Of a stretch of 64,000 nt of DNA, positions 1 to 64,000 are shown in pieces; the first letter of the stretch is position 1; each line of letters starts with the position of its first letter. The notes below the pieces were generated by a model. That model did no database searches. It worked only from the letters and a program-made list of their open reading frames with translations, and was not told the DNA's origin. The position numbers and the translations under genes were made by a program. Source of the stretch: an uncultured Fibrobacter sp. (GTDB lineage Bacteria; Fibrobacterota; Fibrobacteria; Fibrobacterales; Fibrobacteraceae); the NCBI RefSeq assembly GCF_947305105.1, contig NZ_CAMZCS010000002.1, positions 1 through 64,000 of the forward strand, read 5' to 3'.

Positions 1-16
1 CCAACCACTAATCACC
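1..16 (+). repeat. ACTAACCAC-type leader repeat, cut by window edge
   Basis: The window opens in a CCAACCACTAATCACC word. The same words occur at 18131-18174, 27786-27817, 30887-30910 and 57017-57065, each time shortly before a start codon on the + strand. Here the next start codon is at 51. Only the right edge of this copy is visible. Confidence 0.5.
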
Positions 17-50
17 TGAAGCGCCCACACCTCATTCCTAGAGGTTTTCA

Positions 51-461
51 ATGATTACAATTTCAAAAGACAACTACGAAAAAATCCTCGCGCATGCTGT
101 GAATAACCTCCCCGAAGAGGCCTGCGGGCTGATTGCGGGGCGCATCGAAGGTAGCGACAAGCATATCGAGAAGGTCTACCTGCTCACGAATATCGACCAT
201 TCGAACGAGCATTTTTCGCTGGACCCCAAGGAACAGCTTGCCGCCATCAAGGACATGCGTGCAAACGGCCTCTCGCCGCTGGGCAACTGGCATTCCCATC
301 CGGAATCCCCTTCTCGCCCGTCGGAAGAAGACAAGCGCCTTGCCTACGATAGCAGGGCGAGCTATTTGATCCTTTCTTTACAGGACCGCGAACATCCGGT
401 ACTGAATTCTTTCCACATTGAAGGTGATATTGCCACGAACGAAGGTCTCGTAATCGGCTAA
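51..461 (+). CDS. JAMM/MPN-domain metalloprotease (Mov34/MPN/PAD-1 family)
   Basis: This 136-residue protein is essentially one MPN (JAB) domain. The complete JAMM zinc signature is visible: Glu23 in the PEEACGL motif, then His81-Ser-His83-Pro, Ser91 and Asp94. Bacterial single-domain JAMM proteins remove C-terminal extensions from ubiquitin-like sulfur carriers (Mec+ type, in cysteine or thiamine/molybdopterin sulfur transfer) or cleave isopeptide-like bonds. The usual partners (ThiS/MoaD-like carrier, ThiF/MoeB E1, cysteine synthase) would lie upstream, outside the window, so the substrate is unknown. No signal peptide is seen, so it should be cytosolic. An AGAGG Shine-Dalgarno sits six bases before the ATG. 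The family call is strong; the role is inference. Confidence 0.88.
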   Translation: MITISKDNYEKILAHAVNNLPEEACGLIAGRIEGSDKHIEKVYLLTNIDHSNEHFSLDPKEQLAAIKDMRANGLSPLGNWHSHPESPSRPSEEDKRLAYDSRASYLILSLQDREHPVLNSFHIEGDIATNEGLVIG

Positions 462-476
462 AGATCTCCGTACAAT

Positions 477-525
477 GGTGCCTCTGGGGTTATCGTGAAA
501 TTCCTACCCTGGGGGCACTTTTTTA
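477..525 (+). terminator. rho-independent terminator after the JAMM gene
   Basis: GTGCC near 478 pairs with GGCAC ending at 518, with further G-T/G-C pairing in the arms, and is followed directly by TTTTTT. It starts 16 bases after the JAMM stop codon. Confidence 0.7.
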
Positions 526-634
526 TGCTGATTCGAGACTGCTTTGTTTTGCATCGGGGCGGGTGCCGTGTTTGTCTCGAAAATTTTTATTTTTGTGTGG
601 CTAATTTTAAGATTGTCTGAAGGCGAAAAGAAAG

Positions 635-2119
635 ATGTTCAAAGTAGGTTTTGATAACGCGGCGTACCTCAAGACGCAGTCCGAAAAAATTGCCGAGCGC
701 ATTGCGAAGTTCGGCGGAAAGCTTTACCTGGAATTTGGCGGAAAACTGTTCGATGACCATCACGCATCCCGCGTGTTGCCTGGCTTCGCTCCTGACAGTA
801 AGATCCGCATGCTTGAGAAAATCAAGGACAAGGCTGAAGTCATTATTGCAATCAATGCGGGCGACATCGAGAAGAACAAGGTCCGCGGCGACCTCGGCAT
901 TACCTATGACCAGGACGTGCTCCGCCTGATCGATGCGTTCCGCGGTTACGGCCTGTACGTGAGCAGCGTGGTGCTGACCCGCTGGCAGGAACAGCCGAGT
1001 GCGATTGCCTACCAGAAGAAGCTGGAAGGACTTGGCCTCAAGGTTTACCGCCACTACCCGATTGCGGGTTACCCGAGCAACATTCCTTTGGTTGTAAGCG
1101 ACGACGGTTACGGCAAGAACGAATTTGTCGAAACGACGCGCGAACTCGTCGTGGTGACGGCTCCGGGCCCGGGCAGTGGAAAGATGGCCGTGTGCCTTTC
1201 GCAGATTTATCACGAGAACAAGCGCGGCGTGAAGGCCGGTTACGCCAAGTTCGAGACGTTCCCCATCTGGAATATTCCGCTCAAGCATCCGGTGAACCTC
1301 GCTTACGAGGCCGCTACCGCCGACTTGAACGATGTGAACATGATCGACCCGTTCCACTTGGAAGCTTACGGACAAACTACCATCAACTATAACCGCGATG
1401 TGGAAATTTTCCCGGTGCTGAATGCGCTGTTTACGCGTATTCTTGGTGAATCTCCGTACAAGAGCCCCACGGACATGGGCGTGAACATGGCCGGCAACTG
1501 CATTGTCGATGACGACGCCGTTTGCGAGGCCGCGCGCCAGGAAATCATCCGCCGCTATTACAACACGCTTTGCGACGTGCGCAAGGGCAACGCGGAAAAA
1601 GACCAGATTTACAAGCAGGAACTCATCATGGAGCAGGCGCAGATCAGTACTGCGAATCGCCCGGTGATTGCTGCCGCAGTCCAAAAAGCCGAAGAGACCG
1701 AAGGTCCTGCTGTCGCTATTCAGTTGAATGACGGCACTATCATCACGGGCAAGACTTCGTCGCTGCTTGGAGCGTCTTCTGCAATGTTGCTGGATTCGCT
1801 CAAGCACCTTGCGGGTATTCCGGATGAGGTGCGTTTGCTTTCTCCGATGGTTATTGAGCCTATCCAGAACTTAAAAACCAAACAGCTTGGGCATAACAAC
1901 CCTCGTTTGCATATGGATGAGGTCTTGGTGGCACTTTCTGTTTGCGCACTGACAGACTACAATGCAAAACTTGCAATGGAAAAGCTTTCGGAACTGCGCC
2001 ATTGCGAGGTACATTCAAGTGTTATTTTGTCTCAAGTTGATGTGGGCGTATTCCGTCGTCTTGGTGTGAACCTTACCACCGAGCCGACATACCAGACAAG
2101 TAAATTATATCACGGATAA
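635..2119 (+). CDS. DUF1846 (UPF0371) family protein
   Basis: The 494-residue product matches the conserved DUF1846 family in length and in its N-terminal pattern: MFKVGFDN start, FGGKLFDDHHASRVLPGF segment, and a PGPGSGKMA glycine loop around residue 184. The family is widespread in bacteria with a P-loop-like, nucleotide-binding-type fold, but its reaction is not established. There is no signal peptide or membrane segment, so it is probably cytosolic. It stands alone, preceded by a terminator and about 110 bases of leader, and converges on the TSCPD gene only 22 bases after its stop. A weak purine-rich stretch (GAAGGCGAAAAGAAAG) precedes the ATG. The family call is confident; no function is claimed. 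Confidence 0.85.
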   Translation: MFKVGFDNAAYLKTQSEKIAERIAKFGGKLYLEFGGKLFDDHHASRVLPGFAPDSKIRMLEKIKDKAEVIIAINAGDIEKNKVRGDLGITYDQDVLRLIDAFRGYGLYVSSVVLTRWQEQPSAIAYQKKLEGLGLKVYRHYPIAGYPSNIPLVVSDDGYGKNEFVETTRELVVVTAPGPGSGKMAVCLSQIYHENKRGVKAGYAKFETFPIWNIPLKHPVNLAYEAATADLNDVNMIDPFHLEAYGQTTINYNRDVEIFPVLNALFTRILGESPYKSPTDMGVNMAGNCIVDDDAVCEAARQEIIRRYYNTLCDVRKGNAEKDQIYKQELIMEQAQISTANRPVIAAAVQKAEETEGPAVAIQLNDGTIITGKTSSLLGASSAMLLDSLKHLAGIPDEVRLLSPMVIEPIQNLKTKQLGHNNPRLHMDEVLVALSVCALTDYNAKLAMEKLSELRHCEVHSSVILSQVDVGVFRRLGVNLTTEPTYQTSKLYHG

Positions 2120-2141
2120 ACGCCGCTCTCCTTGCCATGAA

Positions 2142-2387
2142 CTAGGGCTCGCGACCGAGTACGGCGCGGGCTAGCTGGTCGGCGCAAGAAGTTGGCTTTC
2201 CGCCGCAGGTGTTGCCTAGGAGCTTTGCTGCAATATCTTCGGCGGTCATGCCTTCACAAAGCTTTGCGATAGCCTTCAGGTTTCCGTTGCATCCGCCCGT
2301 AAAGCGGATGTTTTTGATTTTGTCTCCGTCACGCGTGAACTGGATTGTGGTTGCGCAAACGCCTTTGGTTTTGAACGTTTCTTCCAT
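2142..2387 (-). CDS. TSCPD domain protein (TIGR03905 family)
   Basis: An 81-residue protein made of one TSCPD domain. It has conserved cysteines in GGCNGNL, LCEGM and NTCGG, and the family-naming segment near the C terminus, which here reads TSCAD instead of TSCPD. The same module occurs at the C terminus of some class II ribonucleotide reductases, where a metal-binding or redox role is suspected; the free-standing family has no proven function. The start is supported by CGAGG five bases before the ATG. It lies 42 bases downstream of the MATE exporter gene on the same strand with no terminator between them, so they may be cotranscribed. Confidence 0.8.
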   Translation of the reverse strand: MEETFKTKGVCATTIQFTRDGDKIKNIRFTGGCNGNLKAIAKLCEGMTAEDIAAKLLGNTCGGKPTSCADQLARAVLGREP

Positions 2388-2429
2388 GTGTGCCTCGGGG
2401 TGTTTTGGAAATAATAAAAAAACTCAGGG

Positions 2430-3773
2430 CTAAAATTTCTGCCGCTTGATGTTGTAGAAATAGATTCCCATGATGACCGCAATCGTGATGATCCAACTGA
2501 TGGGGTAGACGACCATCAGCGAGGCGAACGATTTGTACCTGGGGAACACGAAAATCACCCATAGAATGCGGATGCCGCAGACGCCCGCCATGCAGGTGAG
2601 CGCCGGAGGCAGGGATTTGCCCATTCCGGAAAGCGCTCCCGAAAACACGTCCAAGAAGACGTTGATTGCGAGGAGCCCTACTACCACGTACATGCGGATA
2701 GATGCGATTTCGATGATTTCGGTATTGGACGTGAATACACTCAACATGGGCCTTGCAAAAATGCAGCAGAGCGCGCTCAATACGATGGTGGAGGAGCTGC
2801 CGAGCAGGAGCGTCCAGCGGACCGTGCGGCGACAACGTTCCATGTTCTTTGCTCCGAAGTTTTGCCCCACGAAGGTCACGCAAGCCTGCGAAAAAGAACT
2901 CAGCCAGTAATACACAATGAATTCGTAATTCAAGGCGATGGACGAGGCCGCCACCGTCGCGGAACCGAGGCTGTTGATGGCCGACTGTAAACACACATTG
3001 CTGAACGAGAATACGACGCCGCGGAGCCCCGTCGGGAGCCCAACGTGCAGTATTCGGCTCAAGAAGAAGGGTGTCACGCGTAACTTCCAGAATTCCAGCT
3101 TGAAGGGACCCACCTCGTGCAATAGCATGTAGAACAAGGTAATCCCGCTGATGGTATTGGCTATGACCGTTGCAATCGCCACGCCAGCAACACCCATGTC
3201 AAAGCCCGCCACCAGAACCAGGTTCAGCGCCACATTGACGGCACCCGCTACCATGAGCACGTAAAGCGGCCGCTTTGTATCGCCTTTGCTGCGCAGGATG
3301 GCGGAGACAAAGTTGTAAATCATTACAAAGGGCATCCCCGCAAAGTAGATTTGCAGGTAAAGTACCGCCATGTCCAATACGTCCGAAGGCGTTGAAATCA
3401 GTTCGAGAATCGGCCTTGCAAAAAAAATTCCCACGAACGAGAGGAAAATTCCGCTAAAGAAAGCCATTATCACCGACGTGTGGACGCTGCGGGTCACGGA
3501 GCGGTAGCTGCGCGCGCCGATGGAGTTTGCCACCACCACGTTCGCGCCCACGGAAATCCCGACGAACAGGTTGATGAGCATGTTGATGACGAACGTGTTC
3601 GCACCCACGGCTGCCAGAGCCTTGTCGCCTGCGAACTGCCCCACCACAGCGACATCCGCCAAGTTGAACATCTGCTGGAAAATGCTGCTCAAGGCAATAG
3701 GAATGGCAAACCTCAGGATCTTTCTCCCGAGGGGCCCGTTCAGCATATCGATGTTCGTCTTTGACACGCCCAT
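2430..3773 (-). CDS. MATE family efflux transporter
   Basis: A 447-residue polytopic membrane protein typical of the MATE family (cation/drug antiporters of the inner membrane, about 12 transmembrane helices). Visible family features are the N-terminal GPLGRKILRFAIPIALSS entry helix, the FNLADVAVVGQFAG segment, and the half-repeat again at FSNVCLQSAINSLGS. Length is normal for the family. Substrate cannot be told from sequence; drugs, organic cations or small metabolites are all possible. Translation starts at the ATG at 3773 with a TAGG purine stretch just upstream. It ends 42 bases before the TSCPD gene and may share its transcript. Confidence 0.9.
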   Translation of the reverse strand: MGVSKTNIDMLNGPLGRKILRFAIPIALSSIFQQMFNLADVAVVGQFAGDKALAAVGANTFVINMLINLFVGISVGANVVVANSIGARSYRSVTRSVHTSVIMAFFSGIFLSFVGIFFARPILELISTPSDVLDMAVLYLQIYFAGMPFVMIYNFVSAILRSKGDTKRPLYVLMVAGAVNVALNLVLVAGFDMGVAGVAIATVIANTISGITLFYMLLHEVGPFKLEFWKLRVTPFFLSRILHVGLPTGLRGVVFSFSNVCLQSAINSLGSATVAASSIALNYEFIVYYWLSSFSQACVTFVGQNFGAKNMERCRRTVRWTLLLGSSSTIVLSALCCIFARPMLSVFTSNTEIIEIASIRMYVVVGLLAINVFLDVFSGALSGMGKSLPPALTCMAGVCGIRILWVIFVFPRYKSFASLMVVYPISWIITIAVIMGIYFYNIKRQKF

Positions 3774-3834
3774 GCATTACCTAGAAAACGGGCGTAAATT
3801 TAGTTTTTTACGCGTTGCAGGCTGTGTCTGTTTT

Positions 3835-6800
3835 CTACTCTACATTCACTTTGGCAATTTCTCCATCGATTCGGAGAAGGTAGGTTCCAGGTGCTGGAAT
3901 CACTATGGAGAAATTCTCTAATGTATAGCCGAGAGTAATTACGCGACCTTGAAGGTCCATCACGATGTACTTTTTGCCGGCCTTGGAACCTTCGACTTGG
4001 ACTGTTCGACCTACAGTTTGAATCACGAATCGAGGAGCCGCAGTCATAGCAATTGTAGTTGACGTCTTAGAAGACGAAGATTTTGCGCCACTAGAGCTAG
4101 ATTTTTTAACAGAACTGGAGCTGGAGCCTTTAGACGAAGAGGAGACTTTTTTGCTTGAGGAGGATGCTGCTTTACTAGAAGAAGCCTCTACTTCGCCTGA
4201 AGATGATGCGACTTCACTAGAAGAAGACTCTACTTTGCCTGAAGAGGATGCGACTTCACTAGAAGAAGACTCTACTTCGCCTGAAGAGGATGCAATCTCA
4301 CTAGAAGAAGACTCTACTTCGCTTGAAGAGGATGCCATGGAACTGCTGGATGGAGCCGGAATGTTCTTCGCAATTTCTGCGGCGTGTTTATTCAAGTATG
4401 CTGTATCGAATACAGGATGGAAATCCCCCGCTTTTTGGGTCCAACCATCGCCCGTGACCCATCCCTTGCTGTAGTCATGAAGCTTTTTAGCCAAGGTGAA
4501 GTCCGTAAATTCCTTTTCGGATACGGGCGTAGAACCATCCAATGCATTGATGGAATCCAAGTGGAATGCGTTATCGACCTGAATTACAACTCCTTCACGT
4601 TTGTAACTATAGAAAGGACTCGTTGAAGCCGTTCCCTTGCCCATGTTGAAGGAGTTGACCAAATTCACTTCTCCATAAACATCACCAATAATGCCGCCGG
4701 GCTTTCTTGAGGTTTTCAGTTCGCCAACATTATACGCGTTGTATATGTTAAGTGGACTCCTATTGGTCCCTACTAGGCCCCCGATATAGAGTCCTTCCAC
4801 AGAGCCCTCGTTGTACACATACGCCAAATCAATTTGACAATCATTGTTTGCCTCGCCAATCAGTCCACCAGCATGTTCCCGTGCGTAAATGGCTCCCTCA
4901 TGACTTGCATGTACAATGATTATTCTTGCAGAAAAAAGACTACCGACAAGTCCGCCAGCACTTTCTGAAGTACTAGACAAACGCCCCTTGTGGATTACAT
5001 TCACTAGTTCCAAGGTTCTCCATTCGTCCGATTCTCCGAAGAAATAACCGACAAGTCCACCAACCTTCGTTCCATCGGATTTGTTAGCCTGGTAAATCGT
5101 CGCTTCAACAATGCTTTCGCTGGTAACATTTTCCACGAAAAGGTCCGTTTTCCACTTGGAAATACCGACCAAGCTTCCAACCCAGCTGGCGGCCTTGAAA
5201 TAAGAATCCTTGATGTTCAAGTTCTTGATAGAGACAGTAGAAAATTCGTAGTTATCGCCTATGGATGCAAAAAGCCCTGCGCTGATCTCGTATTTGTCGT
5301 CATAGTAAAGTCCCGATATGGTATGCCCCTGACCATCAAAAGTCCCGCGGAAACTCTTGATTGGAGTCCATTCTTGGAAGAATGCGGTATCAGCCACATT
5401 CAGTTGGTCATCAATCGTCACGTTTTTGTTCTCTACGATGTCGGCAATCAACTTTACGCAAACAGCGCCGGGGGCAGTCCTGTTGTAGTCTTCTGCGAAC
5501 TGGTGAAGTTCATCGGCAGCACCGATTGCGTAGCAGCCGCCAGAGACCTGCGGAATATGCCACCATTTTGCATAAAAGACTTTTTCCCCGGAGGCTGTGT
5601 CGGGAATAGCTTCATACCGCTGGCCGGAATATTCGGCGTTGTCGTACCAACCCTTAAACGAATAATCCGCGCGAACAGGAACCGGAAGGGACAACGCTAT
5701 CCCATTGACATAGGAATCTGGATAGTCGACAGTATCGCCGTCAAAGGTGTATAGGACCAGCGGAGACGTTTTCACAGTGGCAGCACCACTGATGATCCCC
5801 GTAAGCTTAGGATATTCGTCCACACCGACTTCTTGGCCCCATACGGCTCCATCTATATTTTCATTCTTGTACATGTGCAAGGCGCTTGCGAGAGAGCCGT
5901 CCTTGATTTGATCTGCCGTTACCTCAAAATAAAGGGCCTTGTTTGAATCCGGATCTATAAACCCTTGAGTATTTTCGTAGCGGTAGGCGTTTCTATAAAC
6001 AACCGGAACATTATAGGGGGCATTGACTACGCCAACCCAGTCCCATTCTCCCGTAGATTTATTCTTGGAAAGCGCATAGGAATTTTCGATGCTGATGTGT
6101 GCAACGATGGAATCAGACCCTATGAAATGAAGTGAGGGGGTAGACCCGACCAGGCCTCTACCGCCCACATCGATGCTGTACGAATTGAGAATGTTCAACC
6201 TTCCCGTTGTATAGGCGACAAGGCTACCCACCCCCATGTCTGTCGTACGCGTGGCATAAGACTCGCTTACATCAAGAACACCGTCAAGGTGCGCTCCAAT
6301 CAACCCGGAAAAATGATAGTAGCCATCGGCAACGGCATCGCTGTGGCAATTCTTTACAATCACCCTCTTGCTGAGCGTATCAACTTTTCCAATCAGGCCA
6401 CCTGCATTTTCATTACTGCGTATATAAGAATCAGTAATACCGACGTTTATGATCTTTGTGGGGAAAAGCGAATCCCTGCTAAACACCGAGCCAAAAAGGC
6501 CCGCGTTTGCAACTGCCGAGTCGTTGAAATAAAGTCCCGAAATCGTGTGGCCCTGCCCATCGAATTCGCCATCGAATTCTTTTATGGGAGTCCACTGGAT
6601 AAAATCGTTTTCACCATCCCTGAGATGTTCTGCAGAGGCCATGACATTCTTGTTCATGGTAATGTCGTTGGTAAGTTTTGCACAGAAGGGAACGATGTTA
6701 TAAAGGGATGTATTTACGATGCTCGCAAAGCCGTAGAGTTCCTCTGTGGAACCGATCTGGTAACAACCGTCGACCATTTTAGGCGTCTTGGGTGTAAAGG

Positions 6801-8838
6801 ACGATGCCACTATGATACTGTCCTTGAAAGTCGGATATTTGTCGACCCATACGTTCTGCCCCCAAATGGAGCCGTCGGTACGCTCGCTCTTGTAGTCGTG
6901 CAGCAACTTGGCAACAGTTCCATCGCGGAATTCCTGTTCACTCACCCAAGTTCCGTCAGGACCTTTTTTCGCTCCGTAGTAAAAAACGTTAAAAGCGGAA
7001 TCCACGTCGCCTTCATCAGTCAAAGTTGCAGACGGGGGCTCCCTATTATACCAGTAATCGATAATAGGCATGTTGTATGAGTTTTCAATAGTAATCGTTC
7101 CATTGGCTCGACCGAATAAAGCAAAGTTGTAATCTTGGCAACAATTCATATAATTCTCGAAACGTCCCAAGTTATAGGAATTCGTAACGAGTAAATCGCC
7201 GGATACGTTACCGACAAAACCGCCTACAGAAACCCTAGCAGAGCCATGGGCTTCGTTGTACGAATGCGATATGGACGCATCACGCAGGCACCCCGCAAAT
7301 CCTCCCGCACTAGATCCCCACACGACACTGCCGCTGGTATGGCAATTATCGATATCCACCCCCGATCCATTACCCACAAGGGCTCCTATACAGCCACCGC
7401 CTTCGAAATATACGTTCTTGATTTCCAAGTTCTTGATGGTTGCCCTGTAGCGTTCTTTATAGGTGATGTACTTTTCTTTTACGGATCCGAAAAATCCCAT
7501 ATTACTCAATGTATCGTAACGATACAATCCCGAAATGCTCTTGCCGTTGCCATCGAATGTCCCGCAAAAATCCGAGATAGGAAACCAGGGCTTATACCCC
7601 TTTTCGGGGTCTTCATTCAAGGCGATGTCTGCCGTAAGCTTACCACAGGCGCAAGATTCTTGAATAGCTCCAGGGGCTCCATTCACTATGGCGGCAAAAC
7701 CATAAAGATCATCTTCTGTACGTATTTCATAACAGTCCCCTTTCTTTTTGGGGAGCGGAGTCCACATGGCATACAAATCTAGGTTACCCGTCGTCTTGTA
7801 CTCAATGCCTTCAATCGGATTCCCGGTAAGATTAGCATTGTTGAACCAGCCTAGGAAAGCGTAACCATCACGGACGGGAATCGGAAAAGTAATCCTGGAC
7901 CCCTTTATATAGCCGACGGCATAAATTTCATTATCCATGGTCACGTTATGCCAAGAAAGACTGTAGACCGAGTCTGTACCTGTATACCCAGTTACCGTTC
8001 CGCTGAATATGGGATGCGGATCGGTCCCTACGTTTTGTCCCCAGGCGCTACCGCCAAGGGAATTGTGAAGGCGTTGTGCGATTGAACCGTCGGCGAATTT
8101 AGAAGAATAGACCATTGTGGTGTTGGTACTGGAATAGACGTTATGCTCATAAGGCTCGTAGCTGTTGACTACCTTATTGATTGTTCCCGCATAAGCTCCG
8201 CCAATAAGCCCTACCTCCTTGATGATGGATTTCGGAGGGTGCGTATATGAATTCCGGACATAGAGTGGACCTTTATTCGCATTGCCGACCAGGCCTGTCG
8301 ACCCATAGTAACCGCGTACAAATGCGACACTATAGACATTGGATATCACGACCGTTCCTGTATCGATGTTACCGATGACTCCCGAAGCGCTTCTGCGGCT
8401 GAAAAAGTATGAATCCTCGATGCCTAGATTTTTGACAGTCACTGTATCTTCGTCCTTGGGCGGCTTGACGGACAGAATCAGGGCAGCATCTTCGTCGCCG
8501 TTCATGTAAAGGCCAGAAATGGTGTGGTACTGGCCGTCCAAGGTACCGCTGAATTTTTTCATCGGAGTCCAGGTTATAAAAGCCGAACCGTCGCCGTTGA
8601 GCGTATCGTTCGCAATCACGTTTTTGTTGACCACGATATTTGCAGTGAGTTTGCCACACGCCGCCATATTCTGCGCCATTCCGTTGCTTCCATTCACGAT
8701 GGAGGCAAAACCGTAAAGTTCTGCGGCTGTTCCAATTTGGTAACATCCGTTCGAAAGTTTGGGTGCTACAGGGGTAATGGATGTTGCGGCATAAACAGAT
8801 GCAGCAAGAAAAAAAGCGTGTATACAACCTAATCTCAT
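3835..8838 (-). CDS. giant modular beta-helix surface protein with Ser-rich linker and C-terminal sorting-like domain
   Basis: A 1667-residue secreted protein. A signal peptide (about residues 1-18) is followed by four homologous modules starting near residues 30, 366, 690 and 1100. Each opens with a GCYxIG..ELYGFA segment, contains a W-x-PI..F.GTFDGQGHTISGLY segment, then GLUG-like GGLVG turns expected to form a beta-helix, and closes on a WGQNVGxDxxPxF-like motif. Two Listeria-Bacteroides (InlB-type) repeats, with GYAFLGWF and DYSFKGWY cores, lie near 290-360 and 1030-1095. A poly-Ser linker follows at about 1500-1595. The last ~60 residues (core MDLQGRVI, then GTYLLRI) look like a type A sorting domain. 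It is probably an adhesin or substrate-binding protein on the cell surface; no catalytic motif is seen. No Shine-Dalgarno precedes the start. Confidence 0.8.
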   Translation of the reverse strand: MRLGCIHAFFLAASVYAATSITPVAPKLSNGCYQIGTAAELYGFASIVNGSNGMAQNMAACGKLTANIVVNKNVIANDTLNGDGSAFITWTPMKKFSGTLDGQYHTISGLYMNGDEDAALILSVKPPKDEDTVTVKNLGIEDSYFFSRRSASGVIGNIDTGTVVISNVYSVAFVRGYYGSTGLVGNANKGPLYVRNSYTHPPKSIIKEVGLIGGAYAGTINKVVNSYEPYEHNVYSSTNTTMVYSSKFADGSIAQRLHNSLGGSAWGQNVGTDPHPIFSGTVTGYTGTDSVYSLSWHNVTMDNEIYAVGYIKGSRITFPIPVRDGYAFLGWFNNANLTGNPIEGIEYKTTGNLDLYAMWTPLPKKKGDCYEIRTEDDLYGFAAIVNGAPGAIQESCACGKLTADIALNEDPEKGYKPWFPISDFCGTFDGNGKSISGLYRYDTLSNMGFFGSVKEKYITYKERYRATIKNLEIKNVYFEGGGCIGALVGNGSGVDIDNCHTSGSVVWGSSAGGFAGCLRDASISHSYNEAHGSARVSVGGFVGNVSGDLLVTNSYNLGRFENYMNCCQDYNFALFGRANGTITIENSYNMPIIDYWYNREPPSATLTDEGDVDSAFNVFYYGAKKGPDGTWVSEQEFRDGTVAKLLHDYKSERTDGSIWGQNVWVDKYPTFKDSIIVASSFTPKTPKMVDGCYQIGSTEELYGFASIVNTSLYNIVPFCAKLTNDITMNKNVMASAEHLRDGENDFIQWTPIKEFDGEFDGQGHTISGLYFNDSAVANAGLFGSVFSRDSLFPTKIINVGITDSYIRSNENAGGLIGKVDTLSKRVIVKNCHSDAVADGYYHFSGLIGAHLDGVLDVSESYATRTTDMGVGSLVAYTTGRLNILNSYSIDVGGRGLVGSTPSLHFIGSDSIVAHISIENSYALSKNKSTGEWDWVGVVNAPYNVPVVYRNAYRYENTQGFIDPDSNKALYFEVTADQIKDGSLASALHMYKNENIDGAVWGQEVGVDEYPKLTGIISGAATVKTSPLVLYTFDGDTVDYPDSYVNGIALSLPVPVRADYSFKGWYDNAEYSGQRYEAIPDTASGEKVFYAKWWHIPQVSGGCYAIGAADELHQFAEDYNRTAPGAVCVKLIADIVENKNVTIDDQLNVADTAFFQEWTPIKSFRGTFDGQGHTISGLYYDDKYEISAGLFASIGDNYEFSTVSIKNLNIKDSYFKAASWVGSLVGISKWKTDLFVENVTSESIVEATIYQANKSDGTKVGGLVGYFFGESDEWRTLELVNVIHKGRLSSTSESAGGLVGSLFSARIIIVHASHEGAIYAREHAGGLIGEANNDCQIDLAYVYNEGSVEGLYIGGLVGTNRSPLNIYNAYNVGELKTSRKPGGIIGDVYGEVNLVNSFNMGKGTASTSPFYSYKREGVVIQVDNAFHLDSINALDGSTPVSEKEFTDFTLAKKLHDYSKGWVTGDGWTQKAGDFHPVFDTAYLNKHAAEIAKNIPAPSSSSMASSSSEVESSSSEIASSSGEVESSSSEVASSSGKVESSSSEVASSSGEVEASSSKAASSSSKKVSSSSKGSSSSSVKKSSSSGAKSSSSKTSTTIAMTAAPRFVIQTVGRTVQVEGSKAGKKYIVMDLQGRVITLGYTLENFSIVIPAPGTYLLRIDGEIAKVNVE
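4187..4335. repeat. 42-bp tandem repeat coding for the Ser-rich linker
   Basis: About 3.5 copies of a 42-bp unit (14 codons, EVESSSSEVASSSG type) lie in tandem with few differences. They encode part of the poly-Ser linker of the giant surface protein. Because the unit is a multiple of three, copy-number change would alter linker length without breaking the frame. Confidence 0.85.
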
Positions 8839-8883
8839 ATTAAGTAATATATATTTTTCTCACTGCTTTTGTAGCCCCTCCAA

Positions 8884-9173
8884 GGTTGCAAATTCACCTT
8901 CAAAATGCTGTCCTTAGTCTAAAATCGTCAATTTGACCGCCGCAGCCTTGTAAAAAAAGAGCGGAAAGGACTTGACAAATTTTTAAAATGGCTCTGTCAA
9001 GCCTTTCCGTATTGCTGCGTTAAAAATCTTTATTGGCTGTAAATTGGCTGCGGTTTCTTGGCGGGCTCTGTCAAGCTTGGCTGTATGTTTGCGAACCTGC
9101 TGTGGTTATGCTGCGGCGGTCAAAATGACCGGAATAGCCTAAAAACATCATTTTCGGGGTGAATTTGCAGGTT
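8884..9173. repeat. imperfect 62-bp inverted repeat flanking a ~165-bp core
   Basis: Left arm 8884-8945 and right arm 9111-9173 are inverted copies of about three-quarters identity. The outer ends share TGCAAATTCACC and the inner ends share TTTGACCGCCGCAG exactly. The core holds a 15-bp hairpin (8962-9009) and a repeated GGCTCTGTCAAGC word (8990-9002, 9064-9076). No coding sequence is seen here. This is the main content of the 390-base gap between the two neighbouring minus-strand genes. It could be a non-autonomous (MITE-like) element or an invertible segment; neither is proven. Confidence 0.6.
8951..9009 (-). terminator. rho-independent terminator for the gingipain-like gene
   Basis: Read on the minus strand, CGGAAAGG then CTTGACA pair with TGTCAAG then CCTTTCCG. 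This gives 15 base pairs with one bulge and a 17-base loop, followed by CTCTTTTTTT. It lies about 220 bases beyond the stop of the peptidase-like gene and inside the larger inverted repeat. Confidence 0.65.
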
Positions 9174-9231
9174 TCATTCTTCTAATCTATTTTTTTTTCT
9201 GAAAAAGTATGACGGCTTTTTTTAGTGGACA

Positions 9232-11001
9232 TTACTGGATGTTGGAATAGCCTTTGGTTCTTCCCAAAAGGTCGTACAGCTTGCTGCTTTTTTGTGGCAT
9301 CTGTTGTGCTTTGACTTTATGGATGCGATTCGATGCTTGTTCGGGCACTGCCAGCTTTTGCATCGGATCTCCGATAATCGATTCTCCATAGAACCAATCG
9401 AAAAGGTCTTCCTTGTGACTGTACTGGTTCTTTTTTACCCTTTTGTTTACCCATTCTCGGAACGATTCGCCAATGAATTTGTGCTCAAAGGCGTCGTACA
9501 TGAAACCATCCATTTGGTCGCTTCCACTGGTTTTGGATGAACCGATACTTACAAAACCGCCGTTAATCGTGTTAAAGATATGCTCGCTTCCAACAGAGGC
9601 GCTATTGGCGTTGCCGTAGAAATCATAGCAGGTAAGTGGACCACAGCAGGCAAAGTGGAAGAATCTCGGTGACACGCACATGTTTCTTTCCACTCGTGTT
9701 ATATCCAGCCCGTTTCCAAGGCCAGTCTGGCCTCCATGCCCACCGTAAACGGCCCAATCATACTTGTCTGATTTAATGTTGTCTAAATATTCCTGCCCGT
9801 CAGCGATAGACTTATCAAGGGAGTCTGGAGAATAAAGAAGGCTCAAACCATCAACGAATTTCTGGTCGAGAGGATTGTCTAGGCCTCCTTCCTCAGTTAG
9901 GAACATGGCACTACGCGTACGTTTCTTGAACAAACCGAGATAGTAGTTGTGGATTTTCTCGAAATAGTTCAATAAAAGTGTTTTTGGGTTACCGTAGAAA
10001 CCTGCCGTGTTGGGGTCAATTCGAGAAACCCATATTTCAAAGGAATCAGAAACTGCGCCACTTTTGGAATAGTGCCCGTCAAAAACTCCATTGGATTTTC
10101 CAGAAATCCAAAGGTGCTTAATGTCTTCTTCGGGGAGCGAATCTTTCATGAAAATATTTCCGTAATAGGTTTGGTTGAGACCGCGTGTGCTCTTGTCATT
10201 TTGACGCCAAACGGAATCAGGGATTGGTTCGTAGGAGGCATCATCCCCGCATTTCCATTTTAGTGTAAGATAAGCGGCGCCATATTCCTCTGCATAGTTT
10301 AGTTTGAATTTGTAGAGACTGTCTTTCTTGAATTTAAAAGCGCTGTAATATGGAATGTCCCAGTTGTTGAACCATGCGTCAATGAGCAGGGAATCGTTAA
10401 TCCAAAGTCGCCTGTCGTTGTCCGTGGTAAGTTGCAGGGAACAAAGTGCGGTGACTGGAGATTTGAGGTATCCGGAATATGCAATTGAAAAACTATCCGC
10501 TGGTACTTTCCCTGGTATCGGAGAACCATCGCGTACATCGAAGTTTAATGTTGTCGTGGTGGTATCAAACAACTTTCCGCCATAGGCTTCGGGGCCTCCG
10601 GCGGCCGTGTCTTTCCAAATACCGTCAAGATCCATGAAGTAAAAGTCTGTTACCCAACGTTGGTATCGGAATCCTTCTTCTGTTTTCTGGTAGAATTCAA
10701 ATTGAGCTCGCGGAATGTCTCCAACAAAAATGGCTCCCGTGATGGAATTCTTCTTGCTTACGAGCATTTCTTTTAGGTCGGTGACTTTCCCGCCGTTCTT
10801 CTGGGATTTGAAAGATTCGACAGAGGCATTTATTTGATAAGTATTCCAAATGTCATCTGTATAGGTGATTATGGCGTTCCTGATTTCTTTGTCTAATATC
10901 ATTTCGTCGTCAACGACGATGAGGATATCAGATGCTTTACTCCATGCGCAAACAGAAAATAGGAGAAATACCCCAAAAAAGTATTTAAGTGTATTTTTCA
11001 T
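9232..11001 (-). CDS. secreted gingipain/caspase-like (clan CD) cysteine peptidase with inserted PA14 domain
   Basis: The start at 11001 is chosen because AGGAAGG lies five bases upstream and a signal peptide (MKNTLKYFFGVFLLF) begins there. An ATG 30 bases earlier lacks this. The 589-residue protein has a DILIVVDDE first strand and IFVGDIPRAQ like C25 gingipains. A PA14-like sugar- or ligand-binding domain follows at about 180-260 (TTDNDRRLWINDSLLIDAW). A catalytic-looking region comes last: His422 in VYGGHGG and Cys452-Cys453 in HFACCG. The His/Cys order fits a clan CD dyad. The C terminus stops after KLYDLLGRTKGYSNIQ, which resembles the first strand of a type IX sorting domain cut short. 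Substrate is unknown. Not lipoprotein-like. Confidence 0.75.
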   Translation of the reverse strand: MKNTLKYFFGVFLLFSVCAWSKASDILIVVDDEMILDKEIRNAIITYTDDIWNTYQINASVESFKSQKNGGKVTDLKEMLVSKKNSITGAIFVGDIPRAQFEFYQKTEEGFRYQRWVTDFYFMDLDGIWKDTAAGGPEAYGGKLFDTTTTTLNFDVRDGSPIPGKVPADSFSIAYSGYLKSPVTALCSLQLTTDNDRRLWINDSLLIDAWFNNWDIPYYSAFKFKKDSLYKFKLNYAEEYGAAYLTLKWKCGDDASYEPIPDSVWRQNDKSTRGLNQTYYGNIFMKDSLPEEDIKHLWISGKSNGVFDGHYSKSGAVSDSFEIWVSRIDPNTAGFYGNPKTLLLNYFEKIHNYYLGLFKKRTRSAMFLTEEGGLDNPLDQKFVDGLSLLYSPDSLDKSIADGQEYLDNIKSDKYDWAVYGGHGGQTGLGNGLDITRVERNMCVSPRFFHFACCGPLTCYDFYGNANSASVGSEHIFNTINGGFVSIGSSKTSGSDQMDGFMYDAFEHKFIGESFREWVNKRVKKNQYSHKEDLFDWFYGESIIGDPMQKLAVPEQASNRIHKVKAQQMPQKSSKLYDLLGRTKGYSNIQ

Positions 11002-11090
11002 GAAAGCCTTCCTGGACTTCATTAAAGACAAAATCCTTTTTTTGGGAAATATATATTTTTTCTGCTCGAAAGGGCTTCGACAATCTTGGC

Positions 11091-11119
11091 TTGACAGATT
11101 ATTCTAAATAGTGTACATT
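11091..11119 (+). promoter_or_regulatory. sigma-70-type promoter for the zinc-ribbon protein
   Basis: TTGACA at 11091-11096, a 17-base spacer and TACATT at 11114-11119. The ATG at 11151 follows, with AAGGAG as ribosome-binding site. Confidence 0.75.
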
Positions 11120-11150
11120 TGTGCATATATAACTCAAAAAAGGAGAACTT

Positions 11151-11738
11151 ATGGAAATGAAATTTTGTCAGAGCTGTGGCATGCCGCTAACGCCGGAAAT
11201 CTTGGGCACAAACGCCGACGGCAGCAAGAACGAAGAATACTGCATCTACTGCTATAAAGACGGTGCCTTCACCGGCGACTTCAACATGGAACAGATGGTC
11301 GAATTCTGCTCGCAGTTCGTCGATGAATTCAACAAGAATACAGGCAAGAGCCTTACCCGCGAAGAGTACAAAGTGGAGCTGCGCAAGTATTTCCCGACAC
11401 TCAAGCGCTGGCGCCTCCCCGCGGACCAACTTCCGCACGCCAATTCTCCTATCAAGCAAAAACTGATTGAAGAAGTCAATGCTCTGAACATCAAGGATAT
11501 GCCGACCATCGAAAACCTATTTGTACTGCAGGGCTCGTTCATCAATCAGGAATACAAGATCAACGGCAACAGCGTCAAGCTTTTAGACGACAACGCAAGC
11601 TACTGGGGCAACCAGGTCGAAAAGCAGGGTGCCGAAGGGCGCTGTTTTGGTATCGCCTGCGACGAACGCTACATTCTCGTGAGCGAATACGGCAAGAACG
11701 GCGCCGATGCCGAAATCGTCGTATTCAAGAAACGGTAA
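11151..11738 (+). CDS. zinc-ribbon domain protein with C-terminal effector-like domain
   Basis: A 195-residue cytosolic protein. The N terminus carries a four-cysteine zinc ribbon (FCQSCGMPL then YCIYCYKDG), a module known as putative zinc ribbon PF12674 in small regulators and enzymes. A helical segment follows at about 45-90, and the C-terminal part ends in strand-rich sequence (GRCFGIACDERYILVSEYG) resembling GyrI-like or cupin-type small-ligand domains, though I cannot assign it with certainty. It is monocistronic, with the best-looking promoter in the window just upstream and AAGGAG before the ATG. It is probably a small regulatory or metal-dependent protein; no reaction is claimed. Confidence 0.7.
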   Translation: MEMKFCQSCGMPLTPEILGTNADGSKNEEYCIYCYKDGAFTGDFNMEQMVEFCSQFVDEFNKNTGKSLTREEYKVELRKYFPTLKRWRLPADQLPHANSPIKQKLIEEVNALNIKDMPTIENLFVLQGSFINQEYKINGNSVKLLDDNASYWGNQVEKQGAEGRCFGIACDERYILVSEYGKNGADAEIVVFKKR

Positions 11739-11807
11739 AGGATAAATAAATGAGAATTGGAAATGCAACCATTCAGGATATCCCTGAATGGTCGCTAAAA
11801 TAATCGC

Positions 11808-13097
11808 TTACTTTTTGTAATACACAATCTCTAACTGAGCTACGTTAGTTCCCTCTATAAATTCGCTTTCTTTGAGAGCAACGGCATAAAAATCATTTGC
11901 GGTTTCTTGGTTGAATCTCGGCCCAATGACCACCCAGAATGCCTCCTTTTCGAAATCTGTGGCGTCTGCAAGCTTGGTCGGTGAGTACTTGAAGTCGGTT
12001 GTGTGTGCCGGGGCAGGAGGTAAGTTAGTGGCGGTCCAGTCGTCATCATATTCATGGTTTTGACCATTGCTATACTTGGCAACCTTGTAGCCGTTGACTC
12101 CATGAAGTGTTAACTGTCCTGTTAATTCGTCCTTGCTGACTTGAATTTGGGCTTGTTCTACAGGAACCTCGGCATCATTCTTGAATGAGTATCCACGGGT
12201 TGTTGAGGTCTGCATTTGACCGGTAAATTTCCTAAGTTCAACTTGCGCAATTGTGCTTCCCGGTTCTGCCTGGCAGTATGCGGGGTCACGAACGAATTCT
12301 ACGGAATCAATGGTGATGAACTTATCTTCTATTGCGATGTCGTTGCTCGCTTTGAGTATAATGAACAATTTGAATGTTCCGCATTGGGTTTTCGCTGAAT
12401 CAATTATTTTTGTACCCTGTTCCTCAAAACTAATTGCTACCGTAGGCCCTGTTAGGGGAGCGTATTGAAGTTGTAGTGAGGCGTTTTCGTTTTGGCCGTG
12501 TTCGTTCACATGGGCGAGGAGAAAATCAACTTTTGTAAAGAACGGATCTGAATCACTACCGGAGATTGCGGTTGTGTCATGTGCGTCTAAAGTAGCGCTT
12601 CCTGAGATAATGAATGTCGTTTTGTCGGCATTTGGGGTGATGCTGATTGACTGGATACGAATGGGGGAAACCTCTGTTGCTTTCAATTCCAGAGAAGAAG
12701 ATGATTGTGTGGAACTGCTAGATTTGGAACTCGAAGAACTTGATTCAGTATTGTCAGAACTAGAGGATCCTGATTCTGAGTTGTTGGAACTAGAAGAACC
12801 CGATTCGGAATTGGATGAGCTTGATTTTGAATCTTTAGAACTAGAAGACGTCGGCTCAGAACTGGAAGAATTTTTTTTGTTGACGGACGAAGAACTTGCT
12901 GATTTAATCGTGCTGGAACTGCAGGATTTATCCTCGTTGGGCTTAGAACTGGATGAACTCTGGATATCACTGGATGATTGCTCAATTGATTCGGAATCAT
13001 CTGGATTGGATATGTCTATTACACCCCTAGAACCATTGCCGTCAGAGCAAGCCCACAGTAGAAGCAATCCAAACCAAAGAATACTAATTTTTTTCAT
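11808..13097 (-). CDS. Ser-rich lipoprotein of unknown function
   Basis: The 429-residue product starts with a lipoprotein signal ending LLLLWAC, so Cys17 would be lipidated. Residues about 30-135 are a low-complexity Ser/Asn/Lys/Glu linker with repeated SSSS blocks. The rest (about 140-429) looks like beta-rich globular sequence and holds two cysteines that could pair. No known domain is recognised. This plan (lipobox, poly-Ser linker, one or two beta domains) recurs in Fibrobacter cell-surface proteins, so an outer-membrane-anchored surface role is inferred. A GAGG sequence eight bases upstream supports the ATG. Its 3' end converges on the zinc-ribbon gene. Confidence 0.7.
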   Translation of the reverse strand: MKKISILWFGLLLLWACSDGNGSRGVIDISNPDDSESIEQSSSDIQSSSSSKPNEDKSCSSSTIKSASSSSVNKKNSSSSEPTSSSSKDSKSSSSNSESGSSSSNNSESGSSSSDNTESSSSSSKSSSSTQSSSSLELKATEVSPIRIQSISITPNADKTTFIISGSATLDAHDTTAISGSDSDPFFTKVDFLLAHVNEHGQNENASLQLQYAPLTGPTVAISFEEQGTKIIDSAKTQCGTFKLFIILKASNDIAIEDKFITIDSVEFVRDPAYCQAEPGSTIAQVELRKFTGQMQTSTTRGYSFKNDAEVPVEQAQIQVSKDELTGQLTLHGVNGYKVAKYSNGQNHEYDDDWTATNLPPAPAHTTDFKYSPTKLADATDFEKEAFWVVIGPRFNQETANDFYAVALKESEFIEGTNVAQLEIVYYKK

Positions 13098-13222
13098 AAT
13101 AAAATCCTCATTCTTGATAAGATAATATAAAACTTATTTTCTCTTATGGTGCATTTTTTTACGTTAAATGCAAAAAAAACGTTTTTGTTTTGCCCTTGCG
13201 CATAAAAATAAAGTATAAAATC

Positions 13223-13253
13223 TATTTATTTTGAGTTTTTCTCAATAAATAGA
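13223..13253. repeat. A/T-rich palindrome in the divergent spacer
   Basis: CTATTTA pairs with TAAATAG and TTGAG with CTCAA around a short T-rich loop. It lies in the 264-base spacer between the divergent lipoprotein and acetyltransferase genes, which otherwise holds only A/T-rich sequence. It may be an operator or a transcript end; no T-tract supports a terminator. Confidence 0.4.
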
Positions 13254-13361
13254 ATTGAACGATACAGGCGTATATTTGGCTCGGTTGCTATTGGATAAGA
13301 TTTCCTCCTTAAATATGTATTCTTGACGGCCTTGGCGGAAAATGTTATCTTGGCTCTTCAA

Positions 13362-13811
13362 ATGAAAATCGAATTTGCGACCATACAGGATGTTCCTGAA
13401 ATTCTTGAATTGCAGTACAAGGCGTTTCGCCCTGTTGCCGAAAGTTTGAACTGGCCCGATGCTCCGAATTTGACAGAAACCGTGGAACATGCGCTCGGGG
13501 AATTTCCGAAGTACACGACGCTCAAGATGCTTTCCGGTGACGGAAAGATTATCGGCTCCGTTCGCGGTCGCGTTGAAGACGGCTCGCTTTACATTGGCCG
13601 CCTGATGGTCCTGCCGGAATTCCAGAAAAACGGCTACGGACGCATCCTTTTGCGTGAAATTCAATCCCTCTTACCGCATAGCCGCGCATGGCTCGACACC
13701 AGCGGCGATGTGCCTGAAACAGTCTCCTTCTATGAACGCGAAGGCTTCCGTACATTCGAAAGCAAACGCTTCGAAAACGGCGTCTCATGGATATTTATGG
13801 AAAAGAAGTAA
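13362..13811 (+). CDS. GNAT family N-acetyltransferase
   Basis: A 149-residue single-domain GNAT enzyme, which transfers an acetyl group from acetyl-CoA to an unknown amine. The acetyl-CoA-binding motif A is visible (RLMVLPEFQKNGYGRILL, with Q-x-x-G-x-G), followed by the SFYEREGF motif B and the C-terminal strand KRFENGVSWIFMEKK. The ATG at 13362 is chosen; a TTG 39 bases earlier would add a hydrophobic stretch not found in this fold. No clear Shine-Dalgarno. A relic of a closely similar C-terminal end lies at 15348-15405, beyond the AAA gene, hinting that this locus has been rearranged. Confidence 0.85.
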   Translation: MKIEFATIQDVPEILELQYKAFRPVAESLNWPDAPNLTETVEHALGEFPKYTTLKMLSGDGKIIGSVRGRVEDGSLYIGRLMVLPEFQKNGYGRILLREIQSLLPHSRAWLDTSGDVPETVSFYEREGFRTFESKRFENGVSWIFMEKK

Positions 13812-13907
13812 GAACGAAATTATGGGATTCTTCTTGTGAAGCTTGCTTTTTTGAGGGGAAAGAGGTGCTTTGAATTGATTCTGTATTCATGATTGTGTAA
13901 AAATGGT

Positions 13908-13935
13908 TTGACTTTAATTGAAAATTATATATATT
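13908..13935 (+). promoter_or_regulatory. sigma-70-type promoter for the AAA_14 ATPase
   Basis: TTGACT at 13908-13913, a 16-base spacer and TATATT at 13930-13935, about 50 bases before the ATG at 13986. Confidence 0.6.
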
Positions 13936-13985
13936 TTACCCTGACTTTGTGCAAATATTGCGAAATTTTCTTAAAAGAGGCAAAA

Positions 13986-15320
13986 ATGGGGTTTTATCGT
14001 TCGATCGTCCAAGATTTAGAAGAATGGAAGGCGGCTTCGGTCCGTAAACCGGTCATTTTGCGTGGGGCAAGGCAAGTCGGCAAGACGACGGTTGTCAGGG
14101 AATTTGGCAAGCGCTTCGACACCTTTATCGAACTTAATCTCGAAAAGAAGGCTGACCGTGATCTTTTCGAGAACGATTTGTCCGTGAAGGATTTGTTTCG
14201 TTATATCTGCCTTGAAAAGAAGATTGTGCCACACGGGAATGTCCTGCTGTTTATCGATGAAATCCAGAATTCGCCGAAGGCGGTTGCGCAGCTCCGTTAT
14301 TTTTACGAGGAAATGCCGGAACTGTATGTGGTCGGTGCAGGCTCGCTATTGGAAGTGATGATGGAACGCCACAAGATCAGTTTCCCAGTGGGGCGCGTTG
14401 AATACCGCTACATGTTCCCGATGACGTTCGTGGAGTTTATGGCGGCGTTGGGCGAAGATGCCGTCTTGGAAATGTACCGCGAAAAGGAAATCCCCGAAAT
14501 TGCGGAAAACAAACTTGCATCCCTGTTTCGCCTGTATTCGTTTGTGGGTGGTATGCCCGAAGTCGTTGCACGTTATGTCGAGACGGAAGACATGTCACAA
14601 TTGAATTCCGTGTATGAATCCTTGATAACGTCTTACAAGGATGATGTTTCGAAATATGCGAAGAACGCCACGGAGGCGAATGTTATTCGGCATGTGATTG
14701 AAACTGCGCCTTTTGAAACAGGGAAGCGAATCAAGTTTGAGCGTTTTGGCAACAGCAATTACAAGTCCAAGGAAATTGGCGAGGCTCTCAAAATTCTGGA
14801 GCGCGCGATGTTCCTTTATTTGCGCTATCCGGTGAACGGGCATGAGTTGCCGCTCGTACCAAATTTCAAGCAACATCCGCGTTTGCAGTTTCTGGATACG
14901 GGACTTTTGAATTATGCGCTCGGGCTTTCAAGCGTGTATTATAAAGATGTCCAGTTGAGCGATGCGTACAACGGAATGATTGCTGAACATGTCGTGGGCC
15001 AGGAACTGCTTGCTTCGCAGAGTGACGTGTTGCACAAGCCGACTCTTTGGATACGCGAAAAGAAGCAGGCGAATGCCGAAGTCGATTTCTTGATTGTGAA
15101 AGATGGAAATGTTGTCCCTATTGAAGTCAAGAGCGGTGCGACAGGTTCGCTGCGGTCGCTACATTCGTATATTGACGAGGGTGGCTTTGAGGTTGCTCTT
15201 CGCTTGTACAGTGGAAAAAAATCTGTTGAAAACGCCGTGACTCCTCAGGGTAGAAAACCTTACAAACTAGTGAATTTGCCGCTCTATTATGCGGGAAGAT
15301 TGGCTGAAATTCAGTACTAG
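13986..15320 (+). CDS. AAA_14/DUF4143 ATPase
   Basis: A 444-residue protein of the common AAA_14-DUF4143 architecture. The Walker A motif is GARQVGKT (residues 27-34) and Walker B is LLFIDEIQ (about 85-92). A DUF4143 helical region follows, then a C-terminal segment with NAEVDF...VVPIEVKSG, spaced like the D...ExK core of a PD-(D/E)XK nuclease fold. These proteins are very numerous and variable in gut and rumen bacteria and are often horizontally spread; their role is not established. AGAGG five bases before ATG 13986 sets the start. It has its own promoter and lies between an intact GNAT gene and a GNAT relic, which suggests insertion. Confidence 0.87.
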   Translation: MGFYRSIVQDLEEWKAASVRKPVILRGARQVGKTTVVREFGKRFDTFIELNLEKKADRDLFENDLSVKDLFRYICLEKKIVPHGNVLLFIDEIQNSPKAVAQLRYFYEEMPELYVVGAGSLLEVMMERHKISFPVGRVEYRYMFPMTFVEFMAALGEDAVLEMYREKEIPEIAENKLASLFRLYSFVGGMPEVVARYVETEDMSQLNSVYESLITSYKDDVSKYAKNATEANVIRHVIETAPFETGKRIKFERFGNSNYKSKEIGEALKILERAMFLYLRYPVNGHELPLVPNFKQHPRLQFLDTGLLNYALGLSSVYYKDVQLSDAYNGMIAEHVVGQELLASQSDVLHKPTLWIREKKQANAEVDFLIVKDGNVVPIEVKSGATGSLRSLHSYIDEGGFEVALRLYSGKKSVENAVTPQGRKPYKLVNLPLYYAGRLAEIQY

Positions 15321-15347
15321 TTTTTTATGGCTATGCAAGGGGTTGAA

Positions 15348-15405
15348 CTTCGAAAACGGAGTCTCGTGGGCGTTTATGGAGAAGAATTGCTTGAGTCGGT
15401 TCTAG
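15348..15405 (+). pseudogene. relic of a GNAT acetyltransferase C terminus
   Basis: Read from 15349, this stretch encodes FENGVSWAFMEKN and runs to a TAG at 15403. The intact acetyltransferase ending at 13811 finishes FENGVSWIFMEKK. About 30 of 36 bases agree. No start codon or acetyl-CoA motif precedes it, so it is a 3' fragment, most simply left when a second GNAT gene was disrupted during arrival of the AAA_14 gene. Confidence 0.6.
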
Positions 15406-15435
15406 TGATGAATGAAAAATTATAATGGAGGAAAA

Positions 15436-16056
15436 ATGATTTTTCGTATGTGCTTACTTTTATTGTTCGTTTTCGCATTGATGGGGTGCGAAAATGAATT
15501 TGTTGAAGAAAAAGACAACGTGAGTGAATACCTCTTTCCGAAACAAAATTTGGATACTGCGGCCTATTTGTTTTATAAGGAAAATTCTGATCGATATTGG
15601 GCATTGAGTTGTTTTTTGAGTGATTACTTTCGTTATAAAAAACATGGAGACTTCTTTTCGTTGGATGATGATTTGACTGTGACCCGTGGAGGTTACATCT
15701 ATTCTAAAAAAAAGAAAAATCCAAAGGTTTGGTCTTCTGTTTGCGGAGTTTATAGGGACCTTTTAGAGGAACAAATTAAAACGTTGGATACCCTAGAAAA
15801 TGTCGTGAGAAAAGACTATAAAGAAAATCCGGTAGGAAGGGGGGAAAGGGACTATAGCCTTTTTAATTGGGTCGGGATGGATTATCATGGTGGAGAACGA
15901 CTTGGATATGTAAAGACTACTATTTATGAATGGCGTGAATCCGAAGAACAATTGAGCCGATATTTGGGAAAATTTTTTGAGCGAGGATGTAAGAAACGCG
16001 TAAACGAAATTCGTTTGAGAGAAGAAATGGAAAAACCTTCTAGAGTATTTCAATAA
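15436..16056 (+). CDS. small lipoprotein of unknown function
   Basis: The 206-residue product has a lipoprotein signal with lipobox ALMGC (Cys18). GGAGG five bases before the ATG at 15436 sets the start, and TATAAT lies just upstream. The mature part is charged, rich in Lys, Glu, Tyr and Arg, and ends with a helical stretch. No domain is recognised. Its base composition is clearly more A/T-rich than that of purD next to it, in keeping with the accessory nature of the 3.8-16 kb region. Probably anchored in the envelope; function unknown. Confidence 0.65.
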   Translation: MIFRMCLLLLFVFALMGCENEFVEEKDNVSEYLFPKQNLDTAAYLFYKENSDRYWALSCFLSDYFRYKKHGDFFSLDDDLTVTRGGYIYSKKKKNPKVWSSVCGVYRDLLEEQIKTLDTLENVVRKDYKENPVGRGERDYSLFNWVGMDYHGGERLGYVKTTIYEWRESEEQLSRYLGKFFERGCKKRVNEIRLREEMEKPSRVFQ

Positions 16057-16057
16057 A

Positions 16058-16085
16058 AAAAACGAATGCTTAAAATTTTCGTTTT
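16058..16085 (+). terminator. weak terminator-like hairpin
   Basis: AAAACGAA pairs with TTTCGTTTT across a short A/T loop directly after the lipoprotein stop codon. The stem is A/T-rich, so it may be weak. Confidence 0.4.
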
Positions 16086-16130
16086 CCTGTTTTTCTACAT
16101 TTTTCTCCGTACAAAGATAAGGACTCGTTT

Positions 16131-17414
16131 ATGAATATTCTCGTTGTTGGTAGCGGTGGTCGTGAACATGCGATTGCCCTCGCTGTGAAGAAGTCGCCGA
16201 TGTGCGACACTCTCGTGTGCGCTCCGGGCAACCCGGGCATGGCAAACCTCGGCAAGTGCGTGCCGGTGGATGTGGCTGACCCGAAGGCCATTGCCGACCT
16301 CGCCGTAGCAGAGCATATCGACCTCGCGGTCATCGGTCCCGAAATTCCGCTGGTCGCTGGCGTAGTGGATGAATTCCGCCGTCGCGGGCTGCGCGCTTTC
16401 GGCCCGACTGCGGCTGCCGCCGCGCTCGAAGGCTCCAAGGCCTTCAGCAAGGATATCATGAAGAAGTACAATGTGCCGACGGCAGCCTTCGAGACCTTCA
16501 CCGATCTCGCCTCCGCCAAGAAGTTCCTCGCCGAACACCCGGCTCCGATCGTGGTGAAAGCGTCGGGCCTCGCTGCGGGCAAGGGCGCCATCGTCTGCAT
16601 GACCGACAAGGAAGCGAACGACGCTGTCGAAGAAATGCTCGGCGACAAGGCGGTCTTCGGCGAATCCGGCAAGACGGTCGTAATCGAAGAATTCATGGAC
16701 GGCGAAGAAGCCTCCATCTTCGTGGTTTGCGACGGCAAGGACTACGTGATTCTCTCCTCTGCCCAGGACCACAAGCGCGTCTTTGACGGCGACAAGGGCC
16801 CGAACACGGGTGGCATGGGCGCCTACAGCCCGGCTCCGGTGGTGACGGATGCTCTCCTCGACGAGGTGAAAAAGACGATTATCGAACCGACCCTCAAGGG
16901 CATGGCTGCCGAAGGCAAGCCTTACACGGGCGTGCTCTACGTGGGCATCATGGTGACTGCGAAGGGCCCGAAGGTCGTGGAATACAACTGCCGCCTCGGT
17001 GACCCCGAATGCCAGATTGTGCTCCCGCTCTATGACGGCGACGTGCTCGCGTTGTTCGATGCTGCCGAAAAGGGCGAACTCGCGAAACTCGGTGCCCCGA
17101 AGGCTCCGAAGGGCAGCTCCGCTATCGTCGTGCTTGCAAGCGCGGGCTATCCGGGTTCCTACGAAAAGGGCAAGGTTGTCACAGGCATCGAAGAAGCCGA
17201 AAAGAACGGCGCCCAGGTGCTCCATGCCGGTACCAAGATGGTCGACGGCAAGCTGGTCACGAACGGTGGCCGCGTGTTCGGCGTGGTGGGCCATGGTGCA
17301 ACGCTCCAGGAAGCCTTGAACATCGCTTACGCCGCCTGCGAAAAAGTTCAGTTCGAAGGCAAGTTCTACCGCAAGGACATCGGCAAGAAGGGCCTTGCAA
17401 GACTCGCAAAATAA
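16131..17414 (+). CDS. purD: phosphoribosylamine-glycine ligase
   Basis: The 427-residue product is a full-length GAR synthetase. It joins phosphoribosylamine and glycine with ATP in the second step of purine synthesis. Visible features are the N-terminal VVGSGGREHAIA dinucleotide-like loop, the ATP-grasp segment (VVKASGLAAGKGA, near residues 142-154), GGMGAYSP, and the metal-binding region around EYNCRLGDPECQ. AAGGA lies seven bases before the ATG. purE follows after a 148-base spacer filled by a hairpin repeat; the two are probably functionally linked but may not be tightly cotranscribed. High-GC codons mark it as core genome, unlike the gene before it. Confidence 0.97.
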   Translation: MNILVVGSGGREHAIALAVKKSPMCDTLVCAPGNPGMANLGKCVPVDVADPKAIADLAVAEHIDLAVIGPEIPLVAGVVDEFRRRGLRAFGPTAAAAALEGSKAFSKDIMKKYNVPTAAFETFTDLASAKKFLAEHPAPIVVKASGLAAGKGAIVCMTDKEANDAVEEMLGDKAVFGESGKTVVIEEFMDGEEASIFVVCDGKDYVILSSAQDHKRVFDGDKGPNTGGMGAYSPAPVVTDALLDEVKKTIIEPTLKGMAAEGKPYTGVLYVGIMVTAKGPKVVEYNCRLGDPECQIVLPLYDGDVLALFDAAEKGELAKLGAPKAPKGSSAIVVLASAGYPGSYEKGKVVTGIEEAEKNGAQVLHAGTKMVDGKLVTNGGRVFGVVGHGATLQEALNIAYAACEKVQFEGKFYRKDIGKKGLARLAK

Positions 17415-17432
17415 AAGAGAAATTGGTATAGA

Positions 17433-17528
17433 GATTGCTTCGCTTCGCTCGCAATGACATGTTTTTTGAACGTCATTGCGAGGAGTGTAACAGAGCCTGC
17501 CACGAGTAAAGCGTGGTGGAAGCAATCC
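17433..17528. repeat. dispersed palindromic repeat (GATTGCTTC...GAAGCAATC type)
   Basis: GATTGCTTCGCTTCGCTCGC then AATGACA at 17433-17459 is answered by GTCATTGCGAGGAGTG from 17472 and GAAGCAATCC ending at 17528. Together they form a long imperfect palindrome. A small inner hairpin (CCACG...CGTGG) lies near 17500-17517. A single-armed relative lies at 30823-30856. Repeats of this general sequence are scattered in several bacterial groups. Confidence 0.75.
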
Positions 17529-17562
17529 AGGCCTGAAGGAATTAGTTTAAAAGGATACGCAA

Positions 17563-18036
17563 ATGGATTTGAAAGAAAATGCAAAGGTCGGTATCGTTGC
17601 GGGTAGCAAGTCCGACCAGGAAACTGTAGACAAGATCACCGCGGTGCTCGACCAGTTCGGCATCGCTTGGGAATTCAACATCCTCTCTGCACACCGCACC
17701 CCGAACGCCACCGCGAAGTATGCTCGCGAAGCCGCCGGGCGAGGCCTCCAGGTCCTCATCGGTGTTGCTGGCCTCGCTGCAGCCCTCCCGGGCGTGCTCG
17801 CAGGGCACACGATTCTTCCGGTGATTGGTCTGCCCTGCGCCGGCGGCCCGCTCAACGGCGTCGATGCTCTGCACTCCATCGTGCAGATGCCCCCGGGAAT
17901 CCCGGTGGCCACGGTCGGCATCGGTAACGGCAAGAATGCCGGTTACCTCGCCGTCCACATCGTCGCCCTCTCTGATGCCGCTGTTCGCGAAAAGCTCGTC
18001 GCTTACCGCAAGGGCCTCGGAGATATAGAGGTCTGA
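17563..18036 (+). CDS. purE: N5-carboxyaminoimidazole ribonucleotide mutase / AIR carboxylase
   Basis: A 157-residue PurE, acting in purine synthesis at the step that makes CAIR. The N-terminal GIVAGSKSDQE and the SAHRTP motif (His in the active site) are intact. The loop that usually reads GGAAHLPG in class I PurE reads GLAAALPG here, so the His of that loop is missing, and the following segment reads PCAGGPLNGVDAL. This may point to a divergent or CO2-dependent form; no purK is visible in the window. An AAAAGGA purine stretch precedes the ATG. It follows purD after a repeat-filled spacer. Confidence 0.93.
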   Translation: MDLKENAKVGIVAGSKSDQETVDKITAVLDQFGIAWEFNILSAHRTPNATAKYAREAAGRGLQVLIGVAGLAAALPGVLAGHTILPVIGLPCAGGPLNGVDALHSIVQMPPGIPVATVGIGNGKNAGYLAVHIVALSDAAVREKLVAYRKGLGDIEV

Positions 18037-18125
18037 GGCCGCGCTTCGCGCTCTCAGGTCGCTTTGCTTTGAGGTCGGTCGCGTTCCGCTCCCTCTGAGC
18101 ATGCGCCTGCGGCGCGATTGTATAA
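18037..18125. repeat. cluster of small GC hairpins after purE
   Basis: Short palindromes follow the purE stop in a row: CTGAG...CTCAG enclosing GCGCTTCGCGC, then GCGTTCCGC, then GCGCCTGCGGCGC, with the words GAGGTCGG and CTCTGAG repeated. There is no T-tract. They may end or stabilise the purine transcript; the origin looks like accumulated repeats. Confidence 0.5.
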
Positions 18126-18130
18126 CCTCT

Positions 18131-18174
18131 CACCAACATTCCCTAACCACTAATCACTGTTTACTAACCACTAT
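18131..18174 (+). repeat. ACTAACCAC-type leader repeat before the DUF3108 gene
   Basis: CCCTAACCACTAATCAC then TTACTAACCACTA fill the bases directly before the GTG start at 18176. No Shine-Dalgarno is present. Confidence 0.65.
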
Positions 18175-18175
18175 C

Positions 18176-18952
18176 GTGCATTCTCTCTCTCGTATATTTG
18201 TCTATTTAGCTGCGTTCCTCGTGACTGCGTCTTTCGCCGGTGAGCCCAACTTGCCTGTGGTTCAAGCGCCTTGGATGAAGGGCGAAAAGTTGATTTACGA
18301 TTTGTGCTGGGGGCCGATTACTGCGGGTTCTGCGTCGCTAGAGGTGAAACCTATCAAGGACGGCAAGACGGAGTTCCTCACGTTCGCGACGGGCAACAAG
18401 ACCATCAATAAGATTTATCCGGTCAACGATACCATCTATACACGTGTGCGCAACAAGGGCCTGATGACGGAGGTTTTCCGCAAGACGCTCCATGAGGGCA
18501 GCTACCACAACAAGTCCGTTATTCGCTTTGACCGCAAGGGCGAGAAGGCCTGGCTCTCGGACACGGTATTCCTGGACCCTCCCGAAAAAAGACAGGTCAA
18601 GCGCTCTGCCGATACCGCGGTCGCTATCCAGGGCATGGAACACAGCATTATTTCTGCCTTCTACTGGGTGCGGACGATGCCGTTGACGGTGGGGGATACC
18701 TCCCGTTTTGCCGCCGTGAGCGGGAAAAAACGTTATGAACTGAAGGTGCTTGTCCATGGGAAAGAAGAATTAGAAACGGCTATCGGCAAGGTCAAGACGG
18801 TCAAAGTGGAGCCCGTGCTCGACGGCGACGGAATTTTCAACTCCAAGGGCCGGATTTTCATCTGGTTGACGGACGATGACAAGCGTATTCCCGTGCTGAT
18901 GCAGTGCGAAATAGCTCTTGGGAGCATCAAGGCCAAGTTGGTCTCAAAATAG
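18176..18952 (+). CDS. DUF3108 family exported protein
   Basis: The 258-residue product starts at a GTG (18176), the start that gives a clean Sec signal peptide (HSLSRIFVYLAAFLVTASFAG). The mature part matches DUF3108: a GEKLIYDLCWGPITAGSASLEV opening and alternating beta strands to the end, as in periplasmic proteins of Bacteroidota and Proteobacteria that are thought to fold as a beta sandwich. The function is not established. There is no Shine-Dalgarno; an A/C-rich repeat leader occupies that place. It may be read from the purDE transcript. Confidence 0.8.
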   Translation: MHSLSRIFVYLAAFLVTASFAGEPNLPVVQAPWMKGEKLIYDLCWGPITAGSASLEVKPIKDGKTEFLTFATGNKTINKIYPVNDTIYTRVRNKGLMTEVFRKTLHEGSYHNKSVIRFDRKGEKAWLSDTVFLDPPEKRQVKRSADTAVAIQGMEHSIISAFYWVRTMPLTVGDTSRFAAVSGKKRYELKVLVHGKEELETAIGKVKTVKVEPVLDGDGIFNSKGRIFIWLTDDDKRIPVLMQCEIALGSIKAKLVSK

Positions 18953-19045
18953 AGCTTACATAAAGCAACTTTTACACGTTGATTTGGAAAAAATCGGCTA
19001 TAATAAATTATATTCCAAAAGTAATTCTTTGTTTTGAGGCTTTTA

Positions 19046-20035
19046 ATGTCTAAAAAACTCATTTTGTTCCTGTGTTTATTTATGTTCGTCGTCATGGCTT
19101 CTGCCGCCCCTAAAAAAGCGGCGAAGAAGGCTCCTCCCAAAAAGGCCGTAAAAAAGACAGAGGCTGTTGTTGAAGAGCCTCAAAAAGAAGAAAAAGACGA
19201 TGAAGAGTTCATCTCGGCTCCCGAGGAATCTCCTAAGGCGGCCGCCAAGGATGACGACGATGATGAAGACGAAGAAGAGGATACTAGTCAATATACTGCA
19301 GCTCAGTTGGAAGAACGTCTGTCTCGTCAGAAATTCGAAGAAGAACAGCGCCTGGACGAATACGCAAATTCGCTGCGCCGTCGTGACTGGTTGAAGGACC
19401 GTCTCATTCTCCAAGTGGGTATGGGGTCCCGCTATCCTTACATGGGCGAGACGGGTATGGGCATGGGCTTTGGTGCCGGTGTCGAGTATATTACCCGTTG
19501 GCATGCTGCTCTGTATGGTTCGTTCGGATTCCTCCCGAAGGGTGAAGACAACGTGTTCGACGGTATTGACCTCGAAGGTGGCTTTGGTTACAAGGTCGGC
19601 TTGAACTATTATCTCTTCCCGAAAAACCCGCTGCATCTCGGTATTTCCGCTTCTTACGGTACGGTTTATTTCGACCACGATATCCGCCCGGACAAGAACA
19701 AGATGCGCCCGCTTATCACGGTTAACGGTTTCCAGTTCGATGCGCTTATCACGTACTTGACCAACGAATGGTATTATCTCCAATTCTCCTTCGGTATGTA
19801 TTATGCCCCGAAGCTGAAATCCAAGGACCTCAGCAACCCCAGCTTCGACGTGACCTCCAAGACGGACGAAACGCCGGTGTCGATTGTTGTGAATCCTGAT
19901 GGCATGAACAAGACCGGTATTGTGTTCGGCATCGCCATCGGTTATGCATTCCCGGAATTCTTCCCGGATGATACGGAAAAGCGCCGTCGTGAACGCGAGA
20001 AGGAACGCGAAAAAGCTGGCCGCAACGACGACTAG
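19046..20035 (+). CDS. exported outer-membrane beta-barrel-like protein with acidic N-terminal region
   Basis: The 329-residue product starts at the ATG at 19046 (GAGG six bases upstream) with a signal peptide ending ASAAP. A Lys/Ala-rich then Glu/Asp-rich low-complexity stretch (about 22-95, with a DDDDEDEEED run) follows. After it come alternating amphipathic strands rich in Gly and aromatics (about 120-310, such as GFGAGVEYITRWHAALYGSFGF), as expected for a small outer-membrane barrel. The C terminus is a very basic and acidic helix. No family name is recognised. It is monocistronic and ends at a strong bidirectional terminator. Confidence 0.7.
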   Translation: MSKKLILFLCLFMFVVMASAAPKKAAKKAPPKKAVKKTEAVVEEPQKEEKDDEEFISAPEESPKAAAKDDDDDEDEEEDTSQYTAAQLEERLSRQKFEEEQRLDEYANSLRRRDWLKDRLILQVGMGSRYPYMGETGMGMGFGAGVEYITRWHAALYGSFGFLPKGEDNVFDGIDLEGGFGYKVGLNYYLFPKNPLHLGISASYGTVYFDHDIRPDKNKMRPLITVNGFQFDALITYLTNEWYYLQFSFGMYYAPKLKSKDLSNPSFDVTSKTDETPVSIVVNPDGMNKTGIVFGIAIGYAFPEFFPDDTEKRRREREKEREKAGRNDD

Positions 20036-20060
20036 TCTGGTTTAAATATTTTCTAAAGAA

Positions 20061-20092
20061 AAAGCCTGCCACGTATGTGACAGGCTCTTTTA
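20061..20092. terminator. bidirectional terminator between the barrel gene and tRNA-Arg
   Basis: AGCCTG-C-CAC pairs with GTG-A-CAGGCT across GTAT, with A-runs on the left and CTTTT on the right. It can serve the + strand gene and the minus-strand tRNA. Confidence 0.85.
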
Positions 20093-20093
20093 A

Positions 20094-20165
20094 TACCCAT
20101 GTCCGGAATCGAACCGGAATACCTTCCTTCGGAGGGAAGGACACTATCCATTGTGATACACGGGC
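20094..20165 (-). tRNA. tRNA-Arg (anticodon CCG)
   Basis: The 72-base cloverleaf is complete. The acceptor GCCCGTG pairs with CATGGGT, the anticodon stem is CTTCC/GGAAG around the loop CTCCGAA (anticodon CCG), and the T arm is TCCGG-TTCGATT-CCGGA. Discriminator A; CCA is not encoded. The D stem is weak at its first pair. Confidence 0.93.
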
Positions 20166-20270
20166 TCGGCCAATGCGGTTCCGCTTTAGGCGGAACCCAT
20201 CCGATTTCGGTTTGCGAAATATAGTAAAAAATAGGAGGCGCGGGGCACGAGGTATGAGCGGTGAGCAGTG

Positions 20271-20415
20271 AGCGATGAGCCTTTGAGAGACTAGAGAATA
20301 GAGACTGGAGGCTAGTGAAAAGAATCACGCACTTCGTGCGTTAATAACAGACGGCGAAGCCGTGATATTTCTCCCTAGCCCCTAGATCCTAGATTCTAGA
20401 TCCTAGATTCTAACC
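20271..20415 (+). repeat. dispersed ~135-bp repeat, copy A
   Basis: This copy runs AGCGATGAGC ... GAGACTAGAGAATAGAGACT ... GTGAAAAGAATC, then the perfect hairpins ACGCAC-TTC-GTGCGT and ACGGC-GAA-GCCGT. It ends in CTCCCTAGCCCCTAGAT and CTAGATTCTAGATCC words, and abuts the rimO stop codon. Copy B is at 30680-30817 with about nine in ten bases the same over the shared part. Confidence 0.85.
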
Positions 20416-20416
20416 C

Positions 20417-21730
20417 CTATTCTACTATCTTCACAATTAGCTCATGCGGTTCCGCATCCACGACCAGTGCGTCGTAGAATTCGCCCACGTCGGCGTCGCC
20501 TTCGAGCACTTTCACGATGTCGTCGTTCTCCATCGAGTTGCCTTCGGTGCGACCGTAGAAGTGGTATTCGCTTTCTTCTGCCACTTGGTCGATGATGATG
20601 CGGACGGTCTTCCCGATCATTGACTCGGCATGTTCGGCATCGAGTTCTTCTTGCAAGTCTGTCACCGCGTCGAGCCTTGCGCGTGCTTCGCTTTCGTCGA
20701 CGGCGGGGAGGTCCATCTCCATCACGGGTGTGCCTTCTTCGGGGCTGAACACGAAACCGCCCAGGTGGTCAAACTGCACGTCTTGCAGCAGTTCCATCAA
20801 CTCTTCAAAATCTTCGTGTGTCTCGCCGGGGAACCCGACTAGCACCGTTGTACGCAAGGTAACTCCCGGAATGCGTTCGCGGATCTTGTGCAGAATGTCC
20901 ACGAGTTCCTTCTTGCGGTAATTGCGCTTCATGTTCTTGAGCATGTTGTCGCTTGCATGCTGGATTGGCATGTCCACATACTTCACGAGGCGCGGTTCGG
21001 TTGCCATCAGGTCCAGCAGTTCGTCGTCTACGAACATCGGATACCAGTAAAGCGTGCGTATCCAGGGAATGTTCGTGTTGTCTAGAATCGCCTTCAAAAG
21101 CTGAGCGAGTGTGCCGCCCTTCTTGCCCTTTTCACGGCCAAAGTAGGTCGTGTCTTGTGCGATGAGGGTGATTTCTTTGACGCCTTGCTTTTCAAGTTCT
21201 TTTGCCTCTTCGACAATGTCTTCGATGCTTCGGGAAACTTGCTTGCCGCGAATCAAGGGGATTGCGCAGTAGGCGCAGCGGCGGTTACATCCTTCGGCAA
21301 TCTTCAGATAGGCGTGGTGGTTAAAACCGCCGAGGTTCATGCGCGGGAGATTTTCGGCGTCACAGGTCTGCGGTGCGACAATGCCCATCTTCTTCAGGAG
21401 TTCGCCCGGCTTGTACGTGCCCACCCAGTAGTCCACCTCGGGTAGTTCCTTGATGAGCTCGTCACCATAGCGCCCTGAGAGGCAGCCCGAGACAATCAGC
21501 TTTTGTTTTGCCTTTTTACCCTTGATTTGGGCAAGAATCGCATTGATGGATTCTTCTTTTGCCGCCTCGATGAAACCGCAGGTGTTCACCAGGATGTAGT
21601 CTGCCTTGGCGGCAGTGTCGCAGGTCGCAAACCCCGCGTGCAGCATTTCGCCGACGAGGTTCTCCGCATCGACCTGGTTTTTGGCGCATCCTAAGTGGAC
21701 AACGAAAACTTTGGGCTTCTTTGTGGGCAT
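20417..21730 (-). CDS. rimO: ribosomal protein S12 methylthiotransferase
   Basis: The 437-residue product has the full RimO plan. An N-terminal methylthiotransferase domain carries Cys15, Cys51 and Cys83 for one iron-sulfur cluster. A radical-SAM domain has Cys148-x3-Cys152-x2-Cys155 (EGCNRRCAYCAIP). A C-terminal TRAM-like domain follows. It adds a methylthio group to an aspartate of ribosomal protein S12. The HLGCAKNQVD start is typical of RimO rather than MiaB. Length is normal. It stands alone; a dispersed repeat lies right after its stop codon. Confidence 0.95.
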   Translation of the reverse strand: MPTKKPKVFVVHLGCAKNQVDAENLVGEMLHAGFATCDTAAKADYILVNTCGFIEAAKEESINAILAQIKGKKAKQKLIVSGCLSGRYGDELIKELPEVDYWVGTYKPGELLKKMGIVAPQTCDAENLPRMNLGGFNHHAYLKIAEGCNRRCAYCAIPLIRGKQVSRSIEDIVEEAKELEKQGVKEITLIAQDTTYFGREKGKKGGTLAQLLKAILDNTNIPWIRTLYWYPMFVDDELLDLMATEPRLVKYVDMPIQHASDNMLKNMKRNYRKKELVDILHKIRERIPGVTLRTTVLVGFPGETHEDFEELMELLQDVQFDHLGGFVFSPEEGTPVMEMDLPAVDESEARARLDAVTDLQEELDAEHAESMIGKTVRIIIDQVAEESEYHFYGRTEGNSMENDDIVKVLEGDADVGEFYDALVVDAEPHELIVKIVE

Positions 21731-21810
21731 GCCGCAAATTTAGAAAAACATTAATTCCTAAAAAAGGTTATTTTTTTGTGTAGTTCCTAATTCAAGAAAC
21801 GGAGAAATAT

Positions 21811-22491
21811 ATGCATTTGAAAAAATGGGGTTTTGCAATATTAATGACGGCGGCCTTTGGCTTGACGGCCTGTAGTGGAGATAGCAGTTCTCCTACATCG
21901 CCCGGAGCTTCCAGTGCGGAAGTCAATAAAGAAGATAATTCTTCGAATCAAGGCAACGCGGCCGTTTCTGATGGCGACAATCACCCGTCGCAGGGAATAG
22001 CGATTTCTGATGATGATGATGACTCCAATGGAAATCAACATGCAGGTCCTTCGCAACAAGGCGCTTCTGTCGAAAATGAAAACCGCACATCTTCGTCAGA
22101 TGATCAATCCGGAAATGCAAGTAGTACCATGGATTTCTCTTCGGGCGATTATGTGTGCAAAGTAACGAGGACTAGCAACTCTGTAAAAGTGGAACAGCGT
22201 ATCGAAGGCGTTGCTTCTTACGTTTCGACTGTCTCGGGCAGTACCGGGCGCCTCGGCATAGAATCGGAATTGTGGTACGCAAGTTCTGAAAATGCGCAGT
22301 ACGAATGCGAAGAAAGTAAGGAAGAGGCGAAAGGCTGGAATGGATCCATGACTGTCACATGTACCTCGAATAACATAAAAATAAGTGAATATGACGAAGG
22401 TTCTTTGAATGACCATGAAGAGGATTTTAAAGAATTGTGCGAAGAAGGGAAAGAAAGATACGATAGCGGTTTTTTTAATCAGTACATGTAA
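21811..22491 (+). CDS. lipoprotein of unknown function
   Basis: The 226-residue product has a lipobox GLTAC (Cys21) followed by a polar Ser/Asn/Asp linker (about 24-105, with a DDDDDS run). The C-terminal ~110 residues (from about SGDYVCKVTRTSNSVKVEQ) contain four cysteines that could form two disulfides. No known domain is recognised. The plan is that of a Fibrobacter surface lipoprotein. It has its own bidirectional terminator and converges on the SPOR lipoprotein. Confidence 0.65.
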   Translation: MHLKKWGFAILMTAAFGLTACSGDSSSPTSPGASSAEVNKEDNSSNQGNAAVSDGDNHPSQGIAISDDDDDSNGNQHAGPSQQGASVENENRTSSSDDQSGNASSTMDFSSGDYVCKVTRTSNSVKVEQRIEGVASYVSTVSGSTGRLGIESELWYASSENAQYECEESKEEAKGWNGSMTVTCTSNNIKISEYDEGSLNDHEEDFKELCEEGKERYDSGFFNQYM

Positions 22492-22511
22492 AAAAAGAAA
22501 TTTTATGGAAT

Positions 22512-22544
22512 AAAAAAAAGAGTCCCGTGATGGGGCTCTTTTTT
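22512..22544. terminator. bidirectional terminator between two lipoprotein genes
   Basis: AAGAGTCCC pairs with GGGGCTCTT across GTGAT, with an A-run before and TTTTTT after. It serves both convergent genes. Confidence 0.88.
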
Positions 22545-22562
22545 AATAGTGGATAGTAAAAC

Positions 22563-23570
22563 TTATTCCCAATCGTCTCCGTCGGCAGGGGCCTCTTCGA
22601 CAATTTCTTCCACGACCTCTTCGACTTCAACTTCTTCAGCTTGCTGCTGCGGCTGGGCTTGCGGTTGCGGCTTTGGCTGAGCTTGCGGCTGGGGCTGCGG
22701 TTGTGGCTGAGCCTGCGGCTGCGGCTTTGGTTGAGCCTGCGGCTGGGGCTGCGGTTGGGCCTGCGGCTGCGGTTGCGGCTGAGCCTGCGGCTGCGGCTGC
22801 GGTTGGGCCTGCGGCTGGGGCTGCGGTTGAGCCTGCGGCTGAGGCTGCGGTTGAGCCTGCGGCTGGGGCTGCGGTTGAGCTTGCGGCTGGGGCTGGGGCT
22901 GCGGTTGCGGCTGAGCCTGCGGCTGCGGTTCCGGTTCCGGCTCCGGTTCAGGAGCGGGCTCCTCGTAAGATTGCGTATCTTCGTAGGACTGCGAATTGTT
23001 GTAGTAGCTTTCGCCAGCGGGGTTGCCGACATGGTCGTTGCTGCGGTTGTCTACCCACCAATCGAAGTTCAAGGCGCCAATGACTTCCTTGCCGTAGGTC
23101 TGGGCGTCAGCGATGGAGGAGAAGAAGCCGACGCGGACGCGGTAATATGTACCTTCCAGTTCGCCCGGGTTTTCAACTTCGGCCAGATAAGCGCTGATGT
23201 TACTTTCGGCAAGCTTGTTGGCGATAGCCTGGGCAGACTTCTTGGTTGGCTTGATGCCGACCTGGATAACGTACTGTCCGTCTTGCTGGGGCTGGACGCT
23301 TCCGCTCACGAACGGAGCTGCTTTTGCCGGGGCGGGAGCTGCGACTTCCGCAGGGGCTTCGGCTGTCTTGTCGCCGGAAAGCGATTTCAAGGGGACCAGT
23401 TCCGGTTCTTCTTCTGCAGGAGCGTCGGCCTTTTTAGGAGCCTGCGCAGAAGGAGTTGCCTTGGATTTGTTCATCTGGGGGACGACATCTTCTTCGCCGG
23501 TATTACAAGCGACGAGGAACGCACAGGCAAGTGCGCCCATGCTGAGTTTATAAGCCGAAAGAGATTTCAT
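22563..23570 (-). CDS. SPOR-domain lipoprotein with long Pro-Gln repeat tail
   Basis: The 335-residue product has lipobox FLVAC (Cys22). An Ala/Pro/Lys-rich stretch leads to a SPOR domain at about 95-175 (YVIQVGIKPTKKSAQAIANK ... YYRVRVGFFSS). SPOR domains bind glycan strands stripped of peptides at division sites. Residues about 210-315 are a PQPQA-type repeat, and the last ~20 residues are acidic. A lipidated outer-membrane protein holding septal peptidoglycan is the likely role. The rigid repeat could span the periplasm or project outward. No division partner gene lies beside it. Confidence 0.8.
   Translation of the reverse strand: MKSLSAYKLSMGALACAFLVACNTGEEDVVPQMNKSKATPSAQAPKKADAPAEEEPELVPLKSLSGDKTAEAPAEVAAPAPAKAAPFVSGSVQPQQDGQYVIQVGIKPTKKSAQAIANKLAESNISAYLAEVENPGELEGTYYRVRVGFFSSIADAQTYGKEVIGALNFDWWVDNRSNDHVGNPAGESYYNNSQSYEDTQSYEEPAPEPEPEPEPQPQAQPQPQPQPQPQAQPQPQPQAQPQPQPQAQPQPQPQAQPQPQPQAQPQPQPQAQPQPQPQAQPKPQPQAQPQPQPQPQAQPKPQPQAQPQQQAEEVEVEEVVEEIVEEAPADGDDWE
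22640..22930. repeat. Pro-Gln coding tandem repeat
   Basis: GGCTGCGGTTG/GGCTGGGGCTG-type units (6- and 18-base periods) repeat through about 290 bases inside the SPOR lipoprotein gene. They encode PQPQPQA on the minus strand. In-frame length variation between strains is to be expected. Confidence 0.85.
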
Positions 23571-23757
23571 TCAAAACTCCGGTAATGTTTGTTAGGTAAC
23601 TAACGATTAAGATTTAGTTACATATCATGCGTTAATATACATAAGTCTTTGATTCTACGCAAGTTATATGGACGAAAAATCGCATTTTTTTGTGATTTTT
23701 TGTGAAAAAGGGGGCTTTTGTTCGAAAAGGACCTGCAAAACGACCCCCTCTAGCCCC

Positions 23758-23786
23758 TTGACGAAGTGGACATTTATAAATATATT
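23758..23786 (+). promoter_or_regulatory. sigma-70-type promoter for rpsU
   Basis: TTGACG at 23758-23763, 17-base spacer, TATATT at 23781-23786, 36 bases before the GTG start. Confidence 0.75.
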
Positions 23787-23822
23787 TGGGCTCTCAAACT
23801 GAATTTTAACCAAAGGAAAATC

Positions 23823-24032
23823 GTGATCGGCGTAATTGTTAAGTCCAACGAACCTTTTGAACGCGCTCTCAAGCGTTTCACCAAGTCCTGCGAAAAGAAC
23901 GGCATCATCTCCGATGTCAAGAAGCGCCAGCGCTTCGAAAAGCCTTCCGAAGAAAAGAAGCGCATCGAAACGGCTGCCCGCCGCAAGCGCTTGAAAGAAA
24001 TCGCTGACCAGAACCGCAAGCGTCTCTACTAA
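23823..24032 (+). CDS. rpsU: 30S ribosomal protein S21
   Basis: The 69-residue product is a standard S21: IGVIVKSNEPFERALKRF, a Lys/Arg-rich helix and a basic C terminus ending KRLY. It helps the small subunit in translation initiation. The GTG at 23823 is chosen over an upstream in-frame GTG because it gives the family's usual start and length and has AAAGGA five bases before it. A strong promoter lies upstream. yqeY follows after a 161-base structured spacer; rpsU-yqeY is a common gene pair. Confidence 0.95.
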   Translation: MIGVIVKSNEPFERALKRFTKSCEKNGIISDVKKRQRFEKPSEEKKRIETAARRKRLKEIADQNRKRLY

Positions 24033-24033
24033 T

Positions 24034-24190
24034 AGTGGTCCGGCTAGTCCGGATGGCTTGGTTGTAGTCCAAGGTTCTCGAAGGGTTTTTGATAAGAGTA
24101 ATGAGTCGTCGGTCCATGACCGGTGGCTCGTTGCGTGTTTTTAGAGGTCAAACCTAGACGCCAGGACGGGGCGTAAACCGTCCGGAGTAA
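24034..24190 (+). other. structured spacer between rpsU and yqeY (possible RNA leader)
   Basis: Several hairpins follow each other: CTTGG-TTGTAGT-CCAAG near 24058; GAG...CGGTC-CAT-GACCG...CTC near 24090-24116; ACGCC...GGCGT and GACGG...CCGTC overlapping near 24150-24180 as alternative pairings. No T-tract makes it a simple terminator. It could be a structured 5' leader of yqeY or a small RNA. It matches no RNA family I recognise. Confidence 0.35.
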
Positions 24191-24193
24191 AAC

Positions 24194-24664
24194 ATGAGCA
24201 GTGCATTGCTGACAAGAATTCTCGACGATATCAAGGCCGCCATGAAGGCGCACGATTCCGAAACGCTCGGAACGCTCCGTACACTCCATTCCGACATCAA
24301 GAACGAAGCCATGAAGTCTGGTGCCACTCCCGCACAGATTACCGAGAGCATCACCGACGAGATGTGTGTCGACGTGCTTGCCCGCAGCGTGAAGCAGAAG
24401 CAGGAAGCCATCGAGATCCTCAAGAAGGGCGGCTTCATGGACAAGATTCCTGCCGAAGAAGCTTGCATCGCGCTCTACCGCAAGTACATGCCGGCAGAAA
24501 TGACCGAAGACGAAGTCAAGGCCCTCATCGCCGAAATCAAGGCGGCGACCGGAGCCTCTAGCCCCAAAGACATGGGCAAGATCATGAAGGAACTCTCCCC
24601 GAAGGTCAAGGGCCGTTTCGACGCCAAGCGCGCATCTGTCTTGGTGCAAGAAGCGCTTAAGTAA
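24194..24664 (+). CDS. yqeY: GatB/YqeY domain protein
   Basis: The 156-residue product is a free-standing YqeY domain, the helical tRNA-binding module also found at the C terminus of GatB. Typical segments are the LRTLHSDIKNEAMK and YLPxxMxExE-like KYMPAEMTEDEV regions, and SPKDMGKIMKELSPKVKGRFD near the end. The exact role is unproven; a link to tRNA-dependent amidation or translation is assumed from the family. It follows rpsU and precedes the AAA+ regulator by 21 bases, so these three may form one operon. Confidence 0.9.
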   Translation: MSSALLTRILDDIKAAMKAHDSETLGTLRTLHSDIKNEAMKSGATPAQITESITDEMCVDVLARSVKQKQEAIEILKKGGFMDKIPAEEACIALYRKYMPAEMTEDEVKALIAEIKAATGASSPKDMGKIMKELSPKVKGRFDAKRASVLVQEALK

Positions 24665-24685
24665 AAGACAATAAGGTAGGCCACC

Positions 24686-26215
24686 ATGCCCACCTCGCAA
24701 TCCAAAATCCAGGAACTGGAACTGCTCTACAAGATCAGTTCCATCTTGAACCAGACGCTTGATTTCGAGAGCGTTGCGCACCCGATTTTGGAAGTGGTTG
24801 AATCTACGATGGGCGTGGAGCACGCAACCCTTACTCTTTACAACCGCCACACGGGCGAAATCTCGATTGAAATTGCGGAAGGCTTGAGCAGCCGCCAGGC
24901 GCGCAAAGGCCGCTACAAGGTGGGCGAGGGCATCACGGGCCGTGTCGTGGAGACCGGCAAGCCCATTATCATTCCCTCGGTCGCAAAAGACCCGGACTTT
25001 TTGGACCGTACGGGGCGTGGCAAGACGGAAGACAAGGCGTTCCTCTGCGTGCCTGTGATTATGGAGCATCAGGTGATTGGCGCCTTCAGTGCCGATGTGC
25101 AGAATCCCGTGGAAGATGAACTTCCCGAGAAACTTCGTTTGTTGGAAATCATTGCGCAGATGCTCGCGGCTGCCGTGAAACTCCGCCGTGAGGCACGTGA
25201 AGAAAACGAAATCCTCAAGGCCGAAAACGAACGTTTGACGCTCGAACTCAAGGATCGCTTCCAGCCCGACAATATCATCGGGCGTTCGAGCGAGATGCAG
25301 CGCGTGTATGCGCAGATTGACCAGGTTTCCCGCAGCCCCCTGCCCGCACTCATCGTGGGCGAGGTCGGTACGGGCAAGGGGCTCGTGGCTGAGGCAATTC
25401 ATTACCGTTCCGACCGCAACATGGGCCCGTTCGTCCGCGTCCATTGCGCCTCGATGCCGGAATCGGTCTTGGACCGCGAACTTTTCGGCAGCGTACGTGG
25501 AGCCCTCGTGGGTGTATTTGCCGAGACGCCTGGCCGCGTAGAACAGGCTGAAGGCGGAACGCTGTTCCTTGACGAAGTGGGTGAACTTTCGCCTAACCTT
25601 CAGGTGAAACTTTTACGCCTGTTGCAGAACGGCGATGTGGAACGCATTGGTGCTCGCATCGCGAAGAAGGTGAATGTGCGCGTGATTGCGGCCACCACAA
25701 AGAATTTACAGCAGATGGTCGAAGAAGGAACCTTCCGCGAAGACCTCTATTATCAACTGCATATCTTCCCGATTTATGTACCGCCGCTGCGCAACCGCAA
25801 GACGGACATCGTGCTGTTGGCGGATCATTTTGTGGAACACTACTGCCGCATCGTGGGCAAGAACGTGCGCCGCCTCGCGCGTACCACCATCAACATGCTC
25901 ATGAGCTATCCGTGGCCCGGAAACGTGCGTGAACTTGAAAACGGAATTGAACGTGCCGTGCTTGTGGCTGACGAAGACGTGATTTATCCGCACCATTTCC
26001 CGACCACGCTCCAGACCGCAGAAACAAGCGGTACTCCCGTCTCTGGAAATTTAAAGCGCATGGTGGAGGCCTACGAAAAGGACATCATTTGCGATGCCCT
26101 CAAGAGCAGCAAGGGAAAGATTGCCGCCGCCGCCCGCAGCCTCTCTACAACACCGCGTATCCTTACGTATAAAATAAACCAGCTTGGAATAGACCTCGCT
26201 GGTTTCGGGAAGTGA
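24686..26215 (+). CDS. GAF-AAA+-Fis regulator with degenerate sigma-54 contact loop
   Basis: The 509-residue protein has a GAF sensor domain (about 15-170), a short coiled segment, a sigma-54-activator-type AAA+ domain (about 200-430) and a Fis-type helix-turn-helix (about 465-505). ATP-binding motifs are present: Walker A GEVGTGKG (225-232) and Walker B with Asp296-Glu297. The loop that contacts sigma-54, normally GAFTGA, reads GALVGV (272-277), and the preceding ELFG is followed by SVRG. Such changes usually abolish sigma-54 activation, so it may act on sigma-70 promoters or otherwise, as TyrR does. The ligand is unknown. It follows yqeY closely. Confidence 0.88.
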   Translation: MPTSQSKIQELELLYKISSILNQTLDFESVAHPILEVVESTMGVEHATLTLYNRHTGEISIEIAEGLSSRQARKGRYKVGEGITGRVVETGKPIIIPSVAKDPDFLDRTGRGKTEDKAFLCVPVIMEHQVIGAFSADVQNPVEDELPEKLRLLEIIAQMLAAAVKLRREAREENEILKAENERLTLELKDRFQPDNIIGRSSEMQRVYAQIDQVSRSPLPALIVGEVGTGKGLVAEAIHYRSDRNMGPFVRVHCASMPESVLDRELFGSVRGALVGVFAETPGRVEQAEGGTLFLDEVGELSPNLQVKLLRLLQNGDVERIGARIAKKVNVRVIAATTKNLQQMVEEGTFREDLYYQLHIFPIYVPPLRNRKTDIVLLADHFVEHYCRIVGKNVRRLARTTINMLMSYPWPGNVRELENGIERAVLVADEDVIYPHHFPTTLQTAETSGTPVSGNLKRMVEAYEKDIICDALKSSKGKIAAAARSLSTTPRILTYKINQLGIDLAGFGK

Positions 26216-26222
26216 GCGCTTC

Positions 26223-27515
26223 TTATTTCTTTAAGCACTCCTCGATTTGCTTGTTGATGTACGCTTCGTTTGAATCAAGTTTTGCTTGGTAGCGTGGGTT
26301 TACAATCGTGTCCCCGTCGCAGATTTGCTTTCTTGCGATTAAAAACCCATCGTTGCAGGATTCGAAGTTAATTTCATCGCATGACCAGAATTTGACGGGT
26401 TGTATGGAGCTTAGGCATTCGTTATCCTCTGAAAGGGCCTTACTGATACTGTCAATCTTGTTGAATGCCACTTCGGAAAAAAGGTTTTGTATTTCGAAGC
26501 CTGTCGTAAAATCTGTCTTTTGGCAAAGAGGGGATGGTGTAACAGAGGTGGTGCTAGAATCGTTGATTGTCTCTGGAGTAGAATCCTGGCTTTCCGCAGG
26601 AAACTTTTGGGAGAATTCTTCATTGGAGTAAATTAAAAAGTCTTTCTCTCTGTATTCGTCTTCGCTATAGGTTTCGTTGTTGTTGCATCTATATTGATAT
26701 TGGAGGGTTATTTTTGAGGAATCGCACTTCATACTTCCTAGACGATAATCGATGTATGTACTTATGTCTTCAAGTTTGTCTTCTAATTGAGAGAGTTCCT
26801 CAATTGAAAGCGTCTGGTTGTTTTCGAGTTGGTTTCTCAATCCATTAGGAGTAATTTTTTTTAGGCTTTTCCAAATAGAGTCCATTATAACAGTATCTTT
26901 AAAACAGAATATTTCAGGATTTATGTCTATAAAATGATTGTTGGTTCTGCATATGCTCACGCCAACTTTTTTGGTGATACATTTTTCCTCTTCTATGGAT
27001 TTCCGCTTGCAGGAGACGCTTGTGTCCGCAGCGAGTCGGTAAAGGGCTTGAGGCTTTAGACAGTTCTCGATTTGCTTGTCGAACACTTCGATTTGCGCAC
27101 TGTAAATGCTGTCTAGCTTTTCGTAGTAGCGTGCTCTTTTCTTTTCCATCTGGAGGTATTCGTCAGACAGACGTGTTTCGCCATCGCTGCAAACGACGTC
27201 CTTGGGAATGGAGATTTCCTGTGTCGTGTCTTGCTGCTGGACTAATGCGGGGATGGTATCGAACATCTTCTTGAGGCATTCTGACGTGCCGGAACTCTTC
27301 ATGATACTGTCAATTTTGTCGTGGGTTGCGTTTCGTGCTTTCTGGAATGCAACTTCTTCGACATCGTCCGTTGAATAGTCACTTGTGTAGGTCGCAAGGG
27401 ATGTTCCGTATTGGCACACGCCGCCTGTGGGCTGGCTGCTTTTATCGCTCCCGCATCCGGCCCAGAAAATACAAACAAGTGATAAAACAAAGTATTTCCA
27501 AACTCGATTAGACAT
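26223..27515 (-). CDS. Cys-rich lipoprotein of unknown function
   Basis: GAGGAGG six bases upstream fixes the ATG at 27515, giving a 430-residue product with lipobox WAGC (Cys21). The mature protein contains repeated segments: a BLOCK like DKIDSIMKSSGTSECLKKM recurs later as NKIDSISKALSEDNECLSS, and short CxxG/ETxxSDEY stretches recur, so it seems built of internally duplicated helical units with paired cysteines. No known domain is recognised. Lower GC than its neighbours. Probably an envelope lipoprotein of the accessory set. Confidence 0.65.
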   Translation of the reverse strand: MSNRVWKYFVLSLVCIFWAGCGSDKSSQPTGGVCQYGTSLATYTSDYSTDDVEEVAFQKARNATHDKIDSIMKSSGTSECLKKMFDTIPALVQQQDTTQEISIPKDVVCSDGETRLSDEYLQMEKKRARYYEKLDSIYSAQIEVFDKQIENCLKPQALYRLAADTSVSCKRKSIEEEKCITKKVGVSICRTNNHFIDINPEIFCFKDTVIMDSIWKSLKKITPNGLRNQLENNQTLSIEELSQLEDKLEDISTYIDYRLGSMKCDSSKITLQYQYRCNNNETYSEDEYREKDFLIYSNEEFSQKFPAESQDSTPETINDSSTTSVTPSPLCQKTDFTTGFEIQNLFSEVAFNKIDSISKALSEDNECLSSIQPVKFWSCDEINFESCNDGFLIARKQICDGDTIVNPRYQAKLDSNEAYINKQIEECLKK

Positions 27516-27664
27516 AGTAAACCTCCTCAAAACCTTTTTTGAATATATATAAGCGAATTTGGGGGCGCAACCAGATGTCCGTTTCTCGTGATATAAAGCA
27601 AAGATTTTGTTACATAGGACACGTTCTGTCGGATTTTCAAATTTCCCAATTTTATGGTTTATTC

Positions 27665-27706
27665 CCCCCTGTCTACTTCCTACTGCCTACTTCCTACCGC
27701 CTACTA
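27665..27706 (+). repeat. CTACTTCCTACT-type repeat
   Basis: GTCTACTTCCTACTGCCTAC then TTCCTACCGCCTACTA. The same words occur at 30905-30950. This lies in the ~310-base spacer before tyrS, where the rest is A/T-rich and holds no gene that I can support. Confidence 0.65.
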
Positions 27707-27785
27707 ATTCTATATTTTCGTATGTTATGATAATCTATTCCTTCTACATGGGCTTTGTGTGATTAGCGGTTTAAACTTGTATTTT

Positions 27786-27817
27786 CCCTAACCACTAACC
27801 ACCAACCACTAACCACT
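27786..27817 (+). repeat. ACTAACCAC-type leader repeat before tyrS
   Basis: CCCTAACCACTAACCACC then AACCACTAACCACT, ending 11 bases before the tyrS ATG. No Shine-Dalgarno follows it. Confidence 0.7.
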
Positions 27818-27828
27818 TAATTAAAAAC

Positions 27829-29046
27829 ATGCAATTCCGTCCTGTAAAAGAACAGCTTGAAATTTTGATGCGCGGCGTTATCGATGTTGTGCCGCAGGAA
27901 GAACTCGAAAAGAAACTCCAGAAGTCCTACGATACCGGAGTCCCGCTCCGTATCAAGATGGGTGTGGACCCGACGGCTCCGGACGTGCACTTCGGCCACA
28001 CGGTCGTGATGCGCAAGCTCCGCCAGTTCCAGGATTTGGGCCATACTGTGGTGCTTATCGTGGGTGACTACACTGCCCAGATTGGTGACCCGAGCGGCCG
28101 TAACAAGGCACGCCCGCGCCTCACGCACGAACAGGTGCTCGAGAACGCGAAGGAATACCAGGAACAGTTCTTCAAGGTGGTCCGCCGCGACCAGGTGGAA
28201 ATCCACTACAACGGTGAATGGTTCTCCAAGCTCCCGTTCAGCAAGGTGACCGAACTCATGGGCCAGTTCACTGTGGCCCAGATGCTCGAACGCGAGGACT
28301 TCCACAACCGCTACACGGCCAACACGCCGATTAGCCTGCACGAGTTCATGTACCCGATGATGCAGGGCTACGATTCTGTGGCCATCAACAGTGATGTGGA
28401 ACTCGGTGGCACCGACCAGAAGTTCAATGTGCTCCGTGGCCGTGACCTCCAGATTTTCGAAGGCATGGAGCCGCAGATCGGCCTCTTCATGCCTATCCTT
28501 CTCGGTACCGACGGCAAGGTCAAGATGAGTAAGTCCATCGGCAACTACGTGGGCTTGAACGAACCTGCCGACGTGATGTACCACAAGATTTATAGCCTCG
28601 CCGACAGCATTGTCGAGAACTGGTTTGAACTTCTCACCAACATCCCGCTTGAAGAAATCAAGCAGATGATGGCCGACATCGCCGCGGGCAAGATGAACCC
28701 CAACGATGCCAAACACCGCCTCGCGATTGACATTGTGACGCAGTACTACGGTGCGGAAGCCGCCGAGGCCGCCGCGCAGAAGGAACGCGAGATTCATAGC
28801 GGTAACGCCATCCCGAGCGATGCTGCCGAGTGCAGCGTGGCGGCCGGCACCTACGGTGCCCTGGACCTGCTCGTGGAAGTCAAGGCGTTTGCCTCCAAGG
28901 GCGAAGCCCGCCGCATGGTCCAGAACGGCGGCGTGAAGATTGCGGGTGAAAAACTCGCTGACCCGCAGGCGACATTTGAAATCAAGGGCTCTGACCAGCT
29001 GGTAATCCAGGTGGGCAAGCGCAAGTTCTTCAAGGTGAACTTCTAG
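27829..29046 (+). CDS. tyrS: tyrosine-tRNA ligase
   Basis: The 405-residue class I synthetase charges tRNA-Tyr. The HIGH-like motif is HFGH (54-57) within DPTAPDVHFGH, and the second signature is KMSKS (232-236). An S4 RNA-binding domain forms the C terminus (about 340-405). DPTAPD...HTVV and GDPSGRN are typical of the TyrZ-like (type 2) group. Length is normal. No Shine-Dalgarno is seen; an A/C-rich repeat leader ends 11 bases before the ATG. pfkB follows eight bases after its stop, and its own AGGAGG overlaps the tyrS stop codon. Confidence 0.96.
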   Translation: MQFRPVKEQLEILMRGVIDVVPQEELEKKLQKSYDTGVPLRIKMGVDPTAPDVHFGHTVVMRKLRQFQDLGHTVVLIVGDYTAQIGDPSGRNKARPRLTHEQVLENAKEYQEQFFKVVRRDQVEIHYNGEWFSKLPFSKVTELMGQFTVAQMLEREDFHNRYTANTPISLHEFMYPMMQGYDSVAINSDVELGGTDQKFNVLRGRDLQIFEGMEPQIGLFMPILLGTDGKVKMSKSIGNYVGLNEPADVMYHKIYSLADSIVENWFELLTNIPLEEIKQMMADIAAGKMNPNDAKHRLAIDIVTQYYGAEAAEAAAQKEREIHSGNAIPSDAAECSVAAGTYGALDLLVEVKAFASKGEARRMVQNGGVKIAGEKLADPQATFEIKGSDQLVIQVGKRKFFKVNF

Positions 29047-29054
29047 GAGGTCCT

Positions 29055-30014
29055 ATGCCTCAGGAAACGTTGATACTCGGCCTTAACCCCGCTTGGCAGC
29101 GACTGTTCTTTCTGGACAAGTTTACGCTGGGCGAAGTCCACCGCATTGCGAAGGTGGAAGAGTATGCCTCGGGCAAGGGCATCAACTGCGGCCGTGTGCT
29201 GCGGCATTTGGGCGGGACTCCCGTGCTGATGCATTTCCTTGGGGCGGATAACGGCTCCCGTATCTTCGATGAACTGTCTGCGGACGGAATTAAGCAGGCT
29301 CCCGTGTGGATTCACGAACCGACGAGAATCTGTACGACCATCGTGAGCGATGGGGAATCGACAGAGTTAATCGAGCCTTCGCCGAAGCTTGCCGCTGCGG
29401 AGAATGAGGACTTTATCCAGACGCTCAATAATTTTTGGCCCACCACCCAGTGCGTGGCCCTTTGCGGGTCGTTCCCGCGCTCTTTCGATGTCAGCCTCAT
29501 CAATTCCTTGGACTTTACTGGGAAGCGTGTGTTTATCGATGCGATAAACAATATTGATGCCTGGCTCGAAAAGGGTGTTGAACTCCTCAAGATAAACAAG
29601 CTGGAGTACAGTGAATTGCTGGATCGCATGGGGATTCCCCAGGTCAAGTCGAGCCCGCAGTTTTGGAAGATGACTGCGATGGCGGTTCTCGAAAGGTTGC
29701 CCATCAGGAACCTTGTGATTACCGACGAAGAAGCGCCTGTTCGTGCCTTCCGTTTTGTAGAAAAGAAATTCCAGAGCTTGCAAATTCAACCGCCCGAGAT
29801 TCAGGTGAAGAATAATGTCGGTGCCGGGGATTCCTTCTTTGCGGGTTGGCTCTATGCTGATGCCCAGGGAATGAGTTTTGAACAGTGCCTTGTCAAGGCG
29901 ACGGCAGTGTCTGTTGCCCGTTGCGAGGTGGACCGTCCTTGGAAACTGGACCTTGCCCGCGTTGCCGAATTGGAGAGCAGTCTTGCTCCTACGTTAGAAA
30001 AGACGGGGGACTGA
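29055..30014 (+). CDS. PfkB family carbohydrate kinase (1-phosphofructokinase/LacC-like)
   Basis: The 319-residue product belongs to the ribokinase/PfkB family. The N-terminal LGLNPAWQR and the GKGINCGRVLRHLGG signature are those of the FruK/LacC subgroup, which phosphorylates fructose-1-phosphate or tagatose-6-phosphate. The C-terminal NNVGAGDSFFAGW anion-hole motif with the catalytic Asp is intact. Substrate is inference; no phosphotransferase genes are nearby. It is translationally coupled to tyrS upstream (8-base gap) and to mqnB downstream (stop and start overlap as TGATG). Confidence 0.85.
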   Translation: MPQETLILGLNPAWQRLFFLDKFTLGEVHRIAKVEEYASGKGINCGRVLRHLGGTPVLMHFLGADNGSRIFDELSADGIKQAPVWIHEPTRICTTIVSDGESTELIEPSPKLAAAENEDFIQTLNNFWPTTQCVALCGSFPRSFDVSLINSLDFTGKRVFIDAINNIDAWLEKGVELLKINKLEYSELLDRMGIPQVKSSPQFWKMTAMAVLERLPIRNLVITDEEAPVRAFRFVEKKFQSLQIQPPEIQVKNNVGAGDSFFAGWLYADAQGMSFEQCLVKATAVSVARCEVDRPWKLDLARVAELESSLAPTLEKTGD

Positions 30015-30661
30015 TGCCTTCGGTGCTGGTGGTGATTCCTTCGGAAAAGGAATATTCGTTCCTTTATCCTGAATGTGAAGCCCCAAAGGTGGGAGCCCCG
30101 CAAGTTATTGATGAAAAACGCTACGATGTCGCCGTCTGCGGCGTTGGATTGCTGAATTTTTCTGTTAATTTATCTGCACTATTGGCCCGTAGTCGTTACG
30201 AGAGCGTTTATTTGCTTGGCGTCTGTGGGGCCTATCCCCAACGCGGACTCGGGGTAGGGGATGTTGTTCGCGTGCAAAGCGAAATCGTTGGCGATATGGG
30301 GGTGCAGGAGCAGGATGGCTCGTTTACTCCGTGGTCTAGCCTTAGCAAAAGTGCTCCTGTTAGGTACGGTGAAAATGGCGGGATACTCCCGGAATCCTTG
30401 CGTGACTTGCCATCTGTCTCGGGCCTGACGGTGAATTGCTGTACCGGCACATCTAAACTTGCCTTCGACCGGAGTGCCCGGTTCAATGTCGATATCGAAA
30501 GCATGGAAGGAGCGGCCCTTTTTGCCGTATGTGGCCGCTTTGGCGTTCCGGCCTTTGAATTCCGTGCAGTGAGCAATATCGCGACCGACCGCGACCCGTC
30601 CGCCTGGCGCATCCCCGAGGCCTTGGCAGCCCTCAAAAGGGAGGTACTGGATAAGCTATGA
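30014..30661 (+). CDS. mqnB: futalosine hydrolase
   Basis: The start at 30014 overlaps the pfkB stop by one base (TGATG), which gives a 215-residue protein of the nucleoside phosphorylase (PNP/UDP) fold. Motifs CGVGLLNFSV, GVCGAYPQRGLGVGDVV, and the catalytic region NVDIESMEGAA are those of MqnB, which removes hypoxanthine from futalosine in menaquinone synthesis. mqnD, next enzyme of the same pathway, lies 330 bases downstream beyond a repeat block. This supports the call over a generic nucleosidase. Confidence 0.88.
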   Translation: MPSVLVVIPSEKEYSFLYPECEAPKVGAPQVIDEKRYDVAVCGVGLLNFSVNLSALLARSRYESVYLLGVCGAYPQRGLGVGDVVRVQSEIVGDMGVQEQDGSFTPWSSLSKSAPVRYGENGGILPESLRDLPSVSGLTVNCCTGTSKLAFDRSARFNVDIESMEGAALFAVCGRFGVPAFEFRAVSNIATDRDPSAWRIPEALAALKREVLDKL

Positions 30662-30679
30662 GGCTCGAGGCTCGAGCAA

Positions 30680-30817
30680 TGAGCGATGAGTATTCGAGAG
30701 ACTAGAGAATAGAGACTAGCGGCAAGTGAAAAGAATCACGCACTTCGTGCGTTAGTAACAGACGGCGAAGCCGTGATATTTCTCCCTAGCCCCTAGATTC
30801 TAACCTCTAGATTCTCT
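30680..30817 (+). repeat. dispersed ~135-bp repeat, copy B
   Basis: The copy starts about 19 bases after the mqnB stop and in the same orientation relative to the + strand as copy A (20271-20415). Both hairpins are perfect here too (ACGCAC/GTGCGT and ACGGC/GCCGT). The ending CTCCCTAGCCCCTAGATTC is shared. Confidence 0.85.
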
Positions 30818-30822
30818 AACGG

Positions 30823-30856
30823 AGATTGCTTCAGGGCTTCGCCCTTCGCAATGACA
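30823..30856 (+). repeat. half copy of the GATTGCTTC...GCAATGACA repeat
   Basis: GATTGCTTCAGGGCTTCGCC then CTTCGCAATGACA contains the hairpin AGGGC-TTC-GCCCT. The relative at 17433-17528 has both arms. Only one arm occurs here, directly after repeat copy B. Confidence 0.65.
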
Positions 30857-30886
30857 ACTTTTACCTCTCTCGTCTCTCGTCTATAT

Positions 30887-30950
30887 CCCCAACCACTAAC
30901 CACTTCCTACTGTCTACTTCCTACTGTCTACTTCCTACTTCCTACCACCT
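30887..30950 (+). repeat. ACTAACCAC plus CTACTTCCTACT leader repeats before mqnD
   Basis: CCAACCACTAACCACTTCCT is followed by three further CTACTTCCTACT-type units, then ACCACCTC and AAACCTC. The mqnD ATG at 30989 follows without a Shine-Dalgarno. With copy B and the half repeat, this block fills the 327-base mqnB-mqnD spacer, so no gene is present there. Confidence 0.7.
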
Positions 30951-30988
30951 CAAACCTCAAAGGACCGCAGGCCCGACCTCATTCCTCT

Positions 30989-31789
30989 ATGCACCTTTCC
31001 CTCGGCATCTCCACCTGTCCCAACGACACTTATATATATGAAGCCCTTATCGCCGGGCTAGAAAACTCCCCGTTCGAGTGGGAGGTCCACTATGCGGATG
31101 TCCAGACTTTGAACGAAATGGTCAGACAAGGGGTGCTGGACGTGGCTAAGGTGAGCGCGCAAGTTTTTCCCAAAATTGAGTGTGATTACCGTCACATGCA
31201 GTGCGGGGGAGCTATCGGGTACGGCTGTGGCCCGCTTCTGCTTTCGTCTGCTGCGGAATCGTTCGATACGGGGGCCCCGACGACGCTTCCCGGTGCAGAC
31301 ACGACGGCGGCTCTCCTGTTCAAGTTCTGGTACGAACGCGAAATAGGGGGGGATCCTTCGGTGCGCTACGCGTTGTTCAATGAGGTGTACCAGTCCTTGC
31401 GGGAGGGAAAGTCTGCCCAGGGGGTTGTCATTCACGAACACCGGTTTACCTGGAAACGAGACGGATTGCACCTCTTGGCCGATCTTGGCGCTTACTGGGA
31501 AGACAAGACGAATTCGCCTATTCCGCTGGGAATTTCGGTTATTCGGCGCAGTTTTTCGGCGGAAGTTGTTCGCGAGGTGGAGTCGGAAATCCGCAGAAGC
31601 ATCGCTGTCGCGAGGGCGAGAAAGGATTTAGTGACCCCTTTTATCGAGCGGCTGGCACAAATTGAAGACCGAAAAGTTATCGAAGACCACATCAAAATGT
31701 TCGTGAATGACTTTTCTGAGGATGTCGGAGAAAAGGGGGCTATTGCATTAGATCGTCTTTGGCAAGTGGCCATCGGTAAAAAAGGGTGA
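30989..31789 (+). CDS. mqnD: 1,4-dihydroxy-6-naphthoate synthase
   Basis: The 266-residue product starts at the ATG at 30989, matching the family start (LSLGISTCPNDTYIYEAL). MqnD converts cyclic de-hypoxanthinylfutalosine to 1,4-dihydroxy-6-naphthoate in the futalosine route to menaquinone. Conserved CPNDTY, VAKVSAQVFP and the GAIGYGCGPLL segment, and the later TALLF region, are seen. The call is strengthened by mqnB upstream. No Shine-Dalgarno precedes the ATG; the leader is built of C/T- and A/C-rich repeats. An earlier in-frame start would read through those repeats and is unlikely. Confidence 0.92.
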   Translation: MHLSLGISTCPNDTYIYEALIAGLENSPFEWEVHYADVQTLNEMVRQGVLDVAKVSAQVFPKIECDYRHMQCGGAIGYGCGPLLLSSAAESFDTGAPTTLPGADTTAALLFKFWYEREIGGDPSVRYALFNEVYQSLREGKSAQGVVIHEHRFTWKRDGLHLLADLGAYWEDKTNSPIPLGISVIRRSFSAEVVREVESEIRRSIAVARARKDLVTPFIERLAQIEDRKVIEDHIKMFVNDFSEDVGEKGAIALDRLWQVAIGKKG

Positions 31790-31920
31790 TTTTTACCCCC
31801 TTTTTTTGCGCTTTTTGTGTAATAATATATAAACGTAAAATTCATTTTACAAAATAGCGAATTTTTGCAAAAAACTTTAATTATTTTCACATACAGCATC
31901 TTTTTTCCGGGAGTTTGCTT

Positions 31921-32118
31921 ATGAGTTTAGTCAATGATCTCGATCAGAAAATCGAAAACTTCAAACGCGAGTTCGAGAAGTTCGAACGCGGCAACAAGTC
32001 TGCTGGCACGCGTGCCCGCAAGGTCCTACAGGACATCAAGAAGACCTGTCAGGACATCCGTGTTCTGATTCAGGGAACAAAAAAGGAGGAAGCGAAGGCT
32101 GAATCTTCTGAAAATTGA
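31921..32118 (+). CDS. Hc1-like histone H1 family DNA-binding protein
   Basis: The 65-residue, Lys/Arg-rich helical protein carries the ERGNKSAGTRARK...L..IKK core. This core resembles the Hc1-like (PF07432) small proteins of Bacteroidota (GNKAAGTRARK) and, more distantly, chlamydial Hc1. Such proteins are thought to bind and compact DNA. The ATG at 31921 is preferred over a TTG six bases upstream; GGGAG lies near it. It is monocistronic, upstream of the envelope block but with its own A/T-rich promoter region. The function here is inferred from family resemblance only. Confidence 0.72.
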   Translation: MSLVNDLDQKIENFKREFEKFERGNKSAGTRARKVLQDIKKTCQDIRVLIQGTKKEEAKAESSEN

Positions 32119-32190
32119 CTTATACCCCCTAGAAATGGCAAATGACACTTTTTTTTTACGCTAAAAAAAGGTGTTTTCATTAAAAAGTGT

Positions 32191-32219
32191 TTGACTATTG
32201 CCGTTTGTAAAGGTATATT
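32191..32219 (+). promoter_or_regulatory. sigma-70-type promoter for the envelope block
   Basis: TTGACT at 32191-32196, 17-base spacer, TATATT at 32214-32219. The first gene starts at 32305, leaving an ~80-base leader. Confidence 0.75.
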
Positions 32220-32304
32220 CCATTCGGGTTTTGTTTACCCTGATGGGCAAAACAAGAGAATATGAAATTTTTTATGTGTACTATGATTGGAGAAACGTAG
32301 CAGT

Positions 32305-33822
32305 ATGACCCTAAAGAAACTGGTCCTAATTACGGCCGGGGCTTTGCTTCTTTCCGGAACCGCCATGGCAAGGAATATCAACGTGCCTGGTGATTACTCA
32401 AAGATTGCAGATGCCCTTGGAAATGCGGATGCCGGGGATACCATCCTTGTCAAACGTGGAACTTACAACGAAAACATCACCTTGATCATGGGTGTTGTGC
32501 TCAAGGGCGAGGATCCGCTCACTACCATCATCGATGGTGGCCGCCGCGGTCCGACCGTCATGGGTACTTCGGGTGCTGAAATGTCTCACTTCACGGTGAA
32601 GAACGGTATCGAAGGTATCCTTTGCGAGAACGCAGCTCCCTACATCCACCACTGCTATGTGCTGGATAACAAGGCAACGGGTATTGGCGCGTTCATTTCG
32701 CTCCCTTGGCTCCGTAACAACGTGGTGTACGGCAACCGCTGGTCCGGCATCCTCGCATGGGGTGCTAAGTCGCTGGATGCGTTCATTGAACACAACGTTG
32801 TCCTGCGCAACGGCTACTCTGGCCTTGCACTGAAGGGACCGACGAACGTGGTCGCCCGCAACAACATCTTCATGGAGAACCACTACTACGGTGTGTTCGC
32901 CGACCCGGCCGCCGGCCAGACGAAGGTGGAGTACAACAACATTTACAAGAACTACTATCCGTTCAACCAGTTCATCAAGGTGAACCGCACGAACGTTTCG
33001 CTCGACCCGAAGTTCATCAACCACTCGCTGTCGAAGCCGAACTTCTACTGCCAGTCCACCTCGCCGATGCTCAAGCGCGGCAAGGGCAAGGCCGACATCG
33101 GCCTTACCGCTGCTGAAGTGGCCAAGGACGAAGAACAAGTCGAAGAGACTCGTAATCCGGATACGGATGCCGACGGCCTCTGCGATCCGTGGGTTTCCGA
33201 AGAAGGCGTCTCTGACAAGTACGCTTCCGTTTGCACCGGCCTGGATAACTGCCCGGAAGAAGCCGAAGACTTCGATGGTTACCAGGACGACGATGGCTGC
33301 CCGGATCCTGACAACGACCGCGACGGTCTTTGCGATCCGTGGGTCGAAGCCAAGGGTATGCTCTCCAACTTCGCTCACGTCTGTAAGGGTGTTGACCTCT
33401 GCCCGGAACAGGCTGAAACCCAGAACGGCTACAAGGACGAAGATGGTTGCCCGGACGAAGTTCCGCAGCCGCCTAAGAAAGTGTTCGTCCTCGAAGGTGT
33501 GAACTTTGAATCTGGCAAGGCTACCATCACTCAGGACTCTTACGTGTCCCTGATGAAGGTTGTCGATATCATGGAAACCTTTGCTGAAACGACATTCGAA
33601 ATTGTCGGCCACACGGATAACGTGGGTATCAAGGAAAAGAACATGCAGCTCTCCGCTGACCGCGCCGCTGCCGTGAAGAACTTCCTTGTTGAAAAAGGTA
33701 TCGATGAGAGCCGTATGACTACGAGTGGCAAGGGTGATTCCCAGCCGGTCGCTTCCAACAAAACCCCTGAAGGGCGTGCGCAGAATCGTCGTATCGAATT
33801 CATCCGCACGGACATTAAGTAA
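32305..33822 (+). CDS. beta-helix / TSP3-like / OmpA-family peptidoglycan-binding protein
   Basis: The 505-residue exported protein has a signal peptide (LVLITAGALLLSGTAMA). An N-terminal right-handed beta-helix-like domain (about 25-255, pectate-lyase or NosD type, NNVVYGNRWSGILAWG) follows. Then come two calcium-type thrombospondin-3-like repeats (about 270-385: DTDADGLCDPW and DNDRDGLCDPW, each with DNCPE/DLCPE and DDDGCPD/DEDGCPD). The C-terminal OmpA domain (about 395-505) has NFESGKATI, VGHTDNVG and NRRIEF, so it should bind peptidoglycan non-covalently. It begins a run of envelope genes, and a possible ribosome-binding site (GGAG) is distant. Coupled to the next gene by a 9-base gap. 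Confidence 0.85.
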   Translation: MTLKKLVLITAGALLLSGTAMARNINVPGDYSKIADALGNADAGDTILVKRGTYNENITLIMGVVLKGEDPLTTIIDGGRRGPTVMGTSGAEMSHFTVKNGIEGILCENAAPYIHHCYVLDNKATGIGAFISLPWLRNNVVYGNRWSGILAWGAKSLDAFIEHNVVLRNGYSGLALKGPTNVVARNNIFMENHYYGVFADPAAGQTKVEYNNIYKNYYPFNQFIKVNRTNVSLDPKFINHSLSKPNFYCQSTSPMLKRGKGKADIGLTAAEVAKDEEQVEETRNPDTDADGLCDPWVSEEGVSDKYASVCTGLDNCPEEAEDFDGYQDDDGCPDPDNDRDGLCDPWVEAKGMLSNFAHVCKGVDLCPEQAETQNGYKDEDGCPDEVPQPPKKVFVLEGVNFESGKATITQDSYVSLMKVVDIMETFAETTFEIVGHTDNVGIKEKNMQLSADRAAAVKNFLVEKGIDESRMTTSGKGDSQPVASNKTPEGRAQNRRIEFIRTDIK

Positions 33823-33833
33823 AGGAGTAGGTG

Positions 33834-36215
33834 ATGATGCATACTAGTTTCATCAAAAAAGCAACAGTCTTTGGACTCGCTTTGGCCAGCACTTCTTTGT
33901 TCGCCGAGGCAACCTACTCTCCGCACAAGTACCAGCAGAATGACTGGTTCGCTGAATTCGGTGGTAACACTGCCATGTACGTGAACCCGGCTGGTATTTC
34001 TGAGACGGATCAGTTTGAATTGAGCTTTGGCTTCTTCAGTTCCATTAGTGGCGAAGCTAGCCAGGAATACGTCAGCTTTACCTATCCCGTTGATTACAAG
34101 CACACGTGGGGATTCTCCTTCTTCGAAAACGGTGCTTCTATCGATGGTGGTCAGTCCTATACCGAAAACGCATTCATGTTGGGTTATGCATACAACTTAA
34201 TCCACTGCATCGCTTTGGGTATCGACATCTCGGTTTTGCAGATTAACCAGTTCGATGAGAACAAGCACATCTCTCTTGGCTCTGACATCGGTATCAACTG
34301 GAATCCGATGGCCAACTCCAGGTTTGGTTACCTGTTGATTGGTGTTGCCTTGCAGAACATTGTTCAGCCGGGTATCAGCACCGAGGAAGGCTCTAGTTCC
34401 TATTCGTTCGTTGCTCCGGGATTCTTCGGCAGCGATCGTGACGATGCGTACAACATTCCTTCCAACTTGAACTTCTCCTTGTTCTATCGCGGTCTCAACC
34501 GCGCTCTGGAAGCCAAGGTTGAACTTTCCTTGATCGACGTGTTCCACTCCGACAGCGAAGGTGGCGACGGTATGAACCTCGAAGAAAGCTTCACGGTGAC
34601 ATACTTCCTCTCTCCGCACCTCGGTGTTCGTCTCCGCTTCACCAAGGAAGGTTACCCGGTTGCGGGCGCTACGGTTAACGTCAAGGATGTCAGCATCTTC
34701 CGTTACCTCGCTCTTGACCTTGAAATGTCTCACGATGACCTCTATGCCAAGAAGAACCGTGGCTTCATCTGGGCTGTCAAGCTCACTAGCCGCTTCGGTG
34801 ACACTCGCGAAGAGAAGATTGGTGAAGAACGTTATCGTCGCCTGAAGATCGAACCTGAAAACGACTACCGTGCTGCTATGCGCCTGTACTTGAACCGTCA
34901 GTTCCTCGAAGCCGCTTATGCCTTCGGTAAGGTCCAGACCAAGTACCCCGCATTCCACTTGGTTGACCAGGCTGCGTTCTACAAGGCAAAGTCCTTCGAA
35001 AACCTCCGTATGCACAAGGCTGCTAAGGCCGTGTACGAAGACGCTATCAAGCGCTATCCGCAGAGTGACCAGCGCGCCAAGTACCACTTCCAGTTGATGA
35101 ACATCGACTATAAGGAAGGCAAGTACACGGAAGCTATGACCAAGTATCAGAATATCGCCCAGAAGTTCGGCGAAAGCGACGTGAAGGCTGACGCTGACTA
35201 CGTTGCCGGCCAGATCAAGTTCGAACAGGGCCTCTATCAGGAAGCTGTCGACCTGCTCGCCGCCATCCTTCCGGGTAACGCCAACTACTTCTACGCCCGT
35301 TACACCATGGGTATCGCCTACAGCCGTATGGGCAAGTGGGACGAAGCCGAAAACTGCTTCCGCGATATTACGGAACAGCCGGTTTCCAACCAGTCCGAAC
35401 GCGACCTGCAGGATGCCGCTAAGGTGAAGCTCGGTCACATCTACTTCTCTGGTGAGAAGCCGGACATTGCTCAGGCCGCTCAGATGTACGGTCAGGTGCA
35501 GCCTGGTTCCCCGGTGTATGACGAAGCTATGCTCGGTATTGCATGGTCCTTCCTCAAGGTTAACAAGCCGAACGAAGCCATGAAGCCGGCCCAGTGGATT
35601 ATCAGCAACCTTCCGGAATCCTTCCTGGTTTCCGAAGCCTACCTGGTGATTGGTTACTGCCATTTCATGAAGAAGGATTACAACAATGCTGCTAAGGCCC
35701 TTGAACAGGCTGAAAAGCGTACCGAACAGCCGGTTGTGACTGTCGCTGCCCGCGATAGCGCCCGCCAGGCTTACGATGCGATGCAGGATGAATTTGACTC
35801 CGTGCAGGTCAAGGCTTTGGATCTTGCCCGTCAGCTCCCCACTCCGCGTGTGGAGAAGAAGCGCGAAGCTCTGCGTCCGTCCTTCGACAAGGCAAACAAG
35901 ACAATTGAAGATTACGCTGCATTTACCCAGAAGTCCATTCAGAGTGACCGCTTCGAATCCAACCGTAAGCGTATCTTGGACGACGCGGGCTTCACCTTGG
36001 CTACTGTGAAGACCAAGATGAGCCAGGGCAGCGCTTCCTCTGAAGCTGCTCAGGAACTCGAATCGTTGGAAGACGATCTTGACGTGGGCGGTGATGATAT
36101 GGGTGGTTCGTCGGATGCTGGTAGCAGCAGCGAAGCTCCTGCACCTGCTGGTGGCGACGAAAGCGCTGGCGGTTCTTCTGATGAACTCGGCGATGACCTC
36201 GGAGACGACTTCTAG
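33834..36215 (+). CDS. outer-membrane barrel (PorV/PorQ-like) fused to TPR repeats
   Basis: AAGGAG six bases before ATG 33834 sets the start, giving about 793 residues. After a signal peptide (ATVFGLALASTSLFAE), residues about 30-330 look like a PorV/PorQ-type barrel: FGGNTAMYVNPAGI near the start and many amphipathic strands. From about 345 to 640 there are tetratricopeptide repeats (for example AYAFGKVQTKYPAFHLVDQAAFYKAKSF), then a helical part and an acidic Ser/Gly tail (DDLDVGGDDMGG). A barrel joined to periplasmic TPRs would tie the outer membrane to a scaffold. Next gene follows after about 50 bases. Confidence 0.75.
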   Translation: MMHTSFIKKATVFGLALASTSLFAEATYSPHKYQQNDWFAEFGGNTAMYVNPAGISETDQFELSFGFFSSISGEASQEYVSFTYPVDYKHTWGFSFFENGASIDGGQSYTENAFMLGYAYNLIHCIALGIDISVLQINQFDENKHISLGSDIGINWNPMANSRFGYLLIGVALQNIVQPGISTEEGSSSYSFVAPGFFGSDRDDAYNIPSNLNFSLFYRGLNRALEAKVELSLIDVFHSDSEGGDGMNLEESFTVTYFLSPHLGVRLRFTKEGYPVAGATVNVKDVSIFRYLALDLEMSHDDLYAKKNRGFIWAVKLTSRFGDTREEKIGEERYRRLKIEPENDYRAAMRLYLNRQFLEAAYAFGKVQTKYPAFHLVDQAAFYKAKSFENLRMHKAAKAVYEDAIKRYPQSDQRAKYHFQLMNIDYKEGKYTEAMTKYQNIAQKFGESDVKADADYVAGQIKFEQGLYQEAVDLLAAILPGNANYFYARYTMGIAYSRMGKWDEAENCFRDITEQPVSNQSERDLQDAAKVKLGHIYFSGEKPDIAQAAQMYGQVQPGSPVYDEAMLGIAWSFLKVNKPNEAMKPAQWIISNLPESFLVSEAYLVIGYCHFMKKDYNNAAKALEQAEKRTEQPVVTVAARDSARQAYDAMQDEFDSVQVKALDLARQLPTPRVEKKREALRPSFDKANKTIEDYAAFTQKSIQSDRFESNRKRILDDAGFTLATVKTKMSQGSASSEAAQELESLEDDLDVGGDDMGGSSDAGSSSEAPAPAGGDESAGGSSDELGDDLGDDF

Positions 36216-36264
36216 TCTTCGGGGTTTTCCCCTTTTTAAAGAAATAATAGGTGGATAGATAACA

Positions 36265-39200
36265 ATGAAAAAACTCTTGCTTGTGAGCGCATTGATTTGT
36301 GCTCTAGTCGGAAATGCGTTTGCTGCATCCGACCCCTGTAAAGACAAAGTCGCCGAAGCCAAGAAGTTGGCGGCAAAGTGCAAATCCTACAAGAAGGGCA
36401 GCTCTGAATTCAAGAAGTGCGCAAGCTCTTACAAGGTCCTCAAGAACCAGGCCGACCAGGCTTGCCGTTCCGGTGGCCTCGACGAAAAGGGCATGCGTCA
36501 GGCTATTGCCCAGTGGGAAAAGCAGGTGAACAACTGTAAGGGTAAGCAGAACAAGCGTTGCGCTTCTGCACTCCAGCAGTTAGGTCACTACCAGTTCCAG
36601 TTGGAAGAGAAACTCTTCCTCGATGCTCAGGGCCAGTACGAAGAAGATGTGGCCTGGTGCGCTGACCGTGATAACAAGCCGGCCAAGTGCGCGAACATCG
36701 ACCAGCTCCCGAAGGCAGAGCACTCCAAGTCTCTCGGCTACTTCCTCGAATACATCGACAAGTACCCGAAGGAAGACAAGACGCCGGTCGTGATGTACCA
36801 GGCGGCTGCCGTGCTCGAAGCTAGCGGCGAAGACGACAAGGCTTACCGCCTCCGTGAACGTCTCGTCAAGGGCTTCCCGGAAAACGGTCTCGTGCCGAAG
36901 GCCTGGCTCCGTATGGCTGAATACCACTTCATGAACCGCAAGTTCCGCGACGCTATCAACGCCTATAAGAAGGTGACTGGCTTCGAGAACCTCACGGGTA
37001 AGGAAGCTGCCTTGGCCATGTACCACTTGGCTGAATCTTACTATAACATTGCCGAATACGAAACGGCTGCTATCAAGTACTACGATTACATCATCGGTGC
37101 CGACAAGGGCAAATATCCGAACGACTTGCGCGCAGAAGCTATGGACTTCATGGCTGCCTCCTTCTCTGACTTGGAAGGTGGTGGTGTCCAGGAAGCTGAA
37201 GCTTTCTTGAAGGACAAGAAGGTTGCTTTCAAGGACTCTGTGTACTACCGTATCGGTATGAAGAACAAGGACCATGACCGTAACGAAGAAGCTGTCCAGT
37301 CCTTCAAGCGCTTGATGCAGATCAACCCGGACTACATCGACGCTCCGCTCGCCGATATCGCCATGGTTGAAATCTTCATCGTGCAGCAGAAGTTCGACGA
37401 AGCCCAGCAGCATCGTTATGTTGTTGTGAAGCGTTATGACCGCAACTCTTCTTGGTACAAGAAGAACCAGAAGTATCCTGAATCTGTGAAGAATGCTGAA
37501 CGTGCAATCCGTTCCGCTATGCTTGACATCCCGCAGTTCCACCATGCGCGTGCTGCCAAGCTCACTAAGGAAGGTGACCTGGAAGCCGGTAAGAAGCAGT
37601 ATGCCGAAGCCATCAAGGCTTACGAAGCATTCCTGAAGCGTTACGCCAAGGAACCGACCTGGGACGAATACAAGGTGCACATCAACTTGGCCCTCGTCTA
37701 CCAGGAAATGGGTCAGTTTGCTAACGCCGCCAAGATGTTCAACTGGATTGTCGATACCGATACTACCCGCTACGGCCGTCGCCCGATGGGCTCCGAAGCT
37801 CTCCTGAAGAAGGAAGAAGCTGGTTACAACGCCGTGCTCATGATGGATCAGTCTCGTGAAAACGCCAAGAAGAACAAGTATGGCGACGATGCTGTCAAGG
37901 CTTACAAGTCCGAAGAAACCAAGGCTTACTTTGCTCAGGTTGACAAGTACATGAAGAAGTTTGGCAACAACAAGGAAGCTGCCGAACTTGCTTACAACGC
38001 TGCTATCGTCCACTATGACGCCAAGCAGTACAAGACTGCTGTGACGGTGCTCCGTGAACTTCGCCAGAAGTATCCGAACCACCAGTACATCTTGCTCATT
38101 AGCCGTATGCTTGCTCAGTCCTTGCTGGAATCCAACCAGCTCGACGAATCCTTGAAGGAATTCGAATGGCTCTACAAGCAGTATCACGATGTCAAGGCCA
38201 CCAGGAACGACTCCATGGCCAAGGAAATCGAAAAGGCTATCGCAGCTGTGCTCTTCCAGATGGCTGAACAGTCCGTGAAGAACGGCCAGTACGAAAAGGG
38301 TGCTCAGGCTTACTTGGCCCTCGTGAAGCGCTACCCGCTGGTCTCCTTCTCCGACAAGGCCGTGTTCGAAGCCGGTGCTGCTTACGAAAATGCCAAGCAG
38401 TACACCAAGGCTGCCGAGACCTTCATGATCTTGCCCAAGCAGTACTCTAGCTCTCCGTTGACCATCAAGGGCGTGCTCCGTGCCGCATCCGCTTACAAGA
38501 AGGACAACAAGCCGCGTGAAGCTGCTACGACGTTCCTCTTCATCACGAACCAGTTCCCGCAGGATTCCATGGCCTTCCAGGCAATCGGTTTTGCCGCCCA
38601 GACCTACGACTCCATCCCGGATAAGAAGCAGGCCGCTATCACCTTCGAACTCGCTTACAAGCGTTATCCGAAGAACGAAAAGACTCCGGCATTCCTCTAT
38701 AGCGCATGCTTGAGCTATGACGAAGCCAAGATGACCGACGAAGCTATCCGCTGCTCCAAGGACCTCGTTCGCGACTACCCGAAGAGCACCTATGCTCTTG
38801 ACGCTGCGTTCAGCATTCCGCTGGCCTACGCCAACGCCAAGAAGTGGGACGAAGCTGCTAAGGAATACCACAACTTCATCAGGATGTACACCGAAGACAA
38901 GGAAAAGCTGATTGCTGCCTACATCGGTGCCGCCCGTGCCTACATGGAACTCAAGGAAGAAGACAAGGCTGTCGAAGACTACCGCAAGACGCTGGAAGCC
39001 TACGACAAGTACGGTTTGCAGATCAAGAACGCCGACCCGGGCATTCCGGCCGAAGCGGCATTCTACCTCGGCGAACATGAATTCCGCAAGATGGAACCGT
39101 ATGTGCTGAAGGGTAAGGAAAAGGACAAGGCCAAGACCATCAAGACCTTGGTTGAAATCCTCCAGAAGGCCATGGGCCACTACTCCAAGTCTGCAGCCTA

Positions 39201-40020
39201 CGCTTCTGAAAAGTGGACCTTCCGTGCCACCAACAAGATGGGTATGCTCTTCGTGACGATGGCCGCCAAGATCCGCGAACAGGAACTGAACGGCAAGAAG
39301 GAAGAAGAACGTTTTGCTGAACGTATCACTGTTGTGCAGCAGCTCCCGAGCTACTACGAACAGGCTCGTCCGATCTTCCAGAAGAACATCGACCTTGCTC
39401 GTGACCAGGGCTTCTACAACCAAGACGTGATCGAGGCTGAAGAAGGTTATATCGAAATGTACTACCAGGGCTGCGCCGTGTTCGTCGAAGTCGCTGATGC
39501 ATTCGCTAACTCTCCGCTGCCTGACTCTGCCGCTATCGTGAAGGAATACGTGGAATACGAAGGTGCTGTCAAGGAAGACGCTATCGAAATGGCTCACGAA
39601 GACCTTGAAGCCTACCGCGAAGCCCTGAACGAAAAGTCTGAAGGTGCCAAGCAGCTTGCTATCCCGCAGTGCGCTACGGGTATCAAGGCCTCTGCTCACT
39701 ATGGTATCGATAACCAGTGGACCGCTAAGTTGTTCGAAACCTTGAAGTCTCTCGACGAGACCAACGAGGCTAACAACACCAAGATCGAGAAGTTCGACCC
39801 GTCTACGCTGTTCAGCGACCCGTCTTACTTCAAGACCAAGGCTCGTCTGGAACAGATTGCCAAGTCCGAAGTCATGACTCCGGAAGAGCAGCTCAACACC
39901 TACCGCGACATCATCAAGGATGCCAAGGCTGAGAACGAAAAGCTGAAGGCCGAACTCGCTAGCTTGAAGAAGCAGCTTGCTCCGGCTCCGGCTCCCGCAA
40001 CCTCTCCGGCTGGATACTAG
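36265..40020 (+). CDS. very long periplasmic TPR scaffold protein
   Basis: The 1251-residue exported protein has a signal peptide (LLLVSALICALVGNAFA) and a Cys-containing N-terminal helical region. It then has a long series of tetratricopeptide repeats from about 155 to 950, with YPKNEKTPAFLYSACLSY- and AAIKYYDYIIGA-type units. The last part is helical (about 960-1235) with a Lys/Glu coiled coil and an Ala/Pro tail. It has no catalytic motif. It likely forms a superhelical scaffold for protein contacts in the periplasm. Directly upstream of tolQ, separated by a terminator; AGGTGG precedes the ATG. Confidence 0.8.
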   Translation: MKKLLLVSALICALVGNAFAASDPCKDKVAEAKKLAAKCKSYKKGSSEFKKCASSYKVLKNQADQACRSGGLDEKGMRQAIAQWEKQVNNCKGKQNKRCASALQQLGHYQFQLEEKLFLDAQGQYEEDVAWCADRDNKPAKCANIDQLPKAEHSKSLGYFLEYIDKYPKEDKTPVVMYQAAAVLEASGEDDKAYRLRERLVKGFPENGLVPKAWLRMAEYHFMNRKFRDAINAYKKVTGFENLTGKEAALAMYHLAESYYNIAEYETAAIKYYDYIIGADKGKYPNDLRAEAMDFMAASFSDLEGGGVQEAEAFLKDKKVAFKDSVYYRIGMKNKDHDRNEEAVQSFKRLMQINPDYIDAPLADIAMVEIFIVQQKFDEAQQHRYVVVKRYDRNSSWYKKNQKYPESVKNAERAIRSAMLDIPQFHHARAAKLTKEGDLEAGKKQYAEAIKAYEAFLKRYAKEPTWDEYKVHINLALVYQEMGQFANAAKMFNWIVDTDTTRYGRRPMGSEALLKKEEAGYNAVLMMDQSRENAKKNKYGDDAVKAYKSEETKAYFAQVDKYMKKFGNNKEAAELAYNAAIVHYDAKQYKTAVTVLRELRQKYPNHQYILLISRMLAQSLLESNQLDESLKEFEWLYKQYHDVKATRNDSMAKEIEKAIAAVLFQMAEQSVKNGQYEKGAQAYLALVKRYPLVSFSDKAVFEAGAAYENAKQYTKAAETFMILPKQYSSSPLTIKGVLRAASAYKKDNKPREAATTFLFITNQFPQDSMAFQAIGFAAQTYDSIPDKKQAAITFELAYKRYPKNEKTPAFLYSACLSYDEAKMTDEAIRCSKDLVRDYPKSTYALDAAFSIPLAYANAKKWDEAAKEYHNFIRMYTEDKEKLIAAYIGAARAYMELKEEDKAVEDYRKTLEAYDKYGLQIKNADPGIPAEAAFYLGEHEFRKMEPYVLKGKEKDKAKTIKTLVEILQKAMGHYSKSAAYASEKWTFRATNKMGMLFVTMAAKIREQELNGKKEEERFAERITVVQQLPSYYEQARPIFQKNIDLARDQGFYNQDVIEAEEGYIEMYYQGCAVFVEVADAFANSPLPDSAAIVKEYVEYEGAVKEDAIEMAHEDLEAYREALNEKSEGAKQLAIPQCATGIKASAHYGIDNQWTAKLFETLKSLDETNEANNTKIEKFDPSTLFSDPSYFKTKARLEQIAKSEVMTPEEQLNTYRDIIKDAKAENEKLKAELASLKKQLAPAPAPATSPAGY

Positions 40021-40038
40021 CGGTAAAAACAATTTTAC

Positions 40039-40070
40039 GGGGAACCTTGTTCATAGGGTTCCCCCTTTAT
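40039..40070 (+). terminator. terminator after the long TPR gene
   Basis: GGGGAACC pairs with GGTTCCCC around a short loop, followed by CTTTATTT. Some read-through into the tolQ genes is possible because no strong T-run follows. Confidence 0.7.
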
Positions 40071-40097
40071 TTGAGGCGAAAATGGCGTTTTTTTATG

Positions 40098-40117
40098 GGT
40101 AAACAAAGTTTTACCCC
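40098..40117. repeat. small hairpin in the TPR-tolQ spacer
   Basis: GGGTAAA and TTTTACCC pair around CAAAG in the 190-base spacer before tolQ. It may be a leader structure. Confidence 0.4.
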
Positions 40118-40209
40118 TAGAACGCCCCTTTATTCCTCAAAAAAAATTAATTATGAACGCAGGATTTCAAAATTAACAAACAACACACTCAATAAAGGAG
40201 TACTAAACA

Positions 40210-40830
40210 ATGTCTAAAATGCTTGAATCTTTCAGCCCTGATGCAGATGGTTTCCAGTTCATGTGGATCATCTTGATCGTTTTCATGATCGGTCTTGGTT
40301 TCTCTATTGAACGTATCGTTTACATTATGCTCAAGAGCTCTAGCGGCCGTGCCCGCTTCCTCGCTGATTTCGGCAAGCTCATCTCTTCTCAGCAGTTTGA
40401 CCAGGCTCTGAGCCTCGCCAACGCTACCAACCTCCCGATTGCCCGCGTTATGGCCGCCATCGTTGGTGCCAAGAACCAGGGCCGCGACGGCATGCAGGCC
40501 GCTTGCGACGCCGTGTTCCTGACCGAAGCTCCGCGTCTCACTCGTTACGTCTCCATCATCTCCGTTATGGCTTCTATCTCCACGTTGCTCGGACTTATGG
40601 GTACGATTTACGGTCTGATCTTCACATTCGACGCTGTTGCTAACAAGCCGGCTGCTGAACGTCCGAAGGCTCTTGCTGACGGTATCGCTATCGCTATGGG
40701 TACTACGCTCCTCGGACTTCTCTCCGCCGTGCCTCTCCTGGTGATCGTCGGTATCCTCAACATGAACTCTGAACGTTTGATTCAGGAAATGGAAGAAAAG
40801 GGCCTCAAGATTATCAACTCCCTGTCGTAA
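40210..40830 (+). CDS. MotA/TolQ/ExbB proton-channel protein
   Basis: The 206-residue inner-membrane protein has the three-helix TolQ/ExbB plan: helix 1 at about 16-40, a cytoplasmic loop, helix 2 near 110-135 with the conserved GLMGTIYGLI motif, and helix 3 near 160-180 (MGTTLLGLLSAVPLLVIVG). It would form the pentameric proton channel around ExbD/TolR subunits. Genes for two ExbD/TolR-like proteins and a TonB/AgmX-like protein follow, so it powers that complex. AAAGGAG lies upstream of the ATG. Whether it belongs with Tol, Exb or gliding-motor channels cannot be decided without phylogeny. Confidence 0.9.
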   Translation: MSKMLESFSPDADGFQFMWIILIVFMIGLGFSIERIVYIMLKSSSGRARFLADFGKLISSQQFDQALSLANATNLPIARVMAAIVGAKNQGRDGMQAACDAVFLTEAPRLTRYVSIISVMASISTLLGLMGTIYGLIFTFDAVANKPAAERPKALADGIAIAMGTTLLGLLSAVPLLVIVGILNMNSERLIQEMEEKGLKIINSLS

Positions 40831-40872
40831 TAGTCGATTAGAGTAGAACTATTTAACTGGAGTTTATAAACT

Positions 40873-41757
40873 ATGGCAAAAGAAATCAAGAAGCCGAAAA
40901 AGCCAGAAGAACCGGACCTGTTGCCGGCGATGGGCTTGTTCACGATTCTGATTCCTATGCTGCTGTCCATGACGGCGTTCCAGAAGCTCGCCATCGTCGA
41001 AGTCAACCTGCCTGAGCGCAGCAACATGATTATGGACGATACGCCTCCCGAACCCGACCAGCAGGCATTGAATCTGTCGTTGGCTGTTACCACCGATTAC
41101 TTGGTAATCGGCGCACGTGGCGGTTTCCAGCCGAACGTGTACTTCAAGGAAATGTGGACTTTCCGTTGTAAGTCCGATGCTAAGCTCATTACCTACGCTC
41201 CGGAAGACGTGAAGTCCGTCGTTGAAGGCGGTCACGGCCCGAAGTGCCAGGACGGTTCTGAAATGGATGTCGAAAAGTATATCTACGACATCGAAACTAT
41301 CGAACTGTGGGCTATCCAAAAAGAATCCGAAGAAGATCCGGGTCGCGTGATTTGGGGCATGTATTCGTCTCAGGGCGAAGGCAGGCCGGATAGCGTTTAC
41401 CTCGACGGTGCAAACAACTTCCTCGCCCTTCCTGGCGAAGGCCCGCTCGGCTTGCAGAAGCCGGCTGCTCTGAAGTTGCCGAGTGCCGGTACTCGCGTAA
41501 GCACGCTTTCCGAGAACTCTGAACGCGCTCTGAAGCCCGATGCCGCCGCAAGCAACATCATTTATGCGCTCTCCGCATACGATGTGATTGCGAAGGATCT
41601 GATTGCTATCCATACGCAGTTCATCGACCTGGAAGACGTCGACAACATCATCATCGTGGCAAACGACGATACGCAGTTCGACAAGATCATCCAGCTCATG
41701 GACCGTGCTAAGGAAGCCGGTTTCACCAAGATCAACCTTGCGAAACTGGGAGGCTAA
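40873..41757 (+). CDS. ExbD/TolR-like protein with enlarged periplasmic domain and no membrane aspartate
   Basis: The 294-residue protein has the ExbD/TolR plan: a short cytoplasmic N terminus, one membrane helix (about 17-37), a VNLP junction and a periplasmic C-terminal domain. Aligning on VNLP, the position of the essential proton-carrying Asp of ExbD/TolR (D25 in E. coli ExbD) is occupied by Leu/Gly (LLPAMGLFTILIPM). The nearest Asp is at the membrane edge (PEEPD). About 150 residues are inserted in the periplasmic domain (about 75-225). It probably supports, rather than performs, proton transfer, with the next gene providing the Asp. Follows tolQ after 42 bases. Confidence 0.75.
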   Translation: MAKEIKKPKKPEEPDLLPAMGLFTILIPMLLSMTAFQKLAIVEVNLPERSNMIMDDTPPEPDQQALNLSLAVTTDYLVIGARGGFQPNVYFKEMWTFRCKSDAKLITYAPEDVKSVVEGGHGPKCQDGSEMDVEKYIYDIETIELWAIQKESEEDPGRVIWGMYSSQGEGRPDSVYLDGANNFLALPGEGPLGLQKPAALKLPSAGTRVSTLSENSERALKPDAAASNIIYALSAYDVIAKDLIAIHTQFIDLEDVDNIIIVANDDTQFDKIIQLMDRAKEAGFTKINLAKLGG

Positions 41758-41760
41758 TAC

Positions 41761-42252
41761 ATGAGAAAAACTCGTAAATATAGCGAAGATGTCCCGTTCT
41801 CATTGACATCCATGATGGACATGATGACCATCATCCTGGTGTTCATGATTAAGAACATCGATGCTGAAGGTCAGTTGGTGACCCAGGCCGAAAACCTGGT
41901 TCTGCCGAACTCTACCTCCAAGGTGCAGCCCAAGGAAGTGTCCCTGACGGTCGTGGTCGATAACGGCTTCGTGGTGGTTGACAACGAGAAGATCGTTCCC
42001 ACTGCAGACGTGCTCGCCCAGGATTCCCTCCTCGTTGAGAAGGTGAATGCCGTGCTTGAAGAACGTCGCCAGATTGAAAAGGATCATGCCTTGGCCAACA
42101 ACTTGCCGGCTGATGAAGCTGGACGCATCATTGTGCAGATTGACAAGAACATCCCGTACGATGCTATGTATAAGGTGATGGCCACTTGTGGCTTCTCCGG
42201 TTACACGAACATCGCATTTGCTGTGATGATGAAGAACGGCGGGGAGGAATAA
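41761..42252 (+). CDS. ExbD/TolR proton-channel subunit
   Basis: The 163-residue protein has the standard ExbD/TolR form: cytoplasmic start, one membrane helix at about 16-35 with the conserved Asp (SMMDMMTIILVFMI), then NLVLPNS and a periplasmic domain ending in the IPYDAMYKVMATC..GYTNIAFAV fold typical of the family. It should carry the proton-conducting Asp for the complex with TolQ. It starts four bases after the previous gene's stop and ends two bases before the next, so the three are translated together. Confidence 0.9.
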   Translation: MRKTRKYSEDVPFSLTSMMDMMTIILVFMIKNIDAEGQLVTQAENLVLPNSTSKVQPKEVSLTVVVDNGFVVVDNEKIVPTADVLAQDSLLVEKVNAVLEERRQIEKDHALANNLPADEAGRIIVQIDKNIPYDAMYKVMATCGFSGYTNIAFAVMMKNGGEE

Positions 42253-42254
42253 TT

Positions 42255-43184
42255 ATGGCTAAGAATGTTCCTATGGATCCGTTAGTCGCGTCTCTTATGC
42301 CGGAATCCGACAAGAAGATGGGCGCTATCGCCGGTATCTCCTTGGTCGTCGCTTTGGCAATTTGTATGTGGGCTTCCATGTACGAAGCAGTCGTTGACGA
42401 AGTCGTGTTCGAAGAATCCGCGAACGAAGATCTTTCCGCTTCTATGTCCATCGAACAGAAGGAAGAGAAGAAGGAAGAAAAGAAGAAAGAAGAACCCAAG
42501 AAGCCTCGTAAGAAGGCCGGTGGTGGCGGTAAGCCGCGTGGTAAGGGTCAGCCGAACGCTCCGCAGACTCGCGGCGTGCTCAAGCTCCTCACTGCTCAGA
42601 CCAAGAACGCCTCTGCTGCTGCTTACGACCTCATGAAGAACCAGAAGTTCACTAAGGACATCGATAAGGTTCTTAAGGACGTGGCTGGCCTCCAGACAAC
42701 GGGTAAGACCGTGCTCGGTGGTCGTCGCGGTAAGGCTGATGGCGGCTTCAACGAAGGTTATGCTGAAGGTGGTTCCGGTGGTATCGGTGACGGCCTTGCT
42801 GGCCTCCTTGGCGGTGGTGGCGGTGGTATCGCTACTAAGGCTAAGGGTTCCATCAAGACTCCGTCTGAACGCGATATCGACATGGGCGCCGGCGGTGGTT
42901 CCCGTTCCGCAGCGGACATCATGAAGGTCGTCCGTCAGCGTACTCCGGGTCTCCGTCACATCTATAACAAGTTCCTGAAGAAGAAACCGGGATTCCAGGG
43001 TAAGGTTACCTTGAAGTTCACGATTGCTCCGGGTGGCGAAGTTATCAGCATCTCCATTGCTTCTTCCACCACTGGTTACGGCGAATTTGATGGCGAAATC
43101 AAGAATGCCGTCAGCCGCTGGAAGTTCAGCAAGGTGAAGTCCGGTAACACGACGGTAACCATTCCGTTCACGTTCTCCGAATAA
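42255..43184 (+). CDS. TonB-family / AgmX-PglI C-terminal domain energy transducer
   Basis: GGGGAGG seven bases before ATG 42255 fixes the start and gives 309 residues. An N-terminal membrane helix (about 24-45) is followed by a Glu/Lys/Pro-rich linker. A Gly-rich stretch (about 170-205) leads to a C-terminal AgmX/PglI-TonB domain (about 225-309: RQRTPGLRHIYNKFL, GKVTLKFTIAPGGEV, RWKFSKVKSGNTTVTIPFTFSE). Such proteins transmit force or energy from the TolQ/ExbD channel to outer-membrane parts. In Myxococcus, GltG and GltJ have this C-terminal domain. Last gene of the tolQ set; terminator follows. Confidence 0.82.
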   Translation: MAKNVPMDPLVASLMPESDKKMGAIAGISLVVALAICMWASMYEAVVDEVVFEESANEDLSASMSIEQKEEKKEEKKKEEPKKPRKKAGGGGKPRGKGQPNAPQTRGVLKLLTAQTKNASAAAYDLMKNQKFTKDIDKVLKDVAGLQTTGKTVLGGRRGKADGGFNEGYAEGGSGGIGDGLAGLLGGGGGGIATKAKGSIKTPSERDIDMGAGGGSRSAADIMKVVRQRTPGLRHIYNKFLKKKPGFQGKVTLKFTIAPGGEVISISIASSTTGYGEFDGEIKNAVSRWKFSKVKSGNTTVTIPFTFSE

Positions 43185-43205
43185 TCTTTGGAAAGCTTGA
43201 AAAAA

Positions 43206-43234
43206 GGGCCGAGTTTGACTCGGTCCTTTTTTTT
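43206..43234 (+). terminator. terminator of the tolQ-exbD-tonB set
   Basis: GGGCCGAG pairs with CTCGGTCC across TTTGA, followed by TTTTTTTT. Confidence 0.9.
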
Positions 43235-43334
43235 GTAGAAAATATCCAAAAAAAAGAGCAAATTTGTTACAATCTATTGTTTTTATGGTTAAATAAAATT
43301 AACTTTATAGCAGGTTTTTCAACAGGAGTTCTCT

Positions 43335-44624
43335 ATGAATTTCAAATCAGCTGCTGCAGTAGGCATGGCATTCGGCATTCTAGGAGTCGGTTCTGCCTTT
43401 GCGACTTTTGCCCGTATTGAATCAATGGGCAAGAATACAACGTACATCATGGATGACGTGAGTATTTTCGACAATCCTGCAAACATCAATCTCTACCCGA
43501 ACTACTTGATTGGTGAATTCGGTCCTTATACGCAGGACGTGGAGCGTGGGACGAACCTCGATCCTCAGCATCCGAACTTTGGCGGTATCTTCTCGGTTTC
43601 TCTTGGTGACGAAGGTAATCCGGATCCGCGCCTTTCTATTGGTGGCTTGTTCGGGCGTACATCGCCTCTTGCCAAGTATCTGCCGACTCGCGTCATTGGT
43701 GACGCTGCCAACGACACATCCCTTGTCCCCGAAACAGTGACCAATTTCGATGGTTTCTTGGGCGGCTCGCTTTCTAACGGTGACGCTTGGGGCTTGCATG
43801 TGTACATCGCTCACCAGGACGGTGGCGACAAGGCCGAAGATGGTTCTTACCAGGTGGTCCCGAATGCGTTTGCTTCCATTGTGCAAGCGGATGCAGGTCT
43901 TAACCTCCAGTTCGGCAGCAGTATCGACTTCGAGTTCAGCTTCGGCCTCGCCCGTATCCAGTACGGCCCCGAACACAAGAATTTCTTTGACGATGGTGAC
44001 TTCTCTTTCCTCGCCAACTCCCGCGCGTTCTTTAGCCTCGACGCTATTGACGGCGAACTCGTGCCGGCGTTCTCCATGAACCTCATCCAGGCTCCGGGTA
44101 TTGATGACAAGCATGCTCAGGTCGGTCTCGGCATCAACGTTGCCTTGGACCGTGGCTTCTTCTGGTTGGGCGGCGACTTCATCTGGAACCAGCTGAAGGC
44201 CCACGACTGGACGTTCAATTATGCGACGGGCGAGAGCCTCTACGATTCCCAGAACGAGGAAGACCCGAACTGGGACAAGCGTAGCGACATCGGCGGCATG
44301 ATCAGCTTCGGTATCGAACGCAATATCTGGTGGGATTGGTTCGTCATCCGCGTTGGCGGCCAGAAGTCCATTCTCTACACGCAGTGCGACGTAGATTCGA
44401 AGAATACCGGCAACAACGGTATCTGCCGCGACAACGGCAACTTCTTTGCCACGAACCCGCTTGCTGATGGCACGGCGGACGACCATGTCGGCTTCGGCTT
44501 CGGTATCAACATCGAAGAGAAACTGAAGATCGACGTGACCGTTGCCGAAGACCTGCTCTTCCGCAACCCGTTCCAGGGCGAAGGCCGTCTCTTCTCCAGA
44601 ATTTCTGCAACTTACTCCTTCTAG
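43335..44624 (+). CDS. outer-membrane beta-barrel protein of unknown function
   Basis: The 429-residue protein has a signal peptide (VGMAFGILGVGSAFA) and a long run of amphipathic strands rich in aromatics and Gly through to the last strand ending in Phe (ISATYSF), the usual recognition end for BAM insertion. Conserved-looking openings are the TYIMDDVSIFDNPANINLYP segment, which resembles PorV/FadL-like barrels in having NPAN near the start. CAGGAG lies before the ATG. It directly follows the tolQ-exbD-tonB set but has its own terminator before and after, so it may be independently expressed. Membership of the same machine is inference. Confidence 0.75.
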   Translation: MNFKSAAAVGMAFGILGVGSAFATFARIESMGKNTTYIMDDVSIFDNPANINLYPNYLIGEFGPYTQDVERGTNLDPQHPNFGGIFSVSLGDEGNPDPRLSIGGLFGRTSPLAKYLPTRVIGDAANDTSLVPETVTNFDGFLGGSLSNGDAWGLHVYIAHQDGGDKAEDGSYQVVPNAFASIVQADAGLNLQFGSSIDFEFSFGLARIQYGPEHKNFFDDGDFSFLANSRAFFSLDAIDGELVPAFSMNLIQAPGIDDKHAQVGLGINVALDRGFFWLGGDFIWNQLKAHDWTFNYATGESLYDSQNEEDPNWDKRSDIGGMISFGIERNIWWDWFVIRVGGQKSILYTQCDVDSKNTGNNGICRDNGNFFATNPLADGTADDHVGFGFGINIEEKLKIDVTVAEDLLFRNPFQGEGRLFSRISATYSF

Positions 44625-44643
44625 TTGAAATCCTAAATACGGG

Positions 44644-44674
44644 AAACGCGCCTCAAAGGCGCGTTTCTTTTTTT
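44644..44674 (+). terminator. terminator of the barrel gene
   Basis: AAACGCGCC pairs perfectly with GGCGCGTTT across TCAAA, followed by CTTTTTTT. Confidence 0.93.
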
Positions 44675-44714
44675 ATGGCGGTTTTTCCTGGACCAAGATT
44701 TATATTTTTTCGCC

Positions 44715-45077
44715 ATGAAATTTTTCTTTTTTGCAATCGCATGCGCCCTGCTCCTTGGCTGTTCCGAACCCACGGAACGCATAGAGACCAAGCTTGAAGC
44801 CTTCCTCCAGGACGATCTCGAGTTCAATGTCGCGGAATATCTGCATGGGTCTGGAGATCGTGCTGCGCTGCTCGATACGCCTTACTATCGCATCAAGGAT
44901 TTTCGTTTGTTCGAAGGGGCGAAGGCGGAAATCTATTCGGCATACGCCGAGGTGGATTTCTTCATGTACAAGAATATCAAGTTGCACGAGAAGCGCAAGT
45001 ACCGCTACGACGCCCATTACCGCCACTGGGACCGCTATTTCAAGAAACTCTATTTTGGCGGGGATTCCTTGCAGTAG
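44715..45077 (+). CDS. small lipoprotein of unknown function
   Basis: The 120-residue product has a short signal with lipobox LLLGC (Cys16) and a charged, aromatic-rich mature part (IKDFRLFEGAKAEIYSAYAEV, then Tyr/Lys/Arg/His at the end). The sequence has no recognised domain; its beta-strand pattern suggests a small NTF2- or lipocalin-like fold, but this is a guess. It lies 80 bases before mreB on the same strand without a terminator, so it may be cotranscribed with the rod-shape operon. Confidence 0.6.
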   Translation: MKFFFFAIACALLLGCSEPTERIETKLEAFLQDDLEFNVAEYLHGSGDRAALLDTPYYRIKDFRLFEGAKAEIYSAYAEVDFFMYKNIKLHEKRKYRYDAHYRHWDRYFKKLYFGGDSLQ

Positions 45078-45157
45078 CGCTCTCAGAGCACCTCAAATAA
45101 TTGTATTTTTCTTACATAGGATTATTTGGTTTTAACCCCTTAAAAAGGACCATAATT

Positions 45158-46180
45158 TTGTTCGGCTTATTTTCTTGTGATATAGGTATTGACCTGGGGA
45201 CCGCAAATACACTCGTTCATGTGGCGGGCCAAGGTATTGTCATCAACGAACCGACCGTGATTGCCGTAGATAGCAAGAACAATCGCGTCTCGGCTATCGG
45301 TTTCGAGGCCAAGAAGATGCTTGGCCGTACTCCCGGCGAAAGCCGCGCCGTGCGCCCGATGCGCGATGGCGTGATTGCCGATTTCGAATTGGTAGAAAAC
45401 CTCCTCCAGACGTTCATCAAGCGCGTGCAGAAATACCCGCTGTGGATGGTGAAACCTCGTGTGGTGGTCGGTGTTCCTTCGGGCATTACCGAGGTGGAAA
45501 AGCGTGCCGTGATTGACGCTGCACGCCAGGCCGGTGCCAAGGAAGTTCACCTGGTACACGAGCCGATGGCTGCTGCCGTGGGTATGGGAATCCCTGTGGA
45601 AGACCCTGTGGGCAACATGATTGTCGATATCGGCGGCGGTACGTCCGATATCGCGGTTATCGCGCTGAACGGCACTGTCTGCAACGCTTCTGTGCGTGTG
45701 GGCGGCGACGAGATGGACGAGGCCATTGTGCGCCACCTGCGCACCATGTACAACCTTTGCGTGGGCGAGAGCACTGCCGAACAGATCAAGATCCAGATTG
45801 GTTCTGCAAGCCCGCTCGAAGAAGAACTTTCCATGGAAGTCAAGGGACACGACTTTATCGCCGGTGTTCCGCGTACCATGACCATTACCAGCACCGAAAT
45901 CCGTTCCGCACTGGAAGAGCCGGTCACGGCCATTATCGAAGCCGTCAAGCAGGCTCTCAGCATGACTCCTCCCGAACTGTCTTCCGACATTTTGGACAAG
46001 GGAATCATCATGACGGGTGGTGCGTCCCAGTTGCGTGGCTTCGACGAACGTATCCGCAAGGAAACGGGCCTGTCTGTCAACGTGATTGATGACGCCCTCG
46101 TTTGTGTGTGCAAGGGTGCCGCCCGAATTCTCGAAGATCTCGACAAGTATCGTCCCGTCCTTATTGCTTCGTCCAACTAA
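45158..46180 (+). CDS. mreB: rod-shape-determining actin-like protein MreB
   Basis: The start is taken as TTG at 45158, eight bases after AAAGGA, giving 340 residues beginning (M)FGLFSCDIGIDLGTANTL, which matches MreB. An ATG 57 bases upstream would add a stretch absent from the family. Actin-type ATP sites are seen: GIDLGTANT (phosphate 1), DIGGGTSDIAVI (phosphate 2) and IMTGGASQLRG (adenosine). MreB filaments under the inner membrane guide elongasome cell-wall synthesis. mreC follows 21 bases later, then mreD, mrdA and rodA in one operon. Confidence 0.93.
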   Translation: MFGLFSCDIGIDLGTANTLVHVAGQGIVINEPTVIAVDSKNNRVSAIGFEAKKMLGRTPGESRAVRPMRDGVIADFELVENLLQTFIKRVQKYPLWMVKPRVVVGVPSGITEVEKRAVIDAARQAGAKEVHLVHEPMAAAVGMGIPVEDPVGNMIVDIGGGTSDIAVIALNGTVCNASVRVGGDEMDEAIVRHLRTMYNLCVGESTAEQIKIQIGSASPLEEELSMEVKGHDFIAGVPRTMTITSTEIRSALEEPVTAIIEAVKQALSMTPPELSSDILDKGIIMTGGASQLRGFDERIRKETGLSVNVIDDALVCVCKGAARILEDLDKYRPVLIASSN

Positions 46181-46201
46181 TTTCCGTTTGGTTGGAGTCT
46201 G

Positions 46202-47029
46202 ATGCGTAAGGCGTTCCGCTTTATTTTAGACTTGTTTACCCAAAGACATGGCATTGTTGCTTTTGTCTTTTTTATGCTGCTCGGTCTGCTTATGCGCGAG
46301 GCTCCCAACACGGTGCGCGAGAGCATCGTGGCGTCCGTGCTCGGTTCTGTGTTCTATCCGGCACAGGTAGCTCTGTCTTCGCTGAACGAATACCGTTCGG
46401 TTGTAGACGAAAACGAGCGGCTTAAAGAAGAAAATGCACGGCTCCGTCAGGAACTGTATCATGCCAGCGAGGGGCTTGAAGAACTGGCTAGACTCCATAC
46501 GCTGGTCCGGTTTGATGACAAGTGGGATTTCCCTATCGTGACGGCTCGCGTTGTCGGCCATAATCCGGGAAGGTTCCTCACGACACTTGTCGTGAACAGG
46601 GGAACTTACCATGGCATTAAGGAAAACATGCCTGTGTTTTCGACGAAAGGCCTGGTGGGCAAGATTACCAAGGCGTCGTTCACGCATTCCAGAGTCCAGC
46701 TGATTTCGGACCCTAACCTTAAGTTGTCTGTAATGGAGCGCCGCACCCGTGTGGTGGGCTTCCTCGAAAGCGCCGATGGTCACAAACTTTCGGCCATGGT
46801 GCCTACGCATGCCGGAGTCAAGGAGGGCGATACGCTGATTACCTCCGGCCTGGGCGGCATATTCCCGAAGGGCATCCCGGTGGGGCTCGTGAAAGATGTG
46901 AACAGGGCGGACCTTGACGTGATGCGCAAGCTTGACGTTACGCCGTTCCAGGATATTTCCATGCTCGAGGAAGTGTTCATTATGCAGAAGGATCCGGAAT
47001 GGGTCATTCAGGAGTTGCTGGATGAGTAA
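46202..47029 (+). CDS. mreC: rod-shape-determining protein MreC
   Basis: The 275-residue bitopic inner-membrane protein has a cytoplasmic basic start (RKAFRFILDLF), one membrane helix (about 15-35) and a periplasmic coiled coil (about 65-100). The beta-barrel-like MreC core includes ARVVGHNPGRFLTTLVVNRG and the hallmark LVGKIT...S.VQLISDPN. It bridges MreB to PBP2 and RodA and switches the elongasome on. A GGAG precedes the ATG. It overlaps mreD by eight bases. Confidence 0.93.
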   Translation: MRKAFRFILDLFTQRHGIVAFVFFMLLGLLMREAPNTVRESIVASVLGSVFYPAQVALSSLNEYRSVVDENERLKEENARLRQELYHASEGLEELARLHTLVRFDDKWDFPIVTARVVGHNPGRFLTTLVVNRGTYHGIKENMPVFSTKGLVGKITKASFTHSRVQLISDPNLKLSVMERRTRVVGFLESADGHKLSAMVPTHAGVKEGDTLITSGLGGIFPKGIPVGLVKDVNRADLDVMRKLDVTPFQDISMLEEVFIMQKDPEWVIQELLDE

Positions 47030-47507
47030 GTGGCTGAAGGCATTTGTGCTCTTTTTGCTGAGCTTTGTCCTGCAGACGACCGTTGCGGACTGGATCAGCA
47101 TGTTCGGCGTTTCTCCGGATTTTGTCATCATTTTTGTCGTTGCCGCAGCCATCAAGCGCGGTCCGGCTTCGGGATGTTTCTGGGGCTTCTTGGCGGGCTT
47201 TACGCAGGATGTCTACGCTCCGGTGGAATGGCTCGGGGCGCATGCTATATCGATGACCTTGATTGGATTCCTTGTCGGGCAACTCGAGGAACGCTTCCTT
47301 ACGCTCAATTTCCCGACCAAGGTCGGTGTGCTCGGGCTTGCCTTTTTCGTGTGCGACATGGCGTACTTCTTCTTTACTGGTCTAGAAGGGGAAGCTGTCA
47401 CGAACCTGTTCTTCAAGGAAACGTTGCCGGAATGCGCATACACGCTTTTTGTCGGTGCCTTGGTGTTCTACTTGAGTATGGGGAAACCGGCAAAGCATGC
47501 TAAATGA
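47022..47507 (+). CDS. mreD: rod-shape-determining protein MreD
   Basis: The start at 47022 overlaps the mreC end by eight bases; AGG sequence within mreC serves as binding site. The 161-residue product is a small polytopic membrane protein (four to five helices) with ADWISMFGVSPDFVIIFVV, the WGFLAGFTQDVYAP loop and an LGAHAISMTLIGFLVG helix, typical of MreD. It works with MreC in the elongasome membrane complex. It overlaps mrdA by 11 bases. Confidence 0.88.
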   Translation: MSKWLKAFVLFLLSFVLQTTVADWISMFGVSPDFVIIFVVAAAIKRGPASGCFWGFLAGFTQDVYAPVEWLGAHAISMTLIGFLVGQLEERFLTLNFPTKVGVLGLAFFVCDMAYFFFTGLEGEAVTNLFFKETLPECAYTLFVGALVFYLSMGKPAKHAK

Positions 47508-49350
47508 CAATCAAGATAACGAGGCGGTACAGAGCAGGAACTGGCATATCGTCGTGTTCCTGGCGGGCGTAGGCCTGCTGTTTTTGGTGCTGGCCATCAG
47601 GCTGTATTCTTTGCAGTTTACGCATTACGAGGAGAATCTCCAGCGTTCCGAGAACAACCGCTTGCGCAAGGTGGTGCTTACTGCTGAACGTGGCTACATC
47701 TACGACCGCAACGGCAATGTGCTCGTGCGCAACAGGCCTTCGTACCAGATTGCGCTCCATGCGATGAGCCTTCCCAAAAAGAAGGAAGACCGCAAGGTTA
47801 TTCTCAACAAGCTCCTGCAAATCAAGGACAAGGATGGGGAACTCCTTTTTGATTCCCTTTCCCTGGATACGGCGTTTCAGCGCATCAATTGGATCAAGAC
47901 GCGTCCCATCCGCATTTTGGAAGATGCGACTGCGGAACAGGTGGCCATTATCGAAGAACATTCCTCCGAACTGCCGGGAGTCATCACGCAAATTGAGTCC
48001 CGCCGCGAGTACCCCTACGGTACGCTTGCCTCGCATGTGCTCGGTTACACAAGCGAAATATCGGAAGAACAGCTCAAGTTGCCCGAATACGAAAACTATT
48101 CTCTGGGGGACCGCATTGGCCAAAAAGGCTTGGAACAGGGTTACGACCAGGAGTTCCGCGGCAAGAACGGCTTGAAACTGGTCGAGGTGAACGCGGCCGG
48201 GCGTGAGGTAGGGCAGGTGCGCGGCGTGGAAACGCAGGCCCCGATTACAGGTTTGCAGCTGATTTCGACGATTGACCTGAAATTGCAGAAGGTGGCCGAA
48301 GAGGCGATTCCCGACTCGGTGAAGGGGGCGCTTGTGGCCATCGACCCGCGAAACGGCGAAATCCTTGCCATGGTGAGTTCCCCGAGGCTCGACCCGAACA
48401 TTTTCTCGTTGAAAAAGCGCGAACGCAACAAGGGCTGGGCCCAGGTGGCGCTCGATTCCATGCGTCCGCTCACGAACCGCGCCATATCCGGTACATATAC
48501 GCCTGCATCGGTGTTCAAACTGGTCACGGCAGGGGCGGGCCTGGAATATGGAGTCCTTTCCGAGAGCAAGTATTACCCGAAATCATGTACGGGCGGCTAC
48601 CAGTATGGTGCCCGCTACCAAAAGTGCTGGGGTGTCCACGGCAACTTGAACGTGGTCCATGCCCTGCGTCTCTCATGCGACGTGTTCTTCTACCAGGCGG
48701 GTCTCGATATCGACATGGCGCGCATCAACGAGTTCGGCCGGCGTTTCGGCTTGGGCGAGAAGCCTCTCGGTGTGGATATCCCCGGCGAGAAGGGTGGCTG
48801 GCTCCCGGATTCGGCCTCGTTCAATGCGAAGAACAAGCGCCTCGGTTGGCGCTGGGCGCGTGGCCTTATTTTGAACCTCGCTATTGGCCAGGGTGAACTC
48901 GTGACGCCGCTGCAGCAGGCTGTGCTTATTGGCTCCCTCGCAACGAACAAGGGCGTGTACCAGCCTCACTTTATGAAGGAACTGCGCGACGAAAACGGCA
49001 CGCTGGTGCGCCGCTACGAGCCCAAGGTTATCCGTTCGGGCCACATGAAGCCCGAAACGCACCGCATCTTGATGAACGCGCTCGATTCTGTGGTGAACCA
49101 TCCGGGCGGTACGGGCAAGCGCGGCGCTGTCCCCGGAATCCGTGTCGGTGGCAAGACCGGTTCGGGTGAATGGAAGAAGGGCGAGAAAACGCATGCCTGG
49201 TTTGCTGCCGTGGCCCCGCTCAACGACCCGCAAATTGCTGTCGCAGTGATTCTCGAGGCGGCGGGCGGTGGTGGCGCGAAGTCCGCTCCGGTGGCCCGCA
49301 AGGTGCTTATGGCATATTTCGGTATCGAGGAGGAGGAAACCAAGAAATGA
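47497..49350 (+). CDS. mrdA: penicillin-binding protein 2 (elongasome transpeptidase)
   Basis: The 617-residue class B PBP has an N-terminal membrane helix (about 14-36) and a pedestal domain with RGYIYDRNGNVLV. The transpeptidase domain carries catalytic Ser338-Val-Phe-Lys341 and Lys553-Thr-Gly. The SxN-type motif reads SCD in the LRLSCDVFFYQAG segment, as in PBP2 proteins. It cross-links peptidoglycan during elongation with RodA. It overlaps mreD by 11 bases and rodA by four (ATGA). Confidence 0.94.
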   Translation: MLNDNQDNEAVQSRNWHIVVFLAGVGLLFLVLAIRLYSLQFTHYEENLQRSENNRLRKVVLTAERGYIYDRNGNVLVRNRPSYQIALHAMSLPKKKEDRKVILNKLLQIKDKDGELLFDSLSLDTAFQRINWIKTRPIRILEDATAEQVAIIEEHSSELPGVITQIESRREYPYGTLASHVLGYTSEISEEQLKLPEYENYSLGDRIGQKGLEQGYDQEFRGKNGLKLVEVNAAGREVGQVRGVETQAPITGLQLISTIDLKLQKVAEEAIPDSVKGALVAIDPRNGEILAMVSSPRLDPNIFSLKKRERNKGWAQVALDSMRPLTNRAISGTYTPASVFKLVTAGAGLEYGVLSESKYYPKSCTGGYQYGARYQKCWGVHGNLNVVHALRLSCDVFFYQAGLDIDMARINEFGRRFGLGEKPLGVDIPGEKGGWLPDSASFNAKNKRLGWRWARGLILNLAIGQGELVTPLQQAVLIGSLATNKGVYQPHFMKELRDENGTLVRRYEPKVIRSGHMKPETHRILMNALDSVVNHPGGTGKRGAVPGIRVGGKTGSGEWKKGEKTHAWFAAVAPLNDPQIAVAVILEAAGGGGAKSAPVARKVLMAYFGIEEEETKK

Positions 49351-50597
49351 GCTCGGGACGCTTCCTAGACAAGTCGCTCAAGTACGACTGGCTGTTCTTG
49401 GGCATCACGTTTGCGCTGATGACCGTCGGCGTCTGTTTGGTGTATTCCGCGACGACCGGCGAAGATATCCCCATGTACGACACCTTCTGGTTCAAGCAGA
49501 TAGTCTACTTTTTCGGTGGTAGCCTCCTTGCGGCCGGCATCGTGTTCGTGAAGATTGACTGGCTCAAGAATATTGCGTTCCCTGTCTATGTCGTGTCGCT
49601 CGTATTGCTTTGCATTGTGCTTTTCTTGGCGGGCGACGTGGTGAAGGGTGCCGGGCGTTGGATCGATCTCGGCTTTTTCAAGTTGCAGCCCTCGGAATTT
49701 GCAAAAATTGCGTACCTGCTGACCATATCGTTCTGGCTTTCCAAACATCCTGTTAGTTTGTTTAAGCTCAAGACGTTTGTCGTGCCCGCCCTTTTGTTTG
49801 TCGTGCCGTTCGCTCTTGTGCTCAAACAGCCGGACTTGAGTACGGCGCTCGTGTTTATTGCGGTGACGTTGGTGGCGTTTTTCTTTGCTGGGCTTTCGCT
49901 CACGGATTTGTTCCTTGTGGTAAGCCCGGTGTTCTCGGTGCTGCTCTCGCATTCCCAGTCTATCCTTTTCCAGGTGCTGTGGGGTGCCTTCATCTGCCTC
50001 GTTGTATTTGCCGTGTTCCGTAGGCGCTTGCCTAAGGCGCTGATGGCGGCGATCCTTGTGGTGAACATCCTTTCGGGGTATGCGAGTTCCATGGCTTGGA
50101 ACATGCTCGAACCGCACCAGCAAAAGCGCGTGAACACGTTCCTTGACCCCATGAGCGACCCGCTGGGTGACGGCTACCAGGTGTTGCAGTCCATCACGGC
50201 TATTGGCTCCGGTGGCGCGGTGGGCAAGGGATTCGGTAACGGTTCGCAGACGAACCTCGCCTTTTTGCCCGAAGAACATACGGACTTCATCTTCAGCGTG
50301 CTCGGCGAGCAGTTCGGCTTTTTCGGCTGTACGTTCGTGTTGTTGCTCTTTGCGCTGTTCCTCTGGCGGGCGACGAGTATTTGCAAGATGTCTTCCGACC
50401 CGTTCGTCACCCTCGTGACGATGGGGGCCTCGACAATTATCTTGTTCCATGTGGTGGTGAACATTGCCATGACGGTGGGGCTCATGCCGGTCACGGGTCT
50501 CCCGCTCCCGTTTATCTCGTACGGTGGCTCGTTCGCGCTTACCTGCATGGTTTTGGTCGGCTTCCTCGTGAACATGAGGCTCCACGGCCACCAGTAG
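49347..50597 (+). CDS. rodA: peptidoglycan glycosyltransferase RodA (SEDS)
   Basis: The start at 49347 overlaps the mrdA stop as ATGA, with GAGGAGG a few bases upstream in mrdA, giving 416 residues. It is a ten-helix SEDS membrane enzyme that polymerises lipid II into glycan strands. Visible family segments are KGAGRWIDLGFFKLQPSEFAK, KQPDLSTALVF, and GSGGAVGKGFGNGSQTNLAFLPEEHTDFIFSVLGEQFGF with the SEDS catalytic Asp region, and GLPLPFISYGGSF near the end. Length is near normal. It closes the mre-mrd operon. Confidence 0.94.
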   Translation: MSSGRFLDKSLKYDWLFLGITFALMTVGVCLVYSATTGEDIPMYDTFWFKQIVYFFGGSLLAAGIVFVKIDWLKNIAFPVYVVSLVLLCIVLFLAGDVVKGAGRWIDLGFFKLQPSEFAKIAYLLTISFWLSKHPVSLFKLKTFVVPALLFVVPFALVLKQPDLSTALVFIAVTLVAFFFAGLSLTDLFLVVSPVFSVLLSHSQSILFQVLWGAFICLVVFAVFRRRLPKALMAAILVVNILSGYASSMAWNMLEPHQQKRVNTFLDPMSDPLGDGYQVLQSITAIGSGGAVGKGFGNGSQTNLAFLPEEHTDFIFSVLGEQFGFFGCTFVLLLFALFLWRATSICKMSSDPFVTLVTMGASTIILFHVVVNIAMTVGLMPVTGLPLPFISYGGSFALTCMVLVGFLVNMRLHGHQ

Positions 50598-50710
50598 ACC
50601 AGTAGGCCGTAATCCCCTTTATTCGAGAAAAGACGCCTGTCTGCCGTTTTTTTTCGTTTGGGGTGGACAAAATCCCGCGTAAAAACGTCTATAGCCTTAG
50701 GAGGCCTTAT

Positions 50711-51424
50711 ATGGGTGTTCTTAGGACCATAGAAAATTTTGTTTTTGGTATGGATTGCCTCGGTTGCGGCAAAAGTTCGGATGCACTGGACCCGTGGCTG
50801 TGCCCGGACTGCGAGCGCCGGCTGAAGCGTGAGTCGCTCGGGATGAGTTTCCCTGCGCCCGACGTGTTCTGCCTTTACCCGATGGATTCGCTCACGCGGC
50901 GCCTTATCCATTCGCTCAAGTACAAATCGATACCTGGGATGGCTCGCTTTCTGGTGCGCCACTCGTCGGCGATGCCGGGAGGCGTAATTCACCAGACTGT
51001 GGATACGCTCCCGAGACCGTTTTTCTTTGTGCCTGTACCGCTTCATAGGGCGCGTTACAGGGAGCGGGGCTACAACCAGGCCGAGATGATTGCGAGGGCA
51101 CTTGCCGAGCTGTACGGCGGCCGTGTGTGCCGCTGGCTCCGACGTAGGACGTTTCGGGTATCGCAGACCAAACTGTCGCGCTCGCAACGCGAATGGAATG
51201 TGGCAGGCGCCTTCGAAAGGGCGTTGCCTGCGCGTTTGCCGCCCCGTGGGACGGTTTTCGTGGTAGACGACGTGTTCACCACGGGGGCGACCACGTTCTC
51301 CTGTCTGAGCGCTCTTGGGCGAAATTTCCCGTTGCCTGTTAAAGTCTTTACCTTGCTTTACGATCAGCCGGTCACGGCGGCGGCCGACTATGCTGCAGAC
51401 ATGCAGGAATTTTACGGTGCTTAG
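50711..51424 (+). CDS. comF: ComF family phosphoribosyltransferase-like protein
   Basis: AGGAGG six bases before the ATG at 50711 sets the start of this 237-residue protein. The N terminus has a ComF zinc site (Cys16-x2-Cys19, then CPDC about 20 residues later), and the C-terminal half is a type I PRTase with the PRPP loop VFVVDDVFTTGATT and RGYNQAEMIARALA. In naturally competent bacteria ComF acts in DNA uptake; here the role is inferred from family. It follows rodA after about 110 bases. Confidence 0.9.
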   Translation: MGVLRTIENFVFGMDCLGCGKSSDALDPWLCPDCERRLKRESLGMSFPAPDVFCLYPMDSLTRRLIHSLKYKSIPGMARFLVRHSSAMPGGVIHQTVDTLPRPFFFVPVPLHRARYRERGYNQAEMIARALAELYGGRVCRWLRRRTFRVSQTKLSRSQREWNVAGAFERALPARLPPRGTVFVVDDVFTTGATTFSCLSALGRNFPLPVKVFTLLYDQPVTAAADYAADMQEFYGA

Positions 51425-51432
51425 CAATAAAA

Positions 51433-51461
51433 AAAGAGCCGGCGTAAACCGACTCTTTTTT
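51433..51461. terminator. bidirectional terminator between comF and tRNA-Ser
   Basis: AGAGCCGG pairs with CCGACTCT across CGTAAA (one C-A mismatch), with an A-run before and TTTTT after. Confidence 0.85.
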
Positions 51462-51463
51462 AG

Positions 51464-51544
51464 CGGAGGAAGAGGGACTCGAACCCCCAAGCCTTACGGC
51501 GGCGGTTTTCAAGACCGCTGACTTACCAATTAGCCTATTCCTCC
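51464..51544 (-). tRNA. tRNA-Ser (anticodon TGA)
   Basis: The 81-base cloverleaf has acceptor GGAGGAA/TTCCTCC, D stem GGCT/AGTC, anticodon stem GCGGT/ACCGC around CTTGAAA (anticodon TGA), a 13-base variable arm with GCC/GGC pairing, and T stem GGGGG/CCCTC. Discriminator G. CCA is not encoded. The variable arm is short for tRNA-Ser. Confidence 0.95.
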
Positions 51545-51625
51545 AGGCGAGTGTAAGGTAAAAAAGTTTATCTTCCGTGTCAACAGGTAAACCATTTTGC
51601 TGAAAAGTTTTATACTTTTAAGGTG

Positions 51626-52750
51626 ATGGCTACGGAAGAGCACAAAAACGAAATGGACGACTCTCAGCGGATTCTTCATCTGCTTTTTGAGTATATGCCC
51701 AAGATTGCTTCGGAACGCAAGGTGGACAGTCTCCTTGTGCTCATGAACGATTTGGGGCGTTCCATCGTACGCTCTGACCGCTGTTCCCTGTGGCTTTTGG
51801 ATAAGGAAAAACGCGAACTGTGGACCAAGGTCGCCCATGGTGTCGACGAACTCCGCATCCCGATGGAAGCGGGCTTTGCCGGGCATTGTATGACGACGGG
51901 TGAGTCCTTGCTTGTGGAAGATGCGTACAACGATGAGCGGTTCGACCGCCGCAGCGACGAGAAGACGCACTACCACACGAAGTCCGTGCTGGCCGTCCCC
52001 CTCAAGAATTCTGTCGGGAAGGTCATGGGGGTTTATCAGGCCATCAACAAACAGGGAGAACCGGGGTATTTCACTCCGAAGGATTTAGAAAACCTTTCGC
52101 TTATCGCCGTGTATTCCGCAAAGACTGTGGAATCCACGATGCTCAATGCCGAACTGGAAGCCACCCAGAGGGATATCATCCATATTTTGGGTGATGCGTC
52201 CGAGTACCGCAGTCAGGAGACGGGCGACCACATCCAACGTGTTGCCGAGGTTTCTTACAACCTGGCGAAGTTCATGGGCCTGCCGGAATCCTATTGCCAG
52301 AAGATTCGCCTTGCGGCGCCTCTGCACGACTTGGGCAAGATCGGCATCCCCGATGCGGTGCTCAACAAGCCGGGCCGCCTCAACACGACGGAGTTCGCTG
52401 TCATGAAGACGCATTCCGTCATTGGGCGCGAGATGCTGCGTGCTTCTAAGCGCAAATTGCTACGCTTTGCCGCCGAGATTGCCGGGACCCACCACGAACG
52501 CTGGGACGGCACGGGCTACCCCGACGGGCTGAAGGGCGAGGATATCCCGCTTTCTGGCCGTATCTGCGCTGTAGCCGACGTGCTGGACGCCTTGTCTTGC
52601 CCGCGTTGCTACAAAGAAGCTTGGCCCGAAGAGGACGTGCGCGCCGAGTTCATCAAACAGCGTGGAACGCAGTTCCAACCGGAACTGGTGGATGTCCTTC
52701 TGGATCATTGGGAACTTTTCTACTCTGGATACCGTAACAGGCGAATCTAG
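51626..52750 (+). CDS. GAF - HD-GYP domain protein (putative cyclic-di-GMP phosphodiesterase)
   Basis: The 374-residue soluble protein has a GAF domain (about 30-180) and an HD-GYP domain (about 190-365). HD is at His234-Asp235 (HDLGKIGIPD), downstream His pair at THHERWD, and GYP at 297-299 (GTGYPDGLKGEDIPL), so the metal site and signature appear complete. It probably breaks cyclic-di-GMP in response to a small ligand. No diguanylate cyclase is nearby. ATG 51626 is chosen; AAGG is close before it and a GTG lies in frame just upstream. A clean terminator follows. Confidence 0.9.
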   Translation: MATEEHKNEMDDSQRILHLLFEYMPKIASERKVDSLLVLMNDLGRSIVRSDRCSLWLLDKEKRELWTKVAHGVDELRIPMEAGFAGHCMTTGESLLVEDAYNDERFDRRSDEKTHYHTKSVLAVPLKNSVGKVMGVYQAINKQGEPGYFTPKDLENLSLIAVYSAKTVESTMLNAELEATQRDIIHILGDASEYRSQETGDHIQRVAEVSYNLAKFMGLPESYCQKIRLAAPLHDLGKIGIPDAVLNKPGRLNTTEFAVMKTHSVIGREMLRASKRKLLRFAAEIAGTHHERWDGTGYPDGLKGEDIPLSGRICAVADVLDALSCPRCYKEAWPEEDVRAEFIKQRGTQFQPELVDVLLDHWELFYSGYRNRRI

Positions 52751-52769
52751 GCCCTAAGGGCCTTTTTTT
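52749..52769 (+). terminator. terminator of the HD-GYP gene
   Basis: AGGCCC-TAA-GGGCCT overlaps the stop codon region and is followed by TTTTTTT. Confidence 0.88.
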
Positions 52770-52834
52770 GTGCCTGTAGATTGCTTACAAAAGCGGGGCT
52801 TTTCTAGACCAGCCGTACCATGTAAATTTTGGGT

Positions 52835-52864
52835 AAAAAAAAGCCTCCGTTACCGGAGGCTTTT
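52835..52864 (-). terminator. terminator after tRNA-Phe
   Basis: AAGCCTCCG pairs with CGGAGGCTT around TTAC; on the minus strand it ends in a run of T (A-run at 52835-52842). Confidence 0.85.
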
Positions 52865-52866
52865 CG

Positions 52867-52939
52867 TGGTCCCGGGCGGAATTGAACCGCCGACACGTGG
52901 ATTTTCAGTCCACTGCTCTACCAACTGAGCTACAGAACC
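52867..52939 (-). tRNA. tRNA-Phe (anticodon GAA)
   Basis: The 73-base cloverleaf has acceptor GGTTCTG/CGGGACC, D arm GCTC/GAGC, anticodon stem GTGGA/TCCAC around CTGAAAA (anticodon GAA), and T arm GGCGG/CCGCC. Discriminator A. CCA is not encoded. Confidence 0.96.
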
Positions 52940-53116
52940 ATTTGGGTAGACCAAATTTAGCAAAAATGTGTTCCTTGTCAAGGTGTAAAGAAGATATTAC
53001 CAATGTTTTTTCATTTTTTCTTCATTTTCTACTAGATTTAGTAGTGGATGAATTGAATTGGGCTGTTTCTGCACGGCAACGTGTGGAATGGTTTCTTTAT
53101 TTTATAGGTGGATATT

Positions 53117-55663
53117 GTGCGTTACTTTAAAATGATTCGAAATCTAATGACTGTTGGGGCTGTCGCTGGTTTCTTGCTGGCTTGCGGGAATTCTGAAAGC
53201 GAGGACGTAACACAACCTACCTCTTCCGATTCCAATTTACCGAGTAATCCGAGTAATCCGGATAATCTTCCGCCAAGGATCGATACTACCGAAGTTGTAG
53301 ATCCCAAGACTGGCGAAGTGAATAAGGTCGTTGAAATCAAGGACCCAGAAGTCCATTTGACCATTGAAGATATCACTGAACAGGGTGATACTATTTGGAA
53401 AACAAAAATCGTGTACGTTCCTAGGGATACGGTCGTTCACTGGGTGGGTAAGTCCGCATTGCGTATAACCGAAGTTGTTTCGGTTAACCTGGACTGGCTT
53501 GACGAAGACGGCGATGATCCCGCATGGGTTGAAATCTATAATGCCGGCGATGAAGTCGCGGACCTGAACGGTTATTACCTTGTTGAAAGTTACGACAAAA
53601 CCCGCAAGTGGGCTTTCAGTAACGAGGTTATCCGTCCTAAGTCATTCCGCAATGTGTTCATCTCCAAAAAGAACATTCCGAAGGCATCCGAAGCCAAGGA
53701 TGTCGGTGACCGTCATTATCGTACGCACACCAACTGGAAGCTTGACAAGAATGGTGGCTCCATCTACTTGATCGACAAGTATTACCAGGTTCGCGATACA
53801 GTCCAGTTCCCGGTGCTTGAACCGGGCATGAGCTGGGGCCGTATCGATGGCGGTCTCTGGAGATACATGAGCAAGCCCACTCCCGAAGCCCCGAACACGG
53901 AAGCCGAAGCTTATCAGGGTGTCGTTCCCAAGTTTGATTTTGGCTCTGCGAAGGCCGGCTTCTACAACTCCACGGTTACTTTGAAGAAACCGAAAGTTTC
54001 CGATGGTACCAAGATTCGTTGCACCAAGAACGGTTCCCTTCCCACCAAGGATTCCGAAGAATTTAACAGCGACATGGTCATCGACCATAGCATGGTGCTG
54101 CGCTGCGCCGCTTACAAGGAAGGTTACTTGACGAAGGAAATCGTCACCAACACGTACTTCATCAACGAACAGGTCAAGATGCCGGTGGTCGCTGTGACTG
54201 TGGACTCCGCCTTCTTCAGGGAGAATTACGTCAAGTGCGAAGCTTCTGATCCTGATGAATGTCCGAGAGGCATGTATGCCGACGTGGAACGTCCGGTCCA
54301 TGTGGAATATTTCGAGAAGGGCAGCGATTCTAAGGAAAAAACTTGGGAAATCGATGCTGGCATTTCGCTCATGGGTAACTGGAGCCGTGTCAAGGACAAG
54401 AAGTCTGTTGCCATTGTGATGCGTGAAAAGTACCAGAATGGGCGCATCAACTACCCGCTGTTCCCGACGAACCCGAATGTCACCAAGTACAAGGCTTTCA
54501 ACCTCCGCAACAATGGTAACCGCTTCGTGAGCGACTACATTGAAGATGCTATGGGTGGGGAAATCTTGAACGGCAGCGGTGTGGATTATCAGCATAGCCG
54601 TCAGGTGGTCGTGTTCTATAACGGCCGTTACTACGGCATCCACGACATGCGTGAACGCTTCAACGAGAGCTATGTCGAATCTAACTACGGCATTGACAGC
54701 AAGACGGTTGACATGGTCAAGCACCTGAACGACAGCTTGCATGCCAATGGCGGCACTACGGATGCTTACGCACAGATGCTCCAGTTCATCGGTACGAACG
54801 ATTTCTCTGGTGAAAATAACGCCAAATACGAAGAAGCGAAGAAATTGATTGATGTGGGTAACTTCGCCGACTACATGGCTGCCGAAATCTACATCCACAA
54901 CGGTGACTGGCCGAACAACAACGTTCGCGCTTGGCGCAGTCCGGAACAGCCCTGGAAGTTCATGGTCTATGACTTGGACCATGGCTTTGGCTGGCAGTGG
55001 GGTGTTGAAGACCCGAATAGCGAAAAGTTCAATGACGGGACTAACATGTTTACCTGGATCAAGCAGGGTGGCGGTAAGCACCTCTGTAAGGAAACCGGCT
55101 GCTTTGCCAACCTGTACATCCAGCTTATCAAGAACCCCGATTTCAAGCGCCTGTTCATCAACCGCAGCTGCGCTATGTGGAAAGGCTACTTGAATGGTAA
55201 TAATGTGAGCAAGGTCGTCGACCAGATGGTCGCTACCATTCCGTCGTCCGAAAAGGATAGGGACCTTGAAAAATTCAAGCAGAATGAAATGTACTATCCA
55301 GGCGGATTCGACTGGAAGGGTGATCGTCTCAAGGAATGGGCAAGATCTCGCGATGGTGAAGTTGTCAGCCTCTACAAGGGCGAATTCTTCAAGGATGATG
55401 GAGATGCCAAACTTGTGTCGGTCAAGATTAAAGCCGATGGTGATGGCTCTGTGCTCATGGAAGGCATGAATCTGCCGGGAACGAGCTCGCCTACGAACTA
55501 TTCTGGCGAATTCTTCAATGGAATGCAGATGGAACTGACCGCCGTGCCAACGAATGGTGCCGTGTTCAAGAGCTGGTCGGGCTGCGAAGCCGTAGAAGGC
55601 AAGCCGGAAACCTGCCGTGCAACGATTACGGATGGTTTGACGATTACAGCTAGCTTCAAGTAA
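53117..55663 (+). CDS. CotH-kinase lipoprotein with lamin-tail and InlB-like domains
   Basis: GTG at 53117 is chosen (AGGTGG five bases upstream), giving 848 residues with lipobox FLLAC (Cys23). After a polar linker come a lamin-tail-like domain (about 110-190, ALRITEVVSVNLDW), a chitobiase/hexosaminidase-like segment (about 270-350), and a CotH kinase-like domain (about 355-700). In the latter ISLMGNWSRVKDKKS, FNLRNNGNR and MVYDLDHGFGWQW carry the candidate catalytic residues. A C-terminal divergent InlB-type beta repeat (about 770-848) follows. CotH proteins phosphorylate Ser in spore-coat or extracellular proteins. Here a surface role is inferred; the substrate is unknown. Confidence 0.85.
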   Translation: MRYFKMIRNLMTVGAVAGFLLACGNSESEDVTQPTSSDSNLPSNPSNPDNLPPRIDTTEVVDPKTGEVNKVVEIKDPEVHLTIEDITEQGDTIWKTKIVYVPRDTVVHWVGKSALRITEVVSVNLDWLDEDGDDPAWVEIYNAGDEVADLNGYYLVESYDKTRKWAFSNEVIRPKSFRNVFISKKNIPKASEAKDVGDRHYRTHTNWKLDKNGGSIYLIDKYYQVRDTVQFPVLEPGMSWGRIDGGLWRYMSKPTPEAPNTEAEAYQGVVPKFDFGSAKAGFYNSTVTLKKPKVSDGTKIRCTKNGSLPTKDSEEFNSDMVIDHSMVLRCAAYKEGYLTKEIVTNTYFINEQVKMPVVAVTVDSAFFRENYVKCEASDPDECPRGMYADVERPVHVEYFEKGSDSKEKTWEIDAGISLMGNWSRVKDKKSVAIVMREKYQNGRINYPLFPTNPNVTKYKAFNLRNNGNRFVSDYIEDAMGGEILNGSGVDYQHSRQVVVFYNGRYYGIHDMRERFNESYVESNYGIDSKTVDMVKHLNDSLHANGGTTDAYAQMLQFIGTNDFSGENNAKYEEAKKLIDVGNFADYMAAEIYIHNGDWPNNNVRAWRSPEQPWKFMVYDLDHGFGWQWGVEDPNSEKFNDGTNMFTWIKQGGGKHLCKETGCFANLYIQLIKNPDFKRLFINRSCAMWKGYLNGNNVSKVVDQMVATIPSSEKDRDLEKFKQNEMYYPGGFDWKGDRLKEWARSRDGEVVSLYKGEFFKDDGDAKLVSVKIKADGDGSVLMEGMNLPGTSSPTNYSGEFFNGMQMELTAVPTNGAVFKSWSGCEAVEGKPETCRATITDGLTITASFK

Positions 55664-55687
55664 GATTGTTTTTTAGCAAAATTTTTC

Positions 55688-55720
55688 GCGCGGGCTTTTA
55701 AGTCCGCGCTTTTGTTTTTT
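55688..55720 (+). terminator. terminator of the CotH gene
   Basis: GCGCGGGC pairs with GTCCGCGC across TTTTAA, followed by TTTTG then TTTTTT. Confidence 0.9.
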
Positions 55721-55759
55721 GTGCGTGGCTTGCGCTAGGTATATTTCTAAATTTGTGGC

Positions 55760-56461
55760 ATGAAGAGCCCTGTGCGCAAAATGTTCGACGAAATTGCAAA
55801 CCGCTATGATTTCTTGAATCATGCGTTGAGCGGCTGCCAGGATATTCTTTGGCGCAGGAACTGCTGCCGCGAGCTGAAACGCATAAAACCGGGCAAGCGT
55901 TTGCTCGACCTTTGTGGTGGGACGGGTGACTTCGCGGCGACTTACGAGAAATTCAACGGTGTACAGGATGTCGCCATTCTGGGTGATTTTTCGTACGGCA
56001 TGCTGAAGGGGGCCGCGGGCAAGAAAACGTCGGCTGTACCTGTGCAACTCGATGCAATGAAGATGCCTTTTGCCGACGGTTCGTTTGATGTAATTTTGAA
56101 CGGATTTGGAATGCGTAATCTCCCTAATGCAGAAGGCGGCTTGCGGGAATCCGCTCGCGTCCTTTCGGATGGCGGTTATTTGCAGGTGCTTGAATTTTTT
56201 TCGCCACGGAATGTGTTCAACAAGTTTTTCTACAAGAGGCTTGCGCCCTTGTTCATCCCGGTGCTCGGTGCGTTCTTTAGCAAGCGGGATGCGTATGAAT
56301 ATTTGGTGAATTCGATTATCCGTTTTTTGCCTGTGGCGGACTTTGTTGCCTTGGCAGAGAAGAACGGCTTTGAGCTCGTGCATGTGAAACCCTGCTTTTT
56401 CGGGGTGGCGTACCGCGTGCTTTTACGCCGGAAGTCTGTGCCGGCGGGAGGTGAAGCGTGA
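55760..56461 (+). CDS. menG: demethylmenaquinone methyltransferase (UbiE/MenG)
   Basis: The 233-residue SAM methyltransferase does the last step of menaquinone synthesis. Features are VRKMFDEIANRYDFLNHALS, the SAM motif LLDLCGGTGDFA, DAMKMPFADGSFDVI, and NGFGMRNLPNAEGGLRESARVL. It matches UbiE/MenG in length. TATATT lies about 15 bases upstream and there is no Shine-Dalgarno, so its leader is short. ubiX overlaps its stop (GTGA) and ubiA follows, forming a quinone set that fits the mqnB-mqnD genes in the window. Confidence 0.93.
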   Translation: MKSPVRKMFDEIANRYDFLNHALSGCQDILWRRNCCRELKRIKPGKRLLDLCGGTGDFAATYEKFNGVQDVAILGDFSYGMLKGAAGKKTSAVPVQLDAMKMPFADGSFDVILNGFGMRNLPNAEGGLRESARVLSDGGYLQVLEFFSPRNVFNKFFYKRLAPLFIPVLGAFFSKRDAYEYLVNSIIRFLPVADFVALAEKNGFELVHVKPCFFGVAYRVLLRRKSVPAGGEA

Positions 56462-57024
56462 ACCGCTATATTCTTGGGGTGACTGGCGCTAGCGGGGCCA
56501 TTTACGCCACGCGCACGGCGATGCACTTGAAACGCCTCGGGCATGATGTGTCGCTGATTGTGACGGCGCCGGGCCGCGAAGTCGTGGAATACGAAGGGCA
56601 AAAGGCGCTTTTTGATTATGTCGATAGCGTGTTCAATGTGGACGATTTTTTTGCGGAATGTGCGAGCGGTTCTGCCGACTATGCGGGCATGGCCGTGGTG
56701 CCGTGTTCCATGGGAACGCTCGGGCGCATTGCTGCGGGAACTTCGGACAATTTGCTGGTGCGCAGCGCGGACGTGTGCCTCAAGGAGCGCCGCCCGTTGG
56801 TAATTGTACCCCGCGAGATGCCGTACAACTTGATTCACCTCGAAAATATGGAACGGGTGACTCGCGCCGGTGCCGTGGTGATTCCTGCTTCGCCGCAGTT
56901 CTACAGCAAGCCAGCCTCCATCGAAGACCTTGTGGATACCGTTGTCGCAAAAGTCCTCAAGCACTTGGGTGCGGGTTCTGCTGCGGACTGTGCCGAAATC
57001 GTCAAACCGTGGGGAACCCCCTAA
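56458..57024 (+). CDS. ubiX: flavin prenyltransferase UbiX
   Basis: The GTG start overlaps the menG stop (GTGA). The 188-residue product has GVTGASGAIYATR near the start, then VVPCSMGTLGRIAAGTSDNL and RADVCLKE-like RSADVCLKERRPLVIVPREMP, the typical UbiX/Pad1 pattern. It makes prenylated FMN, the cofactor of UbiD decarboxylases. In futalosine organisms a UbiX/UbiD pair works in the late menaquinone steps; no ubiD lies in this window. Confidence 0.94.
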   Translation: MNRYILGVTGASGAIYATRTAMHLKRLGHDVSLIVTAPGREVVEYEGQKALFDYVDSVFNVDDFFAECASGSADYAGMAVVPCSMGTLGRIAAGTSDNLLVRSADVCLKERRPLVIVPREMPYNLIHLENMERVTRAGAVVIPASPQFYSKPASIEDLVDTVVAKVLKHLGAGSAADCAEIVKPWGTP

Positions 57025-57065
57025 CCCCAAATCCCTAACCACTAACCACCAACCACTAACCACTT
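57017..57065 (+). repeat. ACTAACCAC-type leader repeat before ubiA
   Basis: CCCCCTAACCCC, CCCTAACCACTAACCACC and AACCACTAACCAC in tandem, beginning at the ubiX stop and ending seven bases before the ubiA ATG at 57072. No Shine-Dalgarno is present. Confidence 0.7.
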
Positions 57066-57071
57066 TTCTTC

Positions 57072-57965
57072 ATGCTCCACAAAATCCTCGAATTCGGCCA
57101 TCTCGTTCGCTTCAGCCACTCGCTGTTCGCGATGCCTTTTGCCCTCGGTTCCATGTGGGTGGCGGCAAACGGTTTCCGTGGTATGACTGCTGCCGAGACT
57201 GCGCGGATTGTCTTGCTCATCGTGGGCTGCATGGTGACTGCCCGCAACAGCGCGATGAGTTTCAACCGCATTGCCGATGCCGATATCGATGCGAAGAACC
57301 CGCGCACTGCAAAACGCCATTTGCCGGATGGGCGCCTGAGCAAGGCTTCGGTCATCGCGTTCCTCGCCGTCAACGGATTGCTGTTCGTGTTGTTCGCCTT
57401 TTTGCTGCAGCCCATCGCGGGCGCGCTCGCGCTTCCGGTGTGGCTTTTGCTGCTCTCGTATTCGTACTGGAAGCGCTTCTCGTGGCTTTGCCACTGGTTC
57501 CTCGGCTTCGCCATCGGAATGAGCCCGCTCGGCGCCTGGATTGCCATTCGCGGCGAGTTTGCCGTGTTCCCGATATTCCTGCTTGTGATTCTCATGCTCT
57601 GGATGGGCGGTTTCGACATTATCTATGCGACGCAGGACGAAGAAATCGACCGTGCGATGGGGCTACATTCGGTGCCCGCCCGCTTTGGCCGCAAGCGTGC
57701 CTTGCAGATTGCTTTCTGGAGCCACATCGCCATGCTCGCTCTATGTGGAGCGTTCGGCTTTGTCTGGAACATGGGATTGCCTTGGTGGATTGTGTCGGGC
57801 CTCATGGCCGCAGCAGTTCTTTATATTCATTTATTCAGAAAATCCGATGACCTGGATGCCATGAATCGCGACTTTTTCTTGGCGAACGTCGCCATCAGCG
57901 TGCTCGTGATGGCAGGGCTCATCGTGTGGATTTGCATGGGAGGCGACGTCAATGCCCTTTATTAA
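57072..57965 (+). CDS. UbiA-family prenyltransferase (MqnP-like)
   Basis: The 297-residue membrane protein has the UbiA aspartate motifs: SFNRIADADIDAKNPRT in the first and YATQDEEID in the second, with about nine membrane helices. It attaches a polyprenyl chain to the naphthoate-type ring. Given menG, ubiX and the mqn genes, the likely role is MqnP, prenylation of 1,4-dihydroxy-6-naphthoate, rather than 4-hydroxybenzoate in ubiquinone. No Shine-Dalgarno; a repeat leader precedes the ATG. A small membrane protein gene overlaps its end by 14 bases. Confidence 0.9.
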   Translation: MLHKILEFGHLVRFSHSLFAMPFALGSMWVAANGFRGMTAAETARIVLLIVGCMVTARNSAMSFNRIADADIDAKNPRTAKRHLPDGRLSKASVIAFLAVNGLLFVLFAFLLQPIAGALALPVWLLLLSYSYWKRFSWLCHWFLGFAIGMSPLGAWIAIRGEFAVFPIFLLVILMLWMGGFDIIYATQDEEIDRAMGLHSVPARFGRKRALQIAFWSHIAMLALCGAFGFVWNMGLPWWIVSGLMAAAVLYIHLFRKSDDLDAMNRDFFLANVAISVLVMAGLIVWICMGGDVNALY

Positions 57966-58170
57966 AAAGCCCTTTACTACCGAAGACAAAATCAAGATGT
58001 TTGAACGCATGGGCTCCACTGCCGCCGTCATCGCGCTCGTACTTGTTGTCCTCATCGAGACTGGCCTTGCCGGCGAGAACAGGGAAGCCGCCGATACGGC
58101 CCTCACGGCGATGATTGTAGTACTTGCCGTCTCGCTTGTCGGCAGTATGTTCTTCAAACGTAAAAAATAG
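57952..58170 (+). CDS. small two-helix membrane protein
   Basis: The 72-residue product has two hydrophobic helices (STAAVIALVLVVLIETGLA and ALTAMIVVLAVSLVGSMFF) joined by a short charged loop and framed by Lys-rich ends. GGGAGG lies before the ATG inside the ubiA end, and the gene overlaps ubiA by 14 bases, so it is made together with it. No family is recognised. It may be a partner of the prenyltransferase, but this is inference. Confidence 0.7.
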   Translation: MPFIKKPFTTEDKIKMFERMGSTAAVIALVLVVLIETGLAGENREAADTALTAMIVVLAVSLVGSMFFKRKK

Positions 58171-58173
58171 TCC

Positions 58174-59013
58174 CTAAATTTCCAAATCCGCGCTGTAGAC
58201 GGTTTCGATTGTCCCGTCGTCACATTCAAATTTGAGGCTGCCGTCTTCTTGCATGTCGAGGATTTTGCCGTGTTTGCGGATGGGTTGCCCGCTCATGTCC
58301 AACTCGATAATCGTGCCCGGCGCCCCGATGAACTTGTCCATCTTGCGCCAAGCGTTAACCCACGGGGTAATGCCGAATGCCGTGAACTGCTTCACTGCGC
58401 GTTCCAGGCTCCCGATAAGGGCCTTGAGCAGTTTTTCGCGGTCGACTTCGAATCCGAGAATCGCCTTGAGCGTCGTGATTTCGCGGTTGAGTTCTGCGTA
58501 GTCTTCCGGGTCGCTGTTCACGTTGATGCCGACGCCCATGGAAAGAGCGGGGACGGTCCTGCCGTGCGAGTTGTTGACCGTGCTGGCCGGGATATAGACT
58601 ATTTCGGAGAGGATCCCGCAGAACTTGCTTTTGCCGTAAAGGATGTCGTTAGGCCACTTGACGGTAATCTTTGTGCCGTCGCTTGCGGGCTGTTCCTGCA
58701 TTCCGGTGAATACCTCGGCGAACGTGAGTGCTGCGACTTGGGTAATCTGCGCAAAGCGCTTCGGGGGAATGCCTTCGAGCGGAATGAGGATGTTGAAGTA
58801 GAGGTTCTTGCCGACAGGCGAACTCCAGGTTCTCTCGTGCCGTCCGCGCCCTGCGCTCTGCGAATTTGCGACAAAGAGGGTGCCCGGCGGAATTAGCCCT
58901 TCGCGGGCCTGTTCCTTCATGTGTGTGTGCGTGCTGCCGATTTCGTCAAAGAGTCTTGCCGGTGCGCTGTCAAAGCCGAATACCTGCCAGTCATGGAATT
59001 TGTGTGCTTCCAT
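58174..59013 (-). CDS. birA: biotin-[acetyl-CoA carboxylase] ligase
   Basis: The 279-residue product is BirA without the N-terminal DNA-binding domain (it begins with the catalytic domain, FDEIGSTHTHMKEQAREGL). It has the biotinyl-AMP loop GRGRHERTW and VKWPNDILYGKSKFCGIL, then a small C-terminal beta domain. It attaches biotin to carboxylases and, lacking the HTH, is not expected to act as a repressor. The coding start overlaps none; the preceding gene stops 12 bases upstream, so they are probably cotranscribed. Confidence 0.94.
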   Translation of the reverse strand: MEAHKFHDWQVFGFDSAPARLFDEIGSTHTHMKEQAREGLIPPGTLFVANSQSAGRGRHERTWSSPVGKNLYFNILIPLEGIPPKRFAQITQVAALTFAEVFTGMQEQPASDGTKITVKWPNDILYGKSKFCGILSEIVYIPASTVNNSHGRTVPALSMGVGINVNSDPEDYAELNREITTLKAILGFEVDREKLLKALIGSLERAVKQFTAFGITPWVNAWRKMDKFIGAPGTIIELDMSGQPIRKHGKILDMQEDGSLKFECDDGTIETVYSADLEI

Positions 59014-59025
59014 CTGCGGTTCCGG

Positions 59026-59496
59026 CTAGTCGTCGTCTTTGCGCTCGTCTTCGAGCATCTTGAGCGCCTCTTCGGGGAAGATGTTGAAGTATTCGCGCTT
59101 CTTGTCTTCAAAGAGTTGCAGTAGGCGTTCCTGTTCGAACTGCTCGCGGTCGATGTTCTGCATGAAGAACTCGTCGCGGGCGAAGTCGCGGGTGGTCATC
59201 AATTTCTTGATGTCTTCAGAAAGGTCTACTTCGTCCCACAAGATGTAGTAGGATTGCACATCCAGGCTACCGAAGATGTCAACATTCAATTTGATGGAAT
59301 TGCTCTTGCTGGAATCGACGAGCTCAACTCTAGTCTCGCGTTTCTCGGGGCGGAAAACATCTACATCGTTGACTTTCTTGTTCAGGTCTTGGGCGGCAGC
59401 AGGGAATGCAAGGAATGCGCAAAATGCAAAAACGCCAAAAATGCACCGGCTTGTTCTCCGGTGCTCAAAATGCTTATGGTAACCCCAGCGTCTCAT
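59026..59496 (-). CDS. exported protein of unknown function
   Basis: The 156-residue product has a signal peptide (after a long basic start, FGVFAFCAFLAFPAAAQ). A charged mature part with segment VDIFGSLDVQSYYILWDEVDL and a Glu/Asp/Lys-rich C-terminal helix follows. No domain is recognised. The only start codon for this signal peptide is the ATG at 59496. It is 12 bases upstream of birA on the minus strand, which suggests a shared transcript rather than a shared role. Confidence 0.65.
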   Translation of the reverse strand: MRRWGYHKHFEHRRTSRCIFGVFAFCAFLAFPAAAQDLNKKVNDVDVFRPEKRETRVELVDSSKSNSIKLNVDIFGSLDVQSYYILWDEVDLSEDIKKLMTTRDFARDEFFMQNIDREQFEQERLLQLFEDKKREYFNIFPEEALKMLEDERKDDD

Positions 59497-59628
59497 ACAT
59501 GTATAATATAATTTTTACAAGAGCATGGTAGTAGAATATTTTTTTGTATTTCGCATAAATTTCGAAATCTGTGAGTAAAAATACGGGATTTTGAAGAAAT
59601 TAGGGCGAAAAAGGGGGAGGGAGGCCCT

Positions 59629-60636
59629 TTACGGGGCGAGCGGCATCCAAGGTTTCACGGTGTCGATAGACTTGAGCAGTCCCCGCCGGTTGCGGCGGAT
59701 GGCCGCGGCGGCAATCATTGCCCCGTTGTCGGTGCTGAGGCTCCTGTCGGGGATGCAGAATCGGATGCCGTGACGGTTGCAGTAGTCTTGCAGGCGTGTG
59801 CGCAGCCATGCGTTCGCGCTCACGCCGCCTCCGACGACGAGCGTCTTCATTTTGGTCAACTTGAGGGCCGTGATAGTCTTTTCCACGAGGCTGTCGACGA
59901 TGGCGTCTTCAAGCGAAGCGCAGATGTCGCCGAGGTGGACCTTGATAAAGTCGGGCTCGTGAGTTTCCGTGTAGCGGAGCACAGCCGTCTTGAGACCGCT
60001 GAACGAAAATTCGCAGTTGTTGCGGACATGCAGTGCGCGCGGAAAGTCTACGAACTTGCGGTTGTGCCCCTGGGCCAGTTTGCTGATGGTCGCTCCCGCG
60101 GGGTACTTGAGGCCGATGAGCTTGCCGCACTTGTCGAAAGCTTCGCCGGCGGCGTCGTCGCGGGTGCGGCCGATGCTTGTGTACTTGAATCCGGGTTCTT
60201 CCAGGATGAGTTCCGTGTGCCCGCCCGAGACCGTGAGCGTGAGGAAAGGCGGCTCGATATCGGGGTTGCTGAGCCAGGCGGCCGCGAGATGGCCTTCGAG
60301 GTGGTTCATGCCGTATGCCGGGATTCCTAGGTCGCGGGAAAGCCCCTTGGCGAAGCTTGCGCCGACGAGTAGCGGTCCCATGAGCCCGGGGCCCGTGGTG
60401 TAGGCGATTGCGTCGATATCCTTGAGCGAAATTCCCGCCTCTTTGACGGCGGCTTCGGCAATGGGCGCAATCTTTTGCAGATGGGCCCTTGCCGCAATTT
60501 CGGGGACAACGCCTCCGTAAAGCGCATGCTCGTCGATTTGGCTATAGAGCGGGTTCGAAAGCACCTGGAGAGGTTCATCTTGCAGTACGGCGCAGGCGGT
60601 CTCGTCGCAGCTGGATTCAATTCCGAGCCAGAGCAC
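59629..60636 (-). CDS. tsaD: tRNA N6-threonylcarbamoyladenosine transferase (TsaD)
   Basis: The 335-residue product is a full-length TsaD. His112 and His116 of the metal-binding MNHLEGH motif are present, with GIESSCDET at the start and TVSGGHTELI and VVGGGVSANAWLR later. TsaD transfers the threonylcarbamoyl group to A37 of tRNAs that read ANN codons. The start is GTG (60636), overlapping the preceding stop by one base (TAGTG), with GAGGAGG just upstream inside the YbbR gene. Partners tsaB and tsaE are not in the window. Confidence 0.94.
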   Translation of the reverse strand: MLWLGIESSCDETACAVLQDEPLQVLSNPLYSQIDEHALYGGVVPEIAARAHLQKIAPIAEAAVKEAGISLKDIDAIAYTTGPGLMGPLLVGASFAKGLSRDLGIPAYGMNHLEGHLAAAWLSNPDIEPPFLTLTVSGGHTELILEEPGFKYTSIGRTRDDAAGEAFDKCGKLIGLKYPAGATISKLAQGHNRKFVDFPRALHVRNNCEFSFSGLKTAVLRYTETHEPDFIKVHLGDICASLEDAIVDSLVEKTITALKLTKMKTLVVGGGVSANAWLRTRLQDYCNRHGIRFCIPDRSLSTDNGAMIAAAAIRRNRRGLLKSIDTVKPWMPLAP

Positions 60637-61676
60637 TATTTGCCCTCCTCTTCGAGGTCGTCCATCGTGAATACGGTGGGCTTCGATGGCTGCGTGGAAT
60701 CGGATTCCGTTCCGGTGGTGGGTTGCAGGATCTTCCTCTGCAGGCGCACTTTGTCGGGCTTGATCTGGATGCCCTTGATGCTCATGTCGGTGTTGATGCT
60801 CTTGTCGAGTATGAGCCTTACGGTGGGTGGTAGGCTATCCACGTCTTCGATGGTGAACCGGTTAATTTCGACGAACAGGTCAAGCGCTTCGGCCTTGAGC
60901 GTGTCCAGAATTTTTTCGCCGCCGGTGATTTCCACCTCGACGGTGCTTGGCACGAGGCTCACCTCGTTCTTGTCGTAACGGCCAATCAGGTGGACAGGAA
61001 TGCTTTTGAATACTTTGTTTGTAACCTTTTGGACGTCGATAGAAATCTCGATTGCAGAATCGTTCGGTGCAACGTAAGCGGGTAACTGGTCAAAGCGGAG
61101 TGGCACCGTGTACCGGCCGGGTGCCTTGACGGAATCGTAGCGGATGGAATCGGTGGGCACTTCGAAGATGCGCATGAGTGCGTTGCGTGCACCGGACACG
61201 TTGAGGCCTTCGGGGTTGAGCACCGGGTCGCTGGTGATGATATAACCGCTGGCGGGCCGGAAAGTCACGTTCGACTTGATGGGAACGTTACGGACGATGC
61301 GCGTGTCGATGTCGAGGTCAATAAAGCTGAGCCTTTCGTCGGAGTCCACGTAATGGATGTTCGGAAAGTTCGGGGAGGAGTAGTTCTTGGAACCAATGTG
61401 TACGCGGTGGCTGCCGAGTTCGATATCGTGCAGGTCGACGACAATGCTTGCGGCCTTTGTTTCCTGGGCGCGCATACGGATGAGGTCGAACGGCCTGCCT
61501 TCTACGGTGATAGGCATGCTCTGCGGCGGCCTCGAGGCGATGGCGAGCGTTTCTGGGAGCTTGGAGAGGATGATGGGGGCTTCTATCTCGAGCTGGAAAT
61601 TTTTCAGCGAGATGACATAGAACCAGAGGGCAATCCCGAAGAGGAAGGCTGTAATCTTTAATGCGATGTGTTTCAT
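60636..61676 (-). CDS. YbbR/CdaR-like domain protein
   Basis: The 346-residue protein has one N-terminal membrane helix (KITAFLFGIALWFYVISL) and an extracytoplasmic part of repeated YbbR-like beta domains (for example VTFRPASGYIITSDPVLNPEGLNVSG, then a second copy SIPVHLIGRYDKNEVSLVPSTVEV). In Firmicutes such proteins (CdaR) modulate the diadenylate cyclase CdaA; no cdaA is present beside it, so the role here is open. It overlaps tsaD by one base and is divergent from ftsX with only 12 bases between. Confidence 0.75.
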   Translation of the reverse strand: MKHIALKITAFLFGIALWFYVISLKNFQLEIEAPIILSKLPETLAIASRPPQSMPITVEGRPFDLIRMRAQETKAASIVVDLHDIELGSHRVHIGSKNYSSPNFPNIHYVDSDERLSFIDLDIDTRIVRNVPIKSNVTFRPASGYIITSDPVLNPEGLNVSGARNALMRIFEVPTDSIRYDSVKAPGRYTVPLRFDQLPAYVAPNDSAIEISIDVQKVTNKVFKSIPVHLIGRYDKNEVSLVPSTVEVEITGGEKILDTLKAEALDLFVEINRFTIEDVDSLPPTVRLILDKSINTDMSIKGIQIKPDKVRLQRKILQPTTGTESDSTQPSKPTVFTMDDLEEEGK

Positions 61677-61688
61677 GTTCGCCCCTAA

Positions 61689-62609
61689 ATGACTCCTTTA
61701 AATTTAGTTATTATTCGCTTTGTGTTAGGTCAATTAGGTTATTTAGTATCGGAATCCTTCAGGGGATGGAAGCAGCACCGCACGGTTATCTTGCCCTCCC
61801 TTGTGACGATATTCCTCTGCTCGCTGTTGCTGGCGGCGTCTTCGCTGTTCCTTGGGGGCGCGATGCGCGTCATCGACACCGAAAAGTCGCTTTACGCTAT
61901 CGAGGCGTTTTTGCCGGGGCCCATTCCGGACGATTCCGTGGCGGCAGTGCGTTCGCGGCTTATGCACATGAAGCACGTGGACAGCGTCGAGTACGTGAGC
62001 GCCGACAGTGCCTTGGCCGACTTCCGGAGGCATTTCTCGGGAGACATGCTCGACCTGGTGGACGACAATCCCATCCCGCCGTTTTTCCGCATCAAGCTAG
62101 ACGACAGGAGCAAGACTCCGATTGACCTCATCGAGGTGCGCAAGTCCATTGCGAGAGACGGAGTGTTCGAGGAGGTGCAGGCCCCCGTGGACTGGGTAAA
62201 CCGTATCGCCGAATGGAAGTTCAAGATGGTGTTCTGGCCCGTGACGATATGCGTCCTTTTGCTTGTGACGCTTTCGCTCATCATTTGTAATTCGGTGCGA
62301 CTTTCCCTGCTTTCGCGCAAGTTGCTTGTCGAGAACATGAAGTATGCGGGTGGCAGTACGTTCTTTATCCAGTTCCCCTTTGTGCTGGAAGGCCTTGCAC
62401 AGGGCTTGTTCGGGAGTGTTTCGGCGGTGATTGTCCTTTGGATGGTCGTGGATGCCTTCACGGAATCGTTCCCGATTGTCGGTAGCTATGTCGACGGGTT
62501 TGGCGGGATTTTGTTCCTCGTCGTACTTGCGGTATCTTCCCTCTCGACCTATTTCAGCTTCCACACGGTTCGCGGGTTCCTCAAGATTAAACGCAACGAG
62601 CAGGAATAG
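61689..62609 (+). CDS. ftsX: cell-division ABC-transporter-like protein FtsX
   Basis: The 306-residue membrane protein has the FtsX plan. A cytoplasmic N terminus leads to a first helix (LPSLVTIFLCSLLLAASSLF, about 37-57). A periplasmic loop (about 60-170, with SVEYVSADSALADFRRHF) and three C-terminal helices then follow. FtsX links the ABC-type ATPase FtsE to amidase activators at the septum; no ftsE is next to it. The start is uncertain: ATG 61689 lies only 12 bases from the divergent gene and has no Shine-Dalgarno, so a start further in (such as GTG 61722) is possible. Confidence 0.87.
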   Translation: MTPLNLVIIRFVLGQLGYLVSESFRGWKQHRTVILPSLVTIFLCSLLLAASSLFLGGAMRVIDTEKSLYAIEAFLPGPIPDDSVAAVRSRLMHMKHVDSVEYVSADSALADFRRHFSGDMLDLVDDNPIPPFFRIKLDDRSKTPIDLIEVRKSIARDGVFEEVQAPVDWVNRIAEWKFKMVFWPVTICVLLLVTLSLIICNSVRLSLLSRKLLVENMKYAGGSTFFIQFPFVLEGLAQGLFGSVSAVIVLWMVVDAFTESFPIVGSYVDGFGGILFLVVLAVSSLSTYFSFHTVRGFLKIKRNEQE

Positions 62610-62615
62610 AAACCC

Positions 62616-63878
62616 ATGCGCCTGTTCACGATTCTTCTGTGCTTGTTGGTCTGTTTTCCGCTTGCTGCACCCAAGAAGACCGATGCGCAAATCAAGGAGC
62701 AGAAGCAGGCTCTCAAGAAACTCGAAGGAGACCTCGCCAAAAAACGCCAGGAACTGGCGATGCTTGAAAGCGAGGAGAAGGGCGTCCTCAACACGATTTC
62801 GCTTTTGGACCAGAACCTCAACCAGACCCGTACCTACATTGCCGAACTGGCGAAGAGCGAGGCCATGGTGCAGGGTGCCGTGGTGCGGCTTGCCGCCGAT
62901 ATCGATTCGCTTGACCGCAAAATTGTCGAACGCAAGGAGGCCATGAGGCGCAGAATCCGCAGCCTCTACGTGAATGGCCGGCAGAGCGAAGCCCTTGTTT
63001 TGTATAACCTCCTTTCGCAGAAAGGTAACCCTGACCGCCAGGTGTACTGGGTGCACCACATCCTCAACGAGGACCGTGAACAGGTGCTGATGCTTTCGCG
63101 CATGATGGAAGAACGCGACGAGATGAAGAAGACGGAACAAGGGCACTTGGAAGATTTGAACAGGATGCGTAGCCGCAAGGCCCAAGAGGAGAAGGGCCTC
63201 GTGACCCAGATGAGTGGCCAAGAAAAAATGCTCCTCTCGCTCAAGCAAGACAAGAACATGCAGAAGAAGGCGCTGCAAGAATTTGAACGCAACCAGAAGA
63301 CGATGCAGGCCCTCATCAAGAAACTCGAAGAAAAGCGCAAGAAGGAAATTGAGGCGGCGAAGAAGGCCGAAGAAGAACGTAAGAGGAAAGAGAAGGCAGC
63401 CAAGGCCAAGAAGGGCAAGGGCGGCAAGCCCGAGAAGGAAGAGAAGGTTGTGAAGAAACCGCAGGTCGCCGTGACGACTCCGGTGACAGGCCCCAAGTGC
63501 ATGCCGCTCAAGGGCGAAGTCATAAGCCAGTACGGCTTGCAGGAACATCCGGTATTGCATATCACCACGCGTAACCTCGGTGTGGAAATCCGTGGCAAGA
63601 AGGGCTCTGCTGTGCGTGCTGCAGCGGCAGGTACTGTGGCCATGGTTGCAGAAATTGACGGGCGCGGTCCGTCTGTAATTATCGAGCACGAGGGCGGAAC
63701 ATATTCCGTGTACGGGCACCTCCAGAGCATCCGTGTGCAGGAGGGAAAAACGGTACAGAATTGCGAAGAAATCGGCATCGTCGGTGACATCGCTTCTTTA
63801 AATGGAATTAAATTGTATTTCCAAGTTAGCGAGGGTACACAGACCGTGGACCCTCTTGAATGGTTGAAACAGAAATGA
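62616..63878 (+). CDS. EnvC-like amidase activator with degenerate M23 domain
   Basis: The 420-residue exported protein has a signal peptide (LFTILLCLLVCFPLAA), a long coiled coil (about 20-275, QEKGLVTQ...KKALQEFERNQ), a Lys/Glu linker and a C-terminal LytM/M23-like domain (about 290-420). In this domain the usual first zinc ligands (HxGxD) read RNLGVEI, and HLHFEI is replaced by IKLYFQV, so it is unlikely to be a peptidase. This is the EnvC type, which activates amidases at the septum. It follows ftsX by six bases, the partner expected for EnvC. Next gene starts at its stop codon. Confidence 0.85.
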   Translation: MRLFTILLCLLVCFPLAAPKKTDAQIKEQKQALKKLEGDLAKKRQELAMLESEEKGVLNTISLLDQNLNQTRTYIAELAKSEAMVQGAVVRLAADIDSLDRKIVERKEAMRRRIRSLYVNGRQSEALVLYNLLSQKGNPDRQVYWVHHILNEDREQVLMLSRMMEERDEMKKTEQGHLEDLNRMRSRKAQEEKGLVTQMSGQEKMLLSLKQDKNMQKKALQEFERNQKTMQALIKKLEEKRKKEIEAAKKAEEERKRKEKAAKAKKGKGGKPEKEEKVVKKPQVAVTTPVTGPKCMPLKGEVISQYGLQEHPVLHITTRNLGVEIRGKKGSAVRAAAAGTVAMVAEIDGRGPSVIIEHEGGTYSVYGHLQSIRVQEGKTVQNCEEIGIVGDIASLNGIKLYFQVSEGTQTVDPLEWLKQK

Positions 63879-64000
63879 TTGAATATCGCTTGAACGGCCC
63901 ATCATCGCAGAACCGGCAACGCATCCGTCTTATGGCTGCGCTCCGTGAAAACCGGTTCCCGCAGGCGATTCTTATCGATGGGCCGGTAGGCATAGGCAAG
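63875..64000 (+). CDS. holB: DNA polymerase III delta' subunit, N-terminal part (cut by window end)
   Basis: The reading frame opens at ATG 63875, overlapping the stop of the EnvC-like gene (ATGA). The 42 visible residues include SQNRQRIRLMAALRENRFPQAILIDGPVGIGK; the last part is a P-loop as in clamp-loader subunits (HolB/DnaX), preceded by the typical FPQAILI strand. The end is outside the window, so delta' versus gamma/tau cannot be settled, though the short start favours HolB. Confidence 0.6.
   Translation, partial: MIEYRLNGPSSQNRQRIRLMAALRENRFPQAILIDGPVGIGK

Follow-up and report, generated by a model that had tools for sequence, protein, structure and literature searches.

A conserved ExbD-family subunit without the proton-binding Asp, encoded beside an Asp-bearing partner in Fibrobacterota

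The ExbBD-TonB and TolQR-TolA motors are built from a TolQ/ExbB ring with both pore Thr, an axle of the ExbD fold and a TonB_C-type transducer; the axle is a homodimer with two Asp, and no second, Asp-less ExbD is involved. In most solved Ton/Tol motors these two Asp point opposite ways, one engaging a ring Thr and the other facing the cytoplasmic cavity (PMC12905483). In models of 5:2 motors, the two acids are taken to be equivalent and to alternate round the five-fold ring, and 36-degree steps were derived in a review from two alternating equivalent chains (PMC9389320). GldLM is likewise an asymmetric 5:2 motor, with two identical axle chains and no conclusive sequence homology to other motors (PMC9389320). 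Two different axle proteins meet a TolQ-like ring, as in the locus described here, in the TPH-vWA motors with heterologous pairs, but these are vWA proteins and each keeps its Asp (PMC12204202). In the Agl-Glt core complex (AglRQS/GltG) of Myxococcus xanthus, of which a Fibrobacteres member was already listed in 2011 (PMC3169522), one TolQ-like and two ExbD-like proteins are combined with an AgmX/PglI-type transducer and TPR partners. According to a review, the Asp is present in AglQ as well as in AglS (PMC9389320). The AglQ D28N substitution alone abolishes AglRQS proton conductance and function (PMC3858216), thus the loss of a single acid can be consequential in a motor with two ExbD proteins.

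We analysed a window of 64,000 nucleotides, the whole stretch taken from a contig of an uncultured Fibrobacter sp., in which TolQ, two ExbD proteins and an AgmX/PglI-domain transducer are present in one cluster, as in the Agl-Glt core complex. Unlike AglQ and AglS, however, the first of these ExbD proteins (ExbD1) never carries the Asp; in the window it also contains an insert, and the transducer lies far below the GltG equivalog cut-off. Literature searches found no earlier description of Asp-less ExbD pairs or of TolQ-TolR/ExbB-ExbD fusions.

Organization of the motor operon

ExbD1 (294 aa; 40873-41757, + strand) runs from an ATG at 40873 to a TAA that ends at 41757, exactly the limits given in the initial annotation, which had called it an ExbD/TolR-like subunit. 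The protein scores 36.8 bits against Pfam ExbD (PF02472; cut-off 25.4) and is therefore a genuine member of the ExbD superfamily, with orthologues across the phylum. Hydropathy and AF2 elements indicate one N-terminal TM helix followed by a periplasmic ExbD fold. By hydropathy and charge list, this single helix spans residues 16-37 (40918-40983, +) and contains no internal acidic residue; the AF2 model places it at residues 17-33, with low confidence in the TM region. Foldseek gave weak matches to TolR and ExbD (E 0.03-0.3). ExbD1 should be classed with a divergent subfamily of ExbD that lacks the Asp, in a variant 5:2-type motor, and not as a canonical ExbD/TolR.

The next gene, whose ATG stands at 41761, encodes ExbD2 (163 aa; 41761-42252, +; Pfam ExbD 56.9 bits). 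The Asp first noted there, in SMMDMM, was confirmed and is found in 111/111 ExbD2 proteins; by census and TM alignment, this residue, Asp20 (codon 41818-41820, +), is the sole TM acid of the ExbD1/ExbD2 pair. Upstream of ExbD1 lies the ring subunit, of the TolQ/ExbB/MotA family (40210-40830, +; Pfam MotA_ExbB 78.4 bits). Its pore residues Thr132 and Thr166 fall within conserved GT and TT motifs and are Thr in 127/127 and 126/126 phylum sequences, respectively; equated by motif, they would correspond to ExbB Thr148 and Thr181 (ExbB numbering from PMC12905483). Residue 125 of this TolQ (40582-40584) is Thr, as in TolQ of its class, and Pro in the canonical TolQ of the same genome.

Downstream of ExbD2, a TonB-like transducer (42255-43184, +) carries an AgmX/PglI C-terminal domain (NF033768, 81.8 bits; cut-off 40). 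Against the GltG and GltJ models it reached 60 bits (cut-off 650) and 36.7 bits (cut-off 450), so that by model score it is neither. Directly upstream of TolQ, a 1251-aa TPR protein (36265-40020, +) is conserved, with a homologue in this place in most phylum loci that are long enough; a 794-aa TPR protein (33831-36215, +) probably belongs to the same operon. An outer-membrane protein, weakly PopA-like (43335-44624, +; NF053618, 39.6 bits, below cut-off), is conserved downstream. The gene order TPR protein, TolQ, ExbD1, ExbD2, TonB-like transducer and outer-membrane protein is kept across the phylum, and ExbD1 adjoins ExbD2 wherever both are readable, most gaps being 2-8 nt. A different tandem ExbD pair, with the Asp kept in both members, is encoded at another locus (L202, 1489-2796, -).

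The proton-binding site within and beyond the phylum

In a gapless TM alignment, Gly21 of ExbD1 (codon 40933-40935, +) stands opposite the Asp of ExbD2 and of canonical ExbD. The proton-binding TM Asp, a hallmark of ExbD/TolR, is missing from ExbD1; the initial annotation had read this position as Leu or Gly, of which Gly stands and Leu does not. Its question whether the Asp is lost in all members across Fibrobacterota was answered in the affirmative by a census of the distinct ExbD1-type proteins that include the TM region: the site is G in 52, N in 41, S in 12, A in 4 and C in 3, and D or E in 0/112. Among representative proteins, the TM Asp occurs in 0/31 of the ExbD1 type versus 42/42 other ExbD (Fisher 2.6e-21, kinship ignored), and chance is therefore excluded. 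The remaining four ExbD of the same Fibrobacter genome have all kept the Asp (4/4). The Asp-less ExbD1 is thus real, conserved and unusual. A Pro has been gained in ExbD1 seven residues past the lost Asp.

ExbD1-like matches were obtained in 151/168 phylum genomes, some of them being paralogous exported proteins. When a tree was computed for 73 ExbD proteins with the Asp column left out, a single branch (98/94*) set all Asp-less proteins apart, and the Asp site changed state once; this tree has no root, and the exact place of the Vibrio rows, which sit on long branches, is unsure. The divergence of ExbD1 and that of ExbD2 are correlated (rho 0.73, 0/500 permutations as high), which shared descent alone could explain.

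Beyond the phylum, a scan of genome contigs for the ExbD1 type returned Fibrobacterota-type records alone, and a scan of viral contigs gave no matches to such systems. Among plasmids, a single relevant system turned up, carried by two plasmids of Vibrio alginolyticus. On pMBL287, a TolQ is encoded together with an ExbD1 whose site residue is Ser, an ExbD that has the Asp and another protein at the position otherwise taken by the transducer. The arrangement is therefore not confined to Fibrobacterota. The Vibrio ExbD1 is annotated as 'hypothetical protein' (Pfam ExbD 19.8 bits, below cut-off); since annotation pipelines can miss an Asp-less chain in this way, the class is probably under-recognised.

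The periplasmic insert, fusions and exported chains

The insert, announced as about 150 residues long, amounts to about 145 residues in the window ExbD1. In the AF2 model (m12182bf06873) and the alignment it covers about residues 84-232 (41122-41568, +), between beta2 and alpha1 of the ExbD fold, with a pLDDT mostly of 80-96; in other lineages it measures about 115-120 residues. A PDB fold search assigned it no known fold, returning weak ExbD/TolR and actin-like matches, none with E <= 0.001. The sister operons, types B and D from Chitinispirillia-like and Raymondbacteria genomes, encode ExbD1 proteins of 160-175 aa that have no insert and all carry Asn at the site. The insert was thus rejected as cause or companion of the Asp loss, because insert-free sister ExbD1 proteins also lack the Asp; the two are separate traits, the loss reaching further than the insert. 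In one type B operon (L170), a STAS-domain gene (2432-2749, +) lies between ExbD1 and ExbD2, and other type B loci have similar ExbD1-ExbD2 gaps of about 320 nt.

In 21/168 phylum genomes from 17 genera, a TolQ carries ExbD1 as a C-terminal fusion (L215-L233 and L175; for example L215, 1501-2805, -). The fusions measure 425-438 aa and contain no internal stops, and all those that were read have N or G at the site. Beside them, a separate 255-aa TolQ is encoded, and an Asp-bearing ExbD2 wherever the locus reaches that gene. The TolQ C-terminus and the ExbD N-terminus are both cytoplasmic, thus the fusion is topologically sensible. In its AF2 model (pTM 0.47), used for secondary structure and linker alone, the TolQ helices are followed by a linker modelled with low confidence (about 212-238) and by the ExbD1 TM helix at 239-260. 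Type C operons had been considered TtpC-like, an assignment that was dropped when their long TolQ turned out to be a TolQ-ExbD1 fusion. It is possible that the fused chain and the second, 255-aa TolQ form a hetero-pentameric ring; the fusion is no proof of a single ExbD1 per ring.

Exported Fibrobacter proteins join the ExbD1 periplasmic domain to an AgmX/TonB domain (L072-L074). Fibrobacter-family paralogues that contain the ExbD1 periplasmic domain, in many cases attached to a TonB-like domain, were found at L072 (3311-4708, -), L073 (2518-4029, +), L074 (2911-4881, +; additional Fib_succ_major domain), L075 (3131-3901, +) and L076 (3510-4922, -; zinc ribbon). At L235 (1230-2756, -), an exported-looking chain of 509 aa consists of an ExbD-like domain, an ExbD1 periplasmic domain with the insert and an AgmX/TonB domain, and has no ExbD-type TM helix. 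All together, the TolQ-ExbD1 and ExbD1-TonB-like fusions tie ExbD1 to both TolQ and a TonB-like transducer, and make it likely, though they do not prove, that ExbD1 acts in a shared complex with its motor partners.

A proposed one-acid motor and its alternatives

An asymmetric stator had been suggested at the outset. The loss of the Asp in all ExbD1, its retention in all ExbD2, the adjacency of the two genes, the intact TolQ Thr and the fusions agree with this suggestion, while the heterodimer itself, its stoichiometry, the proton path, the insert-transducer contact and the envelope role are what we infer. We consider it probable that the axle within a TolQ pentamer is an obligate heterodimer of ExbD1 and ExbD2 (TolQ5:ExbD1:ExbD2), with one proton-binding chain, and drives a Glt/Agl-like transducer. 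Such a motor would have one proton-binding Asp rather than two, and a 5:1:1 composition instead of 5:2 with identical chains. Protons would pass via ExbD2 Asp20 facing TolQ Thr132/Thr166, and the ExbD1 helix would act as a passive counter-helix setting the polarity of the pair, while the ExbD1 periplasmic domain and its insert would touch the AgmX/TonB-type transducer, which extends to the outer membrane. By the AglQ D28N result, the surviving acid must suffice in an ExbD1/ExbD2 motor. The simplest prediction for a single acid is that each ring subunit would see one proton event in a full turn, giving 72-degree steps, or that the motion would be a rocking one. That such 5:1:1 motors are widespread, using 5 and not 10 protons per turn in steps of 72 degrees, is a more tentative extension, which may well not hold; in some lineages a linker of ~27 residues would tie the passive chain covalently to the ring, and ring and axle may rock instead of rotating freely. 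A natural, conserved one-acid axle would make the two-acid assumption directly testable without dominant-negative artefacts, and the TolQ-ExbD1 fusion offers an intrinsic way to test free rotation and subunit number.

Alternatively, two homodimeric complexes might share TolQ, the ExbD2 homodimers being the motor and the ExbD1 homodimers a proton-dead plug, spacer or regulator. This reading can draw on AglQ, where Asp-to-Asn at the site kills proton conduction, and on the fact that the physical pairing of ExbD1 with ExbD2 is itself deduced from genes. However, the constant ExbD1-ExbD2 adjacency, the TolQ-ExbD1 fusion beside ExbD2 and the single L235 chain with two ExbD-type periplasmic domains all fit one complex better, and separate homodimers seem unlikely.

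We give still less credit to an ExbD1 that carries the proton via another acid, either Asp15 at the cytoplasmic edge or, in some lineages, a Glu near residue 35. Position 15 is indeed D in 106/112 and N in 6/112 census proteins, and Glu is present at position 35 in 10/31 representatives. Yet Asp15, the Asp of 'PEED', does not sit within the membrane helix, a placement that the initial annotation had held to be damaging: it lies six residues before the site, is Asn in 8/31 representatives and was rejected on the alignment as a relocated proton site, canonical ExbD with an intact TM Asp likewise having Asp or Asn as the usual residue at this position. Most ExbD1, that of the window included, lack the Glu. 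It is very improbable, finally, that the pair works in the manner of AglRQS, the known motor of M. xanthus with two ExbD proteins, and that the lost Asp matters little for the mechanism. Although the AgmX/PglI domain, the two ExbD, the TPR partners and the earlier listing of a Fibrobacteres core complex (Luciano 2011, PMC3169522) speak for the likeness, both AglQ and AglS have the Asp according to the review (PMC9389320), and complete replacement in 112 distinct ExbD1 with complete retention in the partners is not drift.

For the motor with a heterodimeric axle, gene order and one proteomic study suggest that its envelope role is probably that of a Glt/Agl-like surface machine. In F. succinogenes S85, FSU_2400-2403 (TolQ-like, ExbD, ExbD and TonB) were more abundant on cellulose, and cellodextrin uptake was proposed by the authors of that study (PMC6851124); judged by gene order, this cluster is likely the orthologue of the window operon. 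Directly upstream of the TPR genes, the window encodes a 511-aa protein (32287-33822) whose N-terminus resembles, by eye, a right-handed beta-helix and whose C-terminus resembles OmpA. MreB-, MreC- and MreD-like genes, also recognised by eye, lie downstream of the operon at 45101-47507.
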